Below, in pieces: positions 1 to 64,000 of a stretch of 64,000 bases of DNA. Position 1 is the first letter of the stretch, and the number at the start of each line of letters is the position of its first letter. Location: the NCBI RefSeq assembly GCF_001457775.1, contig NZ_CYSG01000016.1, positions 1 to 64,000 on the forward strand. The letters are read 5' to 3'. This stretch comes from Phaeobacter sp. CECT 5382 (GTDB taxonomy: Bacteria > Pseudomonadota > Alphaproteobacteria > Rhodobacterales > Rhodobacteraceae). The notes under the pieces were generated by a model, which was not told where the DNA came from, searched no databases, and saw only the letters and a list, made by a program, of their open reading frames with translations. The position numbers and the translations under genes were made by a program.

Positions 1-1
1 G

Positions 2-1030
2 CTACCATGCTGGATTCACGAAATGAATCCCTCACCCGATTTGTGCAACAAAGCCCATCCAGACGTCCAGTCCGTGATCGATAATATATTCGGTCATTGG
101 AGTTCAGCCACTTTCGAATGGACCTTCTGGCGCACTTGGTACAAAGGTTTTCTCGACGGAAAACCACTCAACTGGGAGTTACAACGCCGGGTAGCCCAGA
201 TTGAAAATGCCATCTGGGAGACAGGCCCCGAAGCCGTCGCCAAAGAAATCGAGCGTATAAAAGCAACGATGCTCTCGGAAAAGCTGCCGATGGCAGAAAC
301 CATTGAACTAAACCCAGAGACCGGAAAGTTCCGCGCGGTTCCGATCGCGGTAGAAAACCCAGTCACGATCTCCGCTTCGCTGTCGCAAATTAGTGATGCA
401 CTTGAGGATTGCCTTGGGGGCCACAATGGCTTGTCCGAACAGGCTGGCAATGTCAAAAAACTCAACCGGGTTCTGACCAAGTACAAGACCGATCCACAAA
501 ACGCCGAACTCACCCTCACCCGCGTTGCAGGTAGCCTGCGTAGTCAATTACATGAGACGCACGAACTGCCGGACAATGAGGACAACCTCGCCCTGCTCAA
601 TGCAGTTGTGGAAGGCGTGCATGGCATTCGCGCCAATCATCCAGAGGTGGCCGCCAACCGTGAGCAACTGGCACAGCAAGCGTTCAAGGCGCTAGGACCG
701 GACGACAAAGAACTGCTGCGACAGGCCCAGCCCATCCTCGAAGTGCTCAGCGAACCGGAGTTGGCTGACGATTTTACGCATGACATTCCTGAGCTGATCA
801 ACGACGCGCTCTTGCCTTTGCCAGATGGCGCACCGCCCCTGCCCGGCGCAGACGTGACAACCCGAGTGTTTAGCCGGGTGTCGAAAATGGCAGTGGTGAC
901 TGAGAGAGGTGGCAAGATCTTTGACAGTAAAGAGGTCAAGACCGCACGCTTGGCACACCTTGGGTATACAGCTCTCGATCTACTCTATGCAGTCGTACAA
1001 ATTGGCCTCCGCTTTTTAGGGGTGCTTTAA
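2..1030 (+). CDS. Uncharacterised protein, probably truncated at the left edge
   Basis: I do not recognise a named family. The first ATG is at 23 (335 codons), but the frame stays open to the window edge (codons from position 2) and no Shine-Dalgarno precedes that ATG, so the true start is probably outside the window. The visible N-terminus is rich in aromatic residues (W-x3-W-Y-x-G-F-x-G-x-P-L-x-W), followed by a conserved-looking LQRRVAxIxxxIWExGPEAVAxEI stretch. Similar W-rich segments occur in uncharacterised Rhodobacteraceae proteins (from memory). The middle is helical and acidic. The last 25 residues are hydrophobic and could anchor to a membrane (YTALDLLYAVVQIGLRFLGVL region). There is no signal peptide and no catalytic motif. 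A GC-rich hairpin follows 10 bases after the stop. Confidence 0.6.
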   Translation, partial: LPCWIHEMNPSPDLCNKAHPDVQSVIDNIFGHWSSATFEWTFWRTWYKGFLDGKPLNWELQRRVAQIENAIWETGPEAVAKEIERIKATMLSEKLPMAETIELNPETGKFRAVPIAVENPVTISASLSQISDALEDCLGGHNGLSEQAGNVKKLNRVLTKYKTDPQNAELTLTRVAGSLRSQLHETHELPDNEDNLALLNAVVEGVHGIRANHPEVAANREQLAQQAFKALGPDDKELLRQAQPILEVLSEPELADDFTHDIPELINDALLPLPDGAPPLPGADVTTRVFSRVSKMAVVTERGGKIFDSKEVKTARLAHLGYTALDLLYAVVQIGLRFLGVL

Positions 1031-1039
1031 TCCAACAAG

Positions 1040-1116
1040 GTCAGCGCCTGACCCTGGGTGGGCGTGAAGCGCCCTCCCGTGGGGAGGGTCGGGCGCTGAC
1101 CGGCGGTGCCGCCGGT
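1040..1116. repeat. Intergenic inverted repeat, two consecutive hairpins
   Basis: The left arm at 1040-1054 (GTCAGCGCCTGACCC) pairs with 1086-1100 with one mismatch. Nested inside is CCCTCCC/GGGAGGG around 1072-1088. A second perfect hairpin, ACCGGCGG-TG-CCGCCGGT, spans 1099-1116. There is no T-run, so it is not a classic intrinsic terminator, although it could stop transcription from the gene ending at 1030. The core AGCGCCCTCCC...GGGAGGGTCGGGC recurs at 46648-46703, so this belongs to a dispersed repeat family. Confidence 0.6.
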
Positions 1117-1283
1117 CCAGGGATAGCGGCGCCCTTCGACGCTTTCTTCCTCACGTAAGCACCCGGCAAATTTCTGCGCATTTCTGACTACGCTTTAACC
1201 ATGATTGAATCCCATTCCCAGTTTCGGCATATTCCCTCAAAACCGGGCCTAAACTCCGAGCATCGATACACGAGGGACACCTG

Positions 1284-1625
1284 ATGACACTGCCGCTTTT
1301 CTCCCTGCGCCGCGCAGGGCTTTGTGCCGTTTTGGCCGTTCAGGTTCTCACCGTGGAACTCCTGTCGCCGCAACCAGCCAATGCCGGGGTTATCGAACGT
1401 GCCTGTCGGCAATCGGATCGCTCTGCCGCCAGCCCCTCGCTGTGTCGCTGCATTCAAAAAGTGGCAAACATCCAGCTGACCTCCTCTGATCGCAAGACCG
1501 TCTCCAAATGGTTTGGCGACCCACATCAGGCACAGGTGGTACGTCAGTCCAGCAATCACCGTGATGAGCAGCTCTGGGAACGCTACAAGCTGTTTGGCGA
1601 CTCCGCCGCCAAAACCTGCGGCTAG
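1284..1625 (+). CDS. Small secreted conserved protein (113 aa)
   Basis: The protein begins with a clear signal peptide (basic RR near residue 9, hydrophobic core, AxA-type site near PANAG at about residue 35). The mature part of about 80 residues holds Cys pairs (ACRQSD, SLCRCIQ, final TCG), so periplasmic disulfides are likely. Close relatives are widespread in Rhodobacteraceae. I recall some being labelled 'arginine transporter', but nothing in the sequence shows a transport function and I do not adopt that name. The start ATG at 1284 follows GAGGGACACCTG, a reasonable ribosome site. It stands alone, with 253 bases of repeat-bearing spacer before it and 290 bases after it. Confidence 0.75.
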   Translation: MTLPLFSLRRAGLCAVLAVQVLTVELLSPQPANAGVIERACRQSDRSAASPSLCRCIQKVANIQLTSSDRKTVSKWFGDPHQAQVVRQSSNHRDEQLWERYKLFGDSAAKTCG

Positions 1626-1915
1626 CAGATCAGGTTTGCAACAAGCTGACCCGCGGCTTTGACTGCGCATCCCGCTCTGGAGTAGTGCAATCGCCTTTGG
1701 GCCAGTCCGTCACTTTTCGGGGAATGCGCAGCAGTATTCAAAACGTCAAATCGGCTGGCCGGTGCCACAGCCTTCGTGATCCACGACCACTGCCCAGCCA
1801 ATACCTGTCCCTCGGATGTCACTTTAGGGGGAACGGCAGCCACAAAGGCACCCTTGACCCGACAGCCCTCGCCCGGGAAAACTGATCCCAGAATTTTTTT
1901 CTCCGGAGTATGTGT

Positions 1916-2887
1916 ATGTTGATGAAGGGCGTTACCCTCAGAGGCTTGGAGGTTTTTGAAACCTTGGCCAAAACCGGTTCAGTCGCGCAGACAGCAGAAG
2001 TCACCGGTCTGAGTCAGCCAGCCGTCAGCCAACAGTTGCGAAATCTTGAAAAAGCCCTGGGGGCTGATCTGGTCGATCATGGCCGCCGCCCCATGGTGCC
2101 GACCTCTGCCGGGCGTAATTTTCTGGCCCGAACCGAGGCGGTTTTGTCCGAGCTGCGTCTGGCGCAGAGCGAGCTTTCGATGATGGATCTGAGCCACCTG
2201 CCCGCCCTCTCCATCGGGCTGATTGATGATTTCGACAATGATCTGACGCCGCGCCTGGTGACGGCCCTCGCCGAGAGCCTGACCGAATGTCGCTTCAAGA
2301 TGATCACCGCTTCCAGCCACGACATTCTGCGCGCCATCGAGGCCCGTGAGATCCATATTGCGGTCACAGCGACCACGGGAGAGCCGCATGAGGGACTGAT
2401 CGAGTTCCCACTGGTACGCGACCCTTTCATCCTGGTGGCTCCCAAAGGCATGATCGCCAGCGCAAAGACGGCTGCAAGCCAGCTAGAGAGCCTGCCTTTC
2501 CTGCGCTACGCCGGAGATCAGCTCATCTCGCAGCAGATCGAAGCACAACTCCAGCAGCACCAGAGCGAGTTTGAAAACCGCTTCGAAATCGGCTCACATC
2601 TGGCCCTGATGGCCATGGTTGCAGGCCGTATCGGTTGGGCTGTGACCACGCCGCTTGGCTACATGCGCGCCGCACGTTTCCACGATGATATTGAGGCCTT
2701 TCCGCTGCCCTTTGGAACTTCAGCGCGCACCATTTCCCTGTTTGCCAGCAATGATTGGGCCGATCAGTTGCCGCGCAGCGTCGCCCAGACCATTCAGGGC
2801 TTGATCAAACGTCAAATGGTGGATCCGGCCATCTCCCGCCTGCCCTGGCTTGCTGAAGGTTTCAAACTGATCGAAAGCCCCAGCTAA
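1916..2887 (+). CDS. LysR-family transcriptional regulator
   Basis: The N-terminal winged helix-turn-helix occupies residues 1-60 (LRGLEVFETLAKTGSVAQTAEVTGLSQPAVSQQLRNLE pattern), followed by a type-2 periplasmic-binding-like effector domain to residue 323. Three in-frame ATGs lie close together at 1910, 1916 and 1922. CTCCGGAG ends at 1908, so 1916 has the best spacing and was chosen. The length is normal for LysR. The nearest genes are a small secreted protein upstream on the same strand and a convergent copper-chaperone gene 470 bases downstream, so no target can be inferred from a divergent neighbour. Confidence 0.9.
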   Translation: MLMKGVTLRGLEVFETLAKTGSVAQTAEVTGLSQPAVSQQLRNLEKALGADLVDHGRRPMVPTSAGRNFLARTEAVLSELRLAQSELSMMDLSHLPALSIGLIDDFDNDLTPRLVTALAESLTECRFKMITASSHDILRAIEAREIHIAVTATTGEPHEGLIEFPLVRDPFILVAPKGMIASAKTAASQLESLPFLRYAGDQLISQQIEAQLQQHQSEFENRFEIGSHLALMAMVAGRIGWAVTTPLGYMRAARFHDDIEAFPLPFGTSARTISLFASNDWADQLPRSVAQTIQGLIKRQMVDPAISRLPWLAEGFKLIESPS

Positions 2888-3358
2888 CCTCGCACCATCT
2901 TGAGCGCTCAACCAGATTGAACCTCCCAGGAAAATTCAGAAGAAGCTTCATATTCCTCAGAGGATGAAGGCTCCTTTATCTAGAGCTCCTAGCAGAAATA
3001 GTCCGTTCAGGGCGCCAACACGCTCCCTGCCGCTCCATATTTCCGTACGGCAAAGCAGACCATTTTCCCAATTGCACTTATCCCTGCCTTTTACGCCCCC
3101 TTCCATCTGCCATTTATCTTGAAGGAGAAGGCGGTACCGTTCTCAAACATGAGATGTTTCGACATACGCCCATTGGGCTCCCCAGATCAGTTAGGTATCC
3201 CTCCAAAACCCTTCTCCACACTGCGCCCACCACACCGTTCAAGCCCATTGATTAGATCGCAAAAGCAAAAAGGCCGCCCCAACGGGGGCGACCTTGGTGG
3301 ACGCACAGGACGACTGCGGCGCGGATTGACGCCGCGCAACAGCCGACTGTCACACTGT
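2888..3358. other. Intergenic region between convergent genes
   Basis: No credible gene was found in these 470 bases. The long plus-strand frame running from 3119 through the PCuAC gene is a shadow of the minus-strand gene. The only structured element is the minus-strand terminator at 3264-3297. Confidence 0.5.
3264..3297 (-). terminator. Intrinsic terminator of the PCuAC gene
   Basis: On the minus strand, AAGGTCGCCCC pairs with GGGGCGGCCTT around a short loop with one mismatch, and is followed by a T-rich tail (TTTTTGCTTTT). It lies about 60 bases after the PCuAC stop. Confidence 0.75.
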
Positions 3359-3841
3359 TTAGTTCGAGTGCTTCATATGGCCGCCATGACCAGGCTTGCG
3401 CTCCAGATCGACTGGGATCTCGATTGTCACCTCGCCAGCATTTTTGAAGACAAGGGTCACAGGCACCACATCGCCATGCTTCAGCTCCTGGGTCAGACCC
3501 ATGAACATCACATGATCGCCGCCGCGCTGCAGCATGTGGCTGCCTTCGGCGGGGATCGCAAAACCTTCTTCGACATGCACCATCTTCATGACACCGTCAC
3601 CGGTTTCCATATGCGTATGCAGCTCGACCCGCTTGGCAATATCAGAGCGCGCCTCTACCAGCTGATCATCTTCGCTGGACATGTTCATGATCTCCATAAA
3701 GGCAGCACCGCTGCTGGACATCTTGGCCGACACACGGGCGAATTGATCATGCACCATGATCTTGGCGCCTTCGGCATAGGCGGAACCAGCAAAACTCACT
3801 GCGGCTACAGCCGCAAACAGGACGGATTTCAGGGACATCAT
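3359..3841 (-). CDS. Copper chaperone PCu(A)C, periplasmic
   Basis: A typical PCuAC protein (DUF461 fold) of 160 residues. The signal peptide ends around AGSAYA (residues 1-23). The copper site is visible as H-x-M residues in VELHTHMETGDGVMKM and the distal SHMLQRGG...HVMFMGL segment, matching the family pattern H-Mx10-M-x21-H-x-M. The C-terminus adds a His/Met-rich tail (GHGGHMKHSN), common in the family. Its established role is to deliver Cu(I) to the CuA or CuB centre of cytochrome oxidase in the periplasm. The gene lies 116 bases downstream of a small exported CPxC protein on the same strand, which suggests a metal-handling pair. The SD GAGGAGA precedes the start. Confidence 0.93.
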   Translation of the reverse strand: MMSLKSVLFAAVAAVSFAGSAYAEGAKIMVHDQFARVSAKMSSSGAAFMEIMNMSSEDDQLVEARSDIAKRVELHTHMETGDGVMKMVHVEEGFAIPAEGSHMLQRGGDHVMFMGLTQELKHGDVVPVTLVFKNAGEVTIEIPVDLERKPGHGGHMKHSN

Positions 3842-3957
3842 CTGTCTCCTCTTTCAGGGGTTTGAAAAGAATAAATCGGTTTGGTCAGCTTGGGGCAACA
3901 GACCCGATCTGACCTGATCTTGATTTGATACAGGGTTGGCCTAGGGCCATCCCTGTC

Positions 3958-4308
3958 TTAGATCAAAGCTGGCGGTGCCCGTGCCAGTGCATGCAGCAAG
4001 ACCCGGTTGTCCTGCCATGGCAGGATCTGTGTCTGCTCAAACGCTTGACCTGCATAGGCCAAAAAGCTCGCAGCATCCGGCAATGGCAGCGCATCCAGAA
4101 GGTGCATCACACAGTCAGGACAAAAATGCGGCGCCTGGGTCGGCTGCCCTTCGCTGTCCACATAGATGACGACGGCAGCACTGCCGGAACAAATCACCAT
4201 CTGCCCTGCAGCATCCTGGCTGCCCTGCGCGCTCGCCGAGGCATGTCCCGTCAGGGCCACAACCAAGGCCAGACTTAAGGCCAGATATATCCGCAGGAAA
4301 CGTGCCAT
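3958..4308 (-). CDS. Small exported protein with CPDC motif (DUF2946-like)
   Basis: 116 residues from the ATG at 4308, chosen because MARFLRIYLALSLALVVALTG makes a proper signal sequence or anchor. The longer frame back to 4407 adds a non-conserved stretch that runs through the rpmB terminator. After the signal comes GQMVICSG, then HFCPDCVMHLL, a Cys-x-x-Cys element near residue 70. This layout resembles DUF2946-type proteins found beside copper genes, but the assignment is from memory and tentative. It precedes the PCuAC gene on the same strand (116-base gap), so a role in copper or thiol handling is plausible by context only. Confidence 0.65.
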   Translation of the reverse strand: MARFLRIYLALSLALVVALTGHASASAQGSQDAAGQMVICSGSAAVVIYVDSEGQPTQAPHFCPDCVMHLLDALPLPDAASFLAYAGQAFEQTQILPWQDNRVLLHALARAPPALI

Positions 4309-4371
4309 GGATACCCATATGCCCCCGCCAGACCGCCGCTGCAAGTTGGAAATACAATCGCCTGAAACGGC

Positions 4372-4405
4372 AAAACGCCGCGCATCTTCAGATGCACGGC
4401 GTTTC
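4372..4405 (-). terminator. Intrinsic terminator of rpmB
   Basis: On the minus strand, GAAACGCCGTGCATC and GATGCGCGGCGTTTT form a hairpin of about 14 bp with loop TGAA, ending in TTTT. It starts 22 bases after the rpmB stop and lies upstream of the chosen start of the next gene. Confidence 0.8.
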
Positions 4406-4426
4406 AAATTCTATCGTGAAAAGAGA

Positions 4427-4717
4427 TTAGGCTTGAACGGCCTGCGCCTTGGCGATCTCTTTTTTCACTTTCAGCGCGCTTGTGGACAGCTCATCGTCCT
4501 TGGCTTTCGCCAGGAAAGCGTCCAGACCACCGCGGTGATCAACACTGCGCAGAGCAGCAGCCGAAATTTTCAGCTTGATGCCGCGACCCAGAGCCTCGGA
4601 CTGCAGGGTTACATCGTTCAGGTTCGGCAGAAACCGACGACGAGTTCTGTTTTTGGCGTGGCTGACATTGTTGCCAGTCATCGGGCCTTTTCCGGTCAGT
4701 TCGCAACGGCGCGACAT
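4427..4717 (-). CDS. rpmB: 50S ribosomal protein L28
   Basis: 96 residues, the longer alphaproteobacterial form of bL28. The N-terminus [24 protein letters not shown] is the diagnostic L28 block, followed by [11 protein letters not shown]. It is a basic component of the large ribosomal subunit. The frame is open further upstream (to 4774), but the start at 4717 matches the family and has AAGGA 8 bases before it. The gene is monocistronic, with its own promoter candidate (4822-4850) and terminator (4372-4405). Confidence 0.97.
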
Positions 4718-4736
4718 AGGTTCATCCTTCGTATCT

Positions 4737-4760
4737 GGGGCAGCGCCGGAGGATTGCCCC
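4737..4760 (-). promoter_or_regulatory. Hairpin in the rpmB leader
   Basis: A GGGGCA / TGCCCC inverted repeat with a 12-base interior lies 20 bases upstream of the rpmB start codon, inside the expected 5' UTR. It could affect translation or mRNA stability. No ribosomal-protein binding site was recognised. Confidence 0.35.
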
Positions 4761-4821
4761 GAATCGTCTGCCATATCTCAAAGGGCGCAGCCAAAAGCGA
4801 CGCCCGAAAACTGGTTGGATG

Positions 4822-4850
4822 CGTTTAGGAGGAATCGCCCCGAGGGTCAA
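4822..4850 (-). promoter_or_regulatory. Candidate sigma-70-type promoter for rpmB
   Basis: On the minus strand a -35-like TTGACC is followed after 17 bases by TAAACG, a weak -10. The remainder of the 307-base gap 4718-5024 holds nothing else recognisable. Confidence 0.35.
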
Positions 4851-5024
4851 GCCATATGACGGGGTTTTGTGGCAGCACCCCGTTGAAATGGCTCAGCCCG
4901 TTCCAACCTGTGATTTTCAACAGCTCTTTAGGCCTTCACAGAGCCTTTTACCAGCCCTCTTAGTCGGCAAACTCTACCACCTTCTCACGCCTGCGGTCTC
5001 CCGACAGGCAGTCGCACCCCGGAC

Positions 5025-6005
5025 TCAGCCAGCTACGCCCAGGCCTTTGAGCAAATCCTGCGCCGCAGTTGCCGGGGACAGGTCTCCCTCAGCCACCTGA
5101 TCTGACAGCTCTGCCATCCGCGTCCGCGCCCAGGGGGTTTCCAGCCGGGACAACAGGGCCTGCCGCACGTCTTCGCCGAACCAATAGCGTCCCTGATCGG
5201 CGCGGGTTTGGTCCCAGTGCCCCTGTTCGCGTCGCCAGTCGACCAGCTCTTGCATTGCGTCCCAGGCGCTCTGCAAGCCGCTGTCCTCGAGCGCGGAAAC
5301 GGTCTGCGCTTTGGGATAGCCTTCGGGATCCTGCGGCCGTTTGCGCAGCAGGCGCAGGGCTCCGGAATAGTCGGCACAGGTGCGCATCGCTGCCGATTTC
5401 AGATCTCCGTCAGCTTTGTTGACCAGAATGATATCCGCCATTTCCATGATGCCGCGCTTCACGCCCTGCAGCTCATCTCCGCCCGCGGGCGCCAGCAGCA
5501 GCAAGAACAGATCCGACATCTGCGCAACAACGGTTTCTGACTGCCCCACCCCGACCGTCTCGATCAGCACTACATCAAACCCGGCAGCCTCGCAGACAGC
5601 CACGGCTTCGCGACTGCGACGCGCGACACCGCCGAGGTTGGTCTGGCTCGGCGAGGGTCGGATAAAGGCGTTTTTTTCGCGGCTCAAGCGCTCCATGCGG
5701 GTTTTATCCCCCAGGATGGAACCACCAGAACGCGCCGAACTGGGATCCACCGCCAGCACCGCGACCCGCAGCCCCTGTGCCACCAGCATCATGCCAAAGC
5801 TCTCGATAAAGGTGGATTTCCCCACCCCGGGTGTGCCCGAAAGGCCAATGCGCAGCGCCTGACGCCCCGATTGCGCCAGCAAGGCCAGCAATTCGCCCGC
5901 CTGGGCGCGATGGTCCTCGCGACCGCTCTCCACCAGGGTGATGGCACGGGCCAGGGCCCGACGGTCGCCATTTAGGATCTTCTCGCTCAGCTCGGCGATA
6001 TTCAT
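5025..6005 (-). CDS. meaB: MeaB, GTPase chaperone of methylmalonyl-CoA mutase
   Basis: 326 residues, normal for the MeaB/ArgK G3E-type GTPase family. The Walker A GTPGVGKS is at residues 57-64, then the AVDPSS switch, GGSILGDKTRM, the ETVGVGQSE signature and the NKADGD guanine-specificity loop. MeaB loads and protects adenosylcobalamin on methylmalonyl-CoA mutase, in the route from propionyl-CoA to succinyl-CoA. The start ATG at 6005 has GGAGA upstream and the MNIAELSEKILNGDRRALARAITLVE N-terminus usual for the family. Codons upstream of it (to 6110) are not conserved-looking. It is divergent from hrpB. The same pathway's epimerase is at 51771-52175. The mutase itself is not in the window. 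Confidence 0.93.
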   Translation of the reverse strand: MNIAELSEKILNGDRRALARAITLVESGREDHRAQAGELLALLAQSGRQALRIGLSGTPGVGKSTFIESFGMMLVAQGLRVAVLAVDPSSARSGGSILGDKTRMERLSREKNAFIRPSPSQTNLGGVARRSREAVAVCEAAGFDVVLIETVGVGQSETVVAQMSDLFLLLLAPAGGDELQGVKRGIMEMADIILVNKADGDLKSAAMRTCADYSGALRLLRKRPQDPEGYPKAQTVSALEDSGLQSAWDAMQELVDWRREQGHWDQTRADQGRYWFGEDVRQALLSRLETPWARTRMAELSDQVAEGDLSPATAAQDLLKGLGVAG

Positions 6006-6203
6006 GCCGGGTCTCCAGATTTTGAACAGGTCGCAAAAATTTCCGCATACTTGACGCAGCCCGGCTCCGGTTGTCCAGTGTGAACCTTGTCTCAGGAGGC
6101 GCAAGTCCAAAGCCCCGTCAACCGGCAGCCCTGCACTTTAGCTTTTTGCGCTCTTGGCCATGCACTCTGGACAAGGACCGTAGGCTTTGGTGATAAGCGA
6201 GGC

Positions 6204-8699
6204 ATGACACATCCCCGCATGACACGCCTGCCGATTGATGACGCCCTACCCGAGTTGCTGGCCGCCCTGACGCGCGAGAACCGTGCCGTCCTGCAGGCGC
6301 CGCCGGGTGCAGGAAAAACCACAAAGGTGCCACTGGCCATGCTGCAGGCAGGCCTCACCGATCAGCGCATTGTCATGCTGGAGCCGCGCCGCCTCGCGGC
6401 TCGTGCCGCCGCAGAACGCATGGCAGAAACCCTGGGCGAACCGGTTGGACAGACTGTCGGGTATCGTATCCGTGGTGAAGCCAAGACCAGCAAATCCACA
6501 CGCATCGAGGTTGTCACCGAAGGCATCCTGACGCGCATGCTCCAAAGAGATCCAGACCTGCCCGGCATCGGTGCGGTGATCTTTGATGAATTTCACGAAC
6601 GCTCTCTCAACGCTGATCTTGGCCTTGCCTTCTGCCTCGAAGTGGCTGGTGCTCTGCGCGAGGATCTGATCCTGCTGGCCATGTCCGCTACATTGGATAC
6701 CGCGCCTGTGGCGACATTGATCGAGGCCCCGCTGATCACCTCCGAGGGGCGTGCCTTTCCGGTAGAAACCCGCTGGCTGGACCGTCCGCTTGGGCCACTA
6801 GCGCGCCGCCTGGATGCGCTTTGCGATCTGGTGGTACAGGCCGAAAAGGAAAGCCGTGACACCGCCAAAGGCGCCCAGATGGGCGGCGGACTGTTGGTTT
6901 TTCTGCCCGGCGAAGGCGAGATCCGCCGGGCCGCACAAAACCTTGCCTCACGCCTGCCGGGTGATTGCCAGATCCAGCCCCTGTTTGGCGCGCTGCCGTT
7001 CAAAGATCAGCAGGCCGCAATTCGCCCGGCCGCAACAGGGCGCAAGGTGGTTCTCGCGACATCCATCGCCGAAACCTCGCTCACCATTCAGGACATTCGC
7101 GTCGTGGTCGATATGGGCCAAGCCCGGCGCGCCCGCTTTGATCCTGGATCGGGCATGTCGCGTCTGGTGACCGAAAAGGTCACCCGCGCCGAAGCCACCC
7201 AGCGTCAGGGGCGCGCGGGTCGTGTCGCACCAGGGACAGCCTACCGGCTCTGGACCAAAGGAGAAGAAGGCGCACTGGCCGCCTTTCCCCCGCCTGAAAT
7301 CGCCTCGGCCGATTTGACCGGGCTAGCGCTTGAACTGGCGCTCTGGGGGGCAGATTCTCAGGATTTGGCCTTTCTGACGCCGCCCCCCGACGGCACCATG
7401 GCCGAGGCACGAAAGCTCTTGCAGATGCTCGGGGCATTGGATGCCAAGGGGCAGATGACCGCCCATGGCAAGGCATTGGCAACGCTACCGCTGCATCCCC
7501 GCCTGGGCCATATGCTGCTTAGCGCCGGGCCGAAAGCTGCCGATCTGGCCGCCCTATTGGCGGAACGCGACCCACTGCGTGGCGCGCCCAGCGATCTGGC
7601 CCTGCGCCTGGAAGCCCTGAAGGATCCGAAAGCCTTTCAGCGCAAACGTCCCTACCAGCTTTCTTTTCCGGTGGTGGACCGCATTCGCAGCGAAAGCCGC
7701 AGATTGCAAAAGCAAGCGGTTGGAAAGCAGGCCCGCAGTGCCCACATCGAGCTCTCTGCTGCGGCCATGGCTGCCCTCGCCTACCCTGACCGGATCGGCC
7801 AGCGGCGCAAAGGCGACCAGCCACGTTATGTGCTCTCTGGCGGCAAAGGCGTGCTGCTGGACCCAAGCGACCCGCTGGCCACTGCCCCTTTCATCGTCGC
7901 ACTGGACACCGACGGAAACCCGCGCGAGGCGCGCGTGCGCATGGCTGTGCAGATCACACTGGGCGAAATCCATGCCCTGTTCAAAGATCAGATCACTTGG
8001 CAGGATCAGTGCCAATGGTCCAAACGGGATCGCCGCGTAGACGCCCGCCAACAGGAGCGCCTTGGCGCCATCACCCTTGATGATCGCCTGTGGAAGGATG
8101 TGCCGCCCGACGCTGTCGCCCATGCCATGCTGGAAGGTATCCGTGATCTCGGGCTCAGGCTGGACGGGGCGGCGGCGCGGCTTGCTGCCCGGGTCGAGCT
8201 GTTGCGCGACGATGGCCATGATCTACCGGATTTCACGACTGCAGGGCTAATGGCCCGTCTCGAAGACTGGCTGTTGCCAATGCTGGGCGGGGTCAAGACT
8301 GCAGCCGCCTGGAAACAATTCGACCTGCTGCCTGCCCTGCGTGCGGCCCTGACCTGGGACCAGACACAGCTGTTGGACCGCGAAGCACCGGGCAGTTTCA
8401 CCACCCCGCTGGGACGCAAAATCCCCATCACCTACAGCACCGAAGCCCCCGAGATCTCTGTACGTCTACAAGAGCTGTTTGGCGTCACCCGCCATCCGAG
8501 CGTCGGTGGTGTGCCCCTGAAGGTGACGCTTTTGTCACCTGCCCAGCGCCCGATCCAGATCACCCGGGATCTGCCGGGGTTCTGGGCCGGATCTTACGCC
8601 GATGTGCGCAAAGACATGCGCGCACAATACCCGCGCCACCCCTGGCCCGAGGATCCCACACAGGAAGACCCAACGCTGCGGGCAAAACGGCGCAAATAG
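6204..8699 (+). CDS. hrpB: ATP-dependent helicase HrpB (DEAH-box family)
   Basis: 831 residues from the ATG at 6204, preceded by AGCGAGG. A second ATG at 6219 is possible. The P-loop APPGAGKT is at 32-39, the DEFH box (FDEFHER) at 127-133, motif III MSAT near residue 160, and motif VI QRQGRAGR near residue 335. The long C-terminal region ends in the HrpB-specific HPSVGGVPLKVTLLSPAQRPIQITRDLPGFWxGSY block. HrpB proteins are cytoplasmic SF2 helicases of uncertain RNA substrate, distinct from HrpA. The gene is monocistronic and followed by a perfect 13-bp hairpin. Confidence 0.95.
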   Translation: MTHPRMTRLPIDDALPELLAALTRENRAVLQAPPGAGKTTKVPLAMLQAGLTDQRIVMLEPRRLAARAAAERMAETLGEPVGQTVGYRIRGEAKTSKSTRIEVVTEGILTRMLQRDPDLPGIGAVIFDEFHERSLNADLGLAFCLEVAGALREDLILLAMSATLDTAPVATLIEAPLITSEGRAFPVETRWLDRPLGPLARRLDALCDLVVQAEKESRDTAKGAQMGGGLLVFLPGEGEIRRAAQNLASRLPGDCQIQPLFGALPFKDQQAAIRPAATGRKVVLATSIAETSLTIQDIRVVVDMGQARRARFDPGSGMSRLVTEKVTRAEATQRQGRAGRVAPGTAYRLWTKGEEGALAAFPPPEIASADLTGLALELALWGADSQDLAFLTPPPDGTMAEARKLLQMLGALDAKGQMTAHGKALATLPLHPRLGHMLLSAGPKAADLAALLAERDPLRGAPSDLALRLEALKDPKAFQRKRPYQLSFPVVDRIRSESRRLQKQAVGKQARSAHIELSAAAMAALAYPDRIGQRRKGDQPRYVLSGGKGVLLDPSDPLATAPFIVALDTDGNPREARVRMAVQITLGEIHALFKDQITWQDQCQWSKRDRRVDARQQERLGAITLDDRLWKDVPPDAVAHAMLEGIRDLGLRLDGAAARLAARVELLRDDGHDLPDFTTAGLMARLEDWLLPMLGGVKTAAAWKQFDLLPALRAALTWDQTQLLDREAPGSFTTPLGRKIPITYSTEAPEISVRLQELFGVTRHPSVGGVPLKVTLLSPAQRPIQITRDLPGFWAGSYADVRKDMRAQYPRHPWPEDPTQEDPTLRAKRRK

Positions 8700-8706
8700 C
8701 GCCACC

Positions 8707-8735
8707 GCCGCGCGCCAGCAAAGCTGGCGCGCGGC
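8707..8735. terminator. Perfect 13-bp hairpin between convergent genes
   Basis: GCCGCGCGCCAGC - AAA - GCTGGCGCGCGGC, perfectly paired, lies 8 bases after the hrpB stop and before the end of the convergent SDR gene. There is no T-tract on either strand, so it may act with Rho or only as an mRNA 3' end. Confidence 0.6.
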
Positions 8736-8802
8736 CACCCCCAACTGTCGGCGGGGCATCTGCAGATGCATCGCCCGACAGGCGGGAGCCCCCCGCTCTA
8801 CG

Positions 8803-9552
8803 TTAATCTCGCAGAGCGGGCAGCCCGATACCAGTGGCTTCAAAGCCGCCATCTGCCGCCAGGATCTGCCCAGTGACAAAGCTCGCTTTGTCCGACAAAA
8901 GAAACGTGATCGCCGCTGCGACCTCTTCTTCCTTACCGTAGCGATTGAGCGGTAAGGCATCGTGATAGGCTGCAATAATCTCCGGGCTGTGCACCGCCAT
9001 CGCCAGCTTGGTGGCCACCGGACCAGGCGCCACCGCATTGACCCGAATGCCCAACTCTCCCAGTTCCACCGCCTGCTGCAGTGTCAACTGCGCCAATGCC
9101 GCCTTGGAGGTCCCATAGGCCACCCGCAGCGTGCTGGCGCGCAGACCAGAGATCGAGGTGATATTCACCACCGCCCCACCGCCATCTGCCGCCAGCAGAT
9201 CAGTAAAGGCCTGGGTCATCAGAAAGGGGCCATCCAGGTTGGTTTCCATCACCCGGCGCCAGCGCTCGAATGTGGTTTCACGGATCGGTCCGAAATCCGC
9301 CACACCTGCATTGTTCACCAGCCCATCCAGACGGCCAAAGCCCGCCTCTATCTGCGACACGGCCCTTTCCACATCAGCTGGCACCGAGACATCCGCATCA
9401 ATGACCATCGCGTCGGGCAGAAGTTCAGCCACCTTGGCAAGCTCTGCGCTGTCGCGGTCCAAAACTGCCACCTGCCAACCCTCTGCAATTAGCCCACGTG
9501 CGGTTGCGAGGCCGATGCCCCGCGCGGCGCCTGTAATCAATGCTGTCTTCAT
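8803..9552 (-). CDS. SDR-family NAD(P)-dependent oxidoreductase
   Basis: 249 residues, a classical short-chain dehydrogenase. The cofactor loop TGAARGIG is at residues 7-14, followed by NNAG (VNNAGVADFG), Ser in ITSISG and the Y-x-x-x-K catalytic pair in AYGTSKAAL, then the PG motif (VAPGPVATK) and the C-terminal AADGG segment. An Asp follows beta-2 (AVLDRDSAE), which favours NAD(H) over NADP(H). The substrate cannot be read from the sequence. The start ATG at 9552 (MKTALITG) was chosen over an upstream in-frame start at 9621 because the Rossmann fold begins at once. It is convergent with hrpB and divergent from the Nudix gene. Confidence 0.9.
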   Translation of the reverse strand: MKTALITGAARGIGLATARGLIAEGWQVAVLDRDSAELAKVAELLPDAMVIDADVSVPADVERAVSQIEAGFGRLDGLVNNAGVADFGPIRETTFERWRRVMETNLDGPFLMTQAFTDLLAADGGGAVVNITSISGLRASTLRVAYGTSKAALAQLTLQQAVELGELGIRVNAVAPGPVATKLAMAVHSPEIIAAYHDALPLNRYGKEEEVAAAITFLLSDKASFVTGQILAADGGFEATGIGLPALRD

Positions 9553-9742
9553 GTTTTGCCTATCAGGTTTTTCAACTTTGTTTCCGGCTTCATCTGGGTC
9601 AGTCGAGGATAGGAAAGTCAATCAGGTTCCGCTGAAATGCCCCTCCCTGAAGTCACGCCTGAAATCACACAGGATGTTAAAGTTACCAACTCCCGCTCGG
9701 CGCGCCCGTCATCAGTTCAACACATAAAAAGGTCTAAACTGG

Positions 9743-9770
9743 TTGTACTTTTCCGCCAAACCCCTATTTT
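9743..9770 (+). promoter_or_regulatory. Candidate sigma-70 promoter for the Nudix gene
   Basis: TTGTAC, a 16-base spacer and TATTTT lie 55 bases upstream of the Nudix start in an AT-rich stretch. Confidence 0.5.
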
Positions 9771-9824
9771 GTTAACAGTTTCGCAAGGCACGGCCTCGCC
9801 AAGACAAACAATGAGCAGCACAAG

Positions 9825-10283
9825 ATGAGCCCAATTCTCACCCAGGCATGGGAAGAAATGATCAAACCCATGCTCTCTCGCCCCAAACGCATCCAGGTTG
9901 CAGCCCTCTGCTACCGGACGGCCAGTCAGGGAAAAGAAGTCCTCATGGTCACCAGTCGCGGCACTGGGCGATGGATCCTGCCCAAGGGCTGGCCGATCAA
10001 CGGCAAGGATGGCGCCGAGTCCGCTCTGCAGGAAGCCTGGGAAGAAGCCGGCGTGCAAAAAGGCTGTGTCGAAGGAGATCCGATTGGCACCTTCAGCTAT
10101 GACAAAGAACTGAAGACTGGCCTGCCAGTGCCGGTCGAAACCTTTGTCTATACGATCCGGGACGTGGAATTGTCGGACGACTACCCCGAAGCCCACCAAC
10201 GGCAGCGTAAATGGTTCAGCCCACAGGACGCCGCAAACTTAGTGCGGGAACCCGAGCTACAGACCCTTTTGCGCCAATTGTAA
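9825..10283 (+). CDS. Nudix hydrolase
   Basis: 152 residues with one Nudix fold. The Nudix box reads GWPINGKDGAESALQEAWEEAGV: the metal-binding EEAG core is intact, while the first Glu of the textbook pattern is Lys and the Arg is Gln. Both changes are common in the PKGWP-type branch that resembles diphosphoinositol-polyphosphate phosphohydrolases, so activity is expected. ILPKGWP precedes the box. The substrate is unknown; the family cleaves nucleoside diphosphates linked to another moiety. A start codon further in (MIKPML) is possible. It is followed 108 bases later by the phosphate transporter gene, and a Pho-box-like site lies between them. Confidence 0.88.
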   Translation: MSPILTQAWEEMIKPMLSRPKRIQVAALCYRTASQGKEVLMVTSRGTGRWILPKGWPINGKDGAESALQEAWEEAGVQKGCVEGDPIGTFSYDKELKTGLPVPVETFVYTIRDVELSDDYPEAHQRQRKWFSPQDAANLVREPELQTLLRQL

Positions 10284-10290
10284 CACCAAT

Positions 10291-10308
10291 ACGACATTTT
10301 TGTGACAG
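10291..10308 (-). promoter_or_regulatory. Candidate Pho box upstream of the PiT transporter gene
   Basis: Read on the minus strand, CTGTCAC-AAAA-ATGTCGT matches 11 of 14 positions of the PhoB consensus (two CTGTCAT repeats 4 bases apart). It lies 84 bases upstream of the transporter start. In rhizobia PhoB represses the low-affinity pit system, so a regulatory role is reasonable but inferred. Confidence 0.4.
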
Positions 10309-10391
10309 TTTAGCTTGCCTCAACAGGCCGGCTCCCTTAGTGCGTCCCCAACCTGCCTGATCTCTATCTTCCTGCCGAAGGGACATTTTTC

Positions 10392-11876
10392 GTGAGCACA
10401 CCGCCCAACGACGCTGACCATCTGGAAACGCTGGACCGCGACCTGCACCGGTTCTCGCATCTTGAGACCGCCACCCAATATGTTGCACGACCCATGGTCG
10501 CACCAGGCATCGCGCTGGTGTTCATCGTGCTGGTTGGTCTTGGTGCTGCAATGATGTTTGACAGCAGTCAAACCAATCTGATTGTCGTGGCCGCTGCCGT
10601 CTTTGGCGCCTATATGGCCATCAACATCGGCGCCAATGATGTCGCCAACAACATGGGACCTGCCGTGGGCGCCAATGCGCTGACCATGGGCGGCGCCATC
10701 GTCATTGCGGCCTTCTTTGAAAGTGCCGGCGCCTTGCTCGCAGGCGGGGACGTGGTCTCTACCATTTCCAAAGGCATCATTGATCCGCAGGTTGTTGCCA
10801 CCTCGGAAGTCTTCATCTGGGCCATGATGGCCGCGTTGATCTCCTCGGCGCTTTGGGTCAATCTGGCAACCTGGGTCGGCGCACCGGTCTCGACCACCCA
10901 TTCGGTGGTTGGTGGCGTCATGGGCGCAGGCATTGCGGCTGCCGGCTTTGCTGCCGTGAACTGGCCCACCATGAGCAAGATCGCTGCCAGCTGGGTGATC
11001 TCTCCGGTGCTTGGCGGCGTCATTGCCGCGCTGTTTCTTGCCCTGATCAAAGCCAAGATCATCTACCAGGACGACAAGATCGCCGCAGCGCGCCGCTGGG
11101 TACCTGTCCTTGTGGGTATCATGGCCGGTGCTTTTGCCTCTTATCTGGCCCTGAAAGGCCTAAAACGGATCATCAAGATCGACCTGCAGACCGCCCTTCT
11201 GATCGGAGCCATGATTGGCGCACTTGCCTATGTCATCACCGCGCCGCTGATCAAGCGCCAGTCCGAAGGCATGGAAAACCGCAACAAATCTCTGAAAATT
11301 TTGTTCCGCATTCCGCTGGTGATTTCGGCAGCGCTGCTGTCGTTTGCCCACGGGGCAAACGATGTGGCCAATGCCGTTGGCCCGCTGGCCGCGATTGTAC
11401 ACGCCTCCGAATTTGGTGATTTTGCCTCCAAAGTTGCGATTCCGACCTGGGTCATGGTCATTGGCGCCTTTGGGATTTCCTTTGGTCTGTTCCTGTTCGG
11501 GCCAAAACTGATCCGCATGGTGGGCAGCCAGATCACCAAGCTGAACCCGATGCGCGCCTATTGTGTGTCGCTGTCGGCGGCCATCACCGTGATCGTGGCC
11601 AGCTGGCTGGGCCTGCCGGTCTCATCCACGCATATTGCTGTCGGTGCGGTCTTTGGCGTTGGGTTCTTCCGTGAATGGCATCACGAGCGCCGGATGAAGA
11701 CATCGGCCAATGGCCGTCCTCCCGAGCAGCGTATTGCGCCCGAAGAGCGCCGTCGCCGCAAGCTGGTTCGTCGCAGCCATTTTATGACCATTGCTGCGGC
11801 CTGGGTGATCACCGTGCCAGCTGCTGCACTGCTGTCCGGCTGTATCTATCTGTTGCTGGCAACCATTACCCAGTAA
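10392..11876 (+). CDS. Inorganic phosphate transporter, PiT family
   Basis: 494 residues with about 10 membrane segments in two inverted halves. The PiT signature occurs twice, GANDVANNMGP at 80-90 and GANDVANAVGP at 321-331, together with SxTHS-like loops (PVSTTHSVVGG and PVSSTHIAVGA) that line the phosphate site. A soluble 35-residue N-terminus and a basic loop before the last helix are present. The family imports phosphate (or metal-phosphate) driven by H+ or Na+. The start is GTG at 10392 with GAAGGGA 8 bases upstream; no better ATG exists before the first helix. No phoU-like gene adjoins it. Confidence 0.93.
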   Translation: MSTPPNDADHLETLDRDLHRFSHLETATQYVARPMVAPGIALVFIVLVGLGAAMMFDSSQTNLIVVAAAVFGAYMAINIGANDVANNMGPAVGANALTMGGAIVIAAFFESAGALLAGGDVVSTISKGIIDPQVVATSEVFIWAMMAALISSALWVNLATWVGAPVSTTHSVVGGVMGAGIAAAGFAAVNWPTMSKIAASWVISPVLGGVIAALFLALIKAKIIYQDDKIAAARRWVPVLVGIMAGAFASYLALKGLKRIIKIDLQTALLIGAMIGALAYVITAPLIKRQSEGMENRNKSLKILFRIPLVISAALLSFAHGANDVANAVGPLAAIVHASEFGDFASKVAIPTWVMVIGAFGISFGLFLFGPKLIRMVGSQITKLNPMRAYCVSLSAAITVIVASWLGLPVSSTHIAVGAVFGVGFFREWHHERRMKTSANGRPPEQRIAPEERRRRKLVRRSHFMTIAAAWVITVPAAALLSGCIYLLLATITQ

Positions 11877-11896
11877 GGACCGTCCAAGCCACACAG

Positions 11897-13015
11897 CTAA
11901 CGCACCAGCAGGCTGGGCTCCATCATTGGCAGCCCGGCCTGTTTCTTTTCTGTCACCCGGATGGCCCGAATAACCAAGTCCGTGATTGGTGTCGCTGTGC
12001 CAGTGGCATGGCCCAGTCTCTGGATTTCTCCCTGCAGGGCATCCACTTCGGTCGCCCGCCGCAGCATCAGATCCTGCGCCATCGAACTGCGCGCCAGAGG
12101 GTCGATCGTCAGCATCTGGGCCGCCACGCGCGTAAAGGCCCAGTTCGGCAGGCGTAAAATATAGGGTGTCGTCCAGGCAGGTAGGGGCGTGGTCGACACC
12201 GGTCGCAGCCCTGCCGCTCGCATGACCTGCAGCGCCTCGGCCATCTGATCCGCCATCAGTCGACGCCATCTGCGATCCTGCAACTGCTCGACCAGCGTCA
12301 ATCCCGACAGCGCGTTCAGGGCATTGTTGAGATTGATCAAAAGCTTGCCCCATTGCACCCCGGCGATATCCTCACTTTCGCTGATCACCATATGCGGCAG
12401 GGTTAGGCGTCGCCCCCAATAGCCGGGCCCGGACGCCATCACGATGCCACCGGACGATGCCCGGTGAAAGCCCGCGATCACAGGGCCTCCCTTAACCACA
12501 CCTTCGCTGTCCAGTTCCGGCTCCTGCCTGGACACCACGTTAAAAGGCACCATGGCGGCGCGCACATCGCGCCCCGGCAGCATGTCCTGTAACAGTGCAG
12601 CATTGCCAAGACCGTTCTGAAAGCTGAGTATCATCGCCGCAGGCGAGGCGTGATGGGCAATCAGATTGGCCATTTCCGCCGTCGCGGATGATTTCACCGC
12701 CACTACCACCAGATCAGCGCCTGCCAGCACAGAAGGATCTTCGCTACAGCTGAGAGAACCACGCGGCAAAACCTTATCCATGCCGCTGAAATCCGTCAGT
12801 CTGAGGCCATTTTGAACGATTGGTGCCAGTACCCGGGCCCGACCCAGCAGGGTCACCGGAAACCCCGCCGCGGCCCAAAGCCCGCCGCAGAAGCAGCCGA
12901 TGGCTCCTGCTCCGGCCACCACGATCCGCGGCGGCTTCTTTGGCGTTTGTCGCGGGGTTTGCTGCACCGAATTAAACAGTGACTTTCTGGATGTGAGGGG
13001 GGCAGGTCTGTTCAT
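11897..13015 (-). CDS. Ketopantoate reductase family protein (PanE/ApbA-like)
   Basis: 372 residues, longer than E. coli PanE (303). The Rossmann loop VVAGAGAIG lies at about 32-40, after a 28-residue basic/Ser-rich N-terminal extension. VVAVKSSAT is followed by SFQNGLGNAA (the substrate-loop NGLGN motif) and the C-terminal ApbA_C domain containing KLLINLNNALNALSG (Lys and Asn of the active site). The family reduces 2-dehydropantoate with NADPH in pantothenate synthesis, but many paralogues act on other 2-oxo acids, so I do not assign panE firmly. Its start overlaps the stop of the cysteine hydrolase gene by 4 bases (ATGA), so the two are translationally coupled at the end of the argD-argF unit. 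Confidence 0.85.
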   Translation of the reverse strand: MNRPAPLTSRKSLFNSVQQTPRQTPKKPPRIVVAGAGAIGCFCGGLWAAAGFPVTLLGRARVLAPIVQNGLRLTDFSGMDKVLPRGSLSCSEDPSVLAGADLVVVAVKSSATAEMANLIAHHASPAAMILSFQNGLGNAALLQDMLPGRDVRAAMVPFNVVSRQEPELDSEGVVKGGPVIAGFHRASSGGIVMASGPGYWGRRLTLPHMVISESEDIAGVQWGKLLINLNNALNALSGLTLVEQLQDRRWRRLMADQMAEALQVMRAAGLRPVSTTPLPAWTTPYILRLPNWAFTRVAAQMLTIDPLARSSMAQDLMLRRATEVDALQGEIQRLGHATGTATPITDLVIRAIRVTEKKQAGLPMMEPSLLVR

Positions 13016-13593
13016 GCCGCAACGGGGAGCTGTTCCAGAACCTCGCGGGACGGCACAACTGCTCCGAACCCCGCAGCCAATGCGGACAGCGTGACGTCCA
13101 GCACCACATCCGCATCCAGATCACCGCCGTGGCGGTCTGGCAGCGCAAAGGCGATCAACGCGTCCTCAACAACCGAGATCCGAAACCCCAGATTGGCGGC
13201 GGATCGCGCGGTGGAGTTGACGCAAAAGGCCGCCACACCGCCGACGATCACCAGATCGCTAATCCCCTGACCGCGCAGATACTCGGCCAGATCAGTGCCG
13301 ACAAAGCCCGATGATCCGGTCTTCCAGAACACTTTTTCACCCGCAAGAGGCTGCGCACAGGGCATGGGTTGGCCAGAGGCCAGATCGCGGCGGAATTTGC
13401 TTTCCCGGCGCGGATCATCATGCATCACATGCACGACCGGTAGTCCAGCGCGGCGAAACCCTGCCGCAAGCTCTGCAATGCTATCTTCGGGTTGCGGGTT
13501 GGCACCTGGGTTGGCGCGTGGACGCCCCGCCGCCGTGGCATTTGCCATCTCCATCTGCATATCAACAATCAAAAGTGCCGTGCCAAGTTCCAT
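13012..13593 (-). CDS. Cysteine hydrolase, isochorismatase family
   Basis: 193 residues. The catalytic triad of the family is visible: Asp in LLIVDMQ (about residue 11), Lys in VFWKTGSSGF, and Cys in GVAAFCVNSTAR with the preceding cis-peptide GVAA. The family hydrolyses small amides or vinyl ethers (nicotinamide, isochorismate, ureidoacrylate); no substrate can be chosen here. The start ATG at 13593 is preceded by a G-run and gives the normal N-terminus. The longer frame to 13692 overlaps argF and is not used. It follows argF by 80 bases on the same strand and overlaps the next gene by ATGA. Confidence 0.87.
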   Translation of the reverse strand: MELGTALLIVDMQMEMANATAAGRPRANPGANPQPEDSIAELAAGFRRAGLPVVHVMHDDPRRESKFRRDLASGQPMPCAQPLAGEKVFWKTGSSGFVGTDLAEYLRGQGISDLVIVGGVAAFCVNSTARSAANLGFRISVVEDALIAFALPDRHGGDLDADVVLDVTLSALAAGFGAVVPSREVLEQLPVAA

Positions 13594-13673
13594 CAAAAAA
13601 CCCCCGCGCCAAAATGAATTGGCCCGAGGGTTGCAGATGTCATTCAAAATATCCAGTCCCTGCGGCAGGTCAA

Positions 13674-14600
13674 CTAGACCCCAAGGCACCAACGCATAAC
13701 AGCCTTTTGCGCGTGCAAACGGTTCTCGGCTTCGTCAAAAATCACCGACTGCGGCCCGTCCATCACGGCAGAAGTCACTTCTTCTTCGCGGTGCGCAGGC
13801 AGGCAGTGCATGAACAAGGCATCCGATTTGGCGTGGGCCATCAGCTCCTCGTTGACCTGATAGGGGCGCAACATATTGTGGCGCCGCTCTTTTGACAACT
13901 GACTGTCATGCATGCTGACCCAGGTATCGGCCACGATAAGATCGGCCCCTTCGACGGCTTTGAATGCATCGCGTTCAATCACCACTTTGGATCCTGCCTT
14001 ACGCGCCAGACCCACGAATTCCTCTTCGGGGTCCAACTGGGCAGGTCCGGTAAAGGTGAGATCAAAGCCAAACTGCGCCGCCGCATGCAGGAAGGAGGCG
14101 CAGACGTTGTTGCCGTCACCAGCCCAGACCACCTTTTTGCCCTTGATCGAGCCACGGTGTTCTTCGTAGGTCTGAATATCGGCCATGATCTGGCAAGGGT
14201 GCGTGCGATCAGTCAGACCATTGATCACCGGCACAGAGGCATATTCCGCCATCTCGGTCAGCACGGTTTCGTCAAAGGTGCGGATCATGATCAGATCCAC
14301 ATAACGCGAAATCACCCGGGCGGTATCCGCAATGGTTTCACCATGCCCCAGCTGCATGTCCTTGCCGGACAGGACCATGGTCTGCCCGCCCATCTGGCGC
14401 ACACCAACATCAAAGGAAATCCGTGTCCGGGTCGAGGGTTTTTCAAAGATCAGCGCGACCATCTGACCGGCAAGTGGCTGTTCGTCATCCGGTGTGCCCT
14501 TGGGGCGATCGGCGCGTGCCTGCTTCATCATTTTGGCTTGATCGATGATGCCGTGCAGATCTTCTGAACTGGTTTTGTGGATGTCGAGAAAATGGTTCAT
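13674..14600 (-). CDS. argF: Ornithine carbamoyltransferase
   Basis: 308 residues, full length. The carbamoyl-phosphate loop STRTR is at 56-60, HPCQ at 134-137, the ornithine-side DTWVSM near 226 and HCLP at 265-268. The enzyme joins carbamoyl phosphate and ornithine to give citrulline in cytoplasmic arginine synthesis. The start at 14600 (MNHFLDI) was chosen for homology. The upstream extension in frame overlaps argD and the intergenic repeat. It is second in a minus-strand operon after argD (91-base gap). CarB, which makes its carbamoyl phosphate, is at 60417-63773. Confidence 0.97.
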
Positions 14601-14639
14601 ATCGTATTGCTCTTTTTGTCGATTGGGGTGCTTCCAAAA

Positions 14640-14690
14640 GCGGGGGCTACCTGCCCCCGCACCCCCGGGAATATTTGAAGAAAGATGAGA
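14640..14690. repeat. GC-rich intergenic hairpin repeat between argD and argF
   Basis: GCGGGGGC - TACCT - GCCCCCGC is a perfect 8-bp stem at 14640-14660, followed by ACCCCCGGGAATATTTGAAG. This composite (C-rich hairpin plus a GGGAATATTT-like tail) is a recurrent intergenic element in Rhodobacteraceae genomes as I remember them. Its position inside an operon suggests processing or partial termination between argD and argF. Confidence 0.5.
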
Positions 14691-14691
14691 T

Positions 14692-15867
14692 TCAGGCCTG
14701 CTCGACCTGTGTCGCGGCCTGATCCAGACGGGCGAAGGCCTCGGCGATATCCTCATCGCTCAGGGTCAGAGGCGGCAGAAGCCGGACGACATTGTCTGCG
14801 GCGGGCACCGTGATCACGGCGTTGTCATAGCCTGCATTGACCACGTCTATATTGCTGGCCTTGCATTTCAGCCCCAGCATCAGGCCCGATCCGCGCACCG
14901 CTTCAAAGACATCGGGATGAGCCGCCACCAGCCCTTCGAGCTTTTGGCGCAAAAGCCCTGCCTTGCGGTTCACGTCTTCCAGAAACCCAGGGGCAAGCAC
15001 CTCTTCGACCACAGCGCAGCCGATCGCACAGCCCAGCGGGTTGCCGCCATAGGTGGACCCATGGGTGCCAGCCGTCATGCCCGATGCAGCCTCTTCGGTG
15101 GCCAAAACAGCGCCGAGGGGAAAGCCGCCGCCGATGCCTTTGGCGACCATCATGATATCCGGCGTGATCCCGGCCCATTCATAGGCAAAGAATTTACCGG
15201 TCCGGCCGACACCGCACTGCACTTCGTCAAGGATCAAAAGCACCCCAGCGTCGTCGCAGATCTGGCGCAGCGCCTTCATCTCGGCATCGGGAACCGGGCG
15301 GATACCGCCTTCGCCCTGCACCGGTTCAATCAGCACCGCTGCGGTCTTGTCTGAGATGGCATTGGTCAGCCCATCCAGATCGCCAAAGGTGAGATGCACA
15401 AAGCCCGGCAACAAGGGGCCAAACCCTTTGACCATTTTTTCGGTACCCGCAGCCGCAATACCCGCCGAGGAGCGTCCATGGAAAGAACCATCAAAGGTGA
15501 TGATCTCAACCCGGTCAGGCTGGCCTTTTTCATAGAAATACTTGCGCGCCATCTTGACCGCCAGCTCGCAGGCTTCGGTGCCGGAGTTGGTAAAGAAAAC
15601 CGTGTCAGCAAATGTGTTTTCAACCAGAAGATCCGCCAGTTTTTCCTGCTGTGGAATCTTGTAGAGATTGGAGACATGCCAGAGCTTCTGCGCCTGATTG
15701 GTGAGCACCTCGACCAGCTTTGGGTTGGCATGGCCCAGCGCGTTCACAGCGATGCCAGATCCCAGATCCAGAAATCGGCGCCCGTCCGCCTCGAACAGCC
15801 AGGAACCTTCGCCTTTTACGAACTCCAGCGGAGCACGATTATAGGTGGGCAGTACGGACGGGATCAT
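14692..15867 (-). CDS. argD: Acetylornithine aminotransferase
   Basis: 391 residues, a class-III PLP aminotransferase. Visible features are the [15 protein letters not shown] cofactor phosphate-binding block (94-108), [11 protein letters not shown], the PVQGEGG segment, [12 protein letters not shown] with the PLP-pairing Asp, and the Schiff-base lysine in [12 protein letters not shown] (K243). It converts N-acetylglutamate semialdehyde to N-acetylornithine. ATGs at 15876 and 15867 are both in frame; AAAAAGG ends immediately before the first, so the second ([13 protein letters not shown]) has proper spacing and matches the family. A 17-residue Arg-rich leader ORF lies 129 bases upstream on the same strand (15997-16050). 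Confidence 0.96.
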
Positions 15868-15996
15868 CGGGATCATCCTTTTTCACAAGTTGAGGCCAAA
15901 GCAGTGCATGAGCTGGGCCAGAGGGTCAATAAAGAGAAAGTGTTTTTGTGTTCCCGCGCCGCAGAAGGGGCCAGGACACAGATCAAGCGGGCCGGA
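15868..15996 (-). promoter_or_regulatory. Leader region between Arg-rich peptide and argD (possible attenuator)
   Basis: On the minus strand the sequence after the leader stop can fold in exclusive ways. One fold is TGTGTCC with GGGAACACA (bulged), followed by the pyrimidine-rich CTTTCTCTTTATT. Another pairs the Arg-codon segment GACGCCG with the CGGCG in TGCGGCGCGGG. A small hairpin ACGCC-GTTT-GGCGT covers the last Arg codons and the stop codon. This is the expected logic of a translating-ribosome attenuator, but the terminator is imperfect and the folding was done by eye. Confidence 0.4.
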
Positions 15997-16050
15997 TTAC
16001 GCCAAACGGCGTCGGCGTCGAAGCAAGGGGATATGCGTGGCTTTGATCAT
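15997..16050 (-). CDS. Arginine-rich leader peptide of the argD operon
   Basis: A 17-codon ORF encodes MIKATHIPLLRRRRRLA. Five consecutive arginine codons (CGA CGC CGA CGC CGT) sit near the end, two codons before the stop. A Shine-Dalgarno GGAG lies 7 bases upstream of the ATG, so it should be translated. It precedes argD by 129 bases in the same orientation. Runs of the regulated amino acid in a short translated leader are the hallmark of ribosome-mediated attenuation (his, trp, leu leaders), and the downstream genes are arginine biosynthetic. Stalling at Arg codons when charged tRNA-Arg is scarce would raise argD-argF expression. The function is inferred; the ORF, its codons and its SD are directly visible. 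Confidence 0.7.
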   Translation of the reverse strand: MIKATHIPLLRRRRRLA

Positions 16051-16256
16051 AGTCAGGCTCCATATCGGAGGAATTGACGAAATGAAAGCCCTTTTGTGAA
16101 GCCCTATGTGGCATTTTGAAACTTCGCCCCCCTAACGACCAAATCACCTTCGGCGCGTGCTCCCCCCCACGTCCGCTGACCCAAGCCTGCTGACCCAAGC
16201 CCGCCAATGACGCGATAAGGCTTGCAAATGATGCGACAGCAGCGCACCCCTGTCAC

Positions 16257-17156
16257 ATGAGCATTTCAACACCGCAAAACCCACGCCTCGCAGCCTGTCT
16301 GATCCTGATCGCAACCATATTCATGGCCGCGACAACCCTGCTTGCCAAGGCTTTGGGAACAGAGACCCTGGGGCCTGCCCTGCATCCAATGCAGGTCAGT
16401 TTTGGCCGGTTCTTTTTTGCATTCATTGCGATTTCCAGCGCTGTTGCAGTCTTGCGGTTCAAATTGCAGCGCCCCCTTTGGCGTCTGCATCTGGGGCGCA
16501 CCAGCTGTGGCTGGCTCGGTATCACGTTGATGTTCGCCGCCGTGGCCCATATTCCGCTGGCAGATGCCACGGCCATCACGTTCTTGAACCCGGTCTTTGC
16601 CATGCTGCTGGCCATCCCCTTGCTGAAAGAAAGCGTCGGCCCCTGGCGTTGGGCGGCTGCCGGAATCGCCTTCATAGGTGCCATGATCCTGCTGCGCCCA
16701 ACACCGGATAGTTTTCAGCCCGCAGCCCTGCTGGCGCTGGCCGCGGCTATGGTGATCGGGCTGGAGCTGATTTTCATCAAGAAGCTATCAGGGCGCGAAC
16801 GTCCCCTGCAGGTGCTGTGGTTCAACAATGCCCTTGGCATGACCATTGCCAGCCTTGCGGTGCTGCCGGTCTGGCAGATGCCGACGCTGGAACAATGGGG
16901 CGCGCTGGCAGCGCTTGGCACCCTGATGGCCTGCGCGCAGGCCTGTTTCGTAAATGGCATGGCGCGCGGCGATGCGTCGTTTGTGGCCCCGTTCAGCTAT
17001 GCGACGCTGATCTTTGCCACGCTCTATGATTTTGTGGGCTTCGGGCAGATCCCAGACCGGGTGACGGTTCTTGGCGCCTGCGTTATCCTCACGGGAGCAG
17101 CGGTTCTGGCCTGGCGCGAAGGGCGCAGGCGGCCAGAACTGCAAGATGCAGCCTAA
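16257..17156 (+). CDS. DMT-superfamily (EamA) transporter
   Basis: 299 residues with ten hydrophobic segments in two EamA repeats of five helices. The first repeat ends in the glycine/proline-rich ATAITFLNPVFAMLLAIPLLKE signature and the second in ASFVAPFSYATLIFATLYDFVGFG. A basic C-terminal tail follows the last helix. Such inner-membrane carriers export metabolites or amino acids; the substrate is not predictable. The start ATG at 16257 has only a weak ribosome site. The preceding 206 bases (16051-16256) carry the presumed promoter of the argD leader on the other strand and nothing else I can name. The stop overlaps the stop of the convergent ABC-2 permease gene. Confidence 0.87.
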   Translation: MSISTPQNPRLAACLILIATIFMAATTLLAKALGTETLGPALHPMQVSFGRFFFAFIAISSAVAVLRFKLQRPLWRLHLGRTSCGWLGITLMFAAVAHIPLADATAITFLNPVFAMLLAIPLLKESVGPWRWAAAGIAFIGAMILLRPTPDSFQPAALLALAAAMVIGLELIFIKKLSGRERPLQVLWFNNALGMTIASLAVLPVWQMPTLEQWGALAALGTLMACAQACFVNGMARGDASFVAPFSYATLIFATLYDFVGFGQIPDRVTVLGACVILTGAAVLAWREGRRRPELQDAA

Positions 17157-17971
17157 GCTTTCAAGCGGTAGCCACTGCGCAGCATGAGCCAGGCCAGAAA
17201 ACAGATAGCAAGGCTCGCAGCACTGCAAATCACCATTCCCGTCACGGGTGATCCATCCGAAGTGCCAATCATGCCATAGCGCACCCCATCAATCAGATAG
17301 AAGACCGGGTTGAGCTGCGACAGGGTCCGCAGCACTGGTGGCAGCGCCGATACTGAATAGAAGGTACCGGACAGGAACGCCAAAGGGGTGACGATAAAAT
17401 TGGTAATGGCGGCCATCTGGTCGAACTTGTCCGCAAATACCCCGGCAACAATGCCAAGACCACCCAGAAACAGTGCGCCTTGGATCACAAACCCAAGCGC
17501 CACCAGCGGATGGGCCGGAACAATCTGCAAGAACAGCGCCAGTCCCAGCGCGATCCCCAGCGCCACCACAGTGCCGCGCGCGACAGCCCCCGCCAGATAC
17601 CCCAGCAAAATCTCCAGCCCCGACAGGGGCGGCATCAAGGTATCAACGATATTGCCCTGCACCTTGGAAATCACAATCGACGAGGATGTATTGGCAAAAG
17701 CGTTCTGGATCACCGCCATCATCATGATGCCCGGCGCCAGAAAATTCAGGAAAGGCACGCCCATGACATCACCCCGGCTCGGGCCAATCGCCAGGTTGAA
17801 GATCATCAAAAACAACGCCGCCGTCACCAATGGCGCCAGCAAGGTTTGCGTCCAGACCACCCAGAACCGGGTAATTTCACGCCCGGCCAGAGTTTTCAGC
17901 CCCAACCAATTGACCCGACCAAAGCGGCGTTCGCCCAGTGGAATCTGGTAACCTGTCTGATGCTCCGGCAT
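17153..17971 (-). CDS. ABC-2 type transporter permease
   Basis: 272 residues with six membrane segments. An amphipathic N-terminal part (GLKTLAGREITRFWVVWTQTLLAPLV) precedes the first helix, as in ABC2_membrane proteins such as YadH. The conserved FLSGTFYSVSALPP...LSQLNPVFYLIDGVRYG block before the last helix is characteristic. Members export drugs or glycolipids together with a separate ATPase. No ATP-binding gene adjoins it here, so its partner must be elsewhere. The stop codon overlaps that of the EamA gene (convergent). Confidence 0.88.
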   Translation of the reverse strand: MPEHQTGYQIPLGERRFGRVNWLGLKTLAGREITRFWVVWTQTLLAPLVTAALFLMIFNLAIGPSRGDVMGVPFLNFLAPGIMMMAVIQNAFANTSSSIVISKVQGNIVDTLMPPLSGLEILLGYLAGAVARGTVVALGIALGLALFLQIVPAHPLVALGFVIQGALFLGGLGIVAGVFADKFDQMAAITNFIVTPLAFLSGTFYSVSALPPVLRTLSQLNPVFYLIDGVRYGMIGTSDGSPVTGMVICSAASLAICFLAWLMLRSGYRLKA

Positions 17972-18065
17972 GTTTTCCCCGCAATTGTTGTGTTTTCACT
18001 GCATAGCCGTTGGGTTCTGAGGCGCAAGGTCTCTTGTAACTCGCGCCCCAGTGATTAAGATAGAG

Positions 18066-18117
18066 AGCTAATACGGAACTCGATGGCGGCCGCAGGATTC
18101 TGGGGCCGCTATTAGCT
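18066..18117 (+). promoter_or_regulatory. Long stem-loop with GATTC loop in the gcrA leader
   Basis: AGCTAATA (18066-18073) pairs perfectly with TATTAGCT (18110-18117). Inside, GCGGCC-G-CAG pairs with CTG-G-GGCCGC around the loop GATT. The Shine-Dalgarno of gcrA begins two bases later. The loop region contains GATTC, a GANTC site of the CcrM methylase type. It could be an mRNA structure or a DNA palindrome used by a regulator. Confidence 0.5.
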
Positions 18118-18131
18118 TGGAAAGGCAACAG

Positions 18132-18722
18132 ATGTCCTGGACAGACGAGCGCGTCGAATTGCTCAAGAAGATGTGGGGCGAAGGTCAGTCGGCCAGCCAG
18201 ATCGCAAAAGAACTGGGCGGGGTTACCCGCAATGCTGTGATTGGCAAGGTGCATCGCCTCGGCCTGTCCAACCGCACCACCACGGGTGCCAAGGCCGCAG
18301 CCGAGCCCAAGGAAAAGCCCGCAGCAGCTGCGAAACCGGCGCCAAAGCCGAAACCGCAGCCCAAGACGGAGCCCGCGCGCCCGGTGACGCCGCCGCCCGC
18401 CGCGAGCCCAGCAGCCGAGGCCAAACCACTTGTGCCTGCGCGCAAACAGATCATTCCGGCCGGTCAGCCGCTGCCGCCACAACCTTCGGCCAACGAGATC
18501 AGCCCCGAGGCACTGGCCAAGGTCAACGAGATCGAAAAGAAGGCGAAGAAGCTTTCGCTGATGGAGTTGACAGAACGGACCTGCAAATGGCCCGTGGGCG
18601 ATCCCGCCACCGAAGACTTTTGGTTCTGTGGTCTGCCTGTGCAACAGGGCAAACCCTATTGTGAGGCCCATGTCGGCGTCGCCTTCCAGCCGATGAGCGC
18701 ACGCCGCGATCGCAAACGCTGA
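18132..18722 (+). CDS. gcrA: GcrA cell-cycle regulator
   Basis: 196 residues. The N-terminal DNA-binding domain (1-45) is diagnostic: MSWTDERVELLKKMWGEG, ASQIAKELGGVTRNAVIGKVHRLGLS. A long Ala/Pro/Lys-rich linker (50-130) leads to the C-terminal sigma-70-interacting domain with TCKWPVGDP, FWFCGLPV and PYCEAHVGVAFQP, whose Cys residues are typical. GcrA recruits RNA polymerase at promoters carrying GANTC sites methylated by CcrM and controls cell-cycle genes in alphaproteobacteria. The start at 18132 has GGAAAGG 6-7 bases upstream. It is followed by a strong terminator at 18749. Confidence 0.96.
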   Translation: MSWTDERVELLKKMWGEGQSASQIAKELGGVTRNAVIGKVHRLGLSNRTTTGAKAAAEPKEKPAAAAKPAPKPKPQPKTEPARPVTPPPAASPAAEAKPLVPARKQIIPAGQPLPPQPSANEISPEALAKVNEIEKKAKKLSLMELTERTCKWPVGDPATEDFWFCGLPVQQGKPYCEAHVGVAFQPMSARRDRKR

Positions 18723-18748
18723 ATCGGCAAACACTCCAGTCAATTTCA

Positions 18749-18782
18749 AAGGCCCTGCATCATTTGATGCGGGGCTTTTTGC
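18749..18782 (+). terminator. Intrinsic terminator of gcrA
   Basis: AAAGGCCCTGCATCA - TT - TGATGCGGGGCTTTTT: a stem of about 12 bp (one offset) with a T-run, 27 bases after the gcrA stop. Confidence 0.85.
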
Positions 18783-18895
18783 TTGTGACCTGCCCCGGCG
18801 AACTTAGCGAACCCGGCAAACACAGAAAAATACCCAGCCTGAGTTTTAGCCTTGCAGCCACTGCGCCTATCAAACTGAAATACTTATTGATGGAG

Positions 18896-19016
18896 GGAAA
18901 ATGGGCCAGCACTTTCGGGAGGAGGAGGAATGTGCTGGCCCCTAATTTAACGGGTTTCGGGAGGAAAGACCGTTAAGGGTGGCGTCAGATTTACTCTGGG
19001 AGGAGCGAGCTCTGAC
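18896..19016 (-). ncRNA. Triple stem-loop RNA with CCUCC motifs, CcsR/cuckoo-like
   Basis: Downstream of two DUF1127 genes on the same strand are three consecutive hairpins. (1) 18984-19016: stem GTCAGA/TCTGAC, loop containing CTCCTCCCAG. (2) 18947-18976: stem TTAACGG/CCGTTAA, loop TTTCCTCCCGAAA. (3) 18903-18942: 10-bp stem GGGCCAGCAC/GTGCTGGCCC, loop TTCCTCCTCCTCCCGAAA, followed by ATTTTCCC so it may also terminate. CCUCCUCCC loops in tandem hairpins downstream of a DUF1127 gene are the defining arrangement of the Rhodobacter sphaeroides CcsR RNAs and the wider alphaproteobacterial 'cuckoo' family, which are processed from a stress-induced co-transcript. Homology is inferred from motif and context. 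The rest of 18783-19115 holds nothing else. Confidence 0.72.
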
Positions 19017-19115
19017 ACCTGGCAATCGTCCACGTTCCTACATGCGGGCGATTGATTCAGCTAAAAGTTTGGCGCAGGACATGCTGCACCTGACAGGGCG
19101 CGCTAAACAGGGCGC

Positions 19116-19382
19116 TCAAAGCCCGTCGTATTCGTAGTTCACAAGGTATTCAGCGTGCTCGCGGATACCGCTGCGATCTATTCCGATTTGTTTGAGTTGC
19201 GCGTCAGACAGCTCCTGCAGGACAGATTGCATTCTGCCAACCTGCATGCGTGTCAAAGCCCGCGCCCCGGCCAGGCGGATACTGACAAAACCCCGAGCCA
19301 GCATTTTCACCGTGCCACCAAGGATGGTCAAAAGATGCGGCCAGAGCATTGGGCCGCCTACAAGGCTACTGTTAAGCTTCAT
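19116..19382 (-). CDS. DUF1127 protein (second of a pair)
   Basis: 88 residues. The C-terminal DUF1127 core is visible (RMQSVLQELSDAQLKQIGIDRSGI), preceded by a 40-residue hydrophobic and basic N-terminus that is unusual for the small YjiS-like members and may contact the membrane. It starts at 19382, with GAAGGAG 7 bases upstream, and overlaps the end of the previous DUF1127 gene by 11 bases. In R. sphaeroides a DUF1127 protein (CcaF1) encoded just before the CcsR RNAs binds RNA and affects their processing. The same arrangement is seen here, so an RNA-binding role is a reasonable inference. Confidence 0.8.
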   Translation of the reverse strand: MKLNSSLVGGPMLWPHLLTILGGTVKMLARGFVSIRLAGARALTRMQVGRMQSVLQELSDAQLKQIGIDRSGIREHAEYLVNYEYDGL

Positions 19383-19617
19383 TTTGTGGCTCCTTCTTCA
19401 TTGCTTCCAATGCCAGGCGACGAATATGCGAACGGTGAATTCCAAGATCTGCAAGTTCACGTGCTGACAGCGCCTGCAGTTCAGACATTGTCTGCCGGTA
19501 GCGGGTTTGGCGCGCGATGAAATTTTGTGCAGCGAGCCGCAATCCCGCAAACTGCGCGTAAAAATCGCTCAGAACGGTCTGTGGACGAAGGTTTTCGCGT
19601 GAAATAGGCATGAACAT
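19372..19617 (-). CDS. DUF1127 protein (first of a pair)
   Basis: 81 residues from the ATG at 19617, which has GGAG 8 bases upstream. A second ATG follows at 19611, and the open frame extends to 19665 without a ribosome site. The C-terminal half is the DUF1127 motif (YRQTMSELQALSARELADLGIHRSHIRRLA), a small Arg-rich helical unit, followed by a Lys/Glu tail. It begins a two-gene operon that continues into the triple-hairpin RNA region. The promoter must lie in the gap with the divergent LysR gene, where two CTGCANTGCAG palindromes sit (19641-19670). Confidence 0.82.
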   Translation of the reverse strand: MFMPISRENLRPQTVLSDFYAQFAGLRLAAQNFIARQTRYRQTMSELQALSARELADLGIHRSHIRRLALEAMKKEPQNEA

Positions 19618-19640
19618 CGCTGCGTCTCCTTTTGCTTTTG

Positions 19641-19670
19641 CTGCATTGCAGTATTTATGCTGCACTGCAG
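19641..19670. promoter_or_regulatory. Paired palindromes CTGCANTGCAG, candidate operator
   Basis: CTGCATTGCAG (19641-19651) and CTGCACTGCAG (19660-19670) are two 11-bp palindromes with centres 19 bases apart. Between them TGCAG-N8-CTGCA forms another dyad. They lie in the divergent gap between the DUF1127 operon and a LysR gene, the usual place for a LysR operator. Confidence 0.5.
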
Positions 19671-19749
19671 AAGTAGCGCTAACGCGGCGAACGTCCTAGT
19701 CTCTCAATTCGCATAGGGGTCTTGCCGAACAGGAAAGGATAGCAGCAAA

Positions 19750-20640
19750 ATGGATGTACCTTCACAGATGCTCACCTTCGTGAAGGTTGTCGAAATGGGC
19801 AGTCTTTCCGCCGCGTCCCGGCTGAGCGGGCAGACACCTTCGGCAGTCAGCAAGCAGATCGGACATCTCGAAGACCACGTTGGTCACCGCCTGTTACATC
19901 GGACCAAATCCGGCGTCTCGCTGACCGATGAAGGCCGGGAATACTACGAAAAGTGCCGTGCCCTTGCCGATACATTCGGTCAGGCGGAAGAACATATCTC
20001 CAGCCTGAAAGGCCAACCCAAAGGCATTTTGCGCGTCGCCTGCAGCGTGGCCTTCGGTAAATCTCAGCTGATAAAATCTTTGCCGGAATTTCTGGAAATG
20101 CATCCCGAAATCACAGTCTCGCTCGAGTTGACCGATCGCAAGGTCGATCTGGAAGAGGAGAGTTTTGATGTCGCGGTTAGCTTTGCCGAACAATTGACTA
20201 ACCAGCATGTTATCGCCAAAAAAATCATGTCAAATGAACGTATTATCTGCGCATCTCCTGCCTTTCTCAACCGCCACGGCGTCCCCAAATCATTTGATGA
20301 CTTGGCCAATTTCAACTGTCTGCGCACATCGAATGTTGTGGGCAGAAACGCTTGGCAGGCAGAGCTGGACGGGGTTGAACACCGGGTCGATGCTACTGGA
20401 AATTTTGAAGGGAACAGCGCCGATGCGGTTTTCAAGGCCGCCCTCGCCGGGTTGGGGATCGCGCGGCTGTCAACCTACCTGGTTGCAGACAAAATCAACT
20501 CAGGCGCGCTGATCCGATTGTTTCCGGACTATGTTCAAAAACACGCCGACGTCGCGGCCGTCTTTGCTGGAAAACGCAACCTTCCACCAAAAACACGCGC
20601 TTTTGTGAACTTTCTCGCCGACCGTTTTCGCCGTAATTAG
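19750..20640 (+). CDS. LysR-family transcriptional regulator
   Basis: 296 residues. The helix-turn-helix at residues 1-60 (MLTFVKVVEMGSLSAASRLSGQTPSAVSKQIGHLE) is of the type found in the CrgA/AaeR-like branch, followed by the LysR substrate-binding domain. The start ATG at 19750 follows AGGAAAGGAT. It is divergent from the DUF1127/sRNA operon, so those genes are the first candidates for its regulon. The effector is unknown. It converges with ureG, whose stop lies 75 bases away. Confidence 0.9.
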   Translation: MDVPSQMLTFVKVVEMGSLSAASRLSGQTPSAVSKQIGHLEDHVGHRLLHRTKSGVSLTDEGREYYEKCRALADTFGQAEEHISSLKGQPKGILRVACSVAFGKSQLIKSLPEFLEMHPEITVSLELTDRKVDLEEESFDVAVSFAEQLTNQHVIAKKIMSNERIICASPAFLNRHGVPKSFDDLANFNCLRTSNVVGRNAWQAELDGVEHRVDATGNFEGNSADAVFKAALAGLGIARLSTYLVADKINSGALIRLFPDYVQKHADVAAVFAGKRNLPPKTRAFVNFLADRFRRN

Positions 20641-20702
20641 TGCGACTAGCGGGCAGTCTCTTGCCTAGGCCATCGAGGCTGCCACAAAGGATCCGGCCGG
20701 AG

Positions 20703-20760
20703 TTTAAGCCAGGATTTAAGCCAGGGCTTGAGCCGGGGTTTGGCTTGAGATTTGGCTTGG
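20703..20760. repeat. Degenerate 12-bp tandem repeat at the end of ureG
   Basis: Five adjoining 12-base units spell TTTAAGCCAGGA, TTTAAGCCAGGG, CTTGAGCCGGGG, TTTGGCTTGAGA, TTTGGCTTGG. The repeat overlaps the last 15 codons of ureG, and its stop codon falls in the second unit. Confidence 0.6.
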
Positions 20761-21378
20761 GGGAAAGGAGAATCCGCCGATCTTGGCAAGCAGCTCTGCG
20801 ATCTCCTCGACACCCTGCCGATTGCGCAGAGAGGAAAACACAAAAGGACGCCCCCGCCGCATCTTTGTAGCATCGCGTGTCATCACCTCCAGCGAGGCTC
20901 CGACGTGGGGGGCCAGATCGGTTTTGTTGATGATCAGGATATCGGATTTTGTAATCGCCGGACCGCCTTTGCGCGGGATTTCCTCGCCCGCTGCCACGTC
21001 GATGACATAGAGCGTCACATCGGCCAGCTCGGGGCTAAAGGTAGCAGACAGATTGTCACCGCCACTTTCGATCAGCACGATTTCGACATCCGGGTGCCGG
21101 TCGACCATCTCGGAAACTGCGGCCAGATTGATCGAGGCGTCTTCGCGAATGGCTGTATGCGGACAGCCGCCGGTCTCGACGCCGATGATCCGGTCCTGAG
21201 GCAGCACCTGCAACCGCATCAGGGCCTCTGCATCTTCCTGCGTGTAGATGTCATTGGTGATCACACCAATGGAATGCCGATCACGCAGCACTTCGCAAAG
21301 CGCCGCAGTCAGTGTTGTCTTGCCAGCGCCGACGGGACCACCGATCCCCACGCGCAACGGGCCATTCATAGAGGTCAT
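20716..21378 (-). CDS. ureG: Urease accessory protein UreG
   Basis: 220 residues, slightly longer than usual (about 205) because the C-terminus runs into a 12-bp tandem repeat ([13 protein letters not shown]). The P-loop GGPVGAGKT is at 13-21, followed by [12 protein letters not shown], the nickel/zinc-binding CPH motif ([17 protein letters not shown]), [17 protein letters not shown] and [11 protein letters not shown]. UreG is the GTPase that powers nickel insertion into urease with UreE and UreF. A second in-frame ATG is at 21369. It is the last gene of the ure operon and overlaps ureF by ATGA. Confidence 0.96.
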
Positions 21379-22022
21379 GTGCGAAAGATCCTTGAATATT
21401 GTGTTTCGTGTTTCATGGACGCGATATCCGACAAAAAACTGCTTGCCCCGAGCGCATCCAACCCCTGGCTCAGTGTGTCAGTGGCGACGTCGCGAACCTG
21501 CGGCATCAGGGCAGCGATCATGCGCTGGCCTTCGGTCTGCCCCAAAGGCACCAGCCGCATCGCCGCCGCAGCAAGATTGCTAACAAAGCTCTGCAAATAC
21601 ATCTGCGTTGTCAGCCCGAGCGGCAGCCTCTGCAACCGCGCGGCGCGCCCCACCGCAACCGGATAGGAAAGCGCTTTTAACTCTGCCTCCCAGATCGCAG
21701 CGACCGCCTGACAAAAGGCACTGCCCTGCAGATCGGCTTCTTTCAGCCGTTCGCGCGATGGCGCAAAGGCCCGGCTGGTTGCATCGACTTGAGCTAGTGC
21801 GTCAGCAGTTTTAGCCCGATAGGCTGCTGCCAACAACAGGCAGTCATTGCGGCCAGTCCCATGTTGCAAAACATCACTGATCCACTGCTGCGCAGACACC
21901 GCATCGCAGACGTCCCCCACTTCCACGGCCCACTCAAGCCCATGAGAATAGGCATAGGCGCCGACCGGGAATCCGGGTGAAAACCACTGTGCCAGCGTCA
22001 GGATATCTTTTTCAGTGGGCAT
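21375..22022 (-). CDS. ureF: Urease accessory protein UreF
   Basis: 215 residues from the ATG at 22022 ([30 protein letters not shown]), which gives the conserved UreF N-terminus. In-frame upstream starts to 22046 lie deeper inside ureE and are less likely. UreF is an all-helical scaffold that, with UreD(H) and UreG, gates the assembly of the nickel centre in apo-urease. The [16 protein letters not shown] block and [35 protein letters not shown] block are typical. It overlaps ureE by 11 bases and ureG by 4. Confidence 0.94.
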
Positions 22023-22464
22023 GAGAATGCGTACGACCATGACCATAGGCGCCCCCTTCGGGGGTAAAGGGCTCCACCACTTCGCGCACCTGCGCGCCGA
22101 TCTTGCCCAACATGTCGCGGATCACATGGTCGCGCTGGATCAACAGACGGGTGTCTTCGATCTGGCAGGGCGTGTGGCGATTGCCAATATGCCAGGCAAT
22201 CCGGGCCAGGGCGTCGCCGGTGACTTCCAGCAGCTCTTCGGGGGCGGCAATGATGGAAATCTCGGATCCATCATCCAGCACCAGCACGCCCCCATGGTTC
22301 AGCGAGGTGGTTTGAGGCAGATCCACCAACAGAGACTGCCCATCATCGCACTGCAGCATTTTGCGGCGCAAGAATCTGGCATCGTAATCCAATGAAATGC
22401 GGGCAAATTCTCGGCCATGGCCGTGATCATGATAGGCGCGGGCAATTTTGGCTTCTTCGGTCAT
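22012..22464 (-). CDS. ureE: Urease accessory protein UreE
   Basis: 150 residues with the UreE N-terminal domain and a C-terminal nickel-binding domain (AWHIGNRHTPCQIEDTRLLIQRDHVIRDMLGKIGAQV). Conserved His in GNRHTP and RDHVI are present. The protein ends in a short histidine tail, HGRTHSHAH, much shorter than the His-rich tail of Klebsiella UreE. It hands Ni(II) to UreG for urease activation. The start at 22464 is 32 bases after the ureC stop. The spacer contains a reasonable AAAAGAGA ribosome site. Confidence 0.95.
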   Translation of the reverse strand: MTEEAKIARAYHDHGHGREFARISLDYDARFLRRKMLQCDDGQSLLVDLPQTTSLNHGGVLVLDDGSEISIIAAPEELLEVTGDALARIAWHIGNRHTPCQIEDTRLLIQRDHVIRDMLGKIGAQVREVVEPFTPEGGAYGHGRTHSHAH

Positions 22465-22495
22465 CCGGGTCTCTTTTCTGATCAGAAAACGGGTA

Positions 22496-24238
22496 TCAAA
22501 ACATGAAATAGCGCTGCGCCATGGGCAATACCTCAGCGGGCTCGCAGGTCAGCAATTCGCCATCCGCGCGCACCTCATAGGTTTCCGGGTTCACTTCGAT
22601 GTCCGGTGTCGCATTGTTCAGCAACAGATCCGATTTGCCGATACCGCGGGTGTTGCGCACGGCCACGGTCTGCTTTGCCAGCCCCAGACGCGCGCCGATG
22701 CCTGCATCCTGTGCTGCCGCACTGACAAAAGTAACAGCAGAGTTTTCAACCGAGCGCCCGAATGCGCCGAACATCGGCCGCGAATAGACCGGTTGCGGTG
22801 TCGGGATAGAGGCATTGGGATCGCCCATCTGCGCCATGGCGATTGTCCCGCCGAGCAGCACCATTTCAGGCTTCACCCCAAAAAAGGCCGGGTTCCACAG
22901 GACCAGATCCGCGCGTTTTCCCACCTCGACAGAACCGATTTCATGCGAGATCCCATGCGCGATGGCCGGGTTGATGGTATATTTGGCGATGTAGCGGCGA
23001 ACGCGGAAATTATCATTTTCACCAGCTTCCTCCGACAGGCGCCCGCGTTGTTTTTTCATCTTGTCAGCGGTCTGCCAGGTGCGGATCAAGACCTCGCCCA
23101 CGCGCCCCATCGCCTGACTGTCAGAGGCGATGATCGAAAAGGCGCCCATGTCGTGCAGGATGTCTTCGGCGGCAATGGTCTCGCGGCGAATGCGGCTTTC
23201 GGCAAAGGCGACGTCTTCGGGGATGGATTTGTCCAGATGATGGCAGACCATCAGCATGTCCAGGTGTTCTTCGAGGGTGTTCACCGTAAAGGGCCGCGTC
23301 GGGTTGGTCGATGAGGGCAGCACGTGCTCTTCGCCACAGATGCGGATGATATCAGGGGCATGGCCACCGCCGGCCCCTTCGGTGTGGAAGGCGTGGATGG
23401 TGCGCCCCTTCATGGCGGCCACGGTATTTTCCACAAAGCCGCTTTCATTCAGCGTGTCGGTGTGGATCATCACCTGCACGTCCATGTCATCGGCCACCGA
23501 CAGACAGCAATCAATGGCGGCCGGTGTGGTGCCCCAGTCTTCGTGCAGTTTCAGCGCGCAGGCGCCGCCCAGCACCTGCTCTTCGAGGGCGGCAGGCAGC
23601 GAGGCATTGCCCTTGCCTGCAAAGGCCATGTTCATTGGGAATGCATCCGCCGCCTGTAACATCCGTCCCATATGCCAAGGCCCCGGCGTACAGGTCGTCG
23701 CCAATGTGCCATGGGCCGGGCCGGTGCCACCACCCAGCATGGTGGTCAGGCCGGAATGCAATGCATCGTCGATCTGCTGCGGACAGATAAAGTGGATATG
23801 GCTGTCAAACCCCCCGGCCGTCAGAATGCGGCCCTCGCCAGCAATGACTTCGGTGCCGGGGCCAATGATGATATTCACCCCTGGCTGAGTGTCCGGATTG
23901 CCCGCTTTGCCGATCTGACGGATGCGCCCCGATCTGAGGCCGACGTCCGCCTTGTAAATCCCAGAGTGGTCAACGATCAACGCATTGGTAATGACCGTAT
24001 CAACCGCGCCTTCGGCACGGGTTGCCTGACTTTGGCCCATACCATCGCGGATCACTTTGCCACCGCCGAATTTGACCTCTTCGCCATAGCGCGGTGCATT
24101 GCCCGCCCCGGCGGCCAGGTCTGCGGTCAGGTCGCGCTCAACCTCGATTATCAGATCCGTATCGGCCAGCCTCAGCCGGTCACCGGTGGTGGGGCCAAAC
24201 ATGGCGGCATAGTCTGCGCGATCAATCTGGGCGGGCAT
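22496..24238 (-). CDS. ureC: Urease subunit alpha
   Basis: 580 residues, about ten longer than most UreC. All active-site groups are visible: HIH at 147/149, carbamylated Lys230 in [12 protein letters not shown], nickel-ligand His residues in [10 protein letters not shown] and [12 protein letters not shown], and the MVCHHL flap with the catalytic His at 333/334. The C-terminus YFMF is usual. It hydrolyses urea to ammonia and carbamate in the cytoplasm. AAAGGACC precedes the ATG. It lies 89 bases after ureB and begins the ureCEFG half of the cluster. Confidence 0.98.
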
Positions 24239-24327
24239 GAAAAGGTCCTTTGAATTTGGAGCTGGCAGCGCAGCAGGTGTTCACCGCAACAGGGGTTCAC
24301 CAGTGACACCGCGCAACAGCTAAGGGA

Positions 24328-24633
24328 TCAGAGCGAGCCCATGACGGCCTGGTTGAAGCCAAAGACCCGCCGCGCGCCGCCAATCGGAACAAGACGGACT
24401 TCGCGGCGCTGGCCCGGCTCAAACCGAACCGCAGTCCCCGGCGCGATATCCAGCCGCAGGCCACGGGCCTTTGCTCGGTCAAAGTCCAGCGCCCCATTGG
24501 CTTCGGCAAAATGATAGTGGCTGCCGACCTGCACGGGGCGGTCACCCGTATTGGCAACCATCAAAACGGTTTGCGCCTGCCCTGCATTCAAGGTCAGCTG
24601 GCCCTCGGCCGGGAACAGCTCGCCAGGGATCAT
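24328..24633 (-). CDS. ureB: Urease subunit beta
   Basis: 101 residues, normal length. [42 protein letters not shown] and [21 protein letters not shown] are the conserved UreB blocks; HYHF is strictly typical. It packs with UreA and UreC in the (abc)3 enzyme. Its start overlaps the end of a 64-codon membrane-protein gene by 4 bases (ATGA), which shows that the small gene is part of the operon. The 89 bases before ureC carry an inverted-repeat-like CACCGCAACAGGGG stretch but no terminator. Confidence 0.97.
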
Positions 24634-24824
24634 CTGGCGCGCAGGGCCAGAACCCCAGCAACCGCAGCCACCGCTAATCCGGCAAGTAGAACCAGCCCCC
24701 AGGGTGTTTCGGCACCATGCGGATGAAGGTGCGTTCCGGTATGGGCCAAAGCTGGTGTGGCCAGCAGTGCAGTCGCAATCAGGGTGGCTCCCAGGGCTGT
24801 TCCAGGGATAAATCGTGAAGTCAT
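24630..24824 (-). CDS. Small membrane protein inserted between ureA and ureB
   Basis: 64 residues. A signal-like N-terminus (residues 1-27, ending ATPALA) is followed by a His-rich segment [13 protein letters not shown] and a single transmembrane helix ([22 protein letters not shown]) ending in RAR. AHTGxHxHPHG resembles the start of the mature HupE/UreJ nickel permease, but the rest of that protein is missing. It may be a degenerate relative or a separate periplasm-facing metal-binding peptide. It overlaps ureB by 4 bases and follows ureA by 36, so it is co-transcribed with the urease subunits. I do not recognise a characterised family. Confidence 0.72.
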
Positions 24825-24860
24825 GAGGTTTCTCCTTTTTCGAATAGGTCAGCGGAAGGA

Positions 24861-25163
24861 TCAGCGGATCGGATTGTGAACCGTGACAAGTTTGGTGCCG
24901 TCCGGAAAGGTCGCTTCGACCTGCACGTCATGGATCATCGCAGCGATCCCCTCCATGCACTGATCGGCCCGCACCACCTGCGCGCCAACCTCCATCATCT
25001 CGGCCACGGAACGGCCGTCCCGCGCGCCTTCGACCACGGCATCCGTGATCAGGGCGATGGCCTCGGGGTGGTTCAACTTGACGCCGCGCGCCAGTCGTTT
25101 GCGGGCAACTTCAGCAGCCATAGCCACCAGCAGTTTGTCTTTTTCTCGGGGCGTGAGGTTCAT
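24861..25163 (-). CDS. ureA: Urease subunit gamma
   Basis: 100 residues, full length. [35 protein letters not shown] and the terminal [12 protein letters not shown] are diagnostic. It is the smallest structural subunit of urease. It starts a single base after the ureD stop, so ureD and ureA are tightly coupled. Confidence 0.98.
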
Positions 25164-25164
25164 G

Positions 25165-26154
25165 TCATGTCATCCAGCATCGGGGAAGGAAGGCGCCATT
25201 TAGGCGTTTCAGAACAGGCATAAGGGTCTGGCGCAGCAAAAAGCTATCCGGCGCCAGCAGGCGCAGGATCAGCACATCTTCCTGCAGCAGGCTTGCCCCA
25301 CCCGTCTCGGGGAGTTGGCGGCGGATGCTGTCAAGATGCGCTGCCGCATCCGGGGCAACGTAGACGACCAGTGCCATGGCCCCCGCTCCGCCTGCGATAA
25401 AGGGCTTTTGCAAGTGATCCGCGACATTGCCTGACAGCTGCATGGCATCCAGAACCAACGGCAGCCCTCTGCGTCGGATCTCGATCCGGTCGCGAAAATC
25501 GATCTGCGTCAGGATCTCGCCCATGGCGGTGCGCCCAAAAACCAGCGGCTCGACCATCAGAAACTCTGCACCTGCCTCCAGATCGACATCCAGGCGCCGA
25601 TCAACTGCGCAGCCTTGAAACAGAATGGTTTCCTGCGGCAGCCAGTTCAGTCTCCCTCCTGCTGCAACACGCAAATCGGTTCTGATCTCACCTGTCTCGT
25701 CCGGTTGCGCCCTGTAGGCCCGCTCGCAGGCCTGTGTGGTAATGGTCAATTGCGTGTGAGCGGCTGCCTGCGCAGAAAATGAAAACTGATCGCCGCCGGT
25801 AATGCCCCCAGCAGTATTCAGAAAAACCGCCTCCAGCGCACCAGCATAGGCGACACCGGTATGGGCAGCACTATCATGGGCAGCACTATCAGCACTGCGT
25901 CCCGGCGACCGCGGAAACAGGCATTTCGCAGATCCCGATTGATGCAGAGCGTCCAGCACGCTGCGCTGGCCTGCCCGCTTGGTGCTGACATGCAACCGAC
26001 CGCGCGCTCTCGGCTGTGGCGGCTGCGGCAGCACGGGCCGCGTAGCAATTATACTGAACTGCTGGGTAATCGGGATATCCTCGGGTTGCGCCAAATGCCT
26101 TTGCATTTTGCTCTCACAAGGCCTGCCCACCACAAAATTCGCCTGTTTTTGCAT
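25165..26154 (-). CDS. ureD: Urease accessory protein UreD (UreH)
   Basis: 329 residues from the ATG at 26154; a GTG precedes it at 26157 and an ATG at 26106 is another option. The UreD core begins at [14 protein letters not shown] (about residue 49). [21 protein letters not shown] and [10 protein letters not shown] are conserved blocks. UreD binds apo-urease with UreF and UreG and carries nickel through an internal tunnel. The N-terminal 45 residues are not conserved-looking. A perfect 15-base tandem duplication at 25861-25890 doubles five residues ([10 protein letters not shown]) in a variable loop. It is the first gene of the ure operon, divergent from urtA. Confidence 0.93.
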
Positions 26155-26157
26155 CAC

Positions 26158-26468
26158 AGGCCACTGCGGCGCCTAAATTTCGCCCGCCGCCAGTCGTTTG
26201 CGCTGAAAAAAAAGGCATAGCGCAGCTATTTGTGAAAATCCCCCTTGGCAGATTTGCCAAAAAGCTCCCCCGCAAGAAACGATGAGGAACTTGCCGGGGA
26301 CAGGGTGTCTGAAAACAGGATGTCTGAAAACGGGGGTGTGTGACGACCAGACGATTGGACCTCGAGACGGCCGCCACACGGTTTGCAACACGAAGTTGCG
26401 GGATCAGGTAAGGGAAGTGGGCACTGCTGTGCAAGCCCTTCCCACCGGGAGCCCGCAGGGAGAACAAC
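26158..26468. promoter_or_regulatory. Divergent control region between ureD and urtA
   Basis: 311 bases separate the urease operon from the urea-transporter operon. Visible elements are the inverted repeat TTGGCA-GATT-TGCCAA (26245-26260), a 15-base direct repeat containing TGTCTGAAAAC (26306 and 26321), and GCAC-TGCT-GTGC (26421-26432) 37 bases before urtA. None matches the spacing of a sigma-54 promoter or an NtrC dyad exactly. Confidence 0.45.
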
Positions 26469-27749
26469 ATGAACTTTCTGAAATCCACTCTGGCAGGCTC
26501 AATGGTTTTTGCCTCATTGGCCACGGCGGCCCTTTCCGCAGAAGACACCATCAAGGTAGGCGTGCTGCATTCGCTGTCCGGCACCATGGCCATTTCCGAG
26601 ACCACGCTGAAAGACACCATGCTGATGCTGATCGAACAGCAAAACGCCAAGGGCGGCCTGCTTGGCAAACAGCTTGAGGCGGTTGTGGTTGACCCGGCCT
26701 CTGACTGGCCGCTGTTTGCAGAAAAAGCCCGCGAGCTGCTGTCCGTGCATGAGGTCGACGTGATCTTTGGCAACTGGACCTCTGTCAGCCGTAAATCCGT
26801 GCTGCCAGTAATCGAAGAGCTGAACGGCCTGCTGTTTTACCCGGTGCAATACGAGGGCGAAGAAAGCTCCAAGAACGTGTTCTACACTGGTGCGGCGCCC
26901 AACCAGCAGGCCATCCCGGCGACGGATTACTTCCTCGAAGAGCTGGGGGTTGAAAAATTCGCCCTGCTCGGCACCGACTACGTCTACCCACGCACCACAA
27001 ACAATATCCTTGAAAGCTATCTGAAATCCAACGGCATTGCCGATGCCGATATCTTTGTGAACTACACTCCCTTTGGACACTCTGACTGGTCCAAGATCGT
27101 GGCAGACGTTGTGGCACTGGGTGCGGATGGCAAAAAGGTCGGGGTGATTTCCACCATCAACGGCGATGCCAATATCGGCTTTTACAAGGAGCTGGCCGCA
27201 GCTGGTATTTCGGCGGATGACATTCCAGTCGTTGCCTTCTCTGTTGGTGAAGAAGAACTGTCGGGGCTGGATACTGCCAATCTGGAGGGACACCTGGCGG
27301 CCTGGAACTACTTCCAATCTGCCGACACAGAGATCAACGCCTCATTTGTCGACACCTGGAAAACCACCATGGGGGCGGAACGCGTCACCAATGATCCGAT
27401 GGAAGCGCATTTCATCGGCTTCAACATGTGGCTGAATGCCGCCACCGAAGCTGGCAGTGTCGAGGTCGATGCCGTGCGTACCGCCATGTACGGGCAAGAA
27501 TACCCGAACCTGACTGGCGGCACCGCTGTGATGTTGCCCAACCACCACCTGGCCAAGCCGGTTCTGATCGGCGAGATCCAGGCGGACGGCCAGTTTGACA
27601 TCATCAGCCAGACCACCGAGGTTCCCGGCGATGCCTGGACCGATTTCCTGCCGGAATCTGCGGTTCTGGTGTCTGATTGGAAAGATCTGGGCTGCGGTAT
27701 GTACAATACCGAAACCAAGACCTGCGTTCAGACGCTGTCGAACTACTGA
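26469..27749 (+). CDS. urtA: Urea ABC transporter, substrate-binding protein
   Basis: 426 residues. The signal peptide occupies residues 1-23 (LATAALSA cleavage), followed by a type-I periplasmic-binding fold. VGVLHSLSGTMAISE, LFYPVQYEGEE, YTGAAPNQQAIPA, YPRTTNNILESYL and AWNYFQS are diagnostic of the FmdD/UrtA amide-urea branch. It captures urea in the periplasm for UrtBC. The start ATG has GGGAG upstream. A strong hairpin with T-run follows the stop, probably limiting read-through so that UrtA is made in excess over the membrane parts. Confidence 0.97.
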   Translation: MNFLKSTLAGSMVFASLATAALSAEDTIKVGVLHSLSGTMAISETTLKDTMLMLIEQQNAKGGLLGKQLEAVVVDPASDWPLFAEKARELLSVHEVDVIFGNWTSVSRKSVLPVIEELNGLLFYPVQYEGEESSKNVFYTGAAPNQQAIPATDYFLEELGVEKFALLGTDYVYPRTTNNILESYLKSNGIADADIFVNYTPFGHSDWSKIVADVVALGADGKKVGVISTINGDANIGFYKELAAAGISADDIPVVAFSVGEEELSGLDTANLEGHLAAWNYFQSADTEINASFVDTWKTTMGAERVTNDPMEAHFIGFNMWLNAATEAGSVEVDAVRTAMYGQEYPNLTGGTAVMLPNHHLAKPVLIGEIQADGQFDIISQTTEVPGDAWTDFLPESAVLVSDWKDLGCGMYNTETKTCVQTLSNY

Positions 27750-27772
27750 TCCGACTTTCCTTTACAACCTTC

Positions 27773-27804
27773 GGAGAGGGCCGGGCTGGCCCTCTCCCGT
27801 TTTT
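27773..27804 (+). terminator. Hairpin terminator/attenuator between urtA and urtB
   Basis: GGAGAGGGCC - GGGCT - GGCCCTCTCC is a perfect 10-bp stem followed by CGTTTTT. It lies inside the urt operon, 23 bases after urtA, as often seen after binding-protein genes. Confidence 0.85.
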
Positions 27805-27824
27805 GACCTGCGGAACGTCCTGAT

Positions 27825-29816
27825 ATGAAAAACCTACTTTTTGCGGGTCTCGCAATTCTTTTGTCCTGCCTGATGGCCACCGCGCAGGAGGTACGACAGG
27901 AGGTACGACAGGGGCCTGCGATTCAGGCCGTTTTGCAGGAGCATCAGGCACTGATCGCCAAAAGCTCACGCAAAACAATTGCGCCTGCGATTGATGCGAT
28001 TGCCAACAGCGGGCTTGAACAGGCGCAGACCGTGCTGCAGGTCTGGGCCGAAAAAAAGATGTGGATGCGCAAATCCGATCTGCAGTTCTTTATCGGTGCC
28101 CCAACAGAGAATGGTTTGATCGAACTGACCGATTTCGACGGTGGCGCTGTTCTGGGAGCGCTTCCCAAGGCCGAAGTAAAGCAACTGAAACCCAACAGCG
28201 GTGTACGGGCACTGATCGCCACCGCATTGGTCAGGTTTCAGCTGAGCGATCCAGACCCAGCCCGTCGCCAGGACGCGCTGACCTCGCTGCAAAGAGACCC
28301 CGACGCCACGCTCCTCGCCCCCCTGCGGGCCTCGATCCCTGCTGAGCCGGATGCAGGATTGAAGGCACAGAAACAGCGGTTGGAACGGTTGATGACCATT
28401 GGTTATGACAGCGACACCCAGGCGCGTATCGCGGCCATCAGCGATATGTCCGGGGGTCTCGGCGTAGATCTGCGCGCCACCCTGAACCCACTTGTCGCCA
28501 CCACCAGAAATGTCGTCGCTGGCACTTTCCCCGCCGCGCGGCCCGAAACGGCCAATGTCGCAGCGGTGCTCACCCCAGGGCAGGACGGGTTTTCACAGGC
28601 CCAAGCCTATGAGCTACTGGTTGCCAAAGGACTGGCACCGCCGCGCATCACGCAGGCGGACATACGCGCGGCCCTGACTGCAAATATCAAGGATGAACAG
28701 GTTGCCGGTTTTGCCGTGACAGAGCTGGACAATGACGCCACCCGACAGCAGGCCTATAGTGTCCTGGCAAATTCAGGGGCTGTTTCACCCTTTGTAACCG
28801 ACGATCAAGTCGCCGCCGCGCTGCAAAGCCACGTCTTTTTTGACAGCTTCGCCGATCCTTCGCCCAAAGTGACCACTGCCGCTGTTGCAGCACTGCGCAA
28901 CATCGACGCAAAGGTCAGCCTGAACCAGGCGGTTGATCTTACACTGGACGCACTGTCGCTTGCTTCGATCTATTTCCTGGCCGCCATTGGTCTCGCTATC
29001 ACCTTTGGGGTGATGGGGGTGATCAATATGGCCCATGGCGAATTCATCATGATGGGGGCCTATACCGGCTACGTTGTGCAGCAGATCATTCCGGATCACA
29101 CACTGTCCATTATCGTGGCGATCCCAGCTGCCTTTGCCGTCACCTTTGCCGCCGGGGTCGCGATGGAGCGACTGGTGATCCGCTGGCTCTATGCCCGCCC
29201 GCTGGAAACCCTTCTGGCAACCTTTGGGATTTCCATTGCCCTGCAACAGCTGGCGAAAAACATCTTTGGAACCCAAGCCCGACCGCTAACCTCCCCTGGC
29301 TGGTTGGATGGGGCATGGGCGCTCAATGACGTGGTCTCCATCAGCTACATCCGCATCGCCATCTTCTGTCTGGCGCTGATCTTTCTGGGGATTTTCCTCT
29401 ACATCATGAAACGCACGCGACTGGGGCTGGAAACCCGTGCGGTGACCCAGAACCCCAACATGGCCGCCTCCATGGGGATCAATCCGGGGTGGGTGAACAT
29501 GCTGACCTTTGGGCTGGGTTCAGGCATTGCCGGCGTCGCAGGCGTGGCGATTGGTTTGTTTGCCAAGGTCACATCGGAATTGGGGTCGGACTATATCGTC
29601 CAAAGTTTCATGACCGTTGTGGTCGGCGGTGTTGGCAATATCTGGGGCACCCTCGCGGGCGCTGCCATGGTGGGCTTTTTGCAAAAAGGGATCGAGTGGC
29701 TGAACCCTTCCAACACCCTTGCCGCGCAAACCTACATGATCGTCTTCATCATCATTTTCATTCAGTTCCGACCCAGAGGCATCATAGCCCTCAAAGGTCG
29801 GGCTGCGGGGGACTAA
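27825..29816 (+). CDS. urtB: Urea ABC transporter permease UrtB with long N-terminal domain
   Basis: 663 residues. A signal peptide (1-21) leads into a soluble Gln/Ala-rich region of about 350 residues with repeated helical units, presumably periplasmic. The LivH-like permease of about 290 residues begins near residue 375 (TLDALSLASIYFLAAIGLAITFGVMGVINMAHGEFIMMGAYTGY). The permease signature GLETRAVTQNPNMAASMGI and the C-terminal FRPRGIIALKGR are intact. UrtB and UrtC form the channel for urea. Cyanobacterial UrtB lacks the long N-terminus; proteobacterial ones have it. A 12-base tandem duplication (27886-27909) repeats EVRQ after the signal peptide. Confidence 0.95.
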   Translation: MKNLLFAGLAILLSCLMATAQEVRQEVRQGPAIQAVLQEHQALIAKSSRKTIAPAIDAIANSGLEQAQTVLQVWAEKKMWMRKSDLQFFIGAPTENGLIELTDFDGGAVLGALPKAEVKQLKPNSGVRALIATALVRFQLSDPDPARRQDALTSLQRDPDATLLAPLRASIPAEPDAGLKAQKQRLERLMTIGYDSDTQARIAAISDMSGGLGVDLRATLNPLVATTRNVVAGTFPAARPETANVAAVLTPGQDGFSQAQAYELLVAKGLAPPRITQADIRAALTANIKDEQVAGFAVTELDNDATRQQAYSVLANSGAVSPFVTDDQVAAALQSHVFFDSFADPSPKVTTAAVAALRNIDAKVSLNQAVDLTLDALSLASIYFLAAIGLAITFGVMGVINMAHGEFIMMGAYTGYVVQQIIPDHTLSIIVAIPAAFAVTFAAGVAMERLVIRWLYARPLETLLATFGISIALQQLAKNIFGTQARPLTSPGWLDGAWALNDVVSISYIRIAIFCLALIFLGIFLYIMKRTRLGLETRAVTQNPNMAASMGINPGWVNMLTFGLGSGIAGVAGVAIGLFAKVTSELGSDYIVQSFMTVVVGGVGNIWGTLAGAAMVGFLQKGIEWLNPSNTLAAQTYMIVFIIIFIQFRPRGIIALKGRAAGD

Positions 29817-29820
29817 GGGC

Positions 29821-31050
29821 ATGCAGCATTCTTTCATCAGCAAAAACCCGTCTGTTCTGGTCTTTCTTGCAATCCTTGCGCTGTTCACCCTGAGCGTGAC
29901 CCTGCTGTCCGAAGGGCTTGGGCTTGGGCTCATCTCCACCAGTTTTGTCAAAACCCTGGGCAAGACCCTGTGTCTGTGCCTGATTGCGGTTGCGATGGAT
30001 CTGGTCTGGGGCTTTACAGGAATTCTCAGCCTCGGGCATTTCGCCTTTTTTGGCCTGGGCGGCTATATGATCGGCATGTGGCTGATGTATGAGCGCACCC
30101 GCCTGATCGTGGTGCAATCGCTATCGCAATCGGAAATCCCCCCCACCCAGTCCGAGGTGGTCGACGCCATCGGCAACCAGATTTTCGGCGTGGTTGGATC
30201 CAGTGAATTCCCGCTGGTCTGGATCTTTGCCGACAGTCTGGTTTTGCAGCTGGCACTGGTGCTGCTGGTACCCGGCATTCTGGCACTGGTCTTTGGCTGG
30301 CTGGCCTTTCGTAGCCGGGTCACCGGGGTTTATCTGTCAATCCTGACACAGGCGATGACCCTGGCGCTGGCGCTATATCTGTTTCAGAACGATAGCGGCT
30401 TGCGGGGCAACAACGGCCTGTCTGGTTTGCAGAACCTGCCAGGAGTTTCCGCCTCGCAGGATGCGGTCTCGCTCTGGTTTCTCTGGGCCTCGGCGCTGGC
30501 TCTGGGGCTTGGCTATTTGCTGTCCGCCTGGATCGTTTCCGGCAAATTCGGCTCTGCCATTCGCGGCATTCGCGACAATGAGGCCCGCGTGCGGTTCCTT
30601 GGCTATTCGGTCGTGTCCTACAAGCTGGCGATCTTCACCCTGACCGCCTGCATCGCGGCCATCGCAGGGGCGCTGTATTATCCGCAGGCGGGGATTATCA
30701 ATCCAGCAGAGATGGCCCCCATCGCGTCGATCTACCTGGCAGTTTTGGTCGCAATCGGCGGGCGTGGGCGGCTGTATGGCGCGGTGATCGGAGCCGCGTT
30801 GGTTAGCCTGTTGTCCACATGGTTCACTGGCGGCCAAGCCCCCGACATCTCGCTAGGGTTTTACACAATCAAGTGGGTTGATTGGTGGTTGGTCCTGCTG
30901 GGGCTTTCCTTTGTCGCAGTGACATTGTTCGCCCCCAAAGGCATCGGCGGTCTGGTGGATTATTGGACCAATCGCCAGACACCTGACCGACATGGCGCAG
31001 ATCTTGGCCCCGATGATGGCGCCCTACGCGAACAGGAGGCTTTGAAATGA
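29821..31050 (+). CDS. urtC: Urea ABC transporter permease UrtC
   Basis: 409 residues, LivM-type permease with about ten membrane segments. KTLGKTLCLCLIAVAMDLVWGFTGILSLGHFAFFGLGGYMIGMWL and SGKFGSAIRGIRDNEARVRFLGYSV are typical. The loop between helices 3 and 4 (about residues 85-135) is extended, as in UrtC homologues. It pairs with UrtB. It starts 4 bases after urtB and overlaps urtD by ATGA. Confidence 0.96.
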   Translation: MQHSFISKNPSVLVFLAILALFTLSVTLLSEGLGLGLISTSFVKTLGKTLCLCLIAVAMDLVWGFTGILSLGHFAFFGLGGYMIGMWLMYERTRLIVVQSLSQSEIPPTQSEVVDAIGNQIFGVVGSSEFPLVWIFADSLVLQLALVLLVPGILALVFGWLAFRSRVTGVYLSILTQAMTLALALYLFQNDSGLRGNNGLSGLQNLPGVSASQDAVSLWFLWASALALGLGYLLSAWIVSGKFGSAIRGIRDNEARVRFLGYSVVSYKLAIFTLTACIAAIAGALYYPQAGIINPAEMAPIASIYLAVLVAIGGRGRLYGAVIGAALVSLLSTWFTGGQAPDISLGFYTIKWVDWWLVLLGLSFVAVTLFAPKGIGGLVDYWTNRQTPDRHGADLGPDDGALREQEALK

Positions 31051-31796
31051 GCCCACTATTGGAAGTTTCCGGCGTGTCCGTCAGCTTTGACGGGTTCCGC
31101 GCCATCAACAACCTATCCTTTCGCATTGGCAAGGCAGAGCTGCGGGCTGTCATTGGCCCAAACGGGGCCGGCAAGACCACGTTCATGGATATTGTCACCG
31201 GCAAGACCCGCCCCGATGAAGGCCGCGTCACCTGGAAGACGAGCGAAGACAGATCGATATCTTTGCTCAAACTGAGCGAAGCCCGGATTGCCCAGGCTGG
31301 TGTTGGGCGCAAGTTCCAAAAACCCACCGTGTTTGAGGATCAAACCGTGCAGGAAAACCTGCTGCTGGCGCTAAAGAAACCACGTGGATGGATGGCCGTG
31401 CTGATGTACCGGCCAAATGACACCGATTTTGCCAAGGTCGCAGATCTGGCGCAGCAAGTTGGTCTGGCGGATGCGCTCCTGCGTAAATCAGGCGAGCTGA
31501 GCCATGGTCAAAAGCAATGGCTGGAAATCGGCATGCTGCTGGCGCAGGAGCCTCGGCTTTTGCTGGTCGATGAACCCGCAGCCGGCATGACACCCGAAGA
31601 GCGCGAGCACACAACCGACATCCTGCTGGAGGCTGCCAAGACCCGCGCCGTCGTGGTTGTTGAACACGACATGGAATTCGTGCGTCGCCTGAACTGCAAG
31701 GTGACAGTTCTGCACGAAGGCTCTGTTCTGGCTGAAGGCAGTCTGGATCATGTGACTGCGAACCAAAAAGTCATTGATGTCTATCTGGGGCGATAA
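31047..31796 (+). CDS. urtD: Urea ABC transporter ATP-binding protein UrtD
   Basis: 249 residues. The Walker A GPNGAGKTT is near 36-44, the signature LSHGQKQWLEIGMLL (C-loop reads LSHGQ instead of LSGGQ, usual for UrtD), and Walker B LLLVDEPAAGMTPEE, followed by VVVEHDMEFV. It is one of two ATPases driving urea uptake and acts at the inner face of the membrane. It overlaps urtC by 4 bases and is followed by urtE after 3. Confidence 0.96.
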   Translation: MSPLLEVSGVSVSFDGFRAINNLSFRIGKAELRAVIGPNGAGKTTFMDIVTGKTRPDEGRVTWKTSEDRSISLLKLSEARIAQAGVGRKFQKPTVFEDQTVQENLLLALKKPRGWMAVLMYRPNDTDFAKVADLAQQVGLADALLRKSGELSHGQKQWLEIGMLLAQEPRLLLVDEPAAGMTPEEREHTTDILLEAAKTRAVVVVEHDMEFVRRLNCKVTVLHEGSVLAEGSLDHVTANQKVIDVYLGR

Positions 31797-31799
31797 ACC

Positions 31800-32495
31800 A
31801 TGCTGAAACTTGACAATCTGACCCTGCACTATGGGCATTCGCAAATCCTGAATGGCATCTCATTGGAGGCGAAACAGGGCGAAGTGACCTGTGTCATGGG
31901 CACCAATGGCGTTGGCAAGACCAGCCTGATCAAGGCGATTTCGGGCACCCATGCACGCTCTGGCGGAACCATGTCTCTGGATGGCGAGGATCTCGGGGTG
32001 CTACCTGCCCATAAGCTGGCGCAGATGGGCATCGCCTATGTGCCGCAGGGGCGGGAGATCTTTCCGCTGCTGACTGTGCGAGAAAACCTGGAAACCGGCT
32101 TTGCCTGCCTGCCGCCTCAGGACCATGTCATTCCTGACCAGATCTTTGAACTGTTTCCGGTCCTGCACAAGATGCAGGCGCGGCGCGGCGGTGATCTGTC
32201 CGGCGGCCAGCAACAGCAATTGGCCATCGCCCGCGCGCTGATCACCCGCCCCAAACTCCTGCTTCTGGACGAGCCGACCGAAGGCATCCAGCCAAATATC
32301 ATTCAGCAGATTGGCGAAGTCATTCGCCTGCTGCGCAAGCAGGGCGATATGGCGATTATCCTCGTGGAGCAATATTTTGAATTTGCCTATGATCTGGCAG
32401 ATACATTCGTGGTTCTGCGCCGTGGCGAGGTTATGCTTGAGGGGGCAAAGGACGTGCTGACAAAGGCAGAGCTGCTAAAGGGCGTCTCTGTCTGA
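31800..32495 (+). CDS. urtE: Urea ABC transporter ATP-binding protein UrtE
   Basis: 231 residues, LivF type. Walker A GTNGVGKTS, signature LSGGQQQQLAIARALITRP, Walker B LLLLDEPTEGIQPNII, and H-loop replaced by EQYFEFAYD, as is normal in UrtE. It is the last gene of the urt operon. No terminator hairpin was seen in the 48 bases before the convergent HxlR gene. Confidence 0.96.
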   Translation: MLKLDNLTLHYGHSQILNGISLEAKQGEVTCVMGTNGVGKTSLIKAISGTHARSGGTMSLDGEDLGVLPAHKLAQMGIAYVPQGREIFPLLTVRENLETGFACLPPQDHVIPDQIFELFPVLHKMQARRGGDLSGGQQQQLAIARALITRPKLLLLDEPTEGIQPNIIQQIGEVIRLLRKQGDMAIILVEQYFEFAYDLADTFVVLRRGEVMLEGAKDVLTKAELLKGVSV

Positions 32496-32543
32496 ATGAT
32501 CAACCCTTTCGTGACCTAAACCTCTGAGGTCAAATCCGTTTCC

Positions 32544-32945
32544 CTAGCGCCTGTATTCCCGGCCCCAGGCATGCAGCGCCTCAATGACACCGCGCAGCTT
32601 CTGGCCCTTTTCCGTCAAACTGTATTCCACATGTGGCGGCACCACCGGGAATACCTTGCGGTTCAAAATTCCATCCGCCTCAAGCTCGCGCAACTGTTTG
32701 GTAAGGCTGCGCTGCGTGACGCTGCCCATCCGGCGCGCCAGCTGGTTAAAGCGTAAAGTGTCGCTGAGCAGATGATAGATGATCAACCCCTTCCACTTGC
32801 CAGCGATTTGCTCCAGCCCGGCCTCGACCGGGCAGCCTGCACTACAATTATACTGTGGAAACCGCGCCTGCGCGCCAGCCAGGGATGTCTCCGCATCTGG
32901 CTTCATCGCGTCCTCCGTTGCGGGAATAGCTTTTACAGTATCCAT
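32544..32945 (-). CDS. HxlR-family transcriptional regulator
   Basis: 133 residues from the ATG at 32945 (AGG about 7 bases upstream; a TTG at 32963 is in frame but less likely). The winged-helix HxlR domain spans about 30-130 (CPVEAGLEQIAGKWKGLIIYHLL, RFNQLARRMGSVTQRSLTKQLRELEADGILNRKVFPVVPPHVEYSLTEKG). Two cysteines (NCSAGC) lie just before the domain, in the place where redox-sensing HxlR proteins such as QorR carry their reactive Cys. It is divergent from a monooxygenase-like gene and a quinone-oxidoreductase-like gene, which are probably its targets. Confidence 0.9.
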   Translation of the reverse strand: MDTVKAIPATEDAMKPDAETSLAGAQARFPQYNCSAGCPVEAGLEQIAGKWKGLIIYHLLSDTLRFNQLARRMGSVTQRSLTKQLRELEADGILNRKVFPVVPPHVEYSLTEKGQKLRGVIEALHAWGREYRR

Positions 32946-33039
32946 TTCGTGCCTACCTGCCAATTATGTGCGTATTGCCCAGATTGCTCCTGAAGATACA
33001 TGCTTTCCAGCAAGATCAATGTCAAAGGAGAAATCTGTT

Positions 33040-33327
33040 ATGACCCTCACCATTCTGGCACAAATCACTGCTACCGAAGGCAAGGAAGACTTCGTGCGTG
33101 CAGAGCTGAACAAGCTGGTCGATATTACACGCGCGGAGCCAGGTTGTCTGCAATACGTCCTGCACAGCGACAATGAAAACCCTCATTTCTTTGTCTTTTA
33201 TGAGGAGTGGGAAAGCCGCGCCTTGTGGCAGCAGCATATGAACGCGCCGCATCTCAAAGCCTATATTGAGGCCACAAAGGATGCGGTTGACGCCTTTGTC
33301 CTCAATGAAATGACCAAAACCGACTGA
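33040..33327 (+). CDS. Antibiotic biosynthesis monooxygenase domain protein (YgiN-like)
   Basis: 95 residues, a single ABM domain (dimeric ferredoxin-like barrel): ITATEGKEDFVRAELNKLVDITRAEPGCLQYVLHSDNENPHFFVFYEEWESRALWQQHM. YgiN-type members oxidise menadiol-like quinols or act as quinone monooxygenases; the substrate here is unknown. AAAGGAG lies 9 bases before the ATG. It is followed 48 bases later by a zinc-independent alcohol-dehydrogenase-like gene on the same strand and is divergent from the HxlR regulator. Confidence 0.88.
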   Translation: MTLTILAQITATEGKEDFVRAELNKLVDITRAEPGCLQYVLHSDNENPHFFVFYEEWESRALWQQHMNAPHLKAYIEATKDAVDAFVLNEMTKTD

Positions 33328-33375
33328 ACGCTGCCCCACCTGCAGACTACAAGACGCAAACCAAGGAATCCCTTT

Positions 33376-34389
33376 ATGAAAGCTGTTGGATATTTTGAAA
33401 CCGGAAGCATCGAGCGCGCCGATGCATTGGTTGATCTGAACATGGACCGCCCTGCCCCGACGGGGCGTGACCTGCTGGTCAAGGTGCGCGCGGTCTCGGT
33501 GAACCCGGTCGACTACAAAATTCGCCAGTCCCGTCCCCCGGAGACTGATCAACCCGCCGTTCTGGGCTGGGATGCCGTCGGCGAAGTGGTGGAGGTCGGC
33601 AACGACACAAGCCTGTTCAAACCCGGCGATCAGGTCTGGTATGCCGGCGCAATCAATCGCCCCGGTACCAATGCCGAATTCCATCTGGTGGATGAGCGCA
33701 TCGTCGGCAAGGCGCCGAAATCTGTCAGCGATGCGCAGGCAGCAGCCCTGCCGCTGACCACCCTCACCGCCTATGAGATGCTGTTTGACCGCCTGCGTGT
33801 CGCCACGCCCGTTCCCGGAGCCGCAAATGCGGTTGTCATCATCGGCGGCTCGGGGGGCGTCGGCTCAATCGCCATCCAGCTGCTGCGCGCCCTGACAGAC
33901 CTGACGGTGATCGCCACCGCGTCGCGCGAAGAGACAAAAGACTGGGTGAAAACCCTGGGCGCGCATCATGTCATTGATCACAGCAAGCCACTGACCCCAC
34001 AGATCGAATCCCTGGGCCTTGGTGCGCCGGGGTTTGTCTTCTCTACCACCCACACCCACCAATACGTTGAACAGGCAGCAGAATTCATCGCTCCACAGGG
34101 TCGGTTCGGCTTGATAGACGACCCTGAAAGCCTGAACATCATGCCCTTCAAGGTGAAAGCGGTTTCAACACACTGGGAGCTGATGTTCACGCGCCCCCTG
34201 TTTGAAACGCCTGACATGGCGCGTCAGGGCGAGATCCTGAACGAAGCCGCGCAGCTGCTGGATGCGGGCAAGATCTCCTCAACCGCGACCGAAACGCTGG
34301 GTGTGATCAATGCCGACAACCTGAAAAAGGCCCATGCCATTCTGGAAAGCGGCGCCGCCCGTGGCAAGCTCGTCTTAGAAGGTTTCTGA
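33376..34389 (+). CDS. Zinc-binding-type alcohol dehydrogenase / quinone oxidoreductase family
   Basis: 337 residues of the MDR superfamily. The GroES-like N-terminal domain (residues 30-120, VSVNPVDYKIRQ...LGWDAVGEVVEVG) is followed by the NAD(P)-binding loop IIGGSGGVGSIAIQLL at about 155-170. The Cys/His zinc ligands of alcohol dehydrogenases are absent, so it belongs with the quinone-reductase (ZADH) group that reduces enones or quinones with NADPH. With the adjacent HxlR regulator and ABM protein it looks like an electrophile or quinone stress module. A perfect 10-bp hairpin follows the stop. Confidence 0.9.
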   Translation: MKAVGYFETGSIERADALVDLNMDRPAPTGRDLLVKVRAVSVNPVDYKIRQSRPPETDQPAVLGWDAVGEVVEVGNDTSLFKPGDQVWYAGAINRPGTNAEFHLVDERIVGKAPKSVSDAQAAALPLTTLTAYEMLFDRLRVATPVPGAANAVVIIGGSGGVGSIAIQLLRALTDLTVIATASREETKDWVKTLGAHHVIDHSKPLTPQIESLGLGAPGFVFSTTHTHQYVEQAAEFIAPQGRFGLIDDPESLNIMPFKVKAVSTHWELMFTRPLFETPDMARQGEILNEAAQLLDAGKISSTATETLGVINADNLKKAHAILESGAARGKLVLEGF

Positions 34390-34404
34390 AGCGTAATACA
34401 GAAA

Positions 34405-34427
34405 CAGGAGGCCCAACGGGCCTCCTG
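34405..34427 (+). terminator. Hairpin after the MDR oxidoreductase gene
   Basis: CAGGAGGCCC - AAC - GGGCCTCCTG, perfect 10-bp stem, 15 bases after the stop; it lacks a T-run. Confidence 0.6.
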
Positions 34428-34498
34428 CCAAGTGTCTATCTGACACTCTTCAGTTCAATTTTTCCGGGACCCGCGAAGCCGCAGGTCACCCCGCAGCT

Positions 34499-35017
34499 TT
34501 AACCTTGGTCAGGAGCGCTGGAAGAGAAATTCGGGATCGGGTTTTCCGAAGCTTCATTTGGCTCAATGCCGGGCCAGTTGCCCTCGGCCAGATTGATATT
34601 GCCCGGGATATCCTCTTCCCAGAAACCGACAACGTTTTTGGTAATGTTCAAAAACAGCTTGTCATCAACAATGCGCCACAGGTTCGGGTTGCCCGGAACC
34701 TTACCGCCCTTGGAGACGCCATAGGCGCAATGCCCGTCATACTGTGGGGCAAAATGCGCGGGGTTCTCCAGAAACTTTGCGCGGTTCTCTTCGCTGGCGA
34801 AGGCAAATTTCGCCCCGTTGTATTCTGCCGTGATATCCGCACGCCCTGGAACGCCGGCTGGCTGCGCCTCACCCACGGCGACCTGATCCAGGCCACGGTA
34901 GGCGACGACATCATAGCCGGACACTGCATAGCCGGTGTGGTCGACAAATTGCTCACCTGCAAAGGCTGGGAGGCCAAAGCTCAGGGCCGCAAGGGCGGCA
35001 AATGCAAAGCGCTTCAT
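34499..35017 (-). CDS. YHS-domain secreted protein
   Basis: 172 residues from the ATG at 35017, preceded by AGGAGAG. The signal peptide is about 20 residues (ALSFGLPAFA). The YHS-type segment is visible in GYAVSGYDVVAYRG and AKFAFASEENRAKFLENPAHFAPQYDGHCAYGVSKGGKVPGNP, with Cys and Tyr typical of this family of exported proteins. YHS domains occur with metal-handling proteins, but the role of this stand-alone form is unknown. The C-terminus is Pro/Ser-rich and variable. It is divergent from the glutathione transferase gene. Confidence 0.88.
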   Translation of the reverse strand: MKRFAFAALAALSFGLPAFAGEQFVDHTGYAVSGYDVVAYRGLDQVAVGEAQPAGVPGRADITAEYNGAKFAFASEENRAKFLENPAHFAPQYDGHCAYGVSKGGKVPGNPNLWRIVDDKLFLNITKNVVGFWEEDIPGNINLAEGNWPGIEPNEASENPIPNFSSSAPDQG

Positions 35018-35322
35018 GTTGTTCTCTCCTAAGATCAGTCGGGGCGCAGGAATCGGCGCCAAGGAAAACGGCCCTGCGCCCGATGCGCAGTATGCTCTGC
35101 TAGTGACAATATTCGGTAACACTGCGTGGCGAAACAGGTCTCACGTCACTGTGTTTGACCCGGCGTTTTCCGTGATCACGTAAAATTTGAACACGACAGA
35201 CCTTCCAGTCATTGGAATTTTCAGCAAGGCTCCTATCTGAGATATTCCACAGCGGCAGGATCGACATGATCCTTCTTCACTCCGCGATTTGCAAAAGACT
35301 TCTCCAAAGACAGGGCCCTCAC

Positions 35323-36207
35323 ATGAGTGACACAACTTACACCCCGCCAAAGGTCTGGACCTGGGAGCCGGGCAATGGCGGCCAGTTCGCCTCGATCAAT
35401 CGACCCATTGCCGGCGCCACCCACGACAAGGAGCTGCCAGTCGGCAAGCATCCCTTTCAGCTGTATTCACTGGCCACGCCCAATGGCGTTAAGGTCACGG
35501 TCATGCTCGAAGAGCTTCTGGAACTGGGCCATTCCGGCGCGGAATATGACGCCTGGCTGATTAACATCGGCGAAGGCGACCAGTTCGGTTCAGATTTTGT
35601 GGCGATCAATCCCAACTCCAAGATCCCGGCGCTGCACGATCTTAGTGGGGATGCTCCCCAGCGGGTGTTTGAATCCGGCTCGATCCTGGTGCATCTGGCT
35701 GAGAAGTTCGACGCCTTGTTGCCCAAAGAGGGCGCAGCCCGCACCGAGGTGATGAACTGGCTGTTCTGGCAGATGGGCAGCGCACCCTATCTGGGCGGCG
35801 GCTTTGGTCACTTTTACGCCTATGCGCCGGAAAAATGGGAATACCCCATTGATCGCTTCGCCATGGAAGCCAAGCGCCAGCTTGACGTGCTCGACCGGCA
35901 ACTGGCGGACCACACATTCATTGCGGGCGAAGACTACAGCATTGCCGATATTGCGATCTGGCCCTGGTACGGCCAGCTGGTACTGGGCCGACTTTACAGC
36001 GCGGCAGAGTTCCTTGACGTCGAAAGCTACAAAAACGTGATGCGCTGGGCCAAGGCCATCGATGCCCGCCCTGCCGTCAGCCGCGGCCGTATGGTAAACC
36101 GCGCCTTTGGCGAGCTGCACACGCAGCTGCGCGAGCGTCACGATGCCAGTGATTTTGAGACCAAAACACAGGACAAGCTAGAAGCCGCTGAGCCAACAGA
36201 AAGCTAG
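35323..36207 (+). CDS. yghU: Glutathione S-transferase / disulfide-bond oxidoreductase, YghU type
   Basis: 294 residues from ATG 35323; the open frame reaches back to 35212 but the family starts at MSDTTYTPPKVW. YPPKVW-like N-terminus, SINRPIAGATHDKELPVGKHPFQLYSLATPNGVKVTVMLEELLELG and the INPNSKIPAL glutathione-binding loop are YghU hallmarks. A C-terminal helical GST domain follows (LADHTFIAGEDYSIADIAIWPW). YghU and YfcG enzymes bind two glutathiones and reduce disulfides. It is monocistronic with a terminator at 36243-36270. Confidence 0.92.
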   Translation: MSDTTYTPPKVWTWEPGNGGQFASINRPIAGATHDKELPVGKHPFQLYSLATPNGVKVTVMLEELLELGHSGAEYDAWLINIGEGDQFGSDFVAINPNSKIPALHDLSGDAPQRVFESGSILVHLAEKFDALLPKEGAARTEVMNWLFWQMGSAPYLGGGFGHFYAYAPEKWEYPIDRFAMEAKRQLDVLDRQLADHTFIAGEDYSIADIAIWPWYGQLVLGRLYSAAEFLDVESYKNVMRWAKAIDARPAVSRGRMVNRAFGELHTQLRERHDASDFETKTQDKLEAAEPTES

Positions 36208-36242
36208 CACAACGATTGGAAATTTCGGACATGACCCGAAGT

Positions 36243-36270
36243 ATGGCCCTGTGTGTTGACGCAGGGCCAT
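36243..36270 (+). terminator. Terminator of yghU
   Basis: ATGGCCCTGTGT - GTTG - ACGCAGGGCCAT with near-perfect pairing, followed by TTGTGTTT, 35 bases after the yghU stop. Confidence 0.7.
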
Positions 36271-36454
36271 TTGTGTTTGCGCGATGATATCCGCAGAGAC
36301 CCTGCGACAGACAAAATCTGGAATCAGACCTCCGAGATGCGATGCCCCTGGCAAAGCGCGCCACTGCGCCACGCATCGCGTGGCGCCATGCCCAACGGGA
36401 AGAGCCCCTTCAGGGGCGATGACGGGCGGGAGCATTTGGCTGTCGAGAACCACG

Positions 36455-36490
36455 CCCGACAGTACCGATCAACCCGACAGTACCGATCAG
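36455..36490. repeat. 18-base tandem repeat
   Basis: CCCGACAGTACCGATCAA (36455-36472) is repeated directly at 36473-36490 with one change in the last base. It lies between the yghU terminator and the end of the SseB-like gene. Confidence 0.7.
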
Positions 36491-36545
36491 TATGTATGTG
36501 TATCCACCCAGTTACGGCTACGGCCCGCAACCGGCCTCGGCATAC

Positions 36546-37337
36546 CTACTTTAACAGGGGCGGCTTGTCTGGGTCACTTCCCGGAATTTGCGGCTGATAC
36601 AGTTTTGGCTCTTGCGGCTTTGGCAGATCGAACCGCAGGCCTACGCGGGCCAGACTGGCGGCCATCGCATCCGCAGCGGCAAAGAACCCAACGTCCAGCG
36701 CTCCCGCCTCAATCCCGGAAAATGTCAGCGCCTCGCTCACAGCTTTGGCCAGCGCGCCTTCCGCCTCGGGTTTTGCCCCGACAAAACCCAGAAGATGCCC
36801 CTGCCCACCGCCCTGATAGCGCAGCGCCACAAGATAGGCCCCCTCTGCCAGGCCAACTGCTGTCGCAAGCTTGGCATCCAGCGCTGTCAGCAGCACCTCT
36901 GGCAATCCAGCCGGGGGCAACAGCTCTTCGATCGCCGCCTCAACCTGATCCGGCGCATTCTGCAGCGTGTCATGCAGCCAGCTGACGGCCTCTGCGGGCA
37001 ACAGCGCCGACGAAGATGCCACCTCAAGGTTCACCCCTAGGCCAATGCCCTGCCCCGCCAGCATTTCAACGATGCCGCGCCCCGCCAGCCCTGCATAGGG
37101 AACCGCGCGCCCGGCAAACTGTGCCAATCGTTCTTCGCGGTCAAAGACCAGCACGAAACGGCCCTCTGGTGTTTCAAACAGCTCCGGGCTGATCTGATCC
37201 CCTTCCGCTTCGCGGCTAAGCATCAGGAACATTTCGCTATCAGCAAGACGCTCATAGAACCGCAGGCGTGCCGCATCATCGTCCGGCGCGGCCTGCATGG
37301 CTGCATGGGCCTGATCCAAAGGTGTCTGTTCCGTCAT
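36546..37337 (-). CDS. SseB family protein
   Basis: 263 residues starting at 37337, with AGGAG upstream and an ATGA overlap with the preceding gene. The N-terminal SseB domain is visible (residues 1-110: TPLDQAHAAMQAAPDDDAARLRFYERLADSEMFLML...FVLVFDREERLAQFAG). A C-terminal SseB-like domain follows (LTALDAKLATAVGLAEGAYLVAL...). The last residues are Pro/Lys-rich. SseB was named as an enhancer of serine sensitivity in E. coli; its biochemical role is unclear. It is translationally coupled to the uracil-DNA-glycosylase-like gene. Confidence 0.85.
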   Translation of the reverse strand: MTEQTPLDQAHAAMQAAPDDDAARLRFYERLADSEMFLMLSREAEGDQISPELFETPEGRFVLVFDREERLAQFAGRAVPYAGLAGRGIVEMLAGQGIGLGVNLEVASSSALLPAEAVSWLHDTLQNAPDQVEAAIEELLPPAGLPEVLLTALDAKLATAVGLAEGAYLVALRYQGGGQGHLLGFVGAKPEAEGALAKAVSEALTFSGIEAGALDVGFFAAADAMAASLARVGLRFDLPKPQEPKLYQPQIPGSDPDKPPLLK

Positions 37338-37933
37338 TCCATCAACTCCTTTACCCGCCCGCGCAACACCGGCAGCAGCTCGGCTTCGAACCAGGGGTTT
37401 CGTTTCAACCACCCGGTATTGCGCCAAGACGGATGAGGCAAGGGAAAGACACGCGGCGCATGGTCTCGCCAGGCTTGCACCCTTTGGTTAACCGGCATCT
37501 TCCCCCCCAGATGAAACCCGTGGGCATGCCCGCCAACCAGCACGGTCAGTTCGATATTCTTCAGCCCGCGCATCACCCGGTCATGCCAGGTTCTGGCACA
37601 AATCGGTGGCGGTGGCAGATCGGATTTCTTGGCATTGTAGCCAGGAAAGCAAAAAGCCATGGGAACAATTGCCACCCGGTCCTGATCATAGAACTGCTCT
37701 TCTGACAGGCCGAGCCAGTCCCGCAGCCTGTCCCCCGAAGGATCTGTAAAGGGCTTGCCGCTCTTGTGCACCCTCAGACCTGGTGCCTGCCCGGCAATCA
37801 GGATGCGGGCTGAGCTGGAAAACCAGGCCACCGGGCGCGGTTGGTGCCTGGTTTCGGTCGCGGCAAATCGCGCGGCACATAGCTCACACGCCAAAACCTC
37901 CGCGCGCAGTTTTTTGATGTCAGTCTCACTCAT
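37334..37933 (-). CDS. Uracil-DNA glycosylase family protein
   Basis: 199 residues. The UDG fold is visible: ILIAGQAPGLRVHKSGKPFTDPSGDRLRDWLG (active-site region with GQAPG replacing GxDPG-type motif 1), FCFPGY, and the C-terminal HPSWRNTGWLKRNPWF (HPSxR motif 2). An N-terminal CELC pair is present, but the full four-Cys iron-sulfur set of family-4 enzymes is not, so it belongs to the YcdM-like branch with uncertain activity. It presumably acts in base-excision repair. It overlaps the SseB-like gene by ATGA. No LexA-type repeat (GTTC-N7-GTTC) was found upstream. Confidence 0.88.
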   Translation of the reverse strand: MSETDIKKLRAEVLACELCAARFAATETRHQPRPVAWFSSSARILIAGQAPGLRVHKSGKPFTDPSGDRLRDWLGLSEEQFYDQDRVAIVPMAFCFPGYNAKKSDLPPPPICARTWHDRVMRGLKNIELTVLVGGHAHGFHLGGKMPVNQRVQAWRDHAPRVFPLPHPSWRNTGWLKRNPWFEAELLPVLRGRVKELME

Positions 37934-38044
37934 CCGCGTCCTGCTCCCCCTTTCCCGCGCTCAACTGCGAGACCGATATTGTTTCCCCAGTAAATACAAA
38001 TGCTAAGCTTAAGCGAGTTTTGTTTCCGTTTGCACCTGAAGGCG

Positions 38045-38100
38045 GATCCGTTCAAAAGGTTAATGATCCGTTGAAAATTTATGCCATAATTCGACATAAT
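38045..38100 (+). promoter_or_regulatory. Capsule operon promoter with paired direct repeats
   Basis: GATCCGTTCAAAA (38045-38057) and GATCCGTTGAAAA (38065-38077) are direct repeats exactly 20 bases apart, on the same helix face. The second contains TTGAAA, which with CATAAT at 38095-38100 (18-base spacer) makes a promoter. A protein bound to both repeats would cover the -35 region. Confidence 0.5.
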
Positions 38101-38152
38101 AAAGCCCAAATCGAGGCCCATACCCTTAACATTCTTGGGATAATCCTGAGAT

Positions 38153-38269
38153 ATGGCAGACATGGCTTTCTTCAAGAAGCCACACGTAACCAAGAAACCG
38201 TCGCCCCAAGAGCCCATCGTAAAGGGGCCCAAGGGCAAAACAGGCAAAACCGGAACAAGCGATGCTTGA
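38153..38269 (+). CDS. Lys/Pro-rich 38-residue ORF overlapping kpsT
   Basis: 38 codons from ATG 38153 (or 38162), beginning MADMAFFKKPHVTKKPSPQE and continuing with Gly/Lys-rich repeats (GPKGKTGKTGTSDA). An in-frame TGA lies just upstream, so it is self-contained. Its stop codon sits inside the kpsT start (ATGCTTGA, 8-base overlap), so translation of kpsT could depend on it. GGGA/GAG upstream is a weak ribosome site. No family was recognised. It could be a real small basic protein of the capsule operon or a leader that tunes kpsT. Confidence 0.45.
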   Translation: MADMAFFKKPHVTKKPSPQEPIVKGPKGKTGKTGTSDA

Positions 38270-38921
38270 GTTTGAAAACGTCAGCAAGTCCTTTTGGACG
38301 GGGACCCAGCACAAGGTCATTCTTGACCGGGTGTCCTTTCGTGTTGAACTCGGTAAATCCCTAGGCATTCTGGCCCCAAACGGCACCGGCAAGACCACCT
38401 TGATCAATATGATGGCCGGGCTCGAAAAACCGGACGAAGGTGAAATCCGCCGCGGCTGCAAGATTTCCTTTCCGCTGGGGTTCATGGGCGGCGTTGTCAG
38501 CCGCCTTTCTGCCCAGGCCAATTGTCGCTACATCGCGAACCTTTACGGCCTGGACCCCGATTATGTCGAAGCCTACTGCCGCTGGCTCTGTGGTCTGGGC
38601 GAATATTTCGACCAGCCACTGGGCACTTACTCTTCGGGTATGCGGTCGCGTTTCAGCTTCTCTTTGATGCTGGCGCTGGATTTTGACGTCTACTTGATCG
38701 ACGAGGGCATGCCCAGCACAACAGATGTCGAGTTTAATAAGAAAGCCGGTGCGATCTTGCAGGAGCGTCTGCAGACGACAACGATCATCATCGTCTCGCA
38801 TCAGGCCAAGACACTGGAAAAATTTGCCCGTTCCGCAGCAGTCCTGATAGACGGCCAGTTGAACATGTTTGAAACCTTGGAAGAAGCGAAACAGCTCTAT
38901 GACTACCAAACCCAAGGCTAA
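38262..38921 (+). CDS. kpsT: Capsular polysaccharide export ATP-binding protein KpsT
   Basis: 219 residues, ABC ATPase of the polysaccharide-export (ABC-2) group. Walker A APNGTGKTT is near 38-46, the signature is YSSGMRSRFSFSLMLAL (the YSSGM form typical of KpsT/Wzt rather than LSGGQ), Walker B VYLIDEGMPSTTD and the H-loop VSHQAKTL. It powers export of capsule polysaccharide through KpsM. No KpsM permease gene is nearby. It overlaps the 38-codon ORF upstream and kpsE downstream by 23 bases. Confidence 0.94.
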   Translation: MLEFENVSKSFWTGTQHKVILDRVSFRVELGKSLGILAPNGTGKTTLINMMAGLEKPDEGEIRRGCKISFPLGFMGGVVSRLSAQANCRYIANLYGLDPDYVEAYCRWLCGLGEYFDQPLGTYSSGMRSRFSFSLMLALDFDVYLIDEGMPSTTDVEFNKKAGAILQERLQTTTIIIVSHQAKTLEKFARSAAVLIDGQLNMFETLEEAKQLYDYQTQG

Positions 38922-40587
38922 AAAATTCAGAATTCGCCGCAACCCGGCGACCCCCGACAAGGCTTCGGACACGGCCCGCGCCGTGCCTGCGCCTGCGGCC
39001 GATAGCAGTGCCAGCGCGGCCAGTGCCTCGACCTCTCCGCCAGCAGCTGGGCCGCAAAATGGCAGCCCGCAGGCAGACCCCAATGCACCACAGACCGACG
39101 CGCGCACCCCGCTGACAGGACAGGTCAGTTCGGCCCGCGAAACCAAACTTGAAACCGACATCGACGCGATTCGCAAAGAAGGGCTGACCGGGCGCCAGTT
39201 GCGTATGGCCCGACGCGTCGCTCAAAAGAATGGCCTTCCTGCCACCTCTGATTTTGATGCTGTCAGACTGCTTCGCGAAAAGGGTATCGATCCTTTCAAA
39301 CGGGCAAATATGCTGGAATTGGTCGTTCCCCATAACAAGGCCCGTCCCGACGGCATTCCAAAGCCCGGTGACCCGGTTCACTTGCCGCAGACAGTTCCTG
39401 CAGCAAAGACCAACCTGCCATCCACGGAACTTAGCCCGGCCGAACGTCGCAATCGCGAAATCCGCGAAATTCAGCGTGACATCGCCGCTCGGCGGCGGCG
39501 CAAACTGACCTTGTTGCTGGGACGGCTGGCGTTTTTTGTCATGCTTCCCACCATTATCACTGGATATTTTTTCTACGCCGTGGCCACGCCGATGTATGCC
39601 ACCAAGTCAGAATTCCTGGTGCTCAAGGCGGATGGCGCCGGTGCGGTCAGCGGGCTGCTGAGCGGCACCCAGTTTGCCACCAGTCAGGATTCCATCGCCG
39701 TACAGGGCTTTTTGCAATCCAAAGTCGCGATGCTGCGCCTTGACGATGACATTGGTTTCACCTCGCATTTCGCCCAAGGCTGGATCGACCCGATCCAGAG
39801 ACTGGAACCTGATGCGACCAATGAAGAAGCCTATAAAGTCTATTCGCGCAACGTAAAAATTGGCTATGATCCGACCGAAGGCGTCGTCCGCATGGAAGTC
39901 TCCGCAGCTGATCCCGAAGTCTCCGCCGAATTCTCCCGACGCCTGATCTCCTATGCCCAGGAAGAGGTGAACAGCCTTTCGGAGCAAAAGCGGGCCGACC
40001 AGGTTGGCGAAGCCGAAGCTGCTTTGGAGTTGGCCGAGGGAAAACGCCGAACTGCGCAGGAACGCCTGGTGCACCTGCAGCAGAAAGGTATGGTTCTCGA
40101 TCCAGAAGGCGTGATCGTCTCGCTGCGCTCGCAGATCAATACATTCGAGATCCAGCTGCAACAAAAGGAGTTGGAGCTGGCCGCCCTGCTGGACAATGCC
40201 CGCCCCAACCGCGCCAAGGTTGACGGCACCACTGCAGATATCAGCCGCCTGAATGGCGTGATCCAGCGCCTAAACAACCGTATGACAGACGCCTCGGCCG
40301 GCGAAAACTCGCTTGCCAATCATCGGGTGCAAATTCAGATGGCCCAGGCCGATCTAGCGACCCGTGATCTGATGCTGCAATCGGCTTTGCAGCAAGTGGA
40401 ATCCACCCGTATGGAGGCCAACCGGCAGGTACGCTATCTGACCACCGCCGTAGCCCCTGTCGCCAGCGAGGAAGCCACCTATCCGCGCAAGTTCGAAAAT
40501 ACGATTTTGGCATTCTTGATCTTTTCCGGTATCTACCTGATGTGTTCGCTCACAGCCTCCATTCTCCGGGAACAGGTTTCATCGTAA
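38899..40587 (+). CDS. kpsE: Capsule export membrane-periplasmic protein KpsE-like (PCP family)
   Basis: 562 residues from the ATG at 38899. An Ala/Pro/Ser-rich, basic cytoplasmic N-terminus of about 205 residues precedes the first membrane segment (LLGRLAFFVMLPTIITGYFFYAVATPMYATKSEFLVL). A periplasmic coiled-coil domain with Wzz-like features spans about 235-525, and a second membrane segment lies near the C-terminus (NTILAFLIFSGIYLMCSLTASIL). This polysaccharide co-polymerase topology matches KpsE/BexC/CtrB, which span the periplasm during capsule export. The N-terminal extension is longer than in E. coli KpsE (about 380 aa in total). It overlaps kpsT by 23 bases and precedes kdsA by 3. Confidence 0.9.
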   Translation: MTTKPKAKKFRIRRNPATPDKASDTARAVPAPAADSSASAASASTSPPAAGPQNGSPQADPNAPQTDARTPLTGQVSSARETKLETDIDAIRKEGLTGRQLRMARRVAQKNGLPATSDFDAVRLLREKGIDPFKRANMLELVVPHNKARPDGIPKPGDPVHLPQTVPAAKTNLPSTELSPAERRNREIREIQRDIAARRRRKLTLLLGRLAFFVMLPTIITGYFFYAVATPMYATKSEFLVLKADGAGAVSGLLSGTQFATSQDSIAVQGFLQSKVAMLRLDDDIGFTSHFAQGWIDPIQRLEPDATNEEAYKVYSRNVKIGYDPTEGVVRMEVSAADPEVSAEFSRRLISYAQEEVNSLSEQKRADQVGEAEAALELAEGKRRTAQERLVHLQQKGMVLDPEGVIVSLRSQINTFEIQLQQKELELAALLDNARPNRAKVDGTTADISRLNGVIQRLNNRMTDASAGENSLANHRVQIQMAQADLATRDLMLQSALQQVESTRMEANRQVRYLTTAVAPVASEEATYPRKFENTILAFLIFSGIYLMCSLTASILREQVSS

Positions 40588-40590
40588 GTC

Positions 40591-41424
40591 ATGAAAAACA
40601 TCCAAGTCGCCGACCTCAATATCGGCAATGATCGCCCTCTGACCATTCTTGCCGGCCCCTGCCAGCTGGAAAGCGCAGATCACGCCCAAATGATCGCAGG
40701 CACCCTGAAAGAGGCCTGCGACAAGGTCGGGGCGCAGTTTGTATTCAAGGGCTCTTTTGACAAGGCCAACCGCACTTCTATAAATGCCAAACCGGCACTC
40801 GGTCTGGACAAGGGGCTGGCGGTTTTGCAATCCGTAAAGGACAGTATCGGAGTTCCCGTGCTGACCGATATCCATGAAGCCGATCAATGCGACCCAGTCG
40901 CGGCTGTGGTCGACATTATGCAGATCCCCGCCTTTCTGTGCCGCCAGACCTCGCTTCTGCTTGCGGCTGGCCGCACTGGCGCGGTGATCAATGTCAAAAA
41001 AGGACAGTTCCTAGCCCCTTGGGATATGCCAAATGTAGTGGCCAAGATCGAAAGCACCGGCAACGAGCGGATCATGCTCACCGAACGTGGCGTTTCTTTT
41101 GGCTACAACCGCCTGGTTGTCGACATGCAAAGCCTGCCTGAGATGGCCCGCACCGGCTACCCGGTGGTGATGGATGCAACACATGCCGTGGCACAGCCCG
41201 GTGGCCTGGGTGGTGCCTCTGGTGGGCAACGGGAATTTGCACCGGTTCTGGCCCGCGCAGCCGTCGCGACCGGCATCGCTTCGGTCTTTATGGAAACTCA
41301 TGAAGACCCTGACAATGCCCCCTGTGATGGCCCCAACATGATCTATCTAGACCAGATGCCAAAACTGATCGAGACCCTGATGGCTTTTGATACCTTAGCC
41401 AAAGAAAATCCGATTAAGATTTGA
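40591..41424 (+). CDS. kdsA: 3-deoxy-8-phosphooctulonate (Kdo-8-phosphate) synthase
   Basis: 277 residues, full length. [51 protein letters not shown] and [18 protein letters not shown] are diagnostic. The Asn of metal-independent KDO8PS (the ANR region) and the Cys of metal-dependent forms are hard to weigh by eye. It condenses PEP with arabinose-5-phosphate in Kdo synthesis. Kdo is needed for lipid A-core and for the lipid linker of KpsT-exported capsules. It sits 3 bases after kpsE, so a dedicated capsule role is plausible. Confidence 0.96.
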
Positions 41425-41443
41425 GCCCCAAGGAATTCTTACA

Positions 41444-42940
41444 ATGATCAAACCAAGCTCTCCGGTGCAGCCAAACACCTGGAATTTTCTGCGTGACCCG
41501 ATGATTACCCCTACGGGTTTTCGCGAATATGACGCCCGCTGGAAATACCCCGAAGAAATCAACCTGCCCGGCATGACCGCGCTGGGTCTGGGGCTGGGCA
41601 CCCAGATGCACCGCCGTGGCATCCCGCCGGTGATTGCGGTCGCAAACGACTACCGCGACTATTCTCTGGCGATCAAACAGGCGCTGATCCTGGGCCTTAT
41701 GCAGGCGGGTATTCAGGTCAAAGATATCGGCCCGGCCGTGTCGCCAATGGCCTATTTTGCCCAGTTCCATCTCGATGTCCCCGCCGTGGCCATGGTCACC
41801 GCCAGCCACAACCCCAACGGCTGGACTGGCGTCAAAATGGGCTTTGAACGCCCGCTGACCCACGGCCCCGATGAAATGTCGGAACTGCGCGACATCGTGT
41901 TGAACGGCGAAACCGAGACCCGTCCCGGCGGCTCATACGAGTTTGTCGATGGCGTCAAGGAGGCCTATCTCGACGATCTCGTCGGTGATTTCAAAATGAC
42001 TCGCAAGCTCAAGGTCGTCTGCGCCACCGGCAATGGCACGGCTTCGGCCTTTGGGCCGGAACTGTTTGAACGTATCGGCGTCGAAGTTGTGCCCAGCCAC
42101 AATGAGCTGGACTATACCTTCCCCCACTACAATCCCAACCCTGAAGCGATGGAAATGCTGCATGACATGTCAGCCAGCGTCAAAGCCTCGGGCGCTGACA
42201 TGGCGCTTGGCTTTGATGGCGATGGCGACCGCTGTGGCGTGGTCGATGATGAGGGCGAAGAGATCTTTGCCGATAAGGTGGGCGTCATCATGGCGCGCGA
42301 TCTCAGCAAAATTTATCCCAATGCGACCTTTGTGGCGGATGTGAAATCCACCGGATTGTTTGCCTCGGACCCCGAGCTGATCAAAAATGGGGTGACAGCA
42401 GACTATTGGAAAACCGGCCACAGCCATATGAAACGGCGTGTGAAGGAAATTGGCGCATTGGCGGGTTTTGAGAAATCCGGCCACTACTTCCTCGCGGAAC
42501 CTGTGGGGCGGGGCTACGACTGCGGCATGCGCGTCGCGGTTGAGATCTGCAAACTGATGGAGCGCAACCCGGACATGTCGATGTCGGATCTGCGCAAGGC
42601 ACTGCCCAAGACCTGGTCGACCCCGACCATGTCGCCCTATTGCGCCGACACCGAAAAATATACCGTGCTGGAGCGTCTGGTCGCAAAACTGGTCGCCAAA
42701 CACGAGGCGGGCGAGCAACTGGCGGGCCGCGCCATCAAGGAAGTCGTGACCGTGAACGGTGCCCGCGTCATTCTTGATAATGGCTCCTGGGGGCTGGTGC
42801 GCGCCTCGTCCAACACACCAAACCTGGTGGTGGTCTGCGAAAGCTCCGACAGCGAAGCAGAGATGCGCGCCATCTTTGCTGATATTGATGCGGTCATTCG
42901 CACCGAACCATTGGTCGGCGACTACGACCAAACGATCTGA
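41444..42940 (+). CDS. Phosphomannomutase/phosphoglucomutase
   Basis: 498 residues, alpha-D-phosphohexomutase family. The phosphoserine loop TASHNPNGWTGVK lies near residues 118-130, the metal loop GFDGDGDRCGV near 252-262, the sugar-binding GFEKSGHYFL block near 340 (family GEMSGH), and the C-terminal phosphate-binding domain ends in RASSNTPNLVVVCES. It interconverts hexose 1- and 6-phosphates for polysaccharide precursors (AlgC-like). It is the last gene of the capsule operon, 19 bases after kdsA, and is followed by a 14-bp terminator. Confidence 0.93.
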   Translation: MIKPSSPVQPNTWNFLRDPMITPTGFREYDARWKYPEEINLPGMTALGLGLGTQMHRRGIPPVIAVANDYRDYSLAIKQALILGLMQAGIQVKDIGPAVSPMAYFAQFHLDVPAVAMVTASHNPNGWTGVKMGFERPLTHGPDEMSELRDIVLNGETETRPGGSYEFVDGVKEAYLDDLVGDFKMTRKLKVVCATGNGTASAFGPELFERIGVEVVPSHNELDYTFPHYNPNPEAMEMLHDMSASVKASGADMALGFDGDGDRCGVVDDEGEEIFADKVGVIMARDLSKIYPNATFVADVKSTGLFASDPELIKNGVTADYWKTGHSHMKRRVKEIGALAGFEKSGHYFLAEPVGRGYDCGMRVAVEICKLMERNPDMSMSDLRKALPKTWSTPTMSPYCADTEKYTVLERLVAKLVAKHEAGEQLAGRAIKEVVTVNGARVILDNGSWGLVRASSNTPNLVVVCESSDSEAEMRAIFADIDAVIRTEPLVGDYDQTI

Positions 42941-42966
42941 CAGGTCTTATTGATCAGTTTTCAAAC

Positions 42967-42998
42967 AAGGAAGGCCCGCCATCTGGCGGGCCTTCCTT
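42967..42998. terminator. Perfect 14-bp bidirectional terminator
   Basis: AAGGAAGGCCCGCC - ATCT - GGCGGGCCTTCCTT followed by TT, between the convergent phosphohexomutase and AsmA-like genes. Confidence 0.85.
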
Positions 42999-43037
42999 TT
43001 GTGCGGATCAGCTATTCCAAGGGCGATAACGCCGAAA

Positions 43038-44972
43038 TCAATTGCCCTGCAAAAGGCGCAGCAACTGGTCTTTGGCTTCCTGTTCGATCCGGTCACGAAT
43101 GACCTCGTTCAGGTCCTGCTCGGGCGCGATCTCGGTCTCCAGCTCCTCGCTCAACTTCTGTCGGGCGCGGTCCTTTAGGTCCTGCTCAACGGCGTCGATC
43201 TCGGGCTGCAGCGCCCGTTTCAGATCGGGCCGGATTTTGGGATCCGCCCAAGGGCCTGTGACGGCTACTGGTATGGACAGGCCGGCAGAACCGTTCACCC
43301 CCGAAATCGTCGGTGTAAACAGATAGTCGAGATCCTGCGCCCCGAGGCCAATGCGACCGGCCCCGTCAACGCGAATGCCCTTGAGCGTGATCAGAAGATC
43401 CTCATTCTGAAGGTTGCCCTTGGCCAGAGTAAAGCTACCGGTGAGCTGGTCAAAAACGGTGCTACCGCCGTTGCCCTGCCCCGACCGCATCAGAGCTTCC
43501 AGGTCAAAGCCTGAGAAAAAGCCTTTGCCGACCTCAACCCAGCCCTTGCCAGAGAGGCTGTGCATGATCGCATCCAGCGAATTGCCAGAGGCCAGGTATT
43601 CCAGCTCTCCCAGGGCCTCACCGTTCAGACGGTCATAGCCTGCCATCTGCCCCAGTGCCTGCTCAAGACGGATCCCATTGTAGGCCAGTTTACCCCCAAC
43701 CGAGAGCCCCTTGCGATTATTGGCTACCACCTGACCTTCGACACTGCCGCCAAACACGGCGGCCGGTTGCAGTTTCAGCACCGCACGGGCGCGATCCAAA
43801 CTGAGCGAAAGACGACTTGCGCCCAGGTCATACCCGCCCGCAACCAGACGATCAAAGCTCAGCACCGCCGTGCCGTTTGCCAGTGCCAGAGCCGAGGCAT
43901 CAATGGGCTCCTTAGACCAACCAGATGCACTGGTTGTGCCAGCCGAAGCCCCCGATCCCGTAGCCTCTTCCAGCCCCGGCACATGCAATTCCTTGGCCTT
44001 CAGTTGAACTGCAAATTGCGGCACCTCAGCGAGGGTTATATCCACGGCGCCTTCCAAAGCATTGCCATCGAGATTCAGCGCCAAATCCCGCAAAGCCAAG
44101 CGCCCATCAGGCGTATAGGTCGCGTCGGCCCCAACCGTCATCTGCTGCCCCAATCCCTTGGGCAAAGACAGGCCAGTCTGCCCAAAGGCACCCAAAAGCC
44201 CAGCTGTATCAGTGGTCTTGGCTGTGATACGGCCTGAAGCGGCACCCGCAAGATCGGCCCGACCATCAAAACGCAGAAAGCCGCCTTTAGCCTCCACCGA
44301 GGCTCCAACCGAGGCCACCTCACCAGCCAGGAAATCTGCAAAAGTTCCGACCTCAGCCTTGATTTCAACCGGCTCTCCTGCCGGGCGCACCGTCAGGTCC
44401 ACATTCACCGTGCCACTGGGATCCGGCCATTGCAGCACCATATCGATCGAGGACATCTCAACCACATCGCCCCCATAGGGGCTATAGCGCAACGAAGCCC
44501 CTGTCAGGGTCAGCTTTTCGATACTGATGGGCAGCACTGCATCCTGAATTTCCGCCGGAACCACCTCTGTGGCGGCTGCATCGGTCGGCCCTTCCAACAC
44601 CCAGTTGCCCAGCCCGTCTTCGCGCTCTGACAGGTTGAGATGCGGCAGCACCGCAGACACCTCGGTCACGCGAACTTTGCCCTGTAGCAGATCCCCAGGT
44701 GCAATCCCGATTGACAGGCGTTCAGCCGTCAGCAATGGCGCCGCGCCGGCCCAATCTGCATTGGACAGCGTTACCCTGTCGGATTTGACCCCAAGAACAG
44801 GCCAAAGCGTAAACCGCACCTTGCCGTGGAATGTCAGCTTGCGCCCGGTCTGAGCCTCAATCTGATCAGCCGCAAGCGCTGCGACCTTTTCCCCGGGCAG
44901 CAAGAACACCAACCCGATCAAAACCGCCAGCGTAAAAAACAGTGCGCTTATCACCCGTAGTATCAGCCGCAT
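43038..44972 (-). CDS. AsmA family protein
   Basis: 644 residues from the second of two adjacent ATGs (44975/44972); GGAG is 6 bases from the second. One N-terminal membrane anchor (LILRVISALFFTLAVLIGLVFLLPG) is followed by an AsmA beta-rich periplasmic domain (IEAQTGRKLTFHGKVRFTLWPVLGVKSDRVTLSNADW) and a C-terminal AsmA_2-like region (LQNEDLLITLKGIRVDGAGRIGLGAQDLDYLFTPTISG). The last 65 residues are charged and coiled. AsmA-like proteins are thought to form bridge-like lipid channels between the inner and outer membranes. It is divergent from rimO. Confidence 0.9.
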   Translation of the reverse strand: MRLILRVISALFFTLAVLIGLVFLLPGEKVAALAADQIEAQTGRKLTFHGKVRFTLWPVLGVKSDRVTLSNADWAGAAPLLTAERLSIGIAPGDLLQGKVRVTEVSAVLPHLNLSEREDGLGNWVLEGPTDAAATEVVPAEIQDAVLPISIEKLTLTGASLRYSPYGGDVVEMSSIDMVLQWPDPSGTVNVDLTVRPAGEPVEIKAEVGTFADFLAGEVASVGASVEAKGGFLRFDGRADLAGAASGRITAKTTDTAGLLGAFGQTGLSLPKGLGQQMTVGADATYTPDGRLALRDLALNLDGNALEGAVDITLAEVPQFAVQLKAKELHVPGLEEATGSGASAGTTSASGWSKEPIDASALALANGTAVLSFDRLVAGGYDLGASRLSLSLDRARAVLKLQPAAVFGGSVEGQVVANNRKGLSVGGKLAYNGIRLEQALGQMAGYDRLNGEALGELEYLASGNSLDAIMHSLSGKGWVEVGKGFFSGFDLEALMRSGQGNGGSTVFDQLTGSFTLAKGNLQNEDLLITLKGIRVDGAGRIGLGAQDLDYLFTPTISGVNGSAGLSIPVAVTGPWADPKIRPDLKRALQPEIDAVEQDLKDRARQKLSEELETEIAPEQDLNEVIRDRIEQEAKDQLLRLLQGN

Positions 44973-45120
44973 CATTTGCTCCTGCCCTTTGTTTCTAACA
45001 GATTAGCGCAAGTACTGCCGGGCGCAATGGCACAACCCTGGCAAAAATAGCGTCCTTTCAAACGGAACATGTCATTTGGAGCAGTCACGCTGCCAAAATC
45101 CTCCATTCCAAAATACCCGC

Positions 45121-45137
45121 GCGCATACTATATGCGC
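45121..45137 (+). promoter_or_regulatory. Palindrome directly upstream of rimO
   Basis: GCGCATA-CTA-TATGCGC is a perfect 7-bp inverted repeat ending 5 bases before the rimO ATG, in the place where a Shine-Dalgarno would be expected and none is seen. Confidence 0.45.
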
Positions 45138-45141
45138 TGCT

Positions 45142-46554
45142 ATGACCAGCAATCCGCCAGAACTCCGCCCCGACCTCGCCCCGAAACCCCTGTTGGGAGA
45201 CGGTGCCCGCCCTGACCAGCCAACCCTTGGCATGGTCTCTTTGGGGTGTCCAAAAGCACTGGTAGACAGTGAGCGTATCCTGACCCGTCTGCGCGCCGAA
45301 GGCTACGGCATCTCGCCGGACTACGCAGGCGCAGATGCGGTGATCGTCAACACCTGCGGTTTTCTCGACAGCGCCAAGGCCGAAAGCCTCGATGCTATTG
45401 GCGAAGCACTGAAGGAAAACGGCAAGGTTATCGTCACCGGCTGTCTAGGGGCCGAGCCGGACTACATCCGCGAACATCACCCCAATATTCTCGCCGTCAC
45501 CGGACCGCATCAATATGAGCAGGTGCTGGACGCCGTACATGCCGCCGTTCCTGCAGACCCGAACCCCTTTATTGATCTGTTGCCCGCCACTGGCGTGCAG
45601 CTGACCCCGCGCCATTTCAGCTATCTGAAGATCTCGGAAGGCTGCAATCACAAGTGCAAGTTCTGCATCATCCCTGATATGCGAGGCCGTCTTGCCTCGC
45701 GCCCCGCACATGCGGTCCTGCGCGAGGCCGACAAGCTGGTTCAGGCAGGCGTGCGCGAACTGCTGGTGATCAGCCAGGACACCTCTGCCTATGGGCTGGA
45801 TCGCAAATATGACATGAACCCCTGGCAAGATGGTGAGGTGCGCAGCCATATCCTGGATCTGTCGCGTGAGCTGGGCAAACTGGCCCCGGCGGATGAGCTG
45901 TGGGTGCGGCTGCACTATGTCTACCCCTATCCGCATGTGCGCGAGTTGATCCCGCTGATGGCGGATCCCGACAACGCGCTGCTGCCCTACATGGATATCC
46001 CCTTCCAGCATTCGCACCCGGACGTGTTGAAACGCATGGCCCGCCCTGCTGCAGGTGCCAAGACCCTGGATGAGATCGCCGCCTGGCGCGCCACCTGCCC
46101 GGACATCACCCTGCGCTCCACCTTTATCGTCGGCTATCCGGGGGAGAGCGAGGCTGAATTCCAGCATCTGCTGGACTGGATGGATGAGGCGCAGCTGGAT
46201 CGGGTCGGCTGCTTCAAATATGAAAACGTCGATGGCGCACGGTCCAACGCCCTGCCCGATCATGTGGCCGAAGAAGTCAAGCAGGACCGCTGGGAACGCT
46301 TCATGGAAAAGGCACAGGCCATTTCCGAGGCCAAACTGCAGGCAAAGGTCGGCCAGACCATGCAGGTCATTGTCGATGACATCGACGAAGACGGCATCGC
46401 CACCTGCCGCACCAAGGCCGACGCGCCAGAGATCGACGGCAACCTGTTCATTGACGAGGGCACCGGGCAGCTATCCGTCGGAGATCTGGTCACCGTCGAG
46501 GTCGATGAGGCCGGGGATTATGACCTCTGGGGGAAACTGGCCACGCCGGAGTAA
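45142..46554 (+). CDS. rimO: Ribosomal protein S12 methylthiotransferase RimO
   Basis: 470 residues. The N-terminal MTTase domain has three Cys ([21 protein letters not shown]) for one 4Fe-4S cluster. The radical-SAM motif CNHKCKFC lies in the middle, and the C-terminal TRAM domain starts at about residue 400. [11 protein letters not shown] and [12 protein letters not shown] are RimO-type. It adds a methylthio group to Asp88 of ribosomal protein S12. The start at 45142 was chosen by homology ([19 protein letters not shown]); in-frame codons back to 45076 are improbable. No SD is visible, because a perfect palindrome occupies that position. Confidence 0.95.
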
Positions 46555-46647
46555 TCCGAGGCCCCTACGCCCCCAAGCCCTTCAGCCCTTCAGCCCTGAC
46601 GGTATTTGAAGCACGCCATCCAGCCCGGACCGAGGGGAGGGAGCGAA

Positions 46648-46703
46648 AGCGCCTTCCCCTTTTGCCGGAGGCAAACCTAAGGTTTGACGGGAGGGTCGGG
46701 CAC
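46648..46703. repeat. Intergenic inverted repeat, second copy of the 1040-1116 family
   Basis: AGCGCCTTCCC (46648-46658) and GGGAGGGTCGGGCAC (46689-46703) match AGCGCCCTCCC and GGGAGGGTCGGGCGC at 1068-1096. The interior here is longer and holds two further hairpins, TTTGCC-GGA-GGCAAA (46661-46675) and CAAACCT-A-AGGTTTG (46672-46686). It lies between rimO and the CDGSH gene. Confidence 0.6.
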
Positions 46704-46782
46704 AGTCTACGCCCGATAGGCTTTGTGAGCTAAATCCTGCTACGCTCTCCCCATTGCAACCAGCCAGGGAGAGACCCAAGCC

Positions 46783-47028
46783 ATGTCAGATGAGATTCCC
46801 GTGATCGCCCAGAAAAGCCCCTATGCCGTCGAGGTCACCGAAGGCAAAAGCTATTTCTGGTGTTCCTGCGGCAAGTCCCAGAAACAGCCCTTTTGTGACG
46901 GCAGCCACAAGGGCAGCTCCTTTGCACCGGTGAAATACACCGCCGAGAAATCGGGAAAGCTGTTCTTTTGTGGCTGTAAACATTCCGCCAAGCAACCGCT
47001 CTGCGATGGCAGCCACTCCGGGCTGTAG
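46783..47028 (+). CDS. CDGSH iron-sulfur domain protein (double domain)
   Basis: 81 residues with two CDGSH motifs: CSCGKSQKQPFCDGSH (27-42) and CGCKHSAKQPLCDGSH (63-78). Each C-x-C-...-C-D-G-S-H set binds one 2Fe-2S cluster with the 3Cys-1His ligation of mitoNEET. Bacterial two-domain forms are soluble and probably handle electron or cluster transfer; the partner is unknown. GGGAGAG precedes the ATG by 10 bases. Confidence 0.93.
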   Translation: MSDEIPVIAQKSPYAVEVTEGKSYFWCSCGKSQKQPFCDGSHKGSSFAPVKYTAEKSGKLFFCGCKHSAKQPLCDGSHSGL

Positions 47029-47081
47029 ACTCGCAGACTTACGCGCAGGCATGGGGCTGACTACAGGCCATTGCCCCGCCG

Positions 47082-47393
47082 CTAGCGATTGGTGCGCAGG
47101 CGCTCCAGCTCAGCCCGGTTGACGCAGAATTCGGGGATCTCCCGCTGTGCGCCAGAGCTGTTAGCCAGCCACTGGGCACAGGCCTGCGCACATCCGGCGC
47201 CACGGCAGCGTGTCACGATCGCCGCATAGTCAGACTCACTGATCTGGCCTTCGCGCATCGCTTCGCCAAGATCGATACCTGCCACTCTTGCAACCGACCG
47301 CAGCTGCCAGAAGTGCCGGTTGAAATCCCCCAAAAGACTTCTGGGAGCAACCTCACCTTGAGAAACTCCAATGGTCGGCGCTGTATTCCCCAT
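47082..47393 (-). CDS. DUF6455 family protein
   Basis: 103 residues, start ATG 47393 with AAAAGG 9 bases upstream. The family pattern is visible: a helix with GIDLGEAMREGQISESDYAAIVTRCRGAGCAQACAQWL, then the terminal PEFCVNRAELERLR, with Cys spacing that suggests metal or cluster binding. Function unknown. A second member lies 127 bases upstream on the same strand, so the two probably arose by duplication and may be co-expressed. Confidence 0.8.
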   Translation of the reverse strand: MGNTAPTIGVSQGEVAPRSLLGDFNRHFWQLRSVARVAGIDLGEAMREGQISESDYAAIVTRCRGAGCAQACAQWLANSSGAQREIPEFCVNRAELERLRTNR

Positions 47394-47519
47394 AACTCAG
47401 TACCTTTTACACCGTTTACTCAACCTGTTACGCGCGACCTACTCAGGCCAGCACTGCACACCCCTTCCCCGTGCCTGACGACTATGGGTGACACCCTGCC
47501 CTGCCTGGCCAAAGCAGGG

Positions 47520-47783
47520 TCAGGCTTTTTGTTCCAGCAGGTAGTCCAACAAATCGCGATTGCGGCAGTAATCCGGCGGCGCCGTCATTCCAACAGAGGC
47601 CTGCGCCAGCTGGGTTTTGCACCGCTGCGGATGGGCACAGCGGGTACACCGCAGCACAGCTTCGGAGATTTCATCAAACTGCAGGCGGCCAGCGATGGCT
47701 TCCTCCTGCAGGTCCAGTCCCAAAGCACTGCTCATACCATCCAACAGGGCCGCGTGGGTCTTGAGTGTCGAAGCTTCGCGCAA
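47520..47783 (-). CDS. DUF6455 family protein, probable TTG start
   Basis: 87 residues if translation begins at the TTG at 47783, which has AGGAGAAGAG directly upstream. The longer frame to 47837 adds residues unlike the family. The pattern is LLDGMSSALGLDLQEEAIAGRLQFDEISEAVLRCTRCAHPQRCKTQL, then PPDYCRNRDLLDYL, matching its neighbour (GLDLxEA, RCxxCxxxxxC, YCxNRxxL). Four Cys are conserved between the copies. Function unknown. Confidence 0.75.
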   Translation of the reverse strand: MREASTLKTHAALLDGMSSALGLDLQEEAIAGRLQFDEISEAVLRCTRCAHPQRCKTQLAQASVGMTAPPDYCRNRDLLDYLLEQKA

Positions 47784-47910
47784 ATCTCTTCTCCTGCCAG
47801 TGTATTGCACCAGGGTGTTGCGGCAAAACCTATCCAAAAAGGCGGTAAAATGCCTTGATGCAGATCAACGCTCACTTGGGTGGGATCCAAGGGTGAGGCC
47901 GGTGGTGCCC

Positions 47911-48321
47911 CTATCGCTCCAGATAGGCGCGCACGGCATCCTGCACACGGCGAAAACGGTCGCCGCCCAGCTTTTTGCCGCCATACCAGCGCGTGACGAT
48001 AATGACGTGATCGCTCAATCCTTCGCGTTCCAGCATGCGCAGGATCACCATGCCTGCACCGCTTTCGCCATCATCGGCTTTCAAACCACCCGTAGGCAGG
48101 ATCGCCGCCCAGGTATTGTGGGTGGCCTTGGCATAGGCACGGTCACTTTTCAGCGCCGCTAGTACCGCGTCAACTTCGGCCCGTGACCGCACACTGGCCC
48201 CTGTCACCGCATAGCGTGAGCCACGATCCGTCAGCACCACGCCAAGCTTGGTCATCATGGGCTTGGTCATCATGGGCTTGCTCACCGCGGGTGTAGGATC
48301 GGTCTTGGGTCGTCCAGTCAT
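47911..48321 (-). CDS. YigZ/IMPACT family protein (UPF0029)
   Basis: 136 residues, shorter than E. coli YigZ (about 205); it keeps only the IMPACT N-terminal domain: ATHNTWAAIL, KADDGESGAGMVILRMLEREGLSDHVIIVTRWYGGKKLGGDRFRRVQDAV. The DDGE-x-x-G and RWYGGxxLG motifs are diagnostic. The variable N-terminus contains a perfect 15-base tandem duplication (48246-48275) giving MMTKPMMTK, which also supplies alternative start codons. Function unknown, possibly nucleic-acid or translation related. Confidence 0.85.
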   Translation of the reverse strand: MTGRPKTDPTPAVSKPMMTKPMMTKLGVVLTDRGSRYAVTGASVRSRAEVDAVLAALKSDRAYAKATHNTWAAILPTGGLKADDGESGAGMVILRMLEREGLSDHVIIVTRWYGGKKLGGDRFRRVQDAVRAYLER

Positions 48322-48369
48322 GATCAGGCAATCCGTCTTTCTGCAGCTTCCCCAAAGCGCGCTTTGGCG

Positions 48370-49104
48370 TCAGTTCAAGCCATAACGGTCTATGGCTTGC
48401 TGCACCACCCGCACCCGGTCAGGATTTGCGGGATGGGTGCCAAGGAAACGGTCACCGGGGTCCGGCAGCCGATAGAAAAACTGAATTCCGACGCTGGGGC
48501 GATAGCCGGCTTTATGGGTGATCAAGGTACCCAGCTCATCCGCTTCCAGCTCAAAGCCCTTGGAATAGCTGCGGGCGCCAACCGTGGCCCCTAGATCCTG
48601 CGCATTGGAAATATCCGCCGCCGTGCCCCCAGCGAGGCTCGCCAATCCAGCCAGGAGAACCGCCCCTGCCACCGCGTTTTGTTGCTGGCGTGCCAGATGG
48701 CCGCGGATGTGATGGGCGGCTTCATGCGACATCACAAAGGCCAACTCGTCGCGATTGGCGATCTGCCCCAGCATCGACTGCGTAAAGGTAATCACCGGAC
48801 GGCCAGACTTGCTCAAGCTTTGATAGGCATTGGGCGGTGCCTTTCTGTCCGGGTCGATCCGGATGAGAAAATCGCAATTCAAATTGGTTGTCATCTCGCG
48901 GCAGCTGCGTTCGGCGACAGGTTCAACCCGCCGGGTCACTTCGCCAAAGGCCTGTCGCGCCTCGACCGGAGCCATCCCCGAGACCCGCTGCGCCGCTGGA
49001 GCCGGTACCGCAGAGCTTTGTGGCGGCACCTCAAGCGAGACCCCACAGCCGGCCAGCAACACGGATGTAGCGACAAATAGAAGGTTCGAAATCGGGCGGC
49101 GCAT
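48370..49104 (-). CDS. M48 family metalloprotease, lipoprotein
   Basis: 244 residues. A lipobox LLAGC (Cys at about residue 20) anchors it in a membrane after signal peptidase II processing. The zinc site HEAAH lies at about 127-131 (MSHEAAHHIRGH), and the third ligand Glu in FELEADELGT. The end HPANPDRVRVVQQ (HPxxxxR) is typical of M48 Loi/YcaL-type proteases. It is likely an envelope-quality-control protease. GAGGAAG precedes the ATG. Confidence 0.92.
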   Translation of the reverse strand: MRRPISNLLFVATSVLLAGCGVSLEVPPQSSAVPAPAAQRVSGMAPVEARQAFGEVTRRVEPVAERSCREMTTNLNCDFLIRIDPDRKAPPNAYQSLSKSGRPVITFTQSMLGQIANRDELAFVMSHEAAHHIRGHLARQQQNAVAGAVLLAGLASLAGGTAADISNAQDLGATVGARSYSKGFELEADELGTLITHKAGYRPSVGIQFFYRLPDPGDRFLGTHPANPDRVRVVQQAIDRYGLN

Positions 49105-49301
49105 TGCGGCTTCCTCTGGCTATGACTGCTCAAGAATAGGCTGCAACCTATGGATTGTTCAATCACAACTCGTTGTTACGGCAGTAACACGCGTGCCATA
49201 GCTAACAGGTCGGCACAGGCATGGTCTGTTGGCCCGCCGCTTTGGCCCTGCGTTGCCCGCCCCCCTTGCAAGTCCCTGACAAACCGGGCACCCTTATGCC
49301 T

Positions 49302-49541
49302 ATGTTTAGCATCGAACATGAATTTGACTGCACCACCGTCACATTGGTGGACGAAGGCAAAAAGCCATTGCTGGAGGATGTTGTGCTGAACGCATTTGCA
49401 GAATGCGTCACTGTGGAACAGTTCGACCCCAGAACGGACAGCGTGCAAAAGATCACCCTCTCTCTCAGCCAGGTCCGGGATCTGGCGGCAGCTCTTGACC
49501 TGCCAGAGGGCGTGTATCGCATGGTCACAGAAAAGGGCTGA
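49302..49541 (+). CDS. Conserved hypothetical protein (79 aa)
   Basis: 79 residues from the ATG at 49302 (MFSIEHEFDCTTVTLVDEGKKPLLEDV); an ATG at 49296 is two codons earlier, and codons before that are non-conserved. It is an acidic alpha/beta protein with no Cys motif or membrane segment. I recall similar short proteins in Roseobacter genomes but no function. The Shine-Dalgarno is weak. It is divergent from the M48 lipoprotease gene. Confidence 0.7.
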   Translation: MFSIEHEFDCTTVTLVDEGKKPLLEDVVLNAFAECVTVEQFDPRTDSVQKITLSLSQVRDLAAALDLPEGVYRMVTEKG

Positions 49542-49629
49542 AATGGAATGGGTGACTGCAGCCTAATTGGCTGTCAGGATCCAATTCGCTAGCCCTTTCA
49601 GGTGCCATTCGTTTCAGGGACCATTCATT

Positions 49630-49908
49630 TCAGAGGCCAACATAAACGAACACCTTATTTCGGGAGGTGGCACCACGGCGCAGTTCCAGATTGGAGGTTG
49701 CCGTGCCCATGGCCCGCGCCAAAAGGCGGCGCACGGCCTCGGTTGCCTTGCCGTTCTCCGGCGCCTCCGTCACCGTGATCTGGATCTCATCTTTGTTGAC
49801 CAGGATCGCATTGCGCGCCGCTTTGGGCGTCACCCGTACCATGATCTCTGTACCAGGCTGCGCCAGATGGCCAAAATCCGGGAGATCTTTCTTTTTCAGT
49901 TTCCCCAT
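49630..49908 (-). CDS. DUF167 family protein (YggU-like)
   Basis: 92 residues from the ATG at 49908. The DUF167 pattern is clear: VRVTPKAARNAI, EIQITVTEAPENGKATEAVRRLLARAMG and LRRGATSRNKVF. The fold is a small alpha/beta protein of unknown function found in most life. Longer reading frames extend upstream, but the family N-terminus and MGKLKKKDLPDF fit here. Confidence 0.9.
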   Translation of the reverse strand: MGKLKKKDLPDFGHLAQPGTEIMVRVTPKAARNAILVNKDEIQITVTEAPENGKATEAVRRLLARAMGTATSNLELRRGATSRNKVFVYVGL

Positions 49909-50001
49909 GTCGGCAGTGATGCCGTGTTCCGGCCTGCTTGACCATAGACTTTTGCCTGCTCCTACGGATAAACACGGCCAGACCCAAGCGATGCCCGCAG
50001 C

Positions 50002-50030
50002 TTTCCAACCTGACGAATGAAGGTTGGAAA
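50002..50030. promoter_or_regulatory. 10-bp inverted repeat in the DUF167/nitroreductase gap
   Basis: TTTCCAACCT - 9 bases - AGGTTGGAAA, perfectly paired, lies between the divergent DUF167 and nitroreductase genes. It could be an operator. Confidence 0.45.
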
Positions 50031-50095
50031 AATTCGACCAGCCAGGCCTTTCACACTTGAAAACCACCTTCGTGATGCCAAGGTTTACGGCATAA

Positions 50096-50114
50096 ATGTA
50101 AAAAGGCTTTACAT
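50096..50114 (+). promoter_or_regulatory. Palindrome containing the ribosome site of the nitroreductase gene
   Basis: ATGTAAA - AAGGC - TTTACAT is a perfect 7-bp inverted repeat that ends directly at the ATG (50115). The Shine-Dalgarno AAAAAGG forms its centre, so either an mRNA hairpin or a bound repressor could block translation or transcription. Confidence 0.55.
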
Positions 50115-50693
50115 ATGACACAACGCAATGATGCAGCCCTGGATTTTCTTCTGTCGCGTCGCTCCCGTCCTGCCAAGACACTGGTCGCCCCGGCCCCCAG
50201 CCGCACGGAGTTGCTACCGCTTTTGACGGCTGCGGCCCGCACCCCGGATCATGGCAAACTGGAACCCTGGCGATTTGTCGTGGTCGAACGCGGAGCCATG
50301 CAACGGCTAGCTGATCTCGCAGCACAGGCCGGAGCACGTCTGGGAAAATCACCCGAGGAGATCACCAAGGCGCGCAGCCAGTTTGAGCTGGGGCACCTCG
50401 CGGTCGTGGTGATCGAAGTGCAAAAAGACAGCCCCAAAGTCCCCGCGATCGAGCAGACCTATAGTGCCGGCGCGGTCTGCCTGGCCTTGGTCAATGCCGC
50501 ACTGGCTGCAGGATGGGGAGCCAACTGGCTTTCTGGCTGGGCCAGCCATGATCCCGAATTTTGCCGGGCCGCCTTTGATATGGCAGGTCACGAACGCATT
50601 GCCGGCATCATCCACATTGCAACCGAAGGGCCAAAGCCACCAGAACGACCGCGCCCCGATCTTTCGCAATTGACCACATGGATGGACAAATGA
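50115..50693 (+). CDS. Nitroreductase family protein
   Basis: 192 residues, a compact FMN-dependent nitroreductase of the YdjA type. LLSRRSRPAKTLVAPAP (Arg/Ser FMN phosphate site), ARTPDHGKLEPWRFVVVE and GAVCLALVNAALAAGWGANWLSGW are family blocks. Such enzymes reduce nitro compounds or quinones with NAD(P)H; the natural substrate is unknown. A perfect palindrome holding the Shine-Dalgarno abuts the start codon. It overlaps the next gene by ATGA. Confidence 0.92.
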   Translation: MTQRNDAALDFLLSRRSRPAKTLVAPAPSRTELLPLLTAAARTPDHGKLEPWRFVVVERGAMQRLADLAAQAGARLGKSPEEITKARSQFELGHLAVVVIEVQKDSPKVPAIEQTYSAGAVCLALVNAALAAGWGANWLSGWASHDPEFCRAAFDMAGHERIAGIIHIATEGPKPPERPRPDLSQLTTWMDK

Positions 50694-51382
50694 TTCTTGA
50701 CGCCTTCTACAAGACCCTCGGCCAGACCGGCGATCCGCGCTTTCGCAGGGTGCTGTTTCTGGGGGTCGGCCTGACCATTGCCCTGCTGATCGCGGCCTAT
50801 GCTGCCTTCCTGTTTCTGATCCAGTGGTTCACAGGCGCCACCGTCACGCTCCCCTATATCGGCGAAGTCACCTGGCTGGACGATCTTTTGTCAGTGGGAT
50901 CGCTGATCTTCATGCTGGTCCTGTCGATGTTCCTGATGGTCCCCGTGGCATCGGCCATTACCTCGATGTTTCTGGACGAGGTGGCGCAGGCCGTCGAAGA
51001 CAGGCATTTTCCGCATCTACCGACCGTAACCCCGACACCCCTTTGGGCTGCTCTCAAGGACACCGTGAATTTTCTCGGTGTTCTTTTGGGTGCGAATATT
51101 CTTGCGCTGCTGCTCTATGTAATTTTTCCGCCGGCAGCACCCTTTATCTTTTGGGGGCTGAACGGATTTTTGCTGGGGCGCGAGTATTTCACACTGGCGG
51201 CGGCCCGGCGCGTAGGTCTGGCAGAAGCCCGCAAGATGCGACGCAAACACATGGCGACAATCTGGGCGGCAGGCACGCTGATGGCGCTGCCTCTGTCGCT
51301 ACCGTTGGTCAACCTGGTCATCCCGATCCTGGGTGCTGCGACCTTTACCCACCTGTTCCATGCGCTTTGGCGGCAAGGTTAG
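50690..51382 (+). CDS. EI24 domain membrane protein (CysZ-like)
   Basis: 230 residues from the ATG at 50690, which overlaps the nitroreductase stop (ATGA); another ATG at 50678 is in frame. Four or more hydrophobic segments are visible, with the EI24/CysZ features MFLMVPVASAITSMFLDEVAQAVEDRHFP and FWGLNGFLLGREYFTLAAARR. CysZ transports sulfate in gammaproteobacteria; alphaproteobacterial relatives are of unknown substrate. The C-terminal helix pair ends near LFHALWRQG. Confidence 0.87.
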   Translation: MILDAFYKTLGQTGDPRFRRVLFLGVGLTIALLIAAYAAFLFLIQWFTGATVTLPYIGEVTWLDDLLSVGSLIFMLVLSMFLMVPVASAITSMFLDEVAQAVEDRHFPHLPTVTPTPLWAALKDTVNFLGVLLGANILALLLYVIFPPAAPFIFWGLNGFLLGREYFTLAAARRVGLAEARKMRRKHMATIWAAGTLMALPLSLPLVNLVIPILGAATFTHLFHALWRQG

Positions 51383-51436
51383 GCAAAAGAAAGCACGCCG
51401 CCCCAAGCGCCAGCAAGGGCGCGGCCGGACTGCAAT

Positions 51437-51712
51437 TTATTGCGGATCTGGCAGACGGTCAAACCAGTCAAAATCGTTCACGGTGATCACACCCGACAGG
51501 ATAATCCCGGCGATCACGATCCAAAGCAGGCAGGCAACCCCCGTGGTGATCCAGGCCTTTTGTTTGAGATAGTGGTTCTCGGGCGCGCCGGCATGGGTTC
51601 CCGGCACGATCTCGCCCTTGTCGCCCTGTGTCTCGATACGGATCGGCAGAATGACCAGAAAGGTCAGAAACCAGATCACAGAAAACAGGACCAGCCCGGA
51701 TGTGATTGCCAT
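51437..51712 (-). CDS. DUF1467 family membrane protein
   Basis: 91 residues with two transmembrane helices (residues 4-26 and 52-76) joined by the conserved RIETQGDKGEIVPGTHAGAPENHYLKQKA loop. AAGGAAA precedes the ATG. Function unknown. In Rhodobacterales it is regularly found just after the methylmalonyl-CoA epimerase gene, as here (58-base gap). Confidence 0.92.
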   Translation of the reverse strand: MAITSGLVLFSVIWFLTFLVILPIRIETQGDKGEIVPGTHAGAPENHYLKQKAWITTGVACLLWIVIAGIILSGVITVNDFDWFDRLPDPQ

Positions 51713-51770
51713 TGTGCGCTTTCCTTCTGCCTAAACCCTGCCCCGGATCGGAGCAGGGTTCTGCCTACCC

Positions 51771-52175
51771 TCAAACCTGTTCGAGTTCCACCAGGCAGCC
51801 GGTGAAATCTTTGGGATGCAGGAACAGAACCGGCTTTCCGTGGGCCCCGATCTTAGGCTCACCCGTGCCAAGGACCCGTGCGCCTTCGGCCAACAGGTGG
51901 TCACGTGCCGCCAGAATGTCATCTACTTCATAGCAGATATGGTGGATACCACCGGCCGGGTTCTTTTCCAGAAACCCGTTGATCGGAGAATTCTCTCCCA
52001 AAGGATACAGCAGCTCAATCTTGGTATTGGGCAGCTCGATAAAAACAACCGTGACCCCGTGATCCGGCTCATCCTGCGGAGCACCGACATTGGCTCCCAA
52101 AGTGTTGCGATACTGTGCCGAGGCGGCCTCCAGATCGGGGACGGCAATGGCGACATGGTTCAGGCGGCCAATCAT
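51771..52175 (-). CDS. mce: Methylmalonyl-CoA epimerase
   Basis: 134 residues, a vicinal-oxygen-chelate fold with metal ligands visible as H7 (RLNHVAIAVPDL), the Glu in IELLYPLGENSPI, H79 in GGIHHICYEVDD, and Glu near the end (TGCLVELEQV). It interconverts (2S)- and (2R)-methylmalonyl-CoA before the B12-dependent mutase. The start at 52175 has GGAGAAG upstream; the frame beyond (to 52436) is unrelated. The mutase chaperone gene meaB is 46 kb away at 5025-6005. Confidence 0.95.
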   Translation of the reverse strand: MIGRLNHVAIAVPDLEAASAQYRNTLGANVGAPQDEPDHGVTVVFIELPNTKIELLYPLGENSPINGFLEKNPAGGIHHICYEVDDILAARDHLLAEGARVLGTGEPKIGAHGKPVLFLHPKDFTGCLVELEQV

Positions 52176-52403
52176 GATCTTACTTCTCCTGTGCAAACAC
52201 TCTCGTTGCGGCCTTTTTGGCGATGCCAGCCCTGCCACGCAAGTGCGCCAATGCGCCCAGGGCTGTTTCTCACGCAGGGTTCGCGTCGTCTCGCGGCCAT
52301 CTGCGGCCCTCCCGTTCGGACACTTGCGACAACCCGGGCTTGTTAACCTGTAATTAGCCTCGAATTCATAGCGTCGCTTTGTATCCCGAGAGGAGTATGA
52401 GTT

Positions 52404-53123
52404 ATGGACGATTCGGAATTGTTTGCTGCCGCCCACCGCCTACCCAGCGCGCGCCGACCGCTGTTGGGTCTGACCATTCTGGTCATCGAAGACAGTCGCT
52501 ATGCCTGTGAAGCCCTTCGCCTGTTATGTCTGCGCAGTGGCGCACGCATCCGTCGCGCGGATTGTCTAAAATCCGCCAGGCGTCACTTGCAGGTCTATCG
52601 CCCTTCTGTGGTGATCACAGATATCGGCCTGCCCGATGGTTCAGGATTGGACCTGATCGAGGAAATGAACACCTCATCTCCGCGGGTGCGGGTCGTTCTT
52701 GCCATTTCCGGCGATGCAAACGTCGAGGCTAACGCCATGGCGGCCGGAGCTGACGGCTTCATTGCCAAACCGATCACCTCTTTGGCGGCCTTTCAGAACG
52801 CAATTCTGTCGCGTCTGCCAGATGATCGCCAGCCCACAGGCCCGCGTCAACTGAACGACGAGACGGTCGAGCCAGACCCGCTGGCCTTCCTTGATGATAT
52901 GGCCCATGCCGCTGATATTATGAATGAATCACAGACAGATGGGCATCTGGACTATGTCGCTCAGTTCTTAGGCGGTGTCGCTCGCAGCGCCGGAGATTCG
53001 TCGCTTGCCAAGGCTGCTGAAAACCTGGCCGAAGCCTGCTCTGCAGGGCGTCCCGTCGCCAGCGATGCCGCGATGATCGCAGGTCTTCTCCAAGAGCGTT
53101 TGGAACGGAAAATTGCGATCTGA
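52404..53123 (+). CDS. Response-regulator receiver protein with novel C-terminus
   Basis: 239 residues. A receiver domain occupies 22-140: acidic pair in VIEDSRYA, phospho-acceptor Asp in VVITDIGLPDGSG, Ser/Thr switch in LAISGDAN and Lys in GFIAKPIT. The C-terminal 90 residues (VEPDPLAFLDDMAHAADIMNE...HLDYVAQFLGGVARSAGDSSLAKAAENLAEA) are helical, without a DNA-binding or enzymatic motif, and resemble an Hpt-like or dimerisation bundle without an obvious phospho-His. No histidine kinase adjoins it. AGGAG precedes the ATG. Confidence 0.88.
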   Translation: MDDSELFAAAHRLPSARRPLLGLTILVIEDSRYACEALRLLCLRSGARIRRADCLKSARRHLQVYRPSVVITDIGLPDGSGLDLIEEMNTSSPRVRVVLAISGDANVEANAMAAGADGFIAKPITSLAAFQNAILSRLPDDRQPTGPRQLNDETVEPDPLAFLDDMAHAADIMNESQTDGHLDYVAQFLGGVARSAGDSSLAKAAENLAEACSAGRPVASDAAMIAGLLQERLERKIAI

Positions 53124-53125
53124 CG

Positions 53126-53272
53126 ATGCTTGAGATTTTTTTTATCGCTGCTGCAACGCTGGCAATCGTATTGTATCTGCAAGCCCGCCAATCGGCGCGG
53201 GAAATTCGTCGAAACCTGGCCCAAAGCAGCGCTACCCAGTCGCCGCTGCTGCTTCATCCACGCGACCACTAG
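53126..53272 (+). CDS. Small single-span membrane protein (48 aa)
   Basis: A 48-codon ORF starts 2 bases after the response-regulator stop. The N-terminus MLEIFFIAAATLAIVLYLQ is a hydrophobic helix, followed by a charged cytoplasmic-type tail (ARQSAREIRRNLAQSSATQ) and ending in HPRDH. The close spacing suggests translational coupling. No family was recognised. It could anchor or be controlled with the receiver protein. Confidence 0.5.
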   Translation: MLEIFFIAAATLAIVLYLQARQSAREIRRNLAQSSATQSPLLLHPRDH

Positions 53273-53456
53273 CAGCGTGATCACATACCCGCTGGGGTCG
53301 CGACCTCTGTGACCCTTTACAACGCCGGGACCCTGTACAAAGCCGACCGCTGGCCGTGCGAAACCAGTCCGGGCAGAAAGCGGTTCTGTGAGAAACTACG
53401 TTGCAGTGATCACAATGCCCAAGTTTTCATTGGGCGAGACACCCGTGGCTGAGATC

Positions 53457-54707
53457 TCAACGGAGATAGCCGGGATCTGCTGCCATCTGCACTCCCGGAA
53501 AGACCTGCTGTTCCAGCACTGTACGGCTGACGCCCGTCATGCCCTGCATGATCCAAGCAAGGGTTGCCCGCAGATCTCCGGTCGGCATTAAATCTCGGCG
53601 ATTGTAAAGATCCGCCTCGGCTAGCCCCGGCCACTGGCCAAAAACACGCCCTCCCCGAATGGCGCCACCCGCTAGGATCATCGCGCCGCCCGTGCCATGA
53701 TCCGTCCCACCCGTACCATTCTGGCGCGCAGTGCGCCCGAACTCCGTCACTGCGACAATCGCGGTCTTGTCCCAGACGTCAACGCCCAGGCCTTGCTTGA
53801 GGGCAAGAATACTGTCCCCCAGACGCGTCAGCGCTGCCCCAAGTGCTTTCTTCTGACGGGTATGGGTATCCCAGCCGTTCAATGAAAACGAAGCGATGCG
53901 TGTCTCCCCACGCAATTGCCGCGCTGCAAACTCAGCTAGTTTCAAATGTGCTTTTCCGCGCCGGGCCTTTGGGATTTCCATACCGGATCTCATCATTTCC
54001 GAAGATGCCCCGCCGGATGTCTCACCCATCGCAGGGTCCTGCGCATCTTCGCGAGACAGTGCCAGGGCTTCGGAGAGGGCCGCCTTGAACAAGGGATCCT
54101 CCTGCATCAGCAGCTTTGCCAGATCCTCGGCCTGGGGACTGAGCAGCAGGTCCGCATCCGGAGACCAGTCGGATACCGGTGCCACGCCACGCAACAGTTG
54201 CAGATCTCCCTGGCCAAGCGCAAAGGCCGTCCGGGCCTCGACACCGCTTTGCTGTTGCAGCAGTCGGTTCAGCCAGCCATCGCGCCGTTCTCCAAGGGTG
54301 CGGGTTCCCGCCTCGAGAATGTCCTGCCCATCAAAATGACTGCGCCGGTCACGATAGGGCGTGGAAACGGCCTGCACGAAGCCAAGCTCCGGGCGTCCCA
54401 AAGGGGGCATCGGCGGCGCAAGGGCCGGATGCAGCGAAAAAACCCCATCGAGATCTACCCCCCCCCCGCCGTTAGGCCCGCCCAGCCCGGGGCCACTGCC
54501 CAGTGTTGGCCGCAACCCCGCAAAGCCGGGATCCCCATAGGGGCGCAACACATCCAGCCCATCCATACCGCCGCGCAACACGATCACCACAAGGCGGGTA
54601 TCCCAGGGGGCCGCAGCAAAGCTCACCGGTGTGAGCAGCGGACTGGCCGCCAACGAACAGCCCAGCACAGTACCGTGGGTCAGAAAGGATCTTCGCGAAA
54701 CACTCAT
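53457..54707 (-). CDS. DUF1501 domain protein, Tat-exported
   Basis: 416 residues. A twin-arginine signal SRRSFLTHGTVLGCSLAASPLL is present. The DUF1501 (sulfatase-like fold) blocks are LVVIVLRGGMDGLDVLRPYGDP, SLHPAL, HFDGQDILEAGT, GWDTHTRQ, TEFGRTARQNGTGGTDHGTGG. The D-T-H and TDHG motifs recall the metal-binding residues of the alkaline-phosphatase superfamily. The substrate is unknown. It is coupled to the DUF1800 gene upstream (14-base gap), a partnership seen in many bacteria. Confidence 0.92.
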   Translation of the reverse strand: MSVSRRSFLTHGTVLGCSLAASPLLTPVSFAAAPWDTRLVVIVLRGGMDGLDVLRPYGDPGFAGLRPTLGSGPGLGGPNGGGGVDLDGVFSLHPALAPPMPPLGRPELGFVQAVSTPYRDRRSHFDGQDILEAGTRTLGERRDGWLNRLLQQQSGVEARTAFALGQGDLQLLRGVAPVSDWSPDADLLLSPQAEDLAKLLMQEDPLFKAALSEALALSREDAQDPAMGETSGGASSEMMRSGMEIPKARRGKAHLKLAEFAARQLRGETRIASFSLNGWDTHTRQKKALGAALTRLGDSILALKQGLGVDVWDKTAIVAVTEFGRTARQNGTGGTDHGTGGAMILAGGAIRGGRVFGQWPGLAEADLYNRRDLMPTGDLRATLAWIMQGMTGVSRTVLEQQVFPGVQMAADPGYLR

Positions 54708-54721
54708 GTTATCTCATCCTT

Positions 54722-56113
54722 CTATCGACGCTGAAACGCTGGCGAGGCCAAAATCAGGCCAATCGCCTCGGCGCGGGTTTCGGCAGCCCCGGCCACAAAC
54801 CGCACCCGTGCATCGGCCCTTTGGCCCAGGCTTTGCTCAGCAAAGCGCAGGGGATCCGGTAAATCTTTTCGCAGCTTTTGCGGCGCCGCCATGGCCCAGC
54901 GCAGACGTGCTGAAAGCCCCTGCGGGGTAATCCAGGCCGTATCCTCTTCGGGCCAGCCGTCCGGCCCCGGGGCCGCCTGCCAGCGCTGCCCCATCAGCCC
55001 CAAAGGTGCCACAAGCACCCGCCGCAGCTGCTTTGCTTTCCAATCTGCCAGATCGCCTGTCCCAATTCCCAGCCCGCGGCAGGCGGAGGCCACGAAATCC
55101 TGTGGTGGTTTGATATTGTTCAGCTCAGGCTCCCAAGAGGCTGGATGCTGCAGCAGGGTTTCATAGACGCGGGTCAAATCTCCACCGCTTTGGATGTAAC
55201 TTTCGGTCAAATCAGCGACGAGGCCGGGATCAGGATCATCGCGGGTAAAATGAACCGCCAGTTTGCGCGCGAGGTGCGCTGCCGTGGCGGGATGCGCCGC
55301 GAGATCTCGTAATACCTGCAGTATGGGGCCCAACTCGGCCTTACCTTCGTCGGCGCCATAGGTCACACCAAGTACAGTTTCGCTGCCCGGCTCGGCCTGA
55401 CCACCTCGAAAAGCGAACCCTTTTTTGGCGTTGAAATTCAGACCAGTAAACAGCTCTGCCAACTGGCGCACATCCTGTTGGCCATAGGGGCCGTCCACCC
55501 CCAGCGTGTGCAGCTCCATAACTTCACGGGCCAGGTTTTCATTCAACCCACCCCTGCCTTTTCTCCTGCGCGCTGCTCGGCTGTTTGGTCCAATGGACCG
55601 ATGCTGATCAAGATAGTGCAGCATGAGAGGACTGGTCACCGCGGCAATCAGCAGATCCTCGAATCGGCCTGCAAGATGCGGGCGAATGGCGCTTTCGACA
55701 TAGGGGGCACCCATTGGGCGTAGCGCCGCTCTTTTGCCTTGTGCCGTGAAATGATCCGCCCAGAACAGCACCAGTCTTTCCCGAAACCCATCCCGGGTCT
55801 GGCATTGCCGCAATAGCGACTGGCGAAACCACAGGTGTTGTTGCTGAACATGGTGACGTCGATATTTGCGAAAGGCCTGTTTGGCCAGGCTGGCCTGCTT
55901 CCCCTCGCGGCTTTTGCGCCAAGCGCGGCGCAGCTTGGCAAAGGTCGCGGCGGTAGCCAATCCCGTATCAAGGCCCGGGATCGCAAAGGTATGTGCAGCC
56001 ACGTCCGGCCCCTGCAGGCGTGCCAGCATTGCCGCCACATCACTGGGTTGCGCCAGCTGCGCCGCGAGACCGCAGCCAAACCGGATCTCAGCCAGTTCCG
56101 GGTCAAATACCAT
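54722..56113 (-). CDS. DUF1800 domain protein
   Basis: 463 residues from the ATG at 56113 (a TTG at 56119 is possible). RLVLFWADHFTAQGK, SPLMLHYLDQHRSIGPNSR, GLNENLAREVMELHTLGVDGPYGQQDVRQLAELFTGL and LARKLAVHFTRDDPDP are typical DUF1800 blocks. No clear signal peptide is visible although many homologues are exported. Function unknown; it always occurs with DUF1501. The pair's promoter would lie in the 200 bases towards aspS. Confidence 0.92.
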   Translation of the reverse strand: MVFDPELAEIRFGCGLAAQLAQPSDVAAMLARLQGPDVAAHTFAIPGLDTGLATAATFAKLRRAWRKSREGKQASLAKQAFRKYRRHHVQQQHLWFRQSLLRQCQTRDGFRERLVLFWADHFTAQGKRAALRPMGAPYVESAIRPHLAGRFEDLLIAAVTSPLMLHYLDQHRSIGPNSRAARRRKGRGGLNENLAREVMELHTLGVDGPYGQQDVRQLAELFTGLNFNAKKGFAFRGGQAEPGSETVLGVTYGADEGKAELGPILQVLRDLAAHPATAAHLARKLAVHFTRDDPDPGLVADLTESYIQSGGDLTRVYETLLQHPASWEPELNNIKPPQDFVASACRGLGIGTGDLADWKAKQLRRVLVAPLGLMGQRWQAAPGPDGWPEEDTAWITPQGLSARLRWAMAAPQKLRKDLPDPLRFAEQSLGQRADARVRFVAGAAETRAEAIGLILASPAFQRR

Positions 56114-56257
56114 TGCCAAAGCCCCGCGCTGTCTCGTGTGTGGTCAATTCTCGCTTGCTCCTTAACTATAGGCCACTGCGATCCCATTCACAAAACATCG
56201 CCACTAAGCCTTGAGCAATGACTTGCCTGAACGCAGGCCAGACTGAGCATCAGGGAG

Positions 56258-56286
56258 AAAAAAAGAGCCCGGGTTTCCCCGAGCTC
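56258..56286 (-). terminator. Intrinsic terminator of aspS
   Basis: On the minus strand GAGCTCGGGG-AAA-CCCGGGCTC (one mismatch) is followed by a run of seven T, about 30 bases after the aspS stop. Confidence 0.88.
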
Positions 56287-56315
56287 CTGTCTTCTACGCG
56301 ATGGCAGTTGCCGAT

Positions 56316-58169
56316 CTACTGGTCTTGCGGGATCACCCGCAGGCCCAACTCCATCAGCTGTTCAGCCATCGGTTCAGATGGGGCAGACATCATCAGGTCT
56401 TCAGCGCGCTGGTTCATCGGGAACATGATGACTTCGCGGATGTTGGCCTCATCTGCCAGCAGCATCACCATGCGGTCGATACCTGCCGCACAGCCACCGT
56501 GAGGCGGCGCGCCAAATTGGAAGGCATTGACCATGCCACCAAAGCGTTTTTCGACCTCATCCTTGCCATAGCCCGCAATCTCGAAGGCTTTAAACATGAT
56601 TTCGGGACGGTGGTTCCGGATCGCGCCAGAAACCAGCTCGTAGCCATTACAGGCCAGATCATACTGGTAGCCGAGCACTTCGAGCGGGTTGCCCTCAAGT
56701 GCTTCCATACCACCCTGCGGCATCGAGAAGGGGTTGTGCTCAAAATCGATCTTGCCGGTTTCTTCATCTGCCTCGTAGATCGGGAAGTCCACGACCCAGG
56801 CAAAGGCAAAGCGGTCCTTGTCAGTGAGACCCAGCTCTTCGCCGATCACGTTGCGGGCGCGGCCTGCAACACCTTCAAAGGCTTTTGGCTTGCCGCCAAG
56901 GAAGAAGGCAGCATCGCCAACTTCCAGACCAAGCTGTTGGCGGATTGCCTCGGTGCGTTCAGGGCCGATGTTTTTAGCCAGCGGGCCTGCGGCCTCATTG
57001 CCGAGCACGATCTCACCGGATTTGACCAGAGCGTTGACCTCTTTGACGGTGATACCGCGTTCTTGCGCGATCGAATCTGCAGACTGCTTACGCCAGAAGA
57101 TATAACCCATGCCGGGCAGGCCTTCTTTTTGCGCAAAGGCATTCATCCGGTCGCAGAACTTACGCGAGCCGCCTTTGGGGGCCGGAATGGCGCGCACTTC
57201 AGTGCCCTCCTGCTCCAGCAGCTTGGCAAAGATGGCAAAGCCGGACCCGGCAAAATGTTCAGAGACCACCTGCATCTTGATCGGGTTGCGCAGGTCGGGC
57301 TTGTCAGAGCCATACCAAAGCGCTGCATCGCGATAGGAGATCTGCGGCCATTCACTGTCTACCTTGCGACCGCCGCCGAATTCTTCAAACACGCCCTGCA
57401 TCACTGGCTGGATGGTGTCGAACACATCCTGCTGGGTGACAAAGGACATCTCCAGGTCGAGCTGGTAGAAATCGGTGGGCGAGCGGTCGGCGCGCGGATC
57501 TTCATCGCGGAAACAGGGCGCAATCTGGAAGTATTTGTCAAAGCCCGAGACCATCATCAGCTGCTTGAACTGCTGTGGCGCCTGCGGCAGGGCGTAGAAT
57601 TTGCCGGGGTGCAGACGCGAGGGCACCAGGAAATCACGCGCGCCTTCGGGGCTGGACGCGGTGATGATGGGAGTCTGGTATTCGTTGAACCCCTTGTTCC
57701 ACATGCGTTTGCGGATCGACTGCACCATGTTGGAGCGCAGCAGCATGTTCTGCTGCATCTTTTCGCGGCGCAGATCCAAGTAGCGATAGCGCAGGCGGGT
57801 TTCTTCCGGGTATTCCTGCTCGCCAAAAACCATCAGCGGCAGTTCTTCGGATTTGCCCAGAACTTCGATGTCACGGATAAAGACTTCGACCTCACCGGTG
57901 GGCAGCTTGTCGTTGACCAGGCTCTCGTCGCGCGCCAGCACATTACCGTCGATGCGAATACACCATTCCGAGCGCACCTTTTCGATCTCAGCAAAGACCG
58001 GGCTGTCGGGGTCGGCCATGATCTGGGTGATACCATAGTGGTCGCGCAGATCGATGAACAGCAGGCCGCCATGATCGCGGACACGATGGACCCAACCAGA
58101 AAGGCGTACGGTTTCGCCCACATTGGATTTGTTCAGTTCGGCGCAGGTATGGCTGCGATAGGCATGCAT
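56316..58169 (-). CDS. aspS: Aspartyl-tRNA synthetase
   Basis: 617 residues, bacterial-type AspRS. An N-terminal OB-fold anticodon-binding domain (1-110) precedes the class-II catalytic core: motif 1 region, [24 protein letters not shown] (motif 2), the bacterial GAD insertion (about 290-425), and motif 3 in [14 protein letters not shown]. It charges tRNA-Asp, and tRNA-Asn too if the organism lacks AsnRS; that cannot be told from this window. GAAAGG precedes the start by 7 bases. Confidence 0.97.
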
Positions 58170-58219
58170 GGCGTGACCTTTCGGTATGCTGTCTGGTCTT
58201 GTGGTGGGCCGTTATTCGT

Positions 58220-58241
58220 AAAAAACGCGCGTCGGCGCGCA
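58220..58241 (-). terminator. Probable terminator downstream of pabC
   Basis: On the minus strand GCGCG-CCGA-CGCGC is followed by TTTTTT. It lies 180 bases after the pabC stop and 50 bases before the aspS start, separating the two units. The rest of 58242-58420 holds nothing recognisable. Confidence 0.55.
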
Positions 58242-58420
58242 GAACTCGGCGCAAAATTCGTCTGGGCCGATACACAGGGTTGCGGGGCCGTTGTCAAGCA
58301 AAGCGAGACGTTTTCCCCCCTTTGATGGGCCGTAGCCTCGGGTCGTGGGGCGTTTTTCGTAAAGGTTCACTATGGTAGGCCTCCGGCAGCCCTCCCTTTT
58401 TCTCGCTCAGCCAGCCGACC

Positions 58421-59080
58421 TCACGGCTCAAAATACTCTGCGCTGATTTCCCCGCGAAGCGAGTTGCCCACTGTAATTTTTTGGGCATGACGCAGATCGC
58501 GCACTGTCACGACCTCTTCCACAACCCGCCCATTATCCAGCAAACGCTGGCGCAGCACACCGGGCAGCAACCCCGAAGAAAGCGGTGGCGTCACCCGTCG
58601 GCCAGACCGGAGAGTAACAAAGAGGTTTGTAATGGTGCCTTCACAAACCTCATCCCTTTCATTGAGAAATAGCACCTCATCCACCCCCTGGCGCAAAGTC
58701 GCGCGGGCCTCATCATAGAGCCTGCGGCAGGTGGTCTTGTGCAACAGCCATGGGTCATCGGAATTGACCCTTTGTTTCGCAAGCGAAACAACCCAGTTTC
58801 TGGTCGCAGTGGCGAAAGGTGCCGTGACCAACTCAACCGTGCCGTCTCTTGCCAGCGTCAACCTGCAGCGCATGTCAGCTTTGGCCTTTAGGGCCTGCAA
58901 GCGGGTTTCCTGCTCTATGCGGTCAAAGGCGATGCCGAACGCGGCGGCCGAGCGTTCCATCCTTGCCACATGGCGGTTTAGATCGCGGGGACCTAGGCCG
59001 GGCTGATAGAGAAACGTCTCGATCAGGCGGAAATCGGCATCACCTTTGATGGTGTCAGCTGGGCAAAACGGGCTTTCCAT
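58421..59080 (-). CDS. pabC: Aminodeoxychorismate lyase-like, class IV aminotransferase
   Basis: 219 residues, short for the family (about 270). The fold-type-IV PLP pattern is present: catalytic Lys in LLHKTTCRRLYDEA, EGTITNLFVTL with the conserved Glu-Gly-Thr, and SSGLLPGVLRQRLL. It should convert 4-amino-4-deoxychorismate to p-aminobenzoate and pyruvate for folate. The start at 59080 has GAGGAAG 5 bases upstream and lies 58 bases inside pabB, so the two reading frames overlap substantially and are coupled. Confidence 0.86.
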   Translation of the reverse strand: MESPFCPADTIKGDADFRLIETFLYQPGLGPRDLNRHVARMERSAAAFGIAFDRIEQETRLQALKAKADMRCRLTLARDGTVELVTAPFATATRNWVVSLAKQRVNSDDPWLLHKTTCRRLYDEARATLRQGVDEVLFLNERDEVCEGTITNLFVTLRSGRRVTPPLSSGLLPGVLRQRLLDNGRVVEEVVTVRDLRHAQKITVGNSLRGEISAEYFEP

Positions 59081-60162
59081 AGGGCTTCCTCATATTCCGA
59101 TTGCGCGGTGCTGTCCCAGACAACGCCGCCCCCGACGTTCAAAGTGGCGTGCCCGGCCTCGACCATCAGCGTGCGGATTGCCACGTTGAATTCCGAGGCG
59201 CCATCCGGTGCCATCCAGCCGATGGTGCCGCAATAGATATCGCGTGGCCAGGGTTCCAGATCCGCCAGAATTTCCATCGCCCGGATCTTTGGCGCCCCAG
59301 TGATTGACCCGCAGGGAAACAGCGCCTGCAGGATCTGCCCCAGTCCAACGCCAGGACGCAGGCGGGCCTCCACGGTTGAGACCATCTGATGCACCGTGGT
59401 ATAGCTTTCGACAGCAAAAAGTTCTGGCACCTTGACCGAGCCGAGCTCGGCAATGCGCGAGATGTCATTTCGCAAAAGATCCACGATCATCAGGTTTTCG
59501 GCCCGGTTCTTTTCATCCTGCCGCAGAAAATCCCGCGCTTTTGCGTCTTCCTCCGGGTCCGCATTGCGCGGCTGCGTGCCCTTCATCGGGCGGGTTTCTA
59601 TGCGTCCGCCCGCATCGGTGCGAAAAAACAGCTCTGGCGAACGCGACAGCAAATCCGGTAATCCCTGTTGCTGCACCAGCGCGCCGTGGCCAACCGATTG
59701 GCGTTTGGCGAGTGCTGCATAAAGTGCCGCCGATGAGCCAAAGACACCTGCATCAATGGGAAAGGTCAGATTGGCCTGATAGATATCCCCGGCACCGATG
59801 CTGCGGTTTACTTCTGAAAAAGCTTCGGCGTAGCGCTCATAGCTCCAGCGCGGATGCAGTTCGGTCAGAGTGGCCTCTGCGCTACATTGCAAAGCCTCGC
59901 CTTTCTGAGGAGCGCTATAGACCCCAAAACACAACAACGGCAATCGGCGGTCCTGCGGCATCAGTGTCGTCAGACAAGGCTCCAAGGCATAGCCCAACTC
60001 GTATGAAGCATAGCCCGCAAGCCATTTGCCAGACCTCTGCACAGCCTCCAGGGCGTCCAGCGCTGCAGGCACCTCAGGCACAGAATCAGCACGGATCAGA
60101 CTTTCAGGCGCCCCAAAAGCCAATGCCCGCCCCAATGGGCCGTTATCAAAGCGGATTTGCAC
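59023..60162 (-). CDS. pabB: Aminodeoxychorismate synthase component I
   Basis: 379 residues, the short PabB form that lacks the TrpE-like N-terminal domain of E. coli PabB (453). IGAGDIYQANLTFP, SRSPELFF, ETRPMKGTQPR (Lys that distinguishes PabB from TrpE chemistry), DEKNRAENLMIVDLLRNDISR and LFPCGSITGAPKIRAMEI are chorismate-binding blocks. It aminates chorismate with ammonia supplied by a PabA subunit. The start is GTG at 60162 with GGAGG 6 bases upstream. It is divergent from carB. Confidence 0.94.
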   Translation of the reverse strand: MQIRFDNGPLGRALAFGAPESLIRADSVPEVPAALDALEAVQRSGKWLAGYASYELGYALEPCLTTLMPQDRRLPLLCFGVYSAPQKGEALQCSAEATLTELHPRWSYERYAEAFSEVNRSIGAGDIYQANLTFPIDAGVFGSSAALYAALAKRQSVGHGALVQQQGLPDLLSRSPELFFRTDAGGRIETRPMKGTQPRNADPEEDAKARDFLRQDEKNRAENLMIVDLLRNDISRIAELGSVKVPELFAVESYTTVHQMVSTVEARLRPGVGLGQILQALFPCGSITGAPKIRAMEILADLEPWPRDIYCGTIGWMAPDGASEFNVAIRTLMVEAGHATLNVGGGVVWDSTAQSEYEEALWKARFAQLTPSKVMPISA

Positions 60163-60281
60163 GCTGCACCTCCATATCTAGGCCCCAGCCTCTGCCGCGA
60201 CTTCTGTTTTCGCCTTATATCCGTTCGATATGCGAACAATAGCCATAAAAGCGGCAATTCGAAGCGTGTGAGCGATCCCCC
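60163..60281 (-). promoter_or_regulatory. pabB upstream region with dyad GTTCG-ATATG-CGAAC
   Basis: On the minus strand a TATAAG -10-like element lies at 60214-60219. The 5-bp inverted repeat GTTCG-ATATG-CGAAC (60223-60237) sits just upstream in the promoter spacer. It does not match LexA spacing. Confidence 0.35.
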
Positions 60282-60309
60282 TTGCACCTTTTTGCGCTAC
60301 CCCTATAAC
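60282..60309 (+). promoter_or_regulatory. Sigma-70 promoter of carB
   Basis: TTGCAC, a 16-base spacer and TATAAC lie 108 bases upstream of the carB start codon; both hexamers are close to consensus. Confidence 0.6.
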
Positions 60310-60416
60310 GCAGGACAATTTGGGCGCTTGGGGGTGCCCGACTCGCCACTAAACACAGATCGACCTGCCAACCAGCCTGGCCTCGCCGCTCGCACATCAT
60401 CGAAGGAAGCAAACCC

Positions 60417-63400
60417 ATGCCAAAAAGAACCGACATCCAGTCGATCATGATCATTGGTGCGGGGCCCATCATCATCGGGCAGGCCTGCGAATTCGACTAC
60501 TCCGGTGCCCAGGCTTGCAAGGCGCTCAAGGAAGAGGGCTACCGGGTCATTCTGGTGAACTCGAACCCGGCCACCATCATGACCGACCCCGGTCTGGCCG
60601 ATGCCACCTATATCGAGCCGATCACGCCTGAGGTAGTCGCCAAGATCATCGAGAAAGAGCGCCCAGACGCGCTGCTGCCCACCATGGGTGGCCAGACTGG
60701 CTTGAACACCTCGCTCGCGCTTGAGGAAATGGGCGTGCTGGAAGAATTTGGCGTCGAGATGATTGGCGCCACCCGCGACGCCATCGAGATGGCTGAAGAC
60801 CGCAAACTGTTCCGCGACGCCATGGACCGCTTGGGCATCGAAAACCCCCGCGCCACCATTGTCACCGCGCCTAAGCTGGAGGACGGCAAGGCCGACCTCA
60901 ATGAAGGCGTGCGTATCGCGCTGGAATCGCTTGAAGATATCGGTCTGCCTGCCATCATCCGCCCCGCCTTTACCATGGGTGGTACCGGCGGCGGCGTGGC
61001 GTATAACCGTGAAGACTACGAACACTTCTGCCGCACCGGCATGGATGCCTCGCCTGTGAACCAGATCCTGGTCGACGAAAGCCTGCTGGGCTGGAAAGAG
61101 TTCGAGATGGAAGTGGTCCGCGACAAAGCGGATAACGCCATCATCGTCTGCGCCATTGAGAACATCGATCCCATGGGCGTGCACACAGGTGATTCCATCA
61201 CCGTCGCGCCGGCACTGACGCTGACCGACAAAGAATACCAGATCATGCGGACCCATTCGATCAACGTGCTGCGTGAGATCGGTGTCGAGACAGGTGGGTC
61301 GAACGTGCAATGGGCGGTAAACCCCGCCGATGGCCGTATGGTTGTGATTGAGATGAACCCACGGGTGTCGCGCTCCTCGGCGCTGGCCTCCAAGGCGACC
61401 GGTTTCCCGATTGCCAAGATCGCCGCGAAACTGGCCGTGGGCTACACGCTGGACGAGTTGGACAATGATATCACCAAGGTGACGCCCGCCTCGTTCGAGC
61501 CCTCGATCGACTATGTTGTCACCAAGATCCCGAAATTCGCCTTTGAGAAATTCCCCGGATCAGAGCCCTATCTGACCACCGCGATGAAATCCGTGGGCGA
61601 GGCCATGTCGATCGGCCGGACCATCCACGAATCGATGCAAAAGGCACTGGCCTCGATGGAATCGGGCCTCACTGGTTTTGACGAGATCGAGATCCCCGGC
61701 CTCACCATTGGCACCTGGGAGATTGCCACCGATAAGGCCGCAGTGATCAAGGCGATCAGCAAGCAGACGCCAGACCGGCTGCGCACCATTGCCCAGGCGA
61801 TGCGCCACGGGCTGAGCAACGATGAAATCCATGGGGTCACCAAATTTGACCCCTGGTTCCTGGACCGCATCCGCGAAATCATCGAGGCCGAAGCCGATGT
61901 GCGCAGCAATGGTCTGCCTGAGGGCGAAAAAGCGCTGCGCCACCTCAAGATGCTGGGCTTTACTGATGCGCGTCTGGCCAATTTGACTGTTGCCTCGGAA
62001 AAATCCGTGCGCGACACACGGGTGGCCAAAGGCATCACCGCCGTGTTCAAACGCATCGACACCTGTGCCGCCGAATTCGAGGCCCAGACCCCCTATATGT
62101 ATTCCACCTATGAGGCTCCGATGATGGGCGAGGTCGAATGCGAGGCGCGCCCCTCGGATCGCAAAAAGGTTGTGATCCTGGGCGGTGGCCCCAACCGGAT
62201 CGGTCAGGGGATCGAGTTTGACTACTGCTGCTGCCACGCCTGCTATGCGCTGACGGATGCGGGCTATGAGACCATCATGGTCAACTGCAACCCAGAAACA
62301 GTATCGACCGATTATGACACCTCGGACCGTCTGTATTTTGAGCCGCTGACATTCGAGCACGTAATGGAAATCCTGCGGGTTGAGCAGGAAAACGGCACCC
62401 TGCATGGTGTGATCGTTCAGTTTGGCGGCCAGACCCCGTTGAAACTGGCCAATGCACTCGAAGAAGAAGGCATTCCGATCCTCGGCACCTCGCCCGATGC
62501 CATTGACCTTGCCGAAGACCGCGAGCGTTTCCAGGAGCTGGTGAACAATCTGGGCCTGAAACAGCCCCATAACGGCATTGCGTCGACCGATGAGCAAGCG
62601 TTGGAAATCGCCGAAGAAATCGGCTTCCCGCTGGTGATCCGCCCTTCCTACGTGCTGGGTGGTCGTGCGATGGAAATCGTGCGCGACATGGATCAGCTGC
62701 GCCGCTACATCGCCGAGGCCGTGGTGGTCTCGGGCGACAGCCCCGTGCTGCTCGACAGCTACCTCTCTGGCGCGGTTGAGCTGGACGTCGATGCGATCTG
62801 CGACGGCACCGACGTGCATGTGGCAGGCATCATGCAGCACATCGAAGAAGCCGGCGTACACTCCGGCGATAGCGCCTGTAGCTTGCCGCCCTACTCTCTG
62901 TCCAAGGATGTCATTGAGGAAATCAAGACCCAGACCTTTGCATTGGCCAAAGCGCTGAACGTGGTCGGTCTGATGAACATCCAGTTCGCTCTGAAAGACG
63001 GCGAAATCTTCCTGATCGAGGTGAACCCTCGTGCCAGCCGCACCGTACCGTTTGTGGCCAAGGCCACCGACAGCGCCATCGCGTCAATCGCAGCGCGCGT
63101 CATGGCGGGTGAAAAGCTCGCAGCCTTCCCGCATCGTGGCCCCTACAAGCCCGATGCTGGCTATGACGTCGACACGCCCATGGCTGACCCGATGACCCTG
63201 GCCGATCCCGACATGCCCTGGTTTTCGGTCAAAGAAGCGGTGCTGCCCTTTGCCCGCTTCCCCGGCGTTGACACCATCCTGGGCCCAGAGATGCGCTCTA
63301 CCGGCGAAGTCATGGGCTGGGATCGTGATTTCCCCCGCGCCTTCCTCAAGGCGCAGATGGGGGCCGGCATGGTGCTGCCGAGCGAGGGCCGCGCCTTCAT

Positions 63401-63773
63401 GTCGATCAAGGACGCCGACAAAGGTGCCCCGATGCTGGAAGCGGCCAAGACCCTGATCGAGCAAGGCTTTACCCTGGTGGCCACCAGCGGCACCCAAAGC
63501 TGGCTCGATGGTCACGGCGTTTCCTGCGAGTTGGTCAACAAGGTCTATGAGGGTCGGCCCCATGTGGTCGATCTGCTGAAGGACGGCCATGTTCAGCTCT
63601 TGATGAACACCACCGAAGGCGCGCAAGCTGTTGAAGACAGCAAGGAAATGCGCTCGGTCGCGCTGTATGACAAGATCCCTTACTTCACCACGGCTGCCGC
63701 CTCCAATGCCGCCGCTTTGGCGATCAAGGCTCAGGCTGAGGGTGACGTCGAGGTGAAGAGCCTGCAGGGATAA
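60417..63773 (+). CDS. carB: Carbamoyl-phosphate synthase large subunit
   Basis: 1118 residues, somewhat longer than the 1073 of E. coli. It shows two homologous ATP-grasp halves: the carboxyphosphate domain (1-400; [28 protein letters not shown]), the oligomerisation domain (400-590), the carbamoyl-phosphate domain (about 590-980; [30 protein letters not shown]) and the C-terminal MGS-like allosteric domain (980-1118; [14 protein letters not shown]). The enzyme supplies carbamoyl phosphate for arginine and pyrimidines. AAGGAAG precedes the ATG. carA is not adjacent, as is usual in alphaproteobacteria. Confidence 0.98.
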
Positions 63774-63807
63774 ATCAGCAGACTTCCCCAGCACATCCTA
63801 ATACAGG

Positions 63808-63838
63808 AAGCCCCGGACTTTTTAGTCTGGGGCTTTTT
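63808..63838 (+). terminator. Intrinsic terminator of carB
   Basis: AAGCCCCGGACT - TTTT - AGTCTGGGGCTT followed by TTT, a 12-bp stem with one G-T pair, 35 bases after the stop. Confidence 0.88.
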
Positions 63839-63942
63839 CATGCCGGCCAAATCAGCGCAGAGTTGAAATCGATTGCTTAGGGAAATGATGCTATACTCGC
63901 CGACAGAACCAACACGAGCCTATGACCAAAAGGAACTCTCTG

Positions 63943-64000
63943 ATGCGCCTAGTTTTTTCTCTGCTCCTGCTCTGTGGCCTTGCCGCCTGTGATGTGCCTT
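63943..64000 (+). CDS. Lipoprotein, truncated by the window edge
   Basis: The first 19 codons read MRLVFSLLLLCGLAACDVP: a short lipoprotein signal with the lipobox LAAC. AAAAGGA 8-9 bases upstream supports the ATG at 63943 over an in-frame ATG at 63922. A -10-like TATACT lies at 63892. The rest is outside the window, so no function can be given. Confidence 0.6.
   Translation, partial: MRLVFSLLLLCGLAACDVP

Follow-up and report, generated by a model that had tools for sequence, protein, structure and literature searches.

Arginine operons are normally known for control by ArgR, a DNA-binding repressor acting on the pathway that the argD leader described here would regulate. Among described leader ORFs, the alphaproteobacterial trpL of Sinorhizobium meliloti resembles the argD leader in carrying cognate codons before a biosynthetic gene, and two reports place the start of its RNA, rnTrpL, at the ATG of the leader ORF (PMC7298713, PMC10117765). 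As described there, trpL senses Trp by way of a terminator and an antiterminator (PMC7298713), whereas the argD leader has Arg codons and no canonical form of these elements was found.

The orf34-speF leader of Salmonella likewise has consecutive Arg codons, two of them, and is reported to sense arginine, with Rho-dependent termination and RNase G involved (PMC6386406). Unlike the argD leader, it is gammaproteobacterial, encodes a 34-codon DUF2618 peptide and stands before an ornithine decarboxylase gene; the argD leader is a 17-codon ORF before argD, set apart from DUF2618 by description. Within the Rhodobacterales, the uORFC-8-2 motif before cysS also combines a leader ORF with tandem cognate codons, but these are Cys codons within a stem, and its consensus model has a U-run in all cases (PMC8632094). 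At our locus, the codons are Arg codons before argD, and a scan gave no terminator-like site. Among the matches listed from the open-access PMC literature, no arginine leader before argD in Rhodobacterales appears in titles or the beginnings of abstracts.

The window, by which we mean the whole 64,000-nucleotide stretch that was analyzed, carries the leader ORF and two arginine genes on the same strand.

13674 to 14600, minus strand: argF, ornithine carbamoyltransferase; start at 14600 taken from the beginning of the family match
14692 to 15876, minus strand: argD, acetylornithine transaminase; likely start at 15867, the second in-frame ATG, with AAGG 9 nt upstream
15997 to 16050, minus strand: leader ORF MIKATHIPLLRRRRRLA*, read from the sequence; one rule identifies a leader in 190 of the 198 distinct loci of the family

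The identities of argD (NCBIfam PRK01278 and TIGR00707) and argF (PRK00779 and TIGR00658) are each supported by two matches over the cut-off, and the closest relatives of this argD are from Pseudophaeobacter, Phaeobacter and Roseobacter strains. An earlier sequence-only reading had pointed to a 17-codon ORF with five Arg codons ahead of argD-argF. That ORF, which reads MIKATHIPLLRRRRRLA*, is present on the minus strand (16050-15997). Its five Arg codons (CGA CGC CGA CGC CGT) are consecutive as described, but the run is near the stop codon rather than next to it, since Leu and Ala intervene. The spacing of 129 nt to argD is right when counted from the likely start at 15867, and shortens to 120 nt from the upstream ATG at 15876. 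Covariance models of Rfam 15 gave no match to positions 15850-16110 at E values up to 1.

Conservation of the leader ORF

Our sample of argD upstream regions comprised 80 named loci, 12 loci from the genus of the window (its own genome included) and one locus each from 120 further genera of the family. These 212 loci yielded 198 distinct upstreams. The 120 genera represent the better-scoring places among those listed, such that the family's most divergent argD genes lie outside the sample, and a search at the level of the order returned members of the window's family only. The outgroup, 40 of 59 listed places, consisted of argD upstreams taken from 39 alphaproteobacterial genomes outside the family. 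One automatic rule was applied to all loci and superseded calls made by eye: an ATG or GTG start, a length of 7-24 codons, an end at least 50 nt before argD, at least two adjacent Arg residues, and at least two Arg within the last nine residues.

By this rule, a leader is found in 190 of the 198 distinct family upstreams, compared to 27.4 in dinucleotide shuffles. Requiring at least three Arg in a row together with a -10 TA (described below) leaves 151 of 198 family loci, and requiring at least four Arg with a correctly placed TA leaves 120, against 0.2 in shuffles for either rule. The same three rules select 11, 1 and 0 of the 40 outgroup loci. The comparison of argD upstreams across relatives that the sequence-only reading had called for thus recovers the short ORF with its Arg run. 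Short ORFs are common, and the relaxed rule is satisfied by shuffled and outgroup loci at the rates just given; nevertheless, the real family count rules out a chance ORF for practical purposes. Judging by these sequences, the leader element is an old and nearly fixed trait of the sampled family, with its strict form absent from the outgroup sample.

Eight family loci are leader-less (L146, L156, L173, L176, L184, L194, L203 and L213), and these retain argD and the TTGAC element discussed below. Six others (L052, L055, L071, L108, L148 and L177) have leaders by eye that earlier filters had missed or misread. In two of the leader-less loci, L184 and L194, an ABC-permease-like gene ending in GYRMKP terminates immediately ahead of the promoter-like element of argD (by eye). 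Four of the 11 relaxed outgroup matches (L247, L252, L253 and L274) resemble, also by eye, the FRRGYRLK-like terminus of an ABC permease encoded upstream. The similar permease end before argD in these four outgroup loci suggests an older permease-argD gene order. The window itself has an ABC-2-type permease ending in GYRLKA farther upstream of argD (17153-17971, minus strand; PRK15066 at 212.5 bits against a cut-off of 225), and an EamA-like transporter gene (16257-17156, plus strand) lies between it and the argD region.

Outside the Arg run, the leader peptides differ considerably; among those passing the length filter, they run from 9 (MNRKTTLRR) to 21 residues. This divergence makes a peptide that arrests its ribosome by binding arginine or ornithine very improbable, even though HI residues recur ahead of the Arg run in many roseobacter leaders. 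A compact leader type, seen for example in L064, L117, L121 and L157, ends in IRRA* or LRRA* and has tandem CGA CGA in place of the CGACGCCGACGC run. There are apparently two alternative Arg-box designs inside the family.

The predicted RNA start and a stem over the start codon

Upstream of the leader ORF, the sequence contains a promoter-like element.

16059 to 16087, minus strand: P1, promoter-like element of the leader, from sequence reading, its -35 by eye only

P1 consists of a -35-like TTTCAT (16087-16082), a 17-nt spacer and a -10-like TATGGA (16064-16059) that lacks T at -7, and its predicted transcription start is the A of the leader ATG at 16050. The missing T fits a promoter type described for Rhodobacter (PMC8407463). 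Counts of start sites and codons were made on 182 distinct loci out of 188. A TA as in a -10 core, whose T lies 11-14 nt ahead of the ATG of the leader, is present in 162 of these 182; other windows of four positions hold it in 4-19 loci, and the partly overlapping window at -16 to -13 in 86.

The leader had also been credited with a good Shine-Dalgarno sequence. While a GGAG does exist 7 nt before the ATG in the window, its bases overlap the -10-like TATGGA, and such a signal is not conserved: SD-like 4-mers precede 16 of 182 leaders, compared to 13.9 in shuffles. A looser rule applied to both genes finds one before 30 of 182 leaders (shuffles 44.5) and before 179 of 182 argD genes (shuffles 38.0). 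Given the -10-type TA placed 11-14 nt before the ATG in 162 of 182 loci, the leader mRNA probably begins at its ATG and would be leaderless, as predicted from the sequence pattern.

A leaderless RNA of this kind would carry its start codon at the very 5' end, and in the window this end can pair with a segment behind the stop codon.

16043 to 16048, minus strand: 5' strand of the start-closing stem, GAUCAA, transcript nt 3-8, from the window fold and covariation
15981 to 15986, minus strand: 3' strand of the start-closing stem, UUGAUC, 11-16 nt past the stop, from the window fold and covariation

Taken by itself, the stem of the window's own copy (L082) has a z of 0.7, and its support is therefore comparative. 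We counted contiguous stems of at least 6 bp that start at nt 1-3 of the transcript in 176 distinct loci. The 5' end of a locus pairs with the segment behind its own stop codon in 99 of the 176, compared to 37.4 with shuffled downstreams, 31.8 (sd 4.9) with the 5' end of another locus and 15 with a control query. Among the 133 loci whose start differs from ATGATCAA, 63 pair with their own start, against 30.5 in shuffles and only 16 with the ATGATCAA start.

An alignment of 36 rows agrees, with changes on both sides in 18 cells (8.9 in shuffles) and a fall of paired cells from 81.9% to 22.6-55.4% when the partner is slid along; these rows were picked by eye, partly for an apparent 5' stem, and the 176-locus test is the unbiased one. 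RNAalifold, run on four aligned groups, returned the 5' stem in the genus group and not in the three more divergent ones.

An attenuated leader RNA or peptide that acts in trans, like rnTrpL and peTrpL of Sinorhizobium, has to be weighed here. rnTrpL, too, is reported to have its 5' end at the leader ATG (PMC7298713, PMC10117765). Moreover, a CATAT element found within argD leaders around transcript nt 16-22 falls in each of the three frames (46, 16 and 2 loci), so that the peptide alone does not explain it and the signal is not purely one of codons. We nonetheless regard action in trans as quite unlikely, as the element sits beside argD in nearly all distinct loci (190 of 198), which points to a role in cis.

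From the stop codon to argD

Between the start-closing stem and argD lie three further elements.

15947 to 15980, minus strand: hairpin D, UGUGUCCUGGCCCCUUCUGCGGCGCGGGAACACA, immediately behind the start-closing stem and not a perfect stem in the window; from the window fold, above shuffles across loci
15931 to 15940, minus strand: pyrimidine tract CUUUCUCUUU after hairpin D, from sequence reading and composition across loci
15901 to 15929, minus strand: P2, promoter-like element of argD (TTGACC 15929-15924, 17 nt, CACTGC 15906-15901), from conservation of TTGAC

Hairpin and pairing z-scores were computed on the 182 loci with TTGAC. The hairpin between leader and TTGAC reaches a mean z of 1.17, with z above 2 in 28% of these loci, and the tract behind it is rich in C and U and poor in G across loci. 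In the 95 stem-bearing loci, the best hairpin lies downstream of the stem in 58, starting 2 nt (median) behind it, while it overlaps the 3' strand of the stem in 10 and precedes that strand in the remaining 27.

As in trp and his attenuators, a conserved short ORF with a run of cognate codons precedes the cognate gene here (190 of 198). In a textbook attenuator of the trp type, the Arg codons would lie in region 1, followed by a mutually exclusive 2:3 antiterminator and 3:4 intrinsic terminator. The sequence-only reading had proposed a version of this, in which the Arg codons pair with a downstream GCGGCG that takes part in a terminator-like stem. GCGGCG is there, inside CTGCGGCGCGGG, but a scan of positions 15850-16300 gave no terminator-like site, and pairing of the Arg codons with downstream segments stays at a mean z of 0.09-0.26 relative to shuffles across the 182 loci, with 0.26 for the segment that follows directly (region 1:2 pairing). 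Neither definition of a 2:3 antiterminator, the region just past the stop against the middle segment or the 3' strand of the 5' stem against the next 36 nt, exceeds a z of 0.02.

Of the elements of a trp or his attenuator, the hairpin is present; the U-run terminator, control-codon:region 2 pairing and 2:3 antiterminator were not found. Canonical U-run terminators (at least 6 T in 8) occur at the rate of chance, in 6 of 187 loci with 3.8 expected, and a U-run is absent as a rule. Weaker T-rich sites are about threefold enriched in the same loci (37 with at least 5 T in 8, 12.8 expected; 86 with at least 4 T, 31.0 expected). An ATG match is present in 202 of the 212 loci, and these 187 remain after removal of the ten without one plus L108, L052, L055, L071 and L083-L093.

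We then modeled hairpin D with a ribosome at defined positions in the 143 loci whose D stem has at least 5 pairs. In the absence of a ribosome, D is predicted to form at a mean of 0.68; a ribosome on the first Arg codon gives 0.67, on the last 0.71 and on the stop codon 0.75. The gain from first Arg to stop (mean 0.077, Wilcoxon p 8.6e-5) exceeds 0.2 upward in 29 loci and downward in 8. Because D is nearly as frequent with the ribosome at the first Arg as at the stop, D itself can hardly be the switch according to this model; the simple D that the script picked for the window's own copy has almost zero predicted probability. The enriched weak terminators and the modest rise of D towards the stop codon speak for a trp-type design, and a weak terminator with a modest switch is possible. 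The classical switch is unsupported, and given the missing pairings and U-run we consider the trp-type design unlikely. Of the ribosome-mediated arginine attenuator that had been proposed, what stands is the conserved Arg-rich leader ORF; its Arg-codon terminator/antiterminator switch and canonical intrinsic terminator are not supported.

Of the 198 distinct family loci, 192 have the TTGAC of P2 35-90 nt ahead of argD, as do 7 of the 40 outgroup loci. TTGAC falls within 45-54 nt in 166 of 197 leader-bearing loci and is seen by eye in all eight leader-less ones. An inverted repeat past TTGAC was considered as a conserved RNA hairpin; it covaries by eye but has a z of only 0.05-0.37, and TTGAC was therefore treated as the -35 of a promoter. 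The best interpretation is that TTGAC forms the -35 of a promoter for argD itself, followed after 17 nt by a weak, putative -10 (CANNNN). CANNNN would be an unusually poor -10 partner for a nearly invariant TTGAC, and a GCAC motif recurs.

The region around TTGAC also bears on a post-transcriptional output, as proposed for orf34-speF, in which pausing at the Arg codons would alter the stability of the mRNA or the accessibility of the argD start. That system, which involves a pair of adjacent Arg codons as well as Rho and RNase G (PMC6386406), offers a precedent, and the covarying 5' stem could shield or expose the RNA 5' end. The stretch from TTGAC to argD, however, has no hairpin above shuffles (z 0.05-0.37), and no pairing was found between it and segments of the leader. 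By this analysis, such an output is unlikely.

A proposed arginine response and its reach

The choice of Arg codons in the leader differs from that in argD. CGA opens the Arg run in 170 of 182 loci and makes up 45.3% of leader Arg codons compared to 7.9% of those in argD genes (80 loci). CGC is used at 46.2% and 52.9%, and CGG at 1.8% and 20.0%, respectively. One tRNA reads CGA, CGC and CGU, and CGA is its slowest codon. The leader therefore seems to poll one tRNA, with, we infer, the slowest codon placed first.

The leader is very probably an arginine-responsive cis element, as far as sequence comparison can tell. For its mode of action, on balance we lean towards an arginine sensor in which closure of the stem ends the P1 transcript before P2. 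A pioneer ribosome would load onto the leaderless RNA while it emerges. When Arg-tRNA reading CGA, CGC and CGU is ample, the ribosome would complete the leader and depart, allowing the 5' stem and hairpin D to form; the P1 transcript would then stop ahead of P2 and argD, via Rho or via a weak terminator at the pyrimidine tract. When this tRNA is scarce, the ribosome would be held on the Arg codons, the 5' stem would be kept open and P1 transcription would continue into argD-argF. P2 would be the source of basal expression. The output step of such a ribosome-sensed leader is possibly of the Rho type.

Several observations weigh against this preferred reading. The stem is found under the rule of at least 6 bp in 99 of 176 loci rather than in all, canonical terminators are at chance (6 of 187, 3.8 expected), D is imperfect in the window and nearly without predicted probability in the form picked by the script, and the eight family loci without a leader still keep TTGAC and argD.

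A bolder generalization, which we hold to be doubtful, is that these leaders form a new class of amino-acid attenuator without an antiterminator. Here a leaderless mini-mRNA would have its start codon closed by a stem with the segment past its stop codon and its Arg codons read by the pioneer ribosome only; the state of the stem, and not the Arg-codon region, would decide passage into argD, and this would be the general arginine control of the whole family. The predicted leaderless leader gene and the covarying stem over its own start codon do not fit the textbook picture of terminator and antiterminator. If the preferred reading is true, an arginine biosynthesis operon joins the pathways sensed by the translating ribosome. 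The leader is in any case a candidate for family-wide control of arginine synthesis in a large bacterial group that includes the roseobacters, and one that is easily testable.

Finally, we looked for further copies of the element. The exact Arg-box 11-mer CGACGCCGACG matches 1-15 times per genome in 12 genomes of the genus, below the reversed control in each; there are 7 matches in the window's own genome, and in G004 the argD copy is the sole one. In the own genome we searched argG, argH and argJ, all over their cut-offs, and a likely argC (80.4 bits against a cut-off of 229.85, matched from profile position 82 onward), each with 1.5 kb flanks. The filter required either a run of three Arg or an adjacent pair accompanied by a third, a setting that the shortest IRRA type would escape. 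On the gene strand within 1.5 kb upstream of these four genes, no ORF has three adjacent Arg and none is positioned like the argD leader. Among the arg loci tested in this genome, argD-argF is the only one that appears to be under this kind of control. ORFs with two Arg do occur: VVHWPSHHFRGCRR about 320 nt before argG, lacking a -10 TA, VRAYFLLALRRSARRK more than 1 kb upstream of the argC match, and VSGRLARRGRNP, which has a TA, about 1.06 kb before argJ.

Elsewhere in the window, positions 23765-24052 (plus strand) match the Rfam family 5_ureB_sRNA (RF02514) at 96.5 bits (E 5.6e-24), possibly as nothing more than a conserved ureB coding region.
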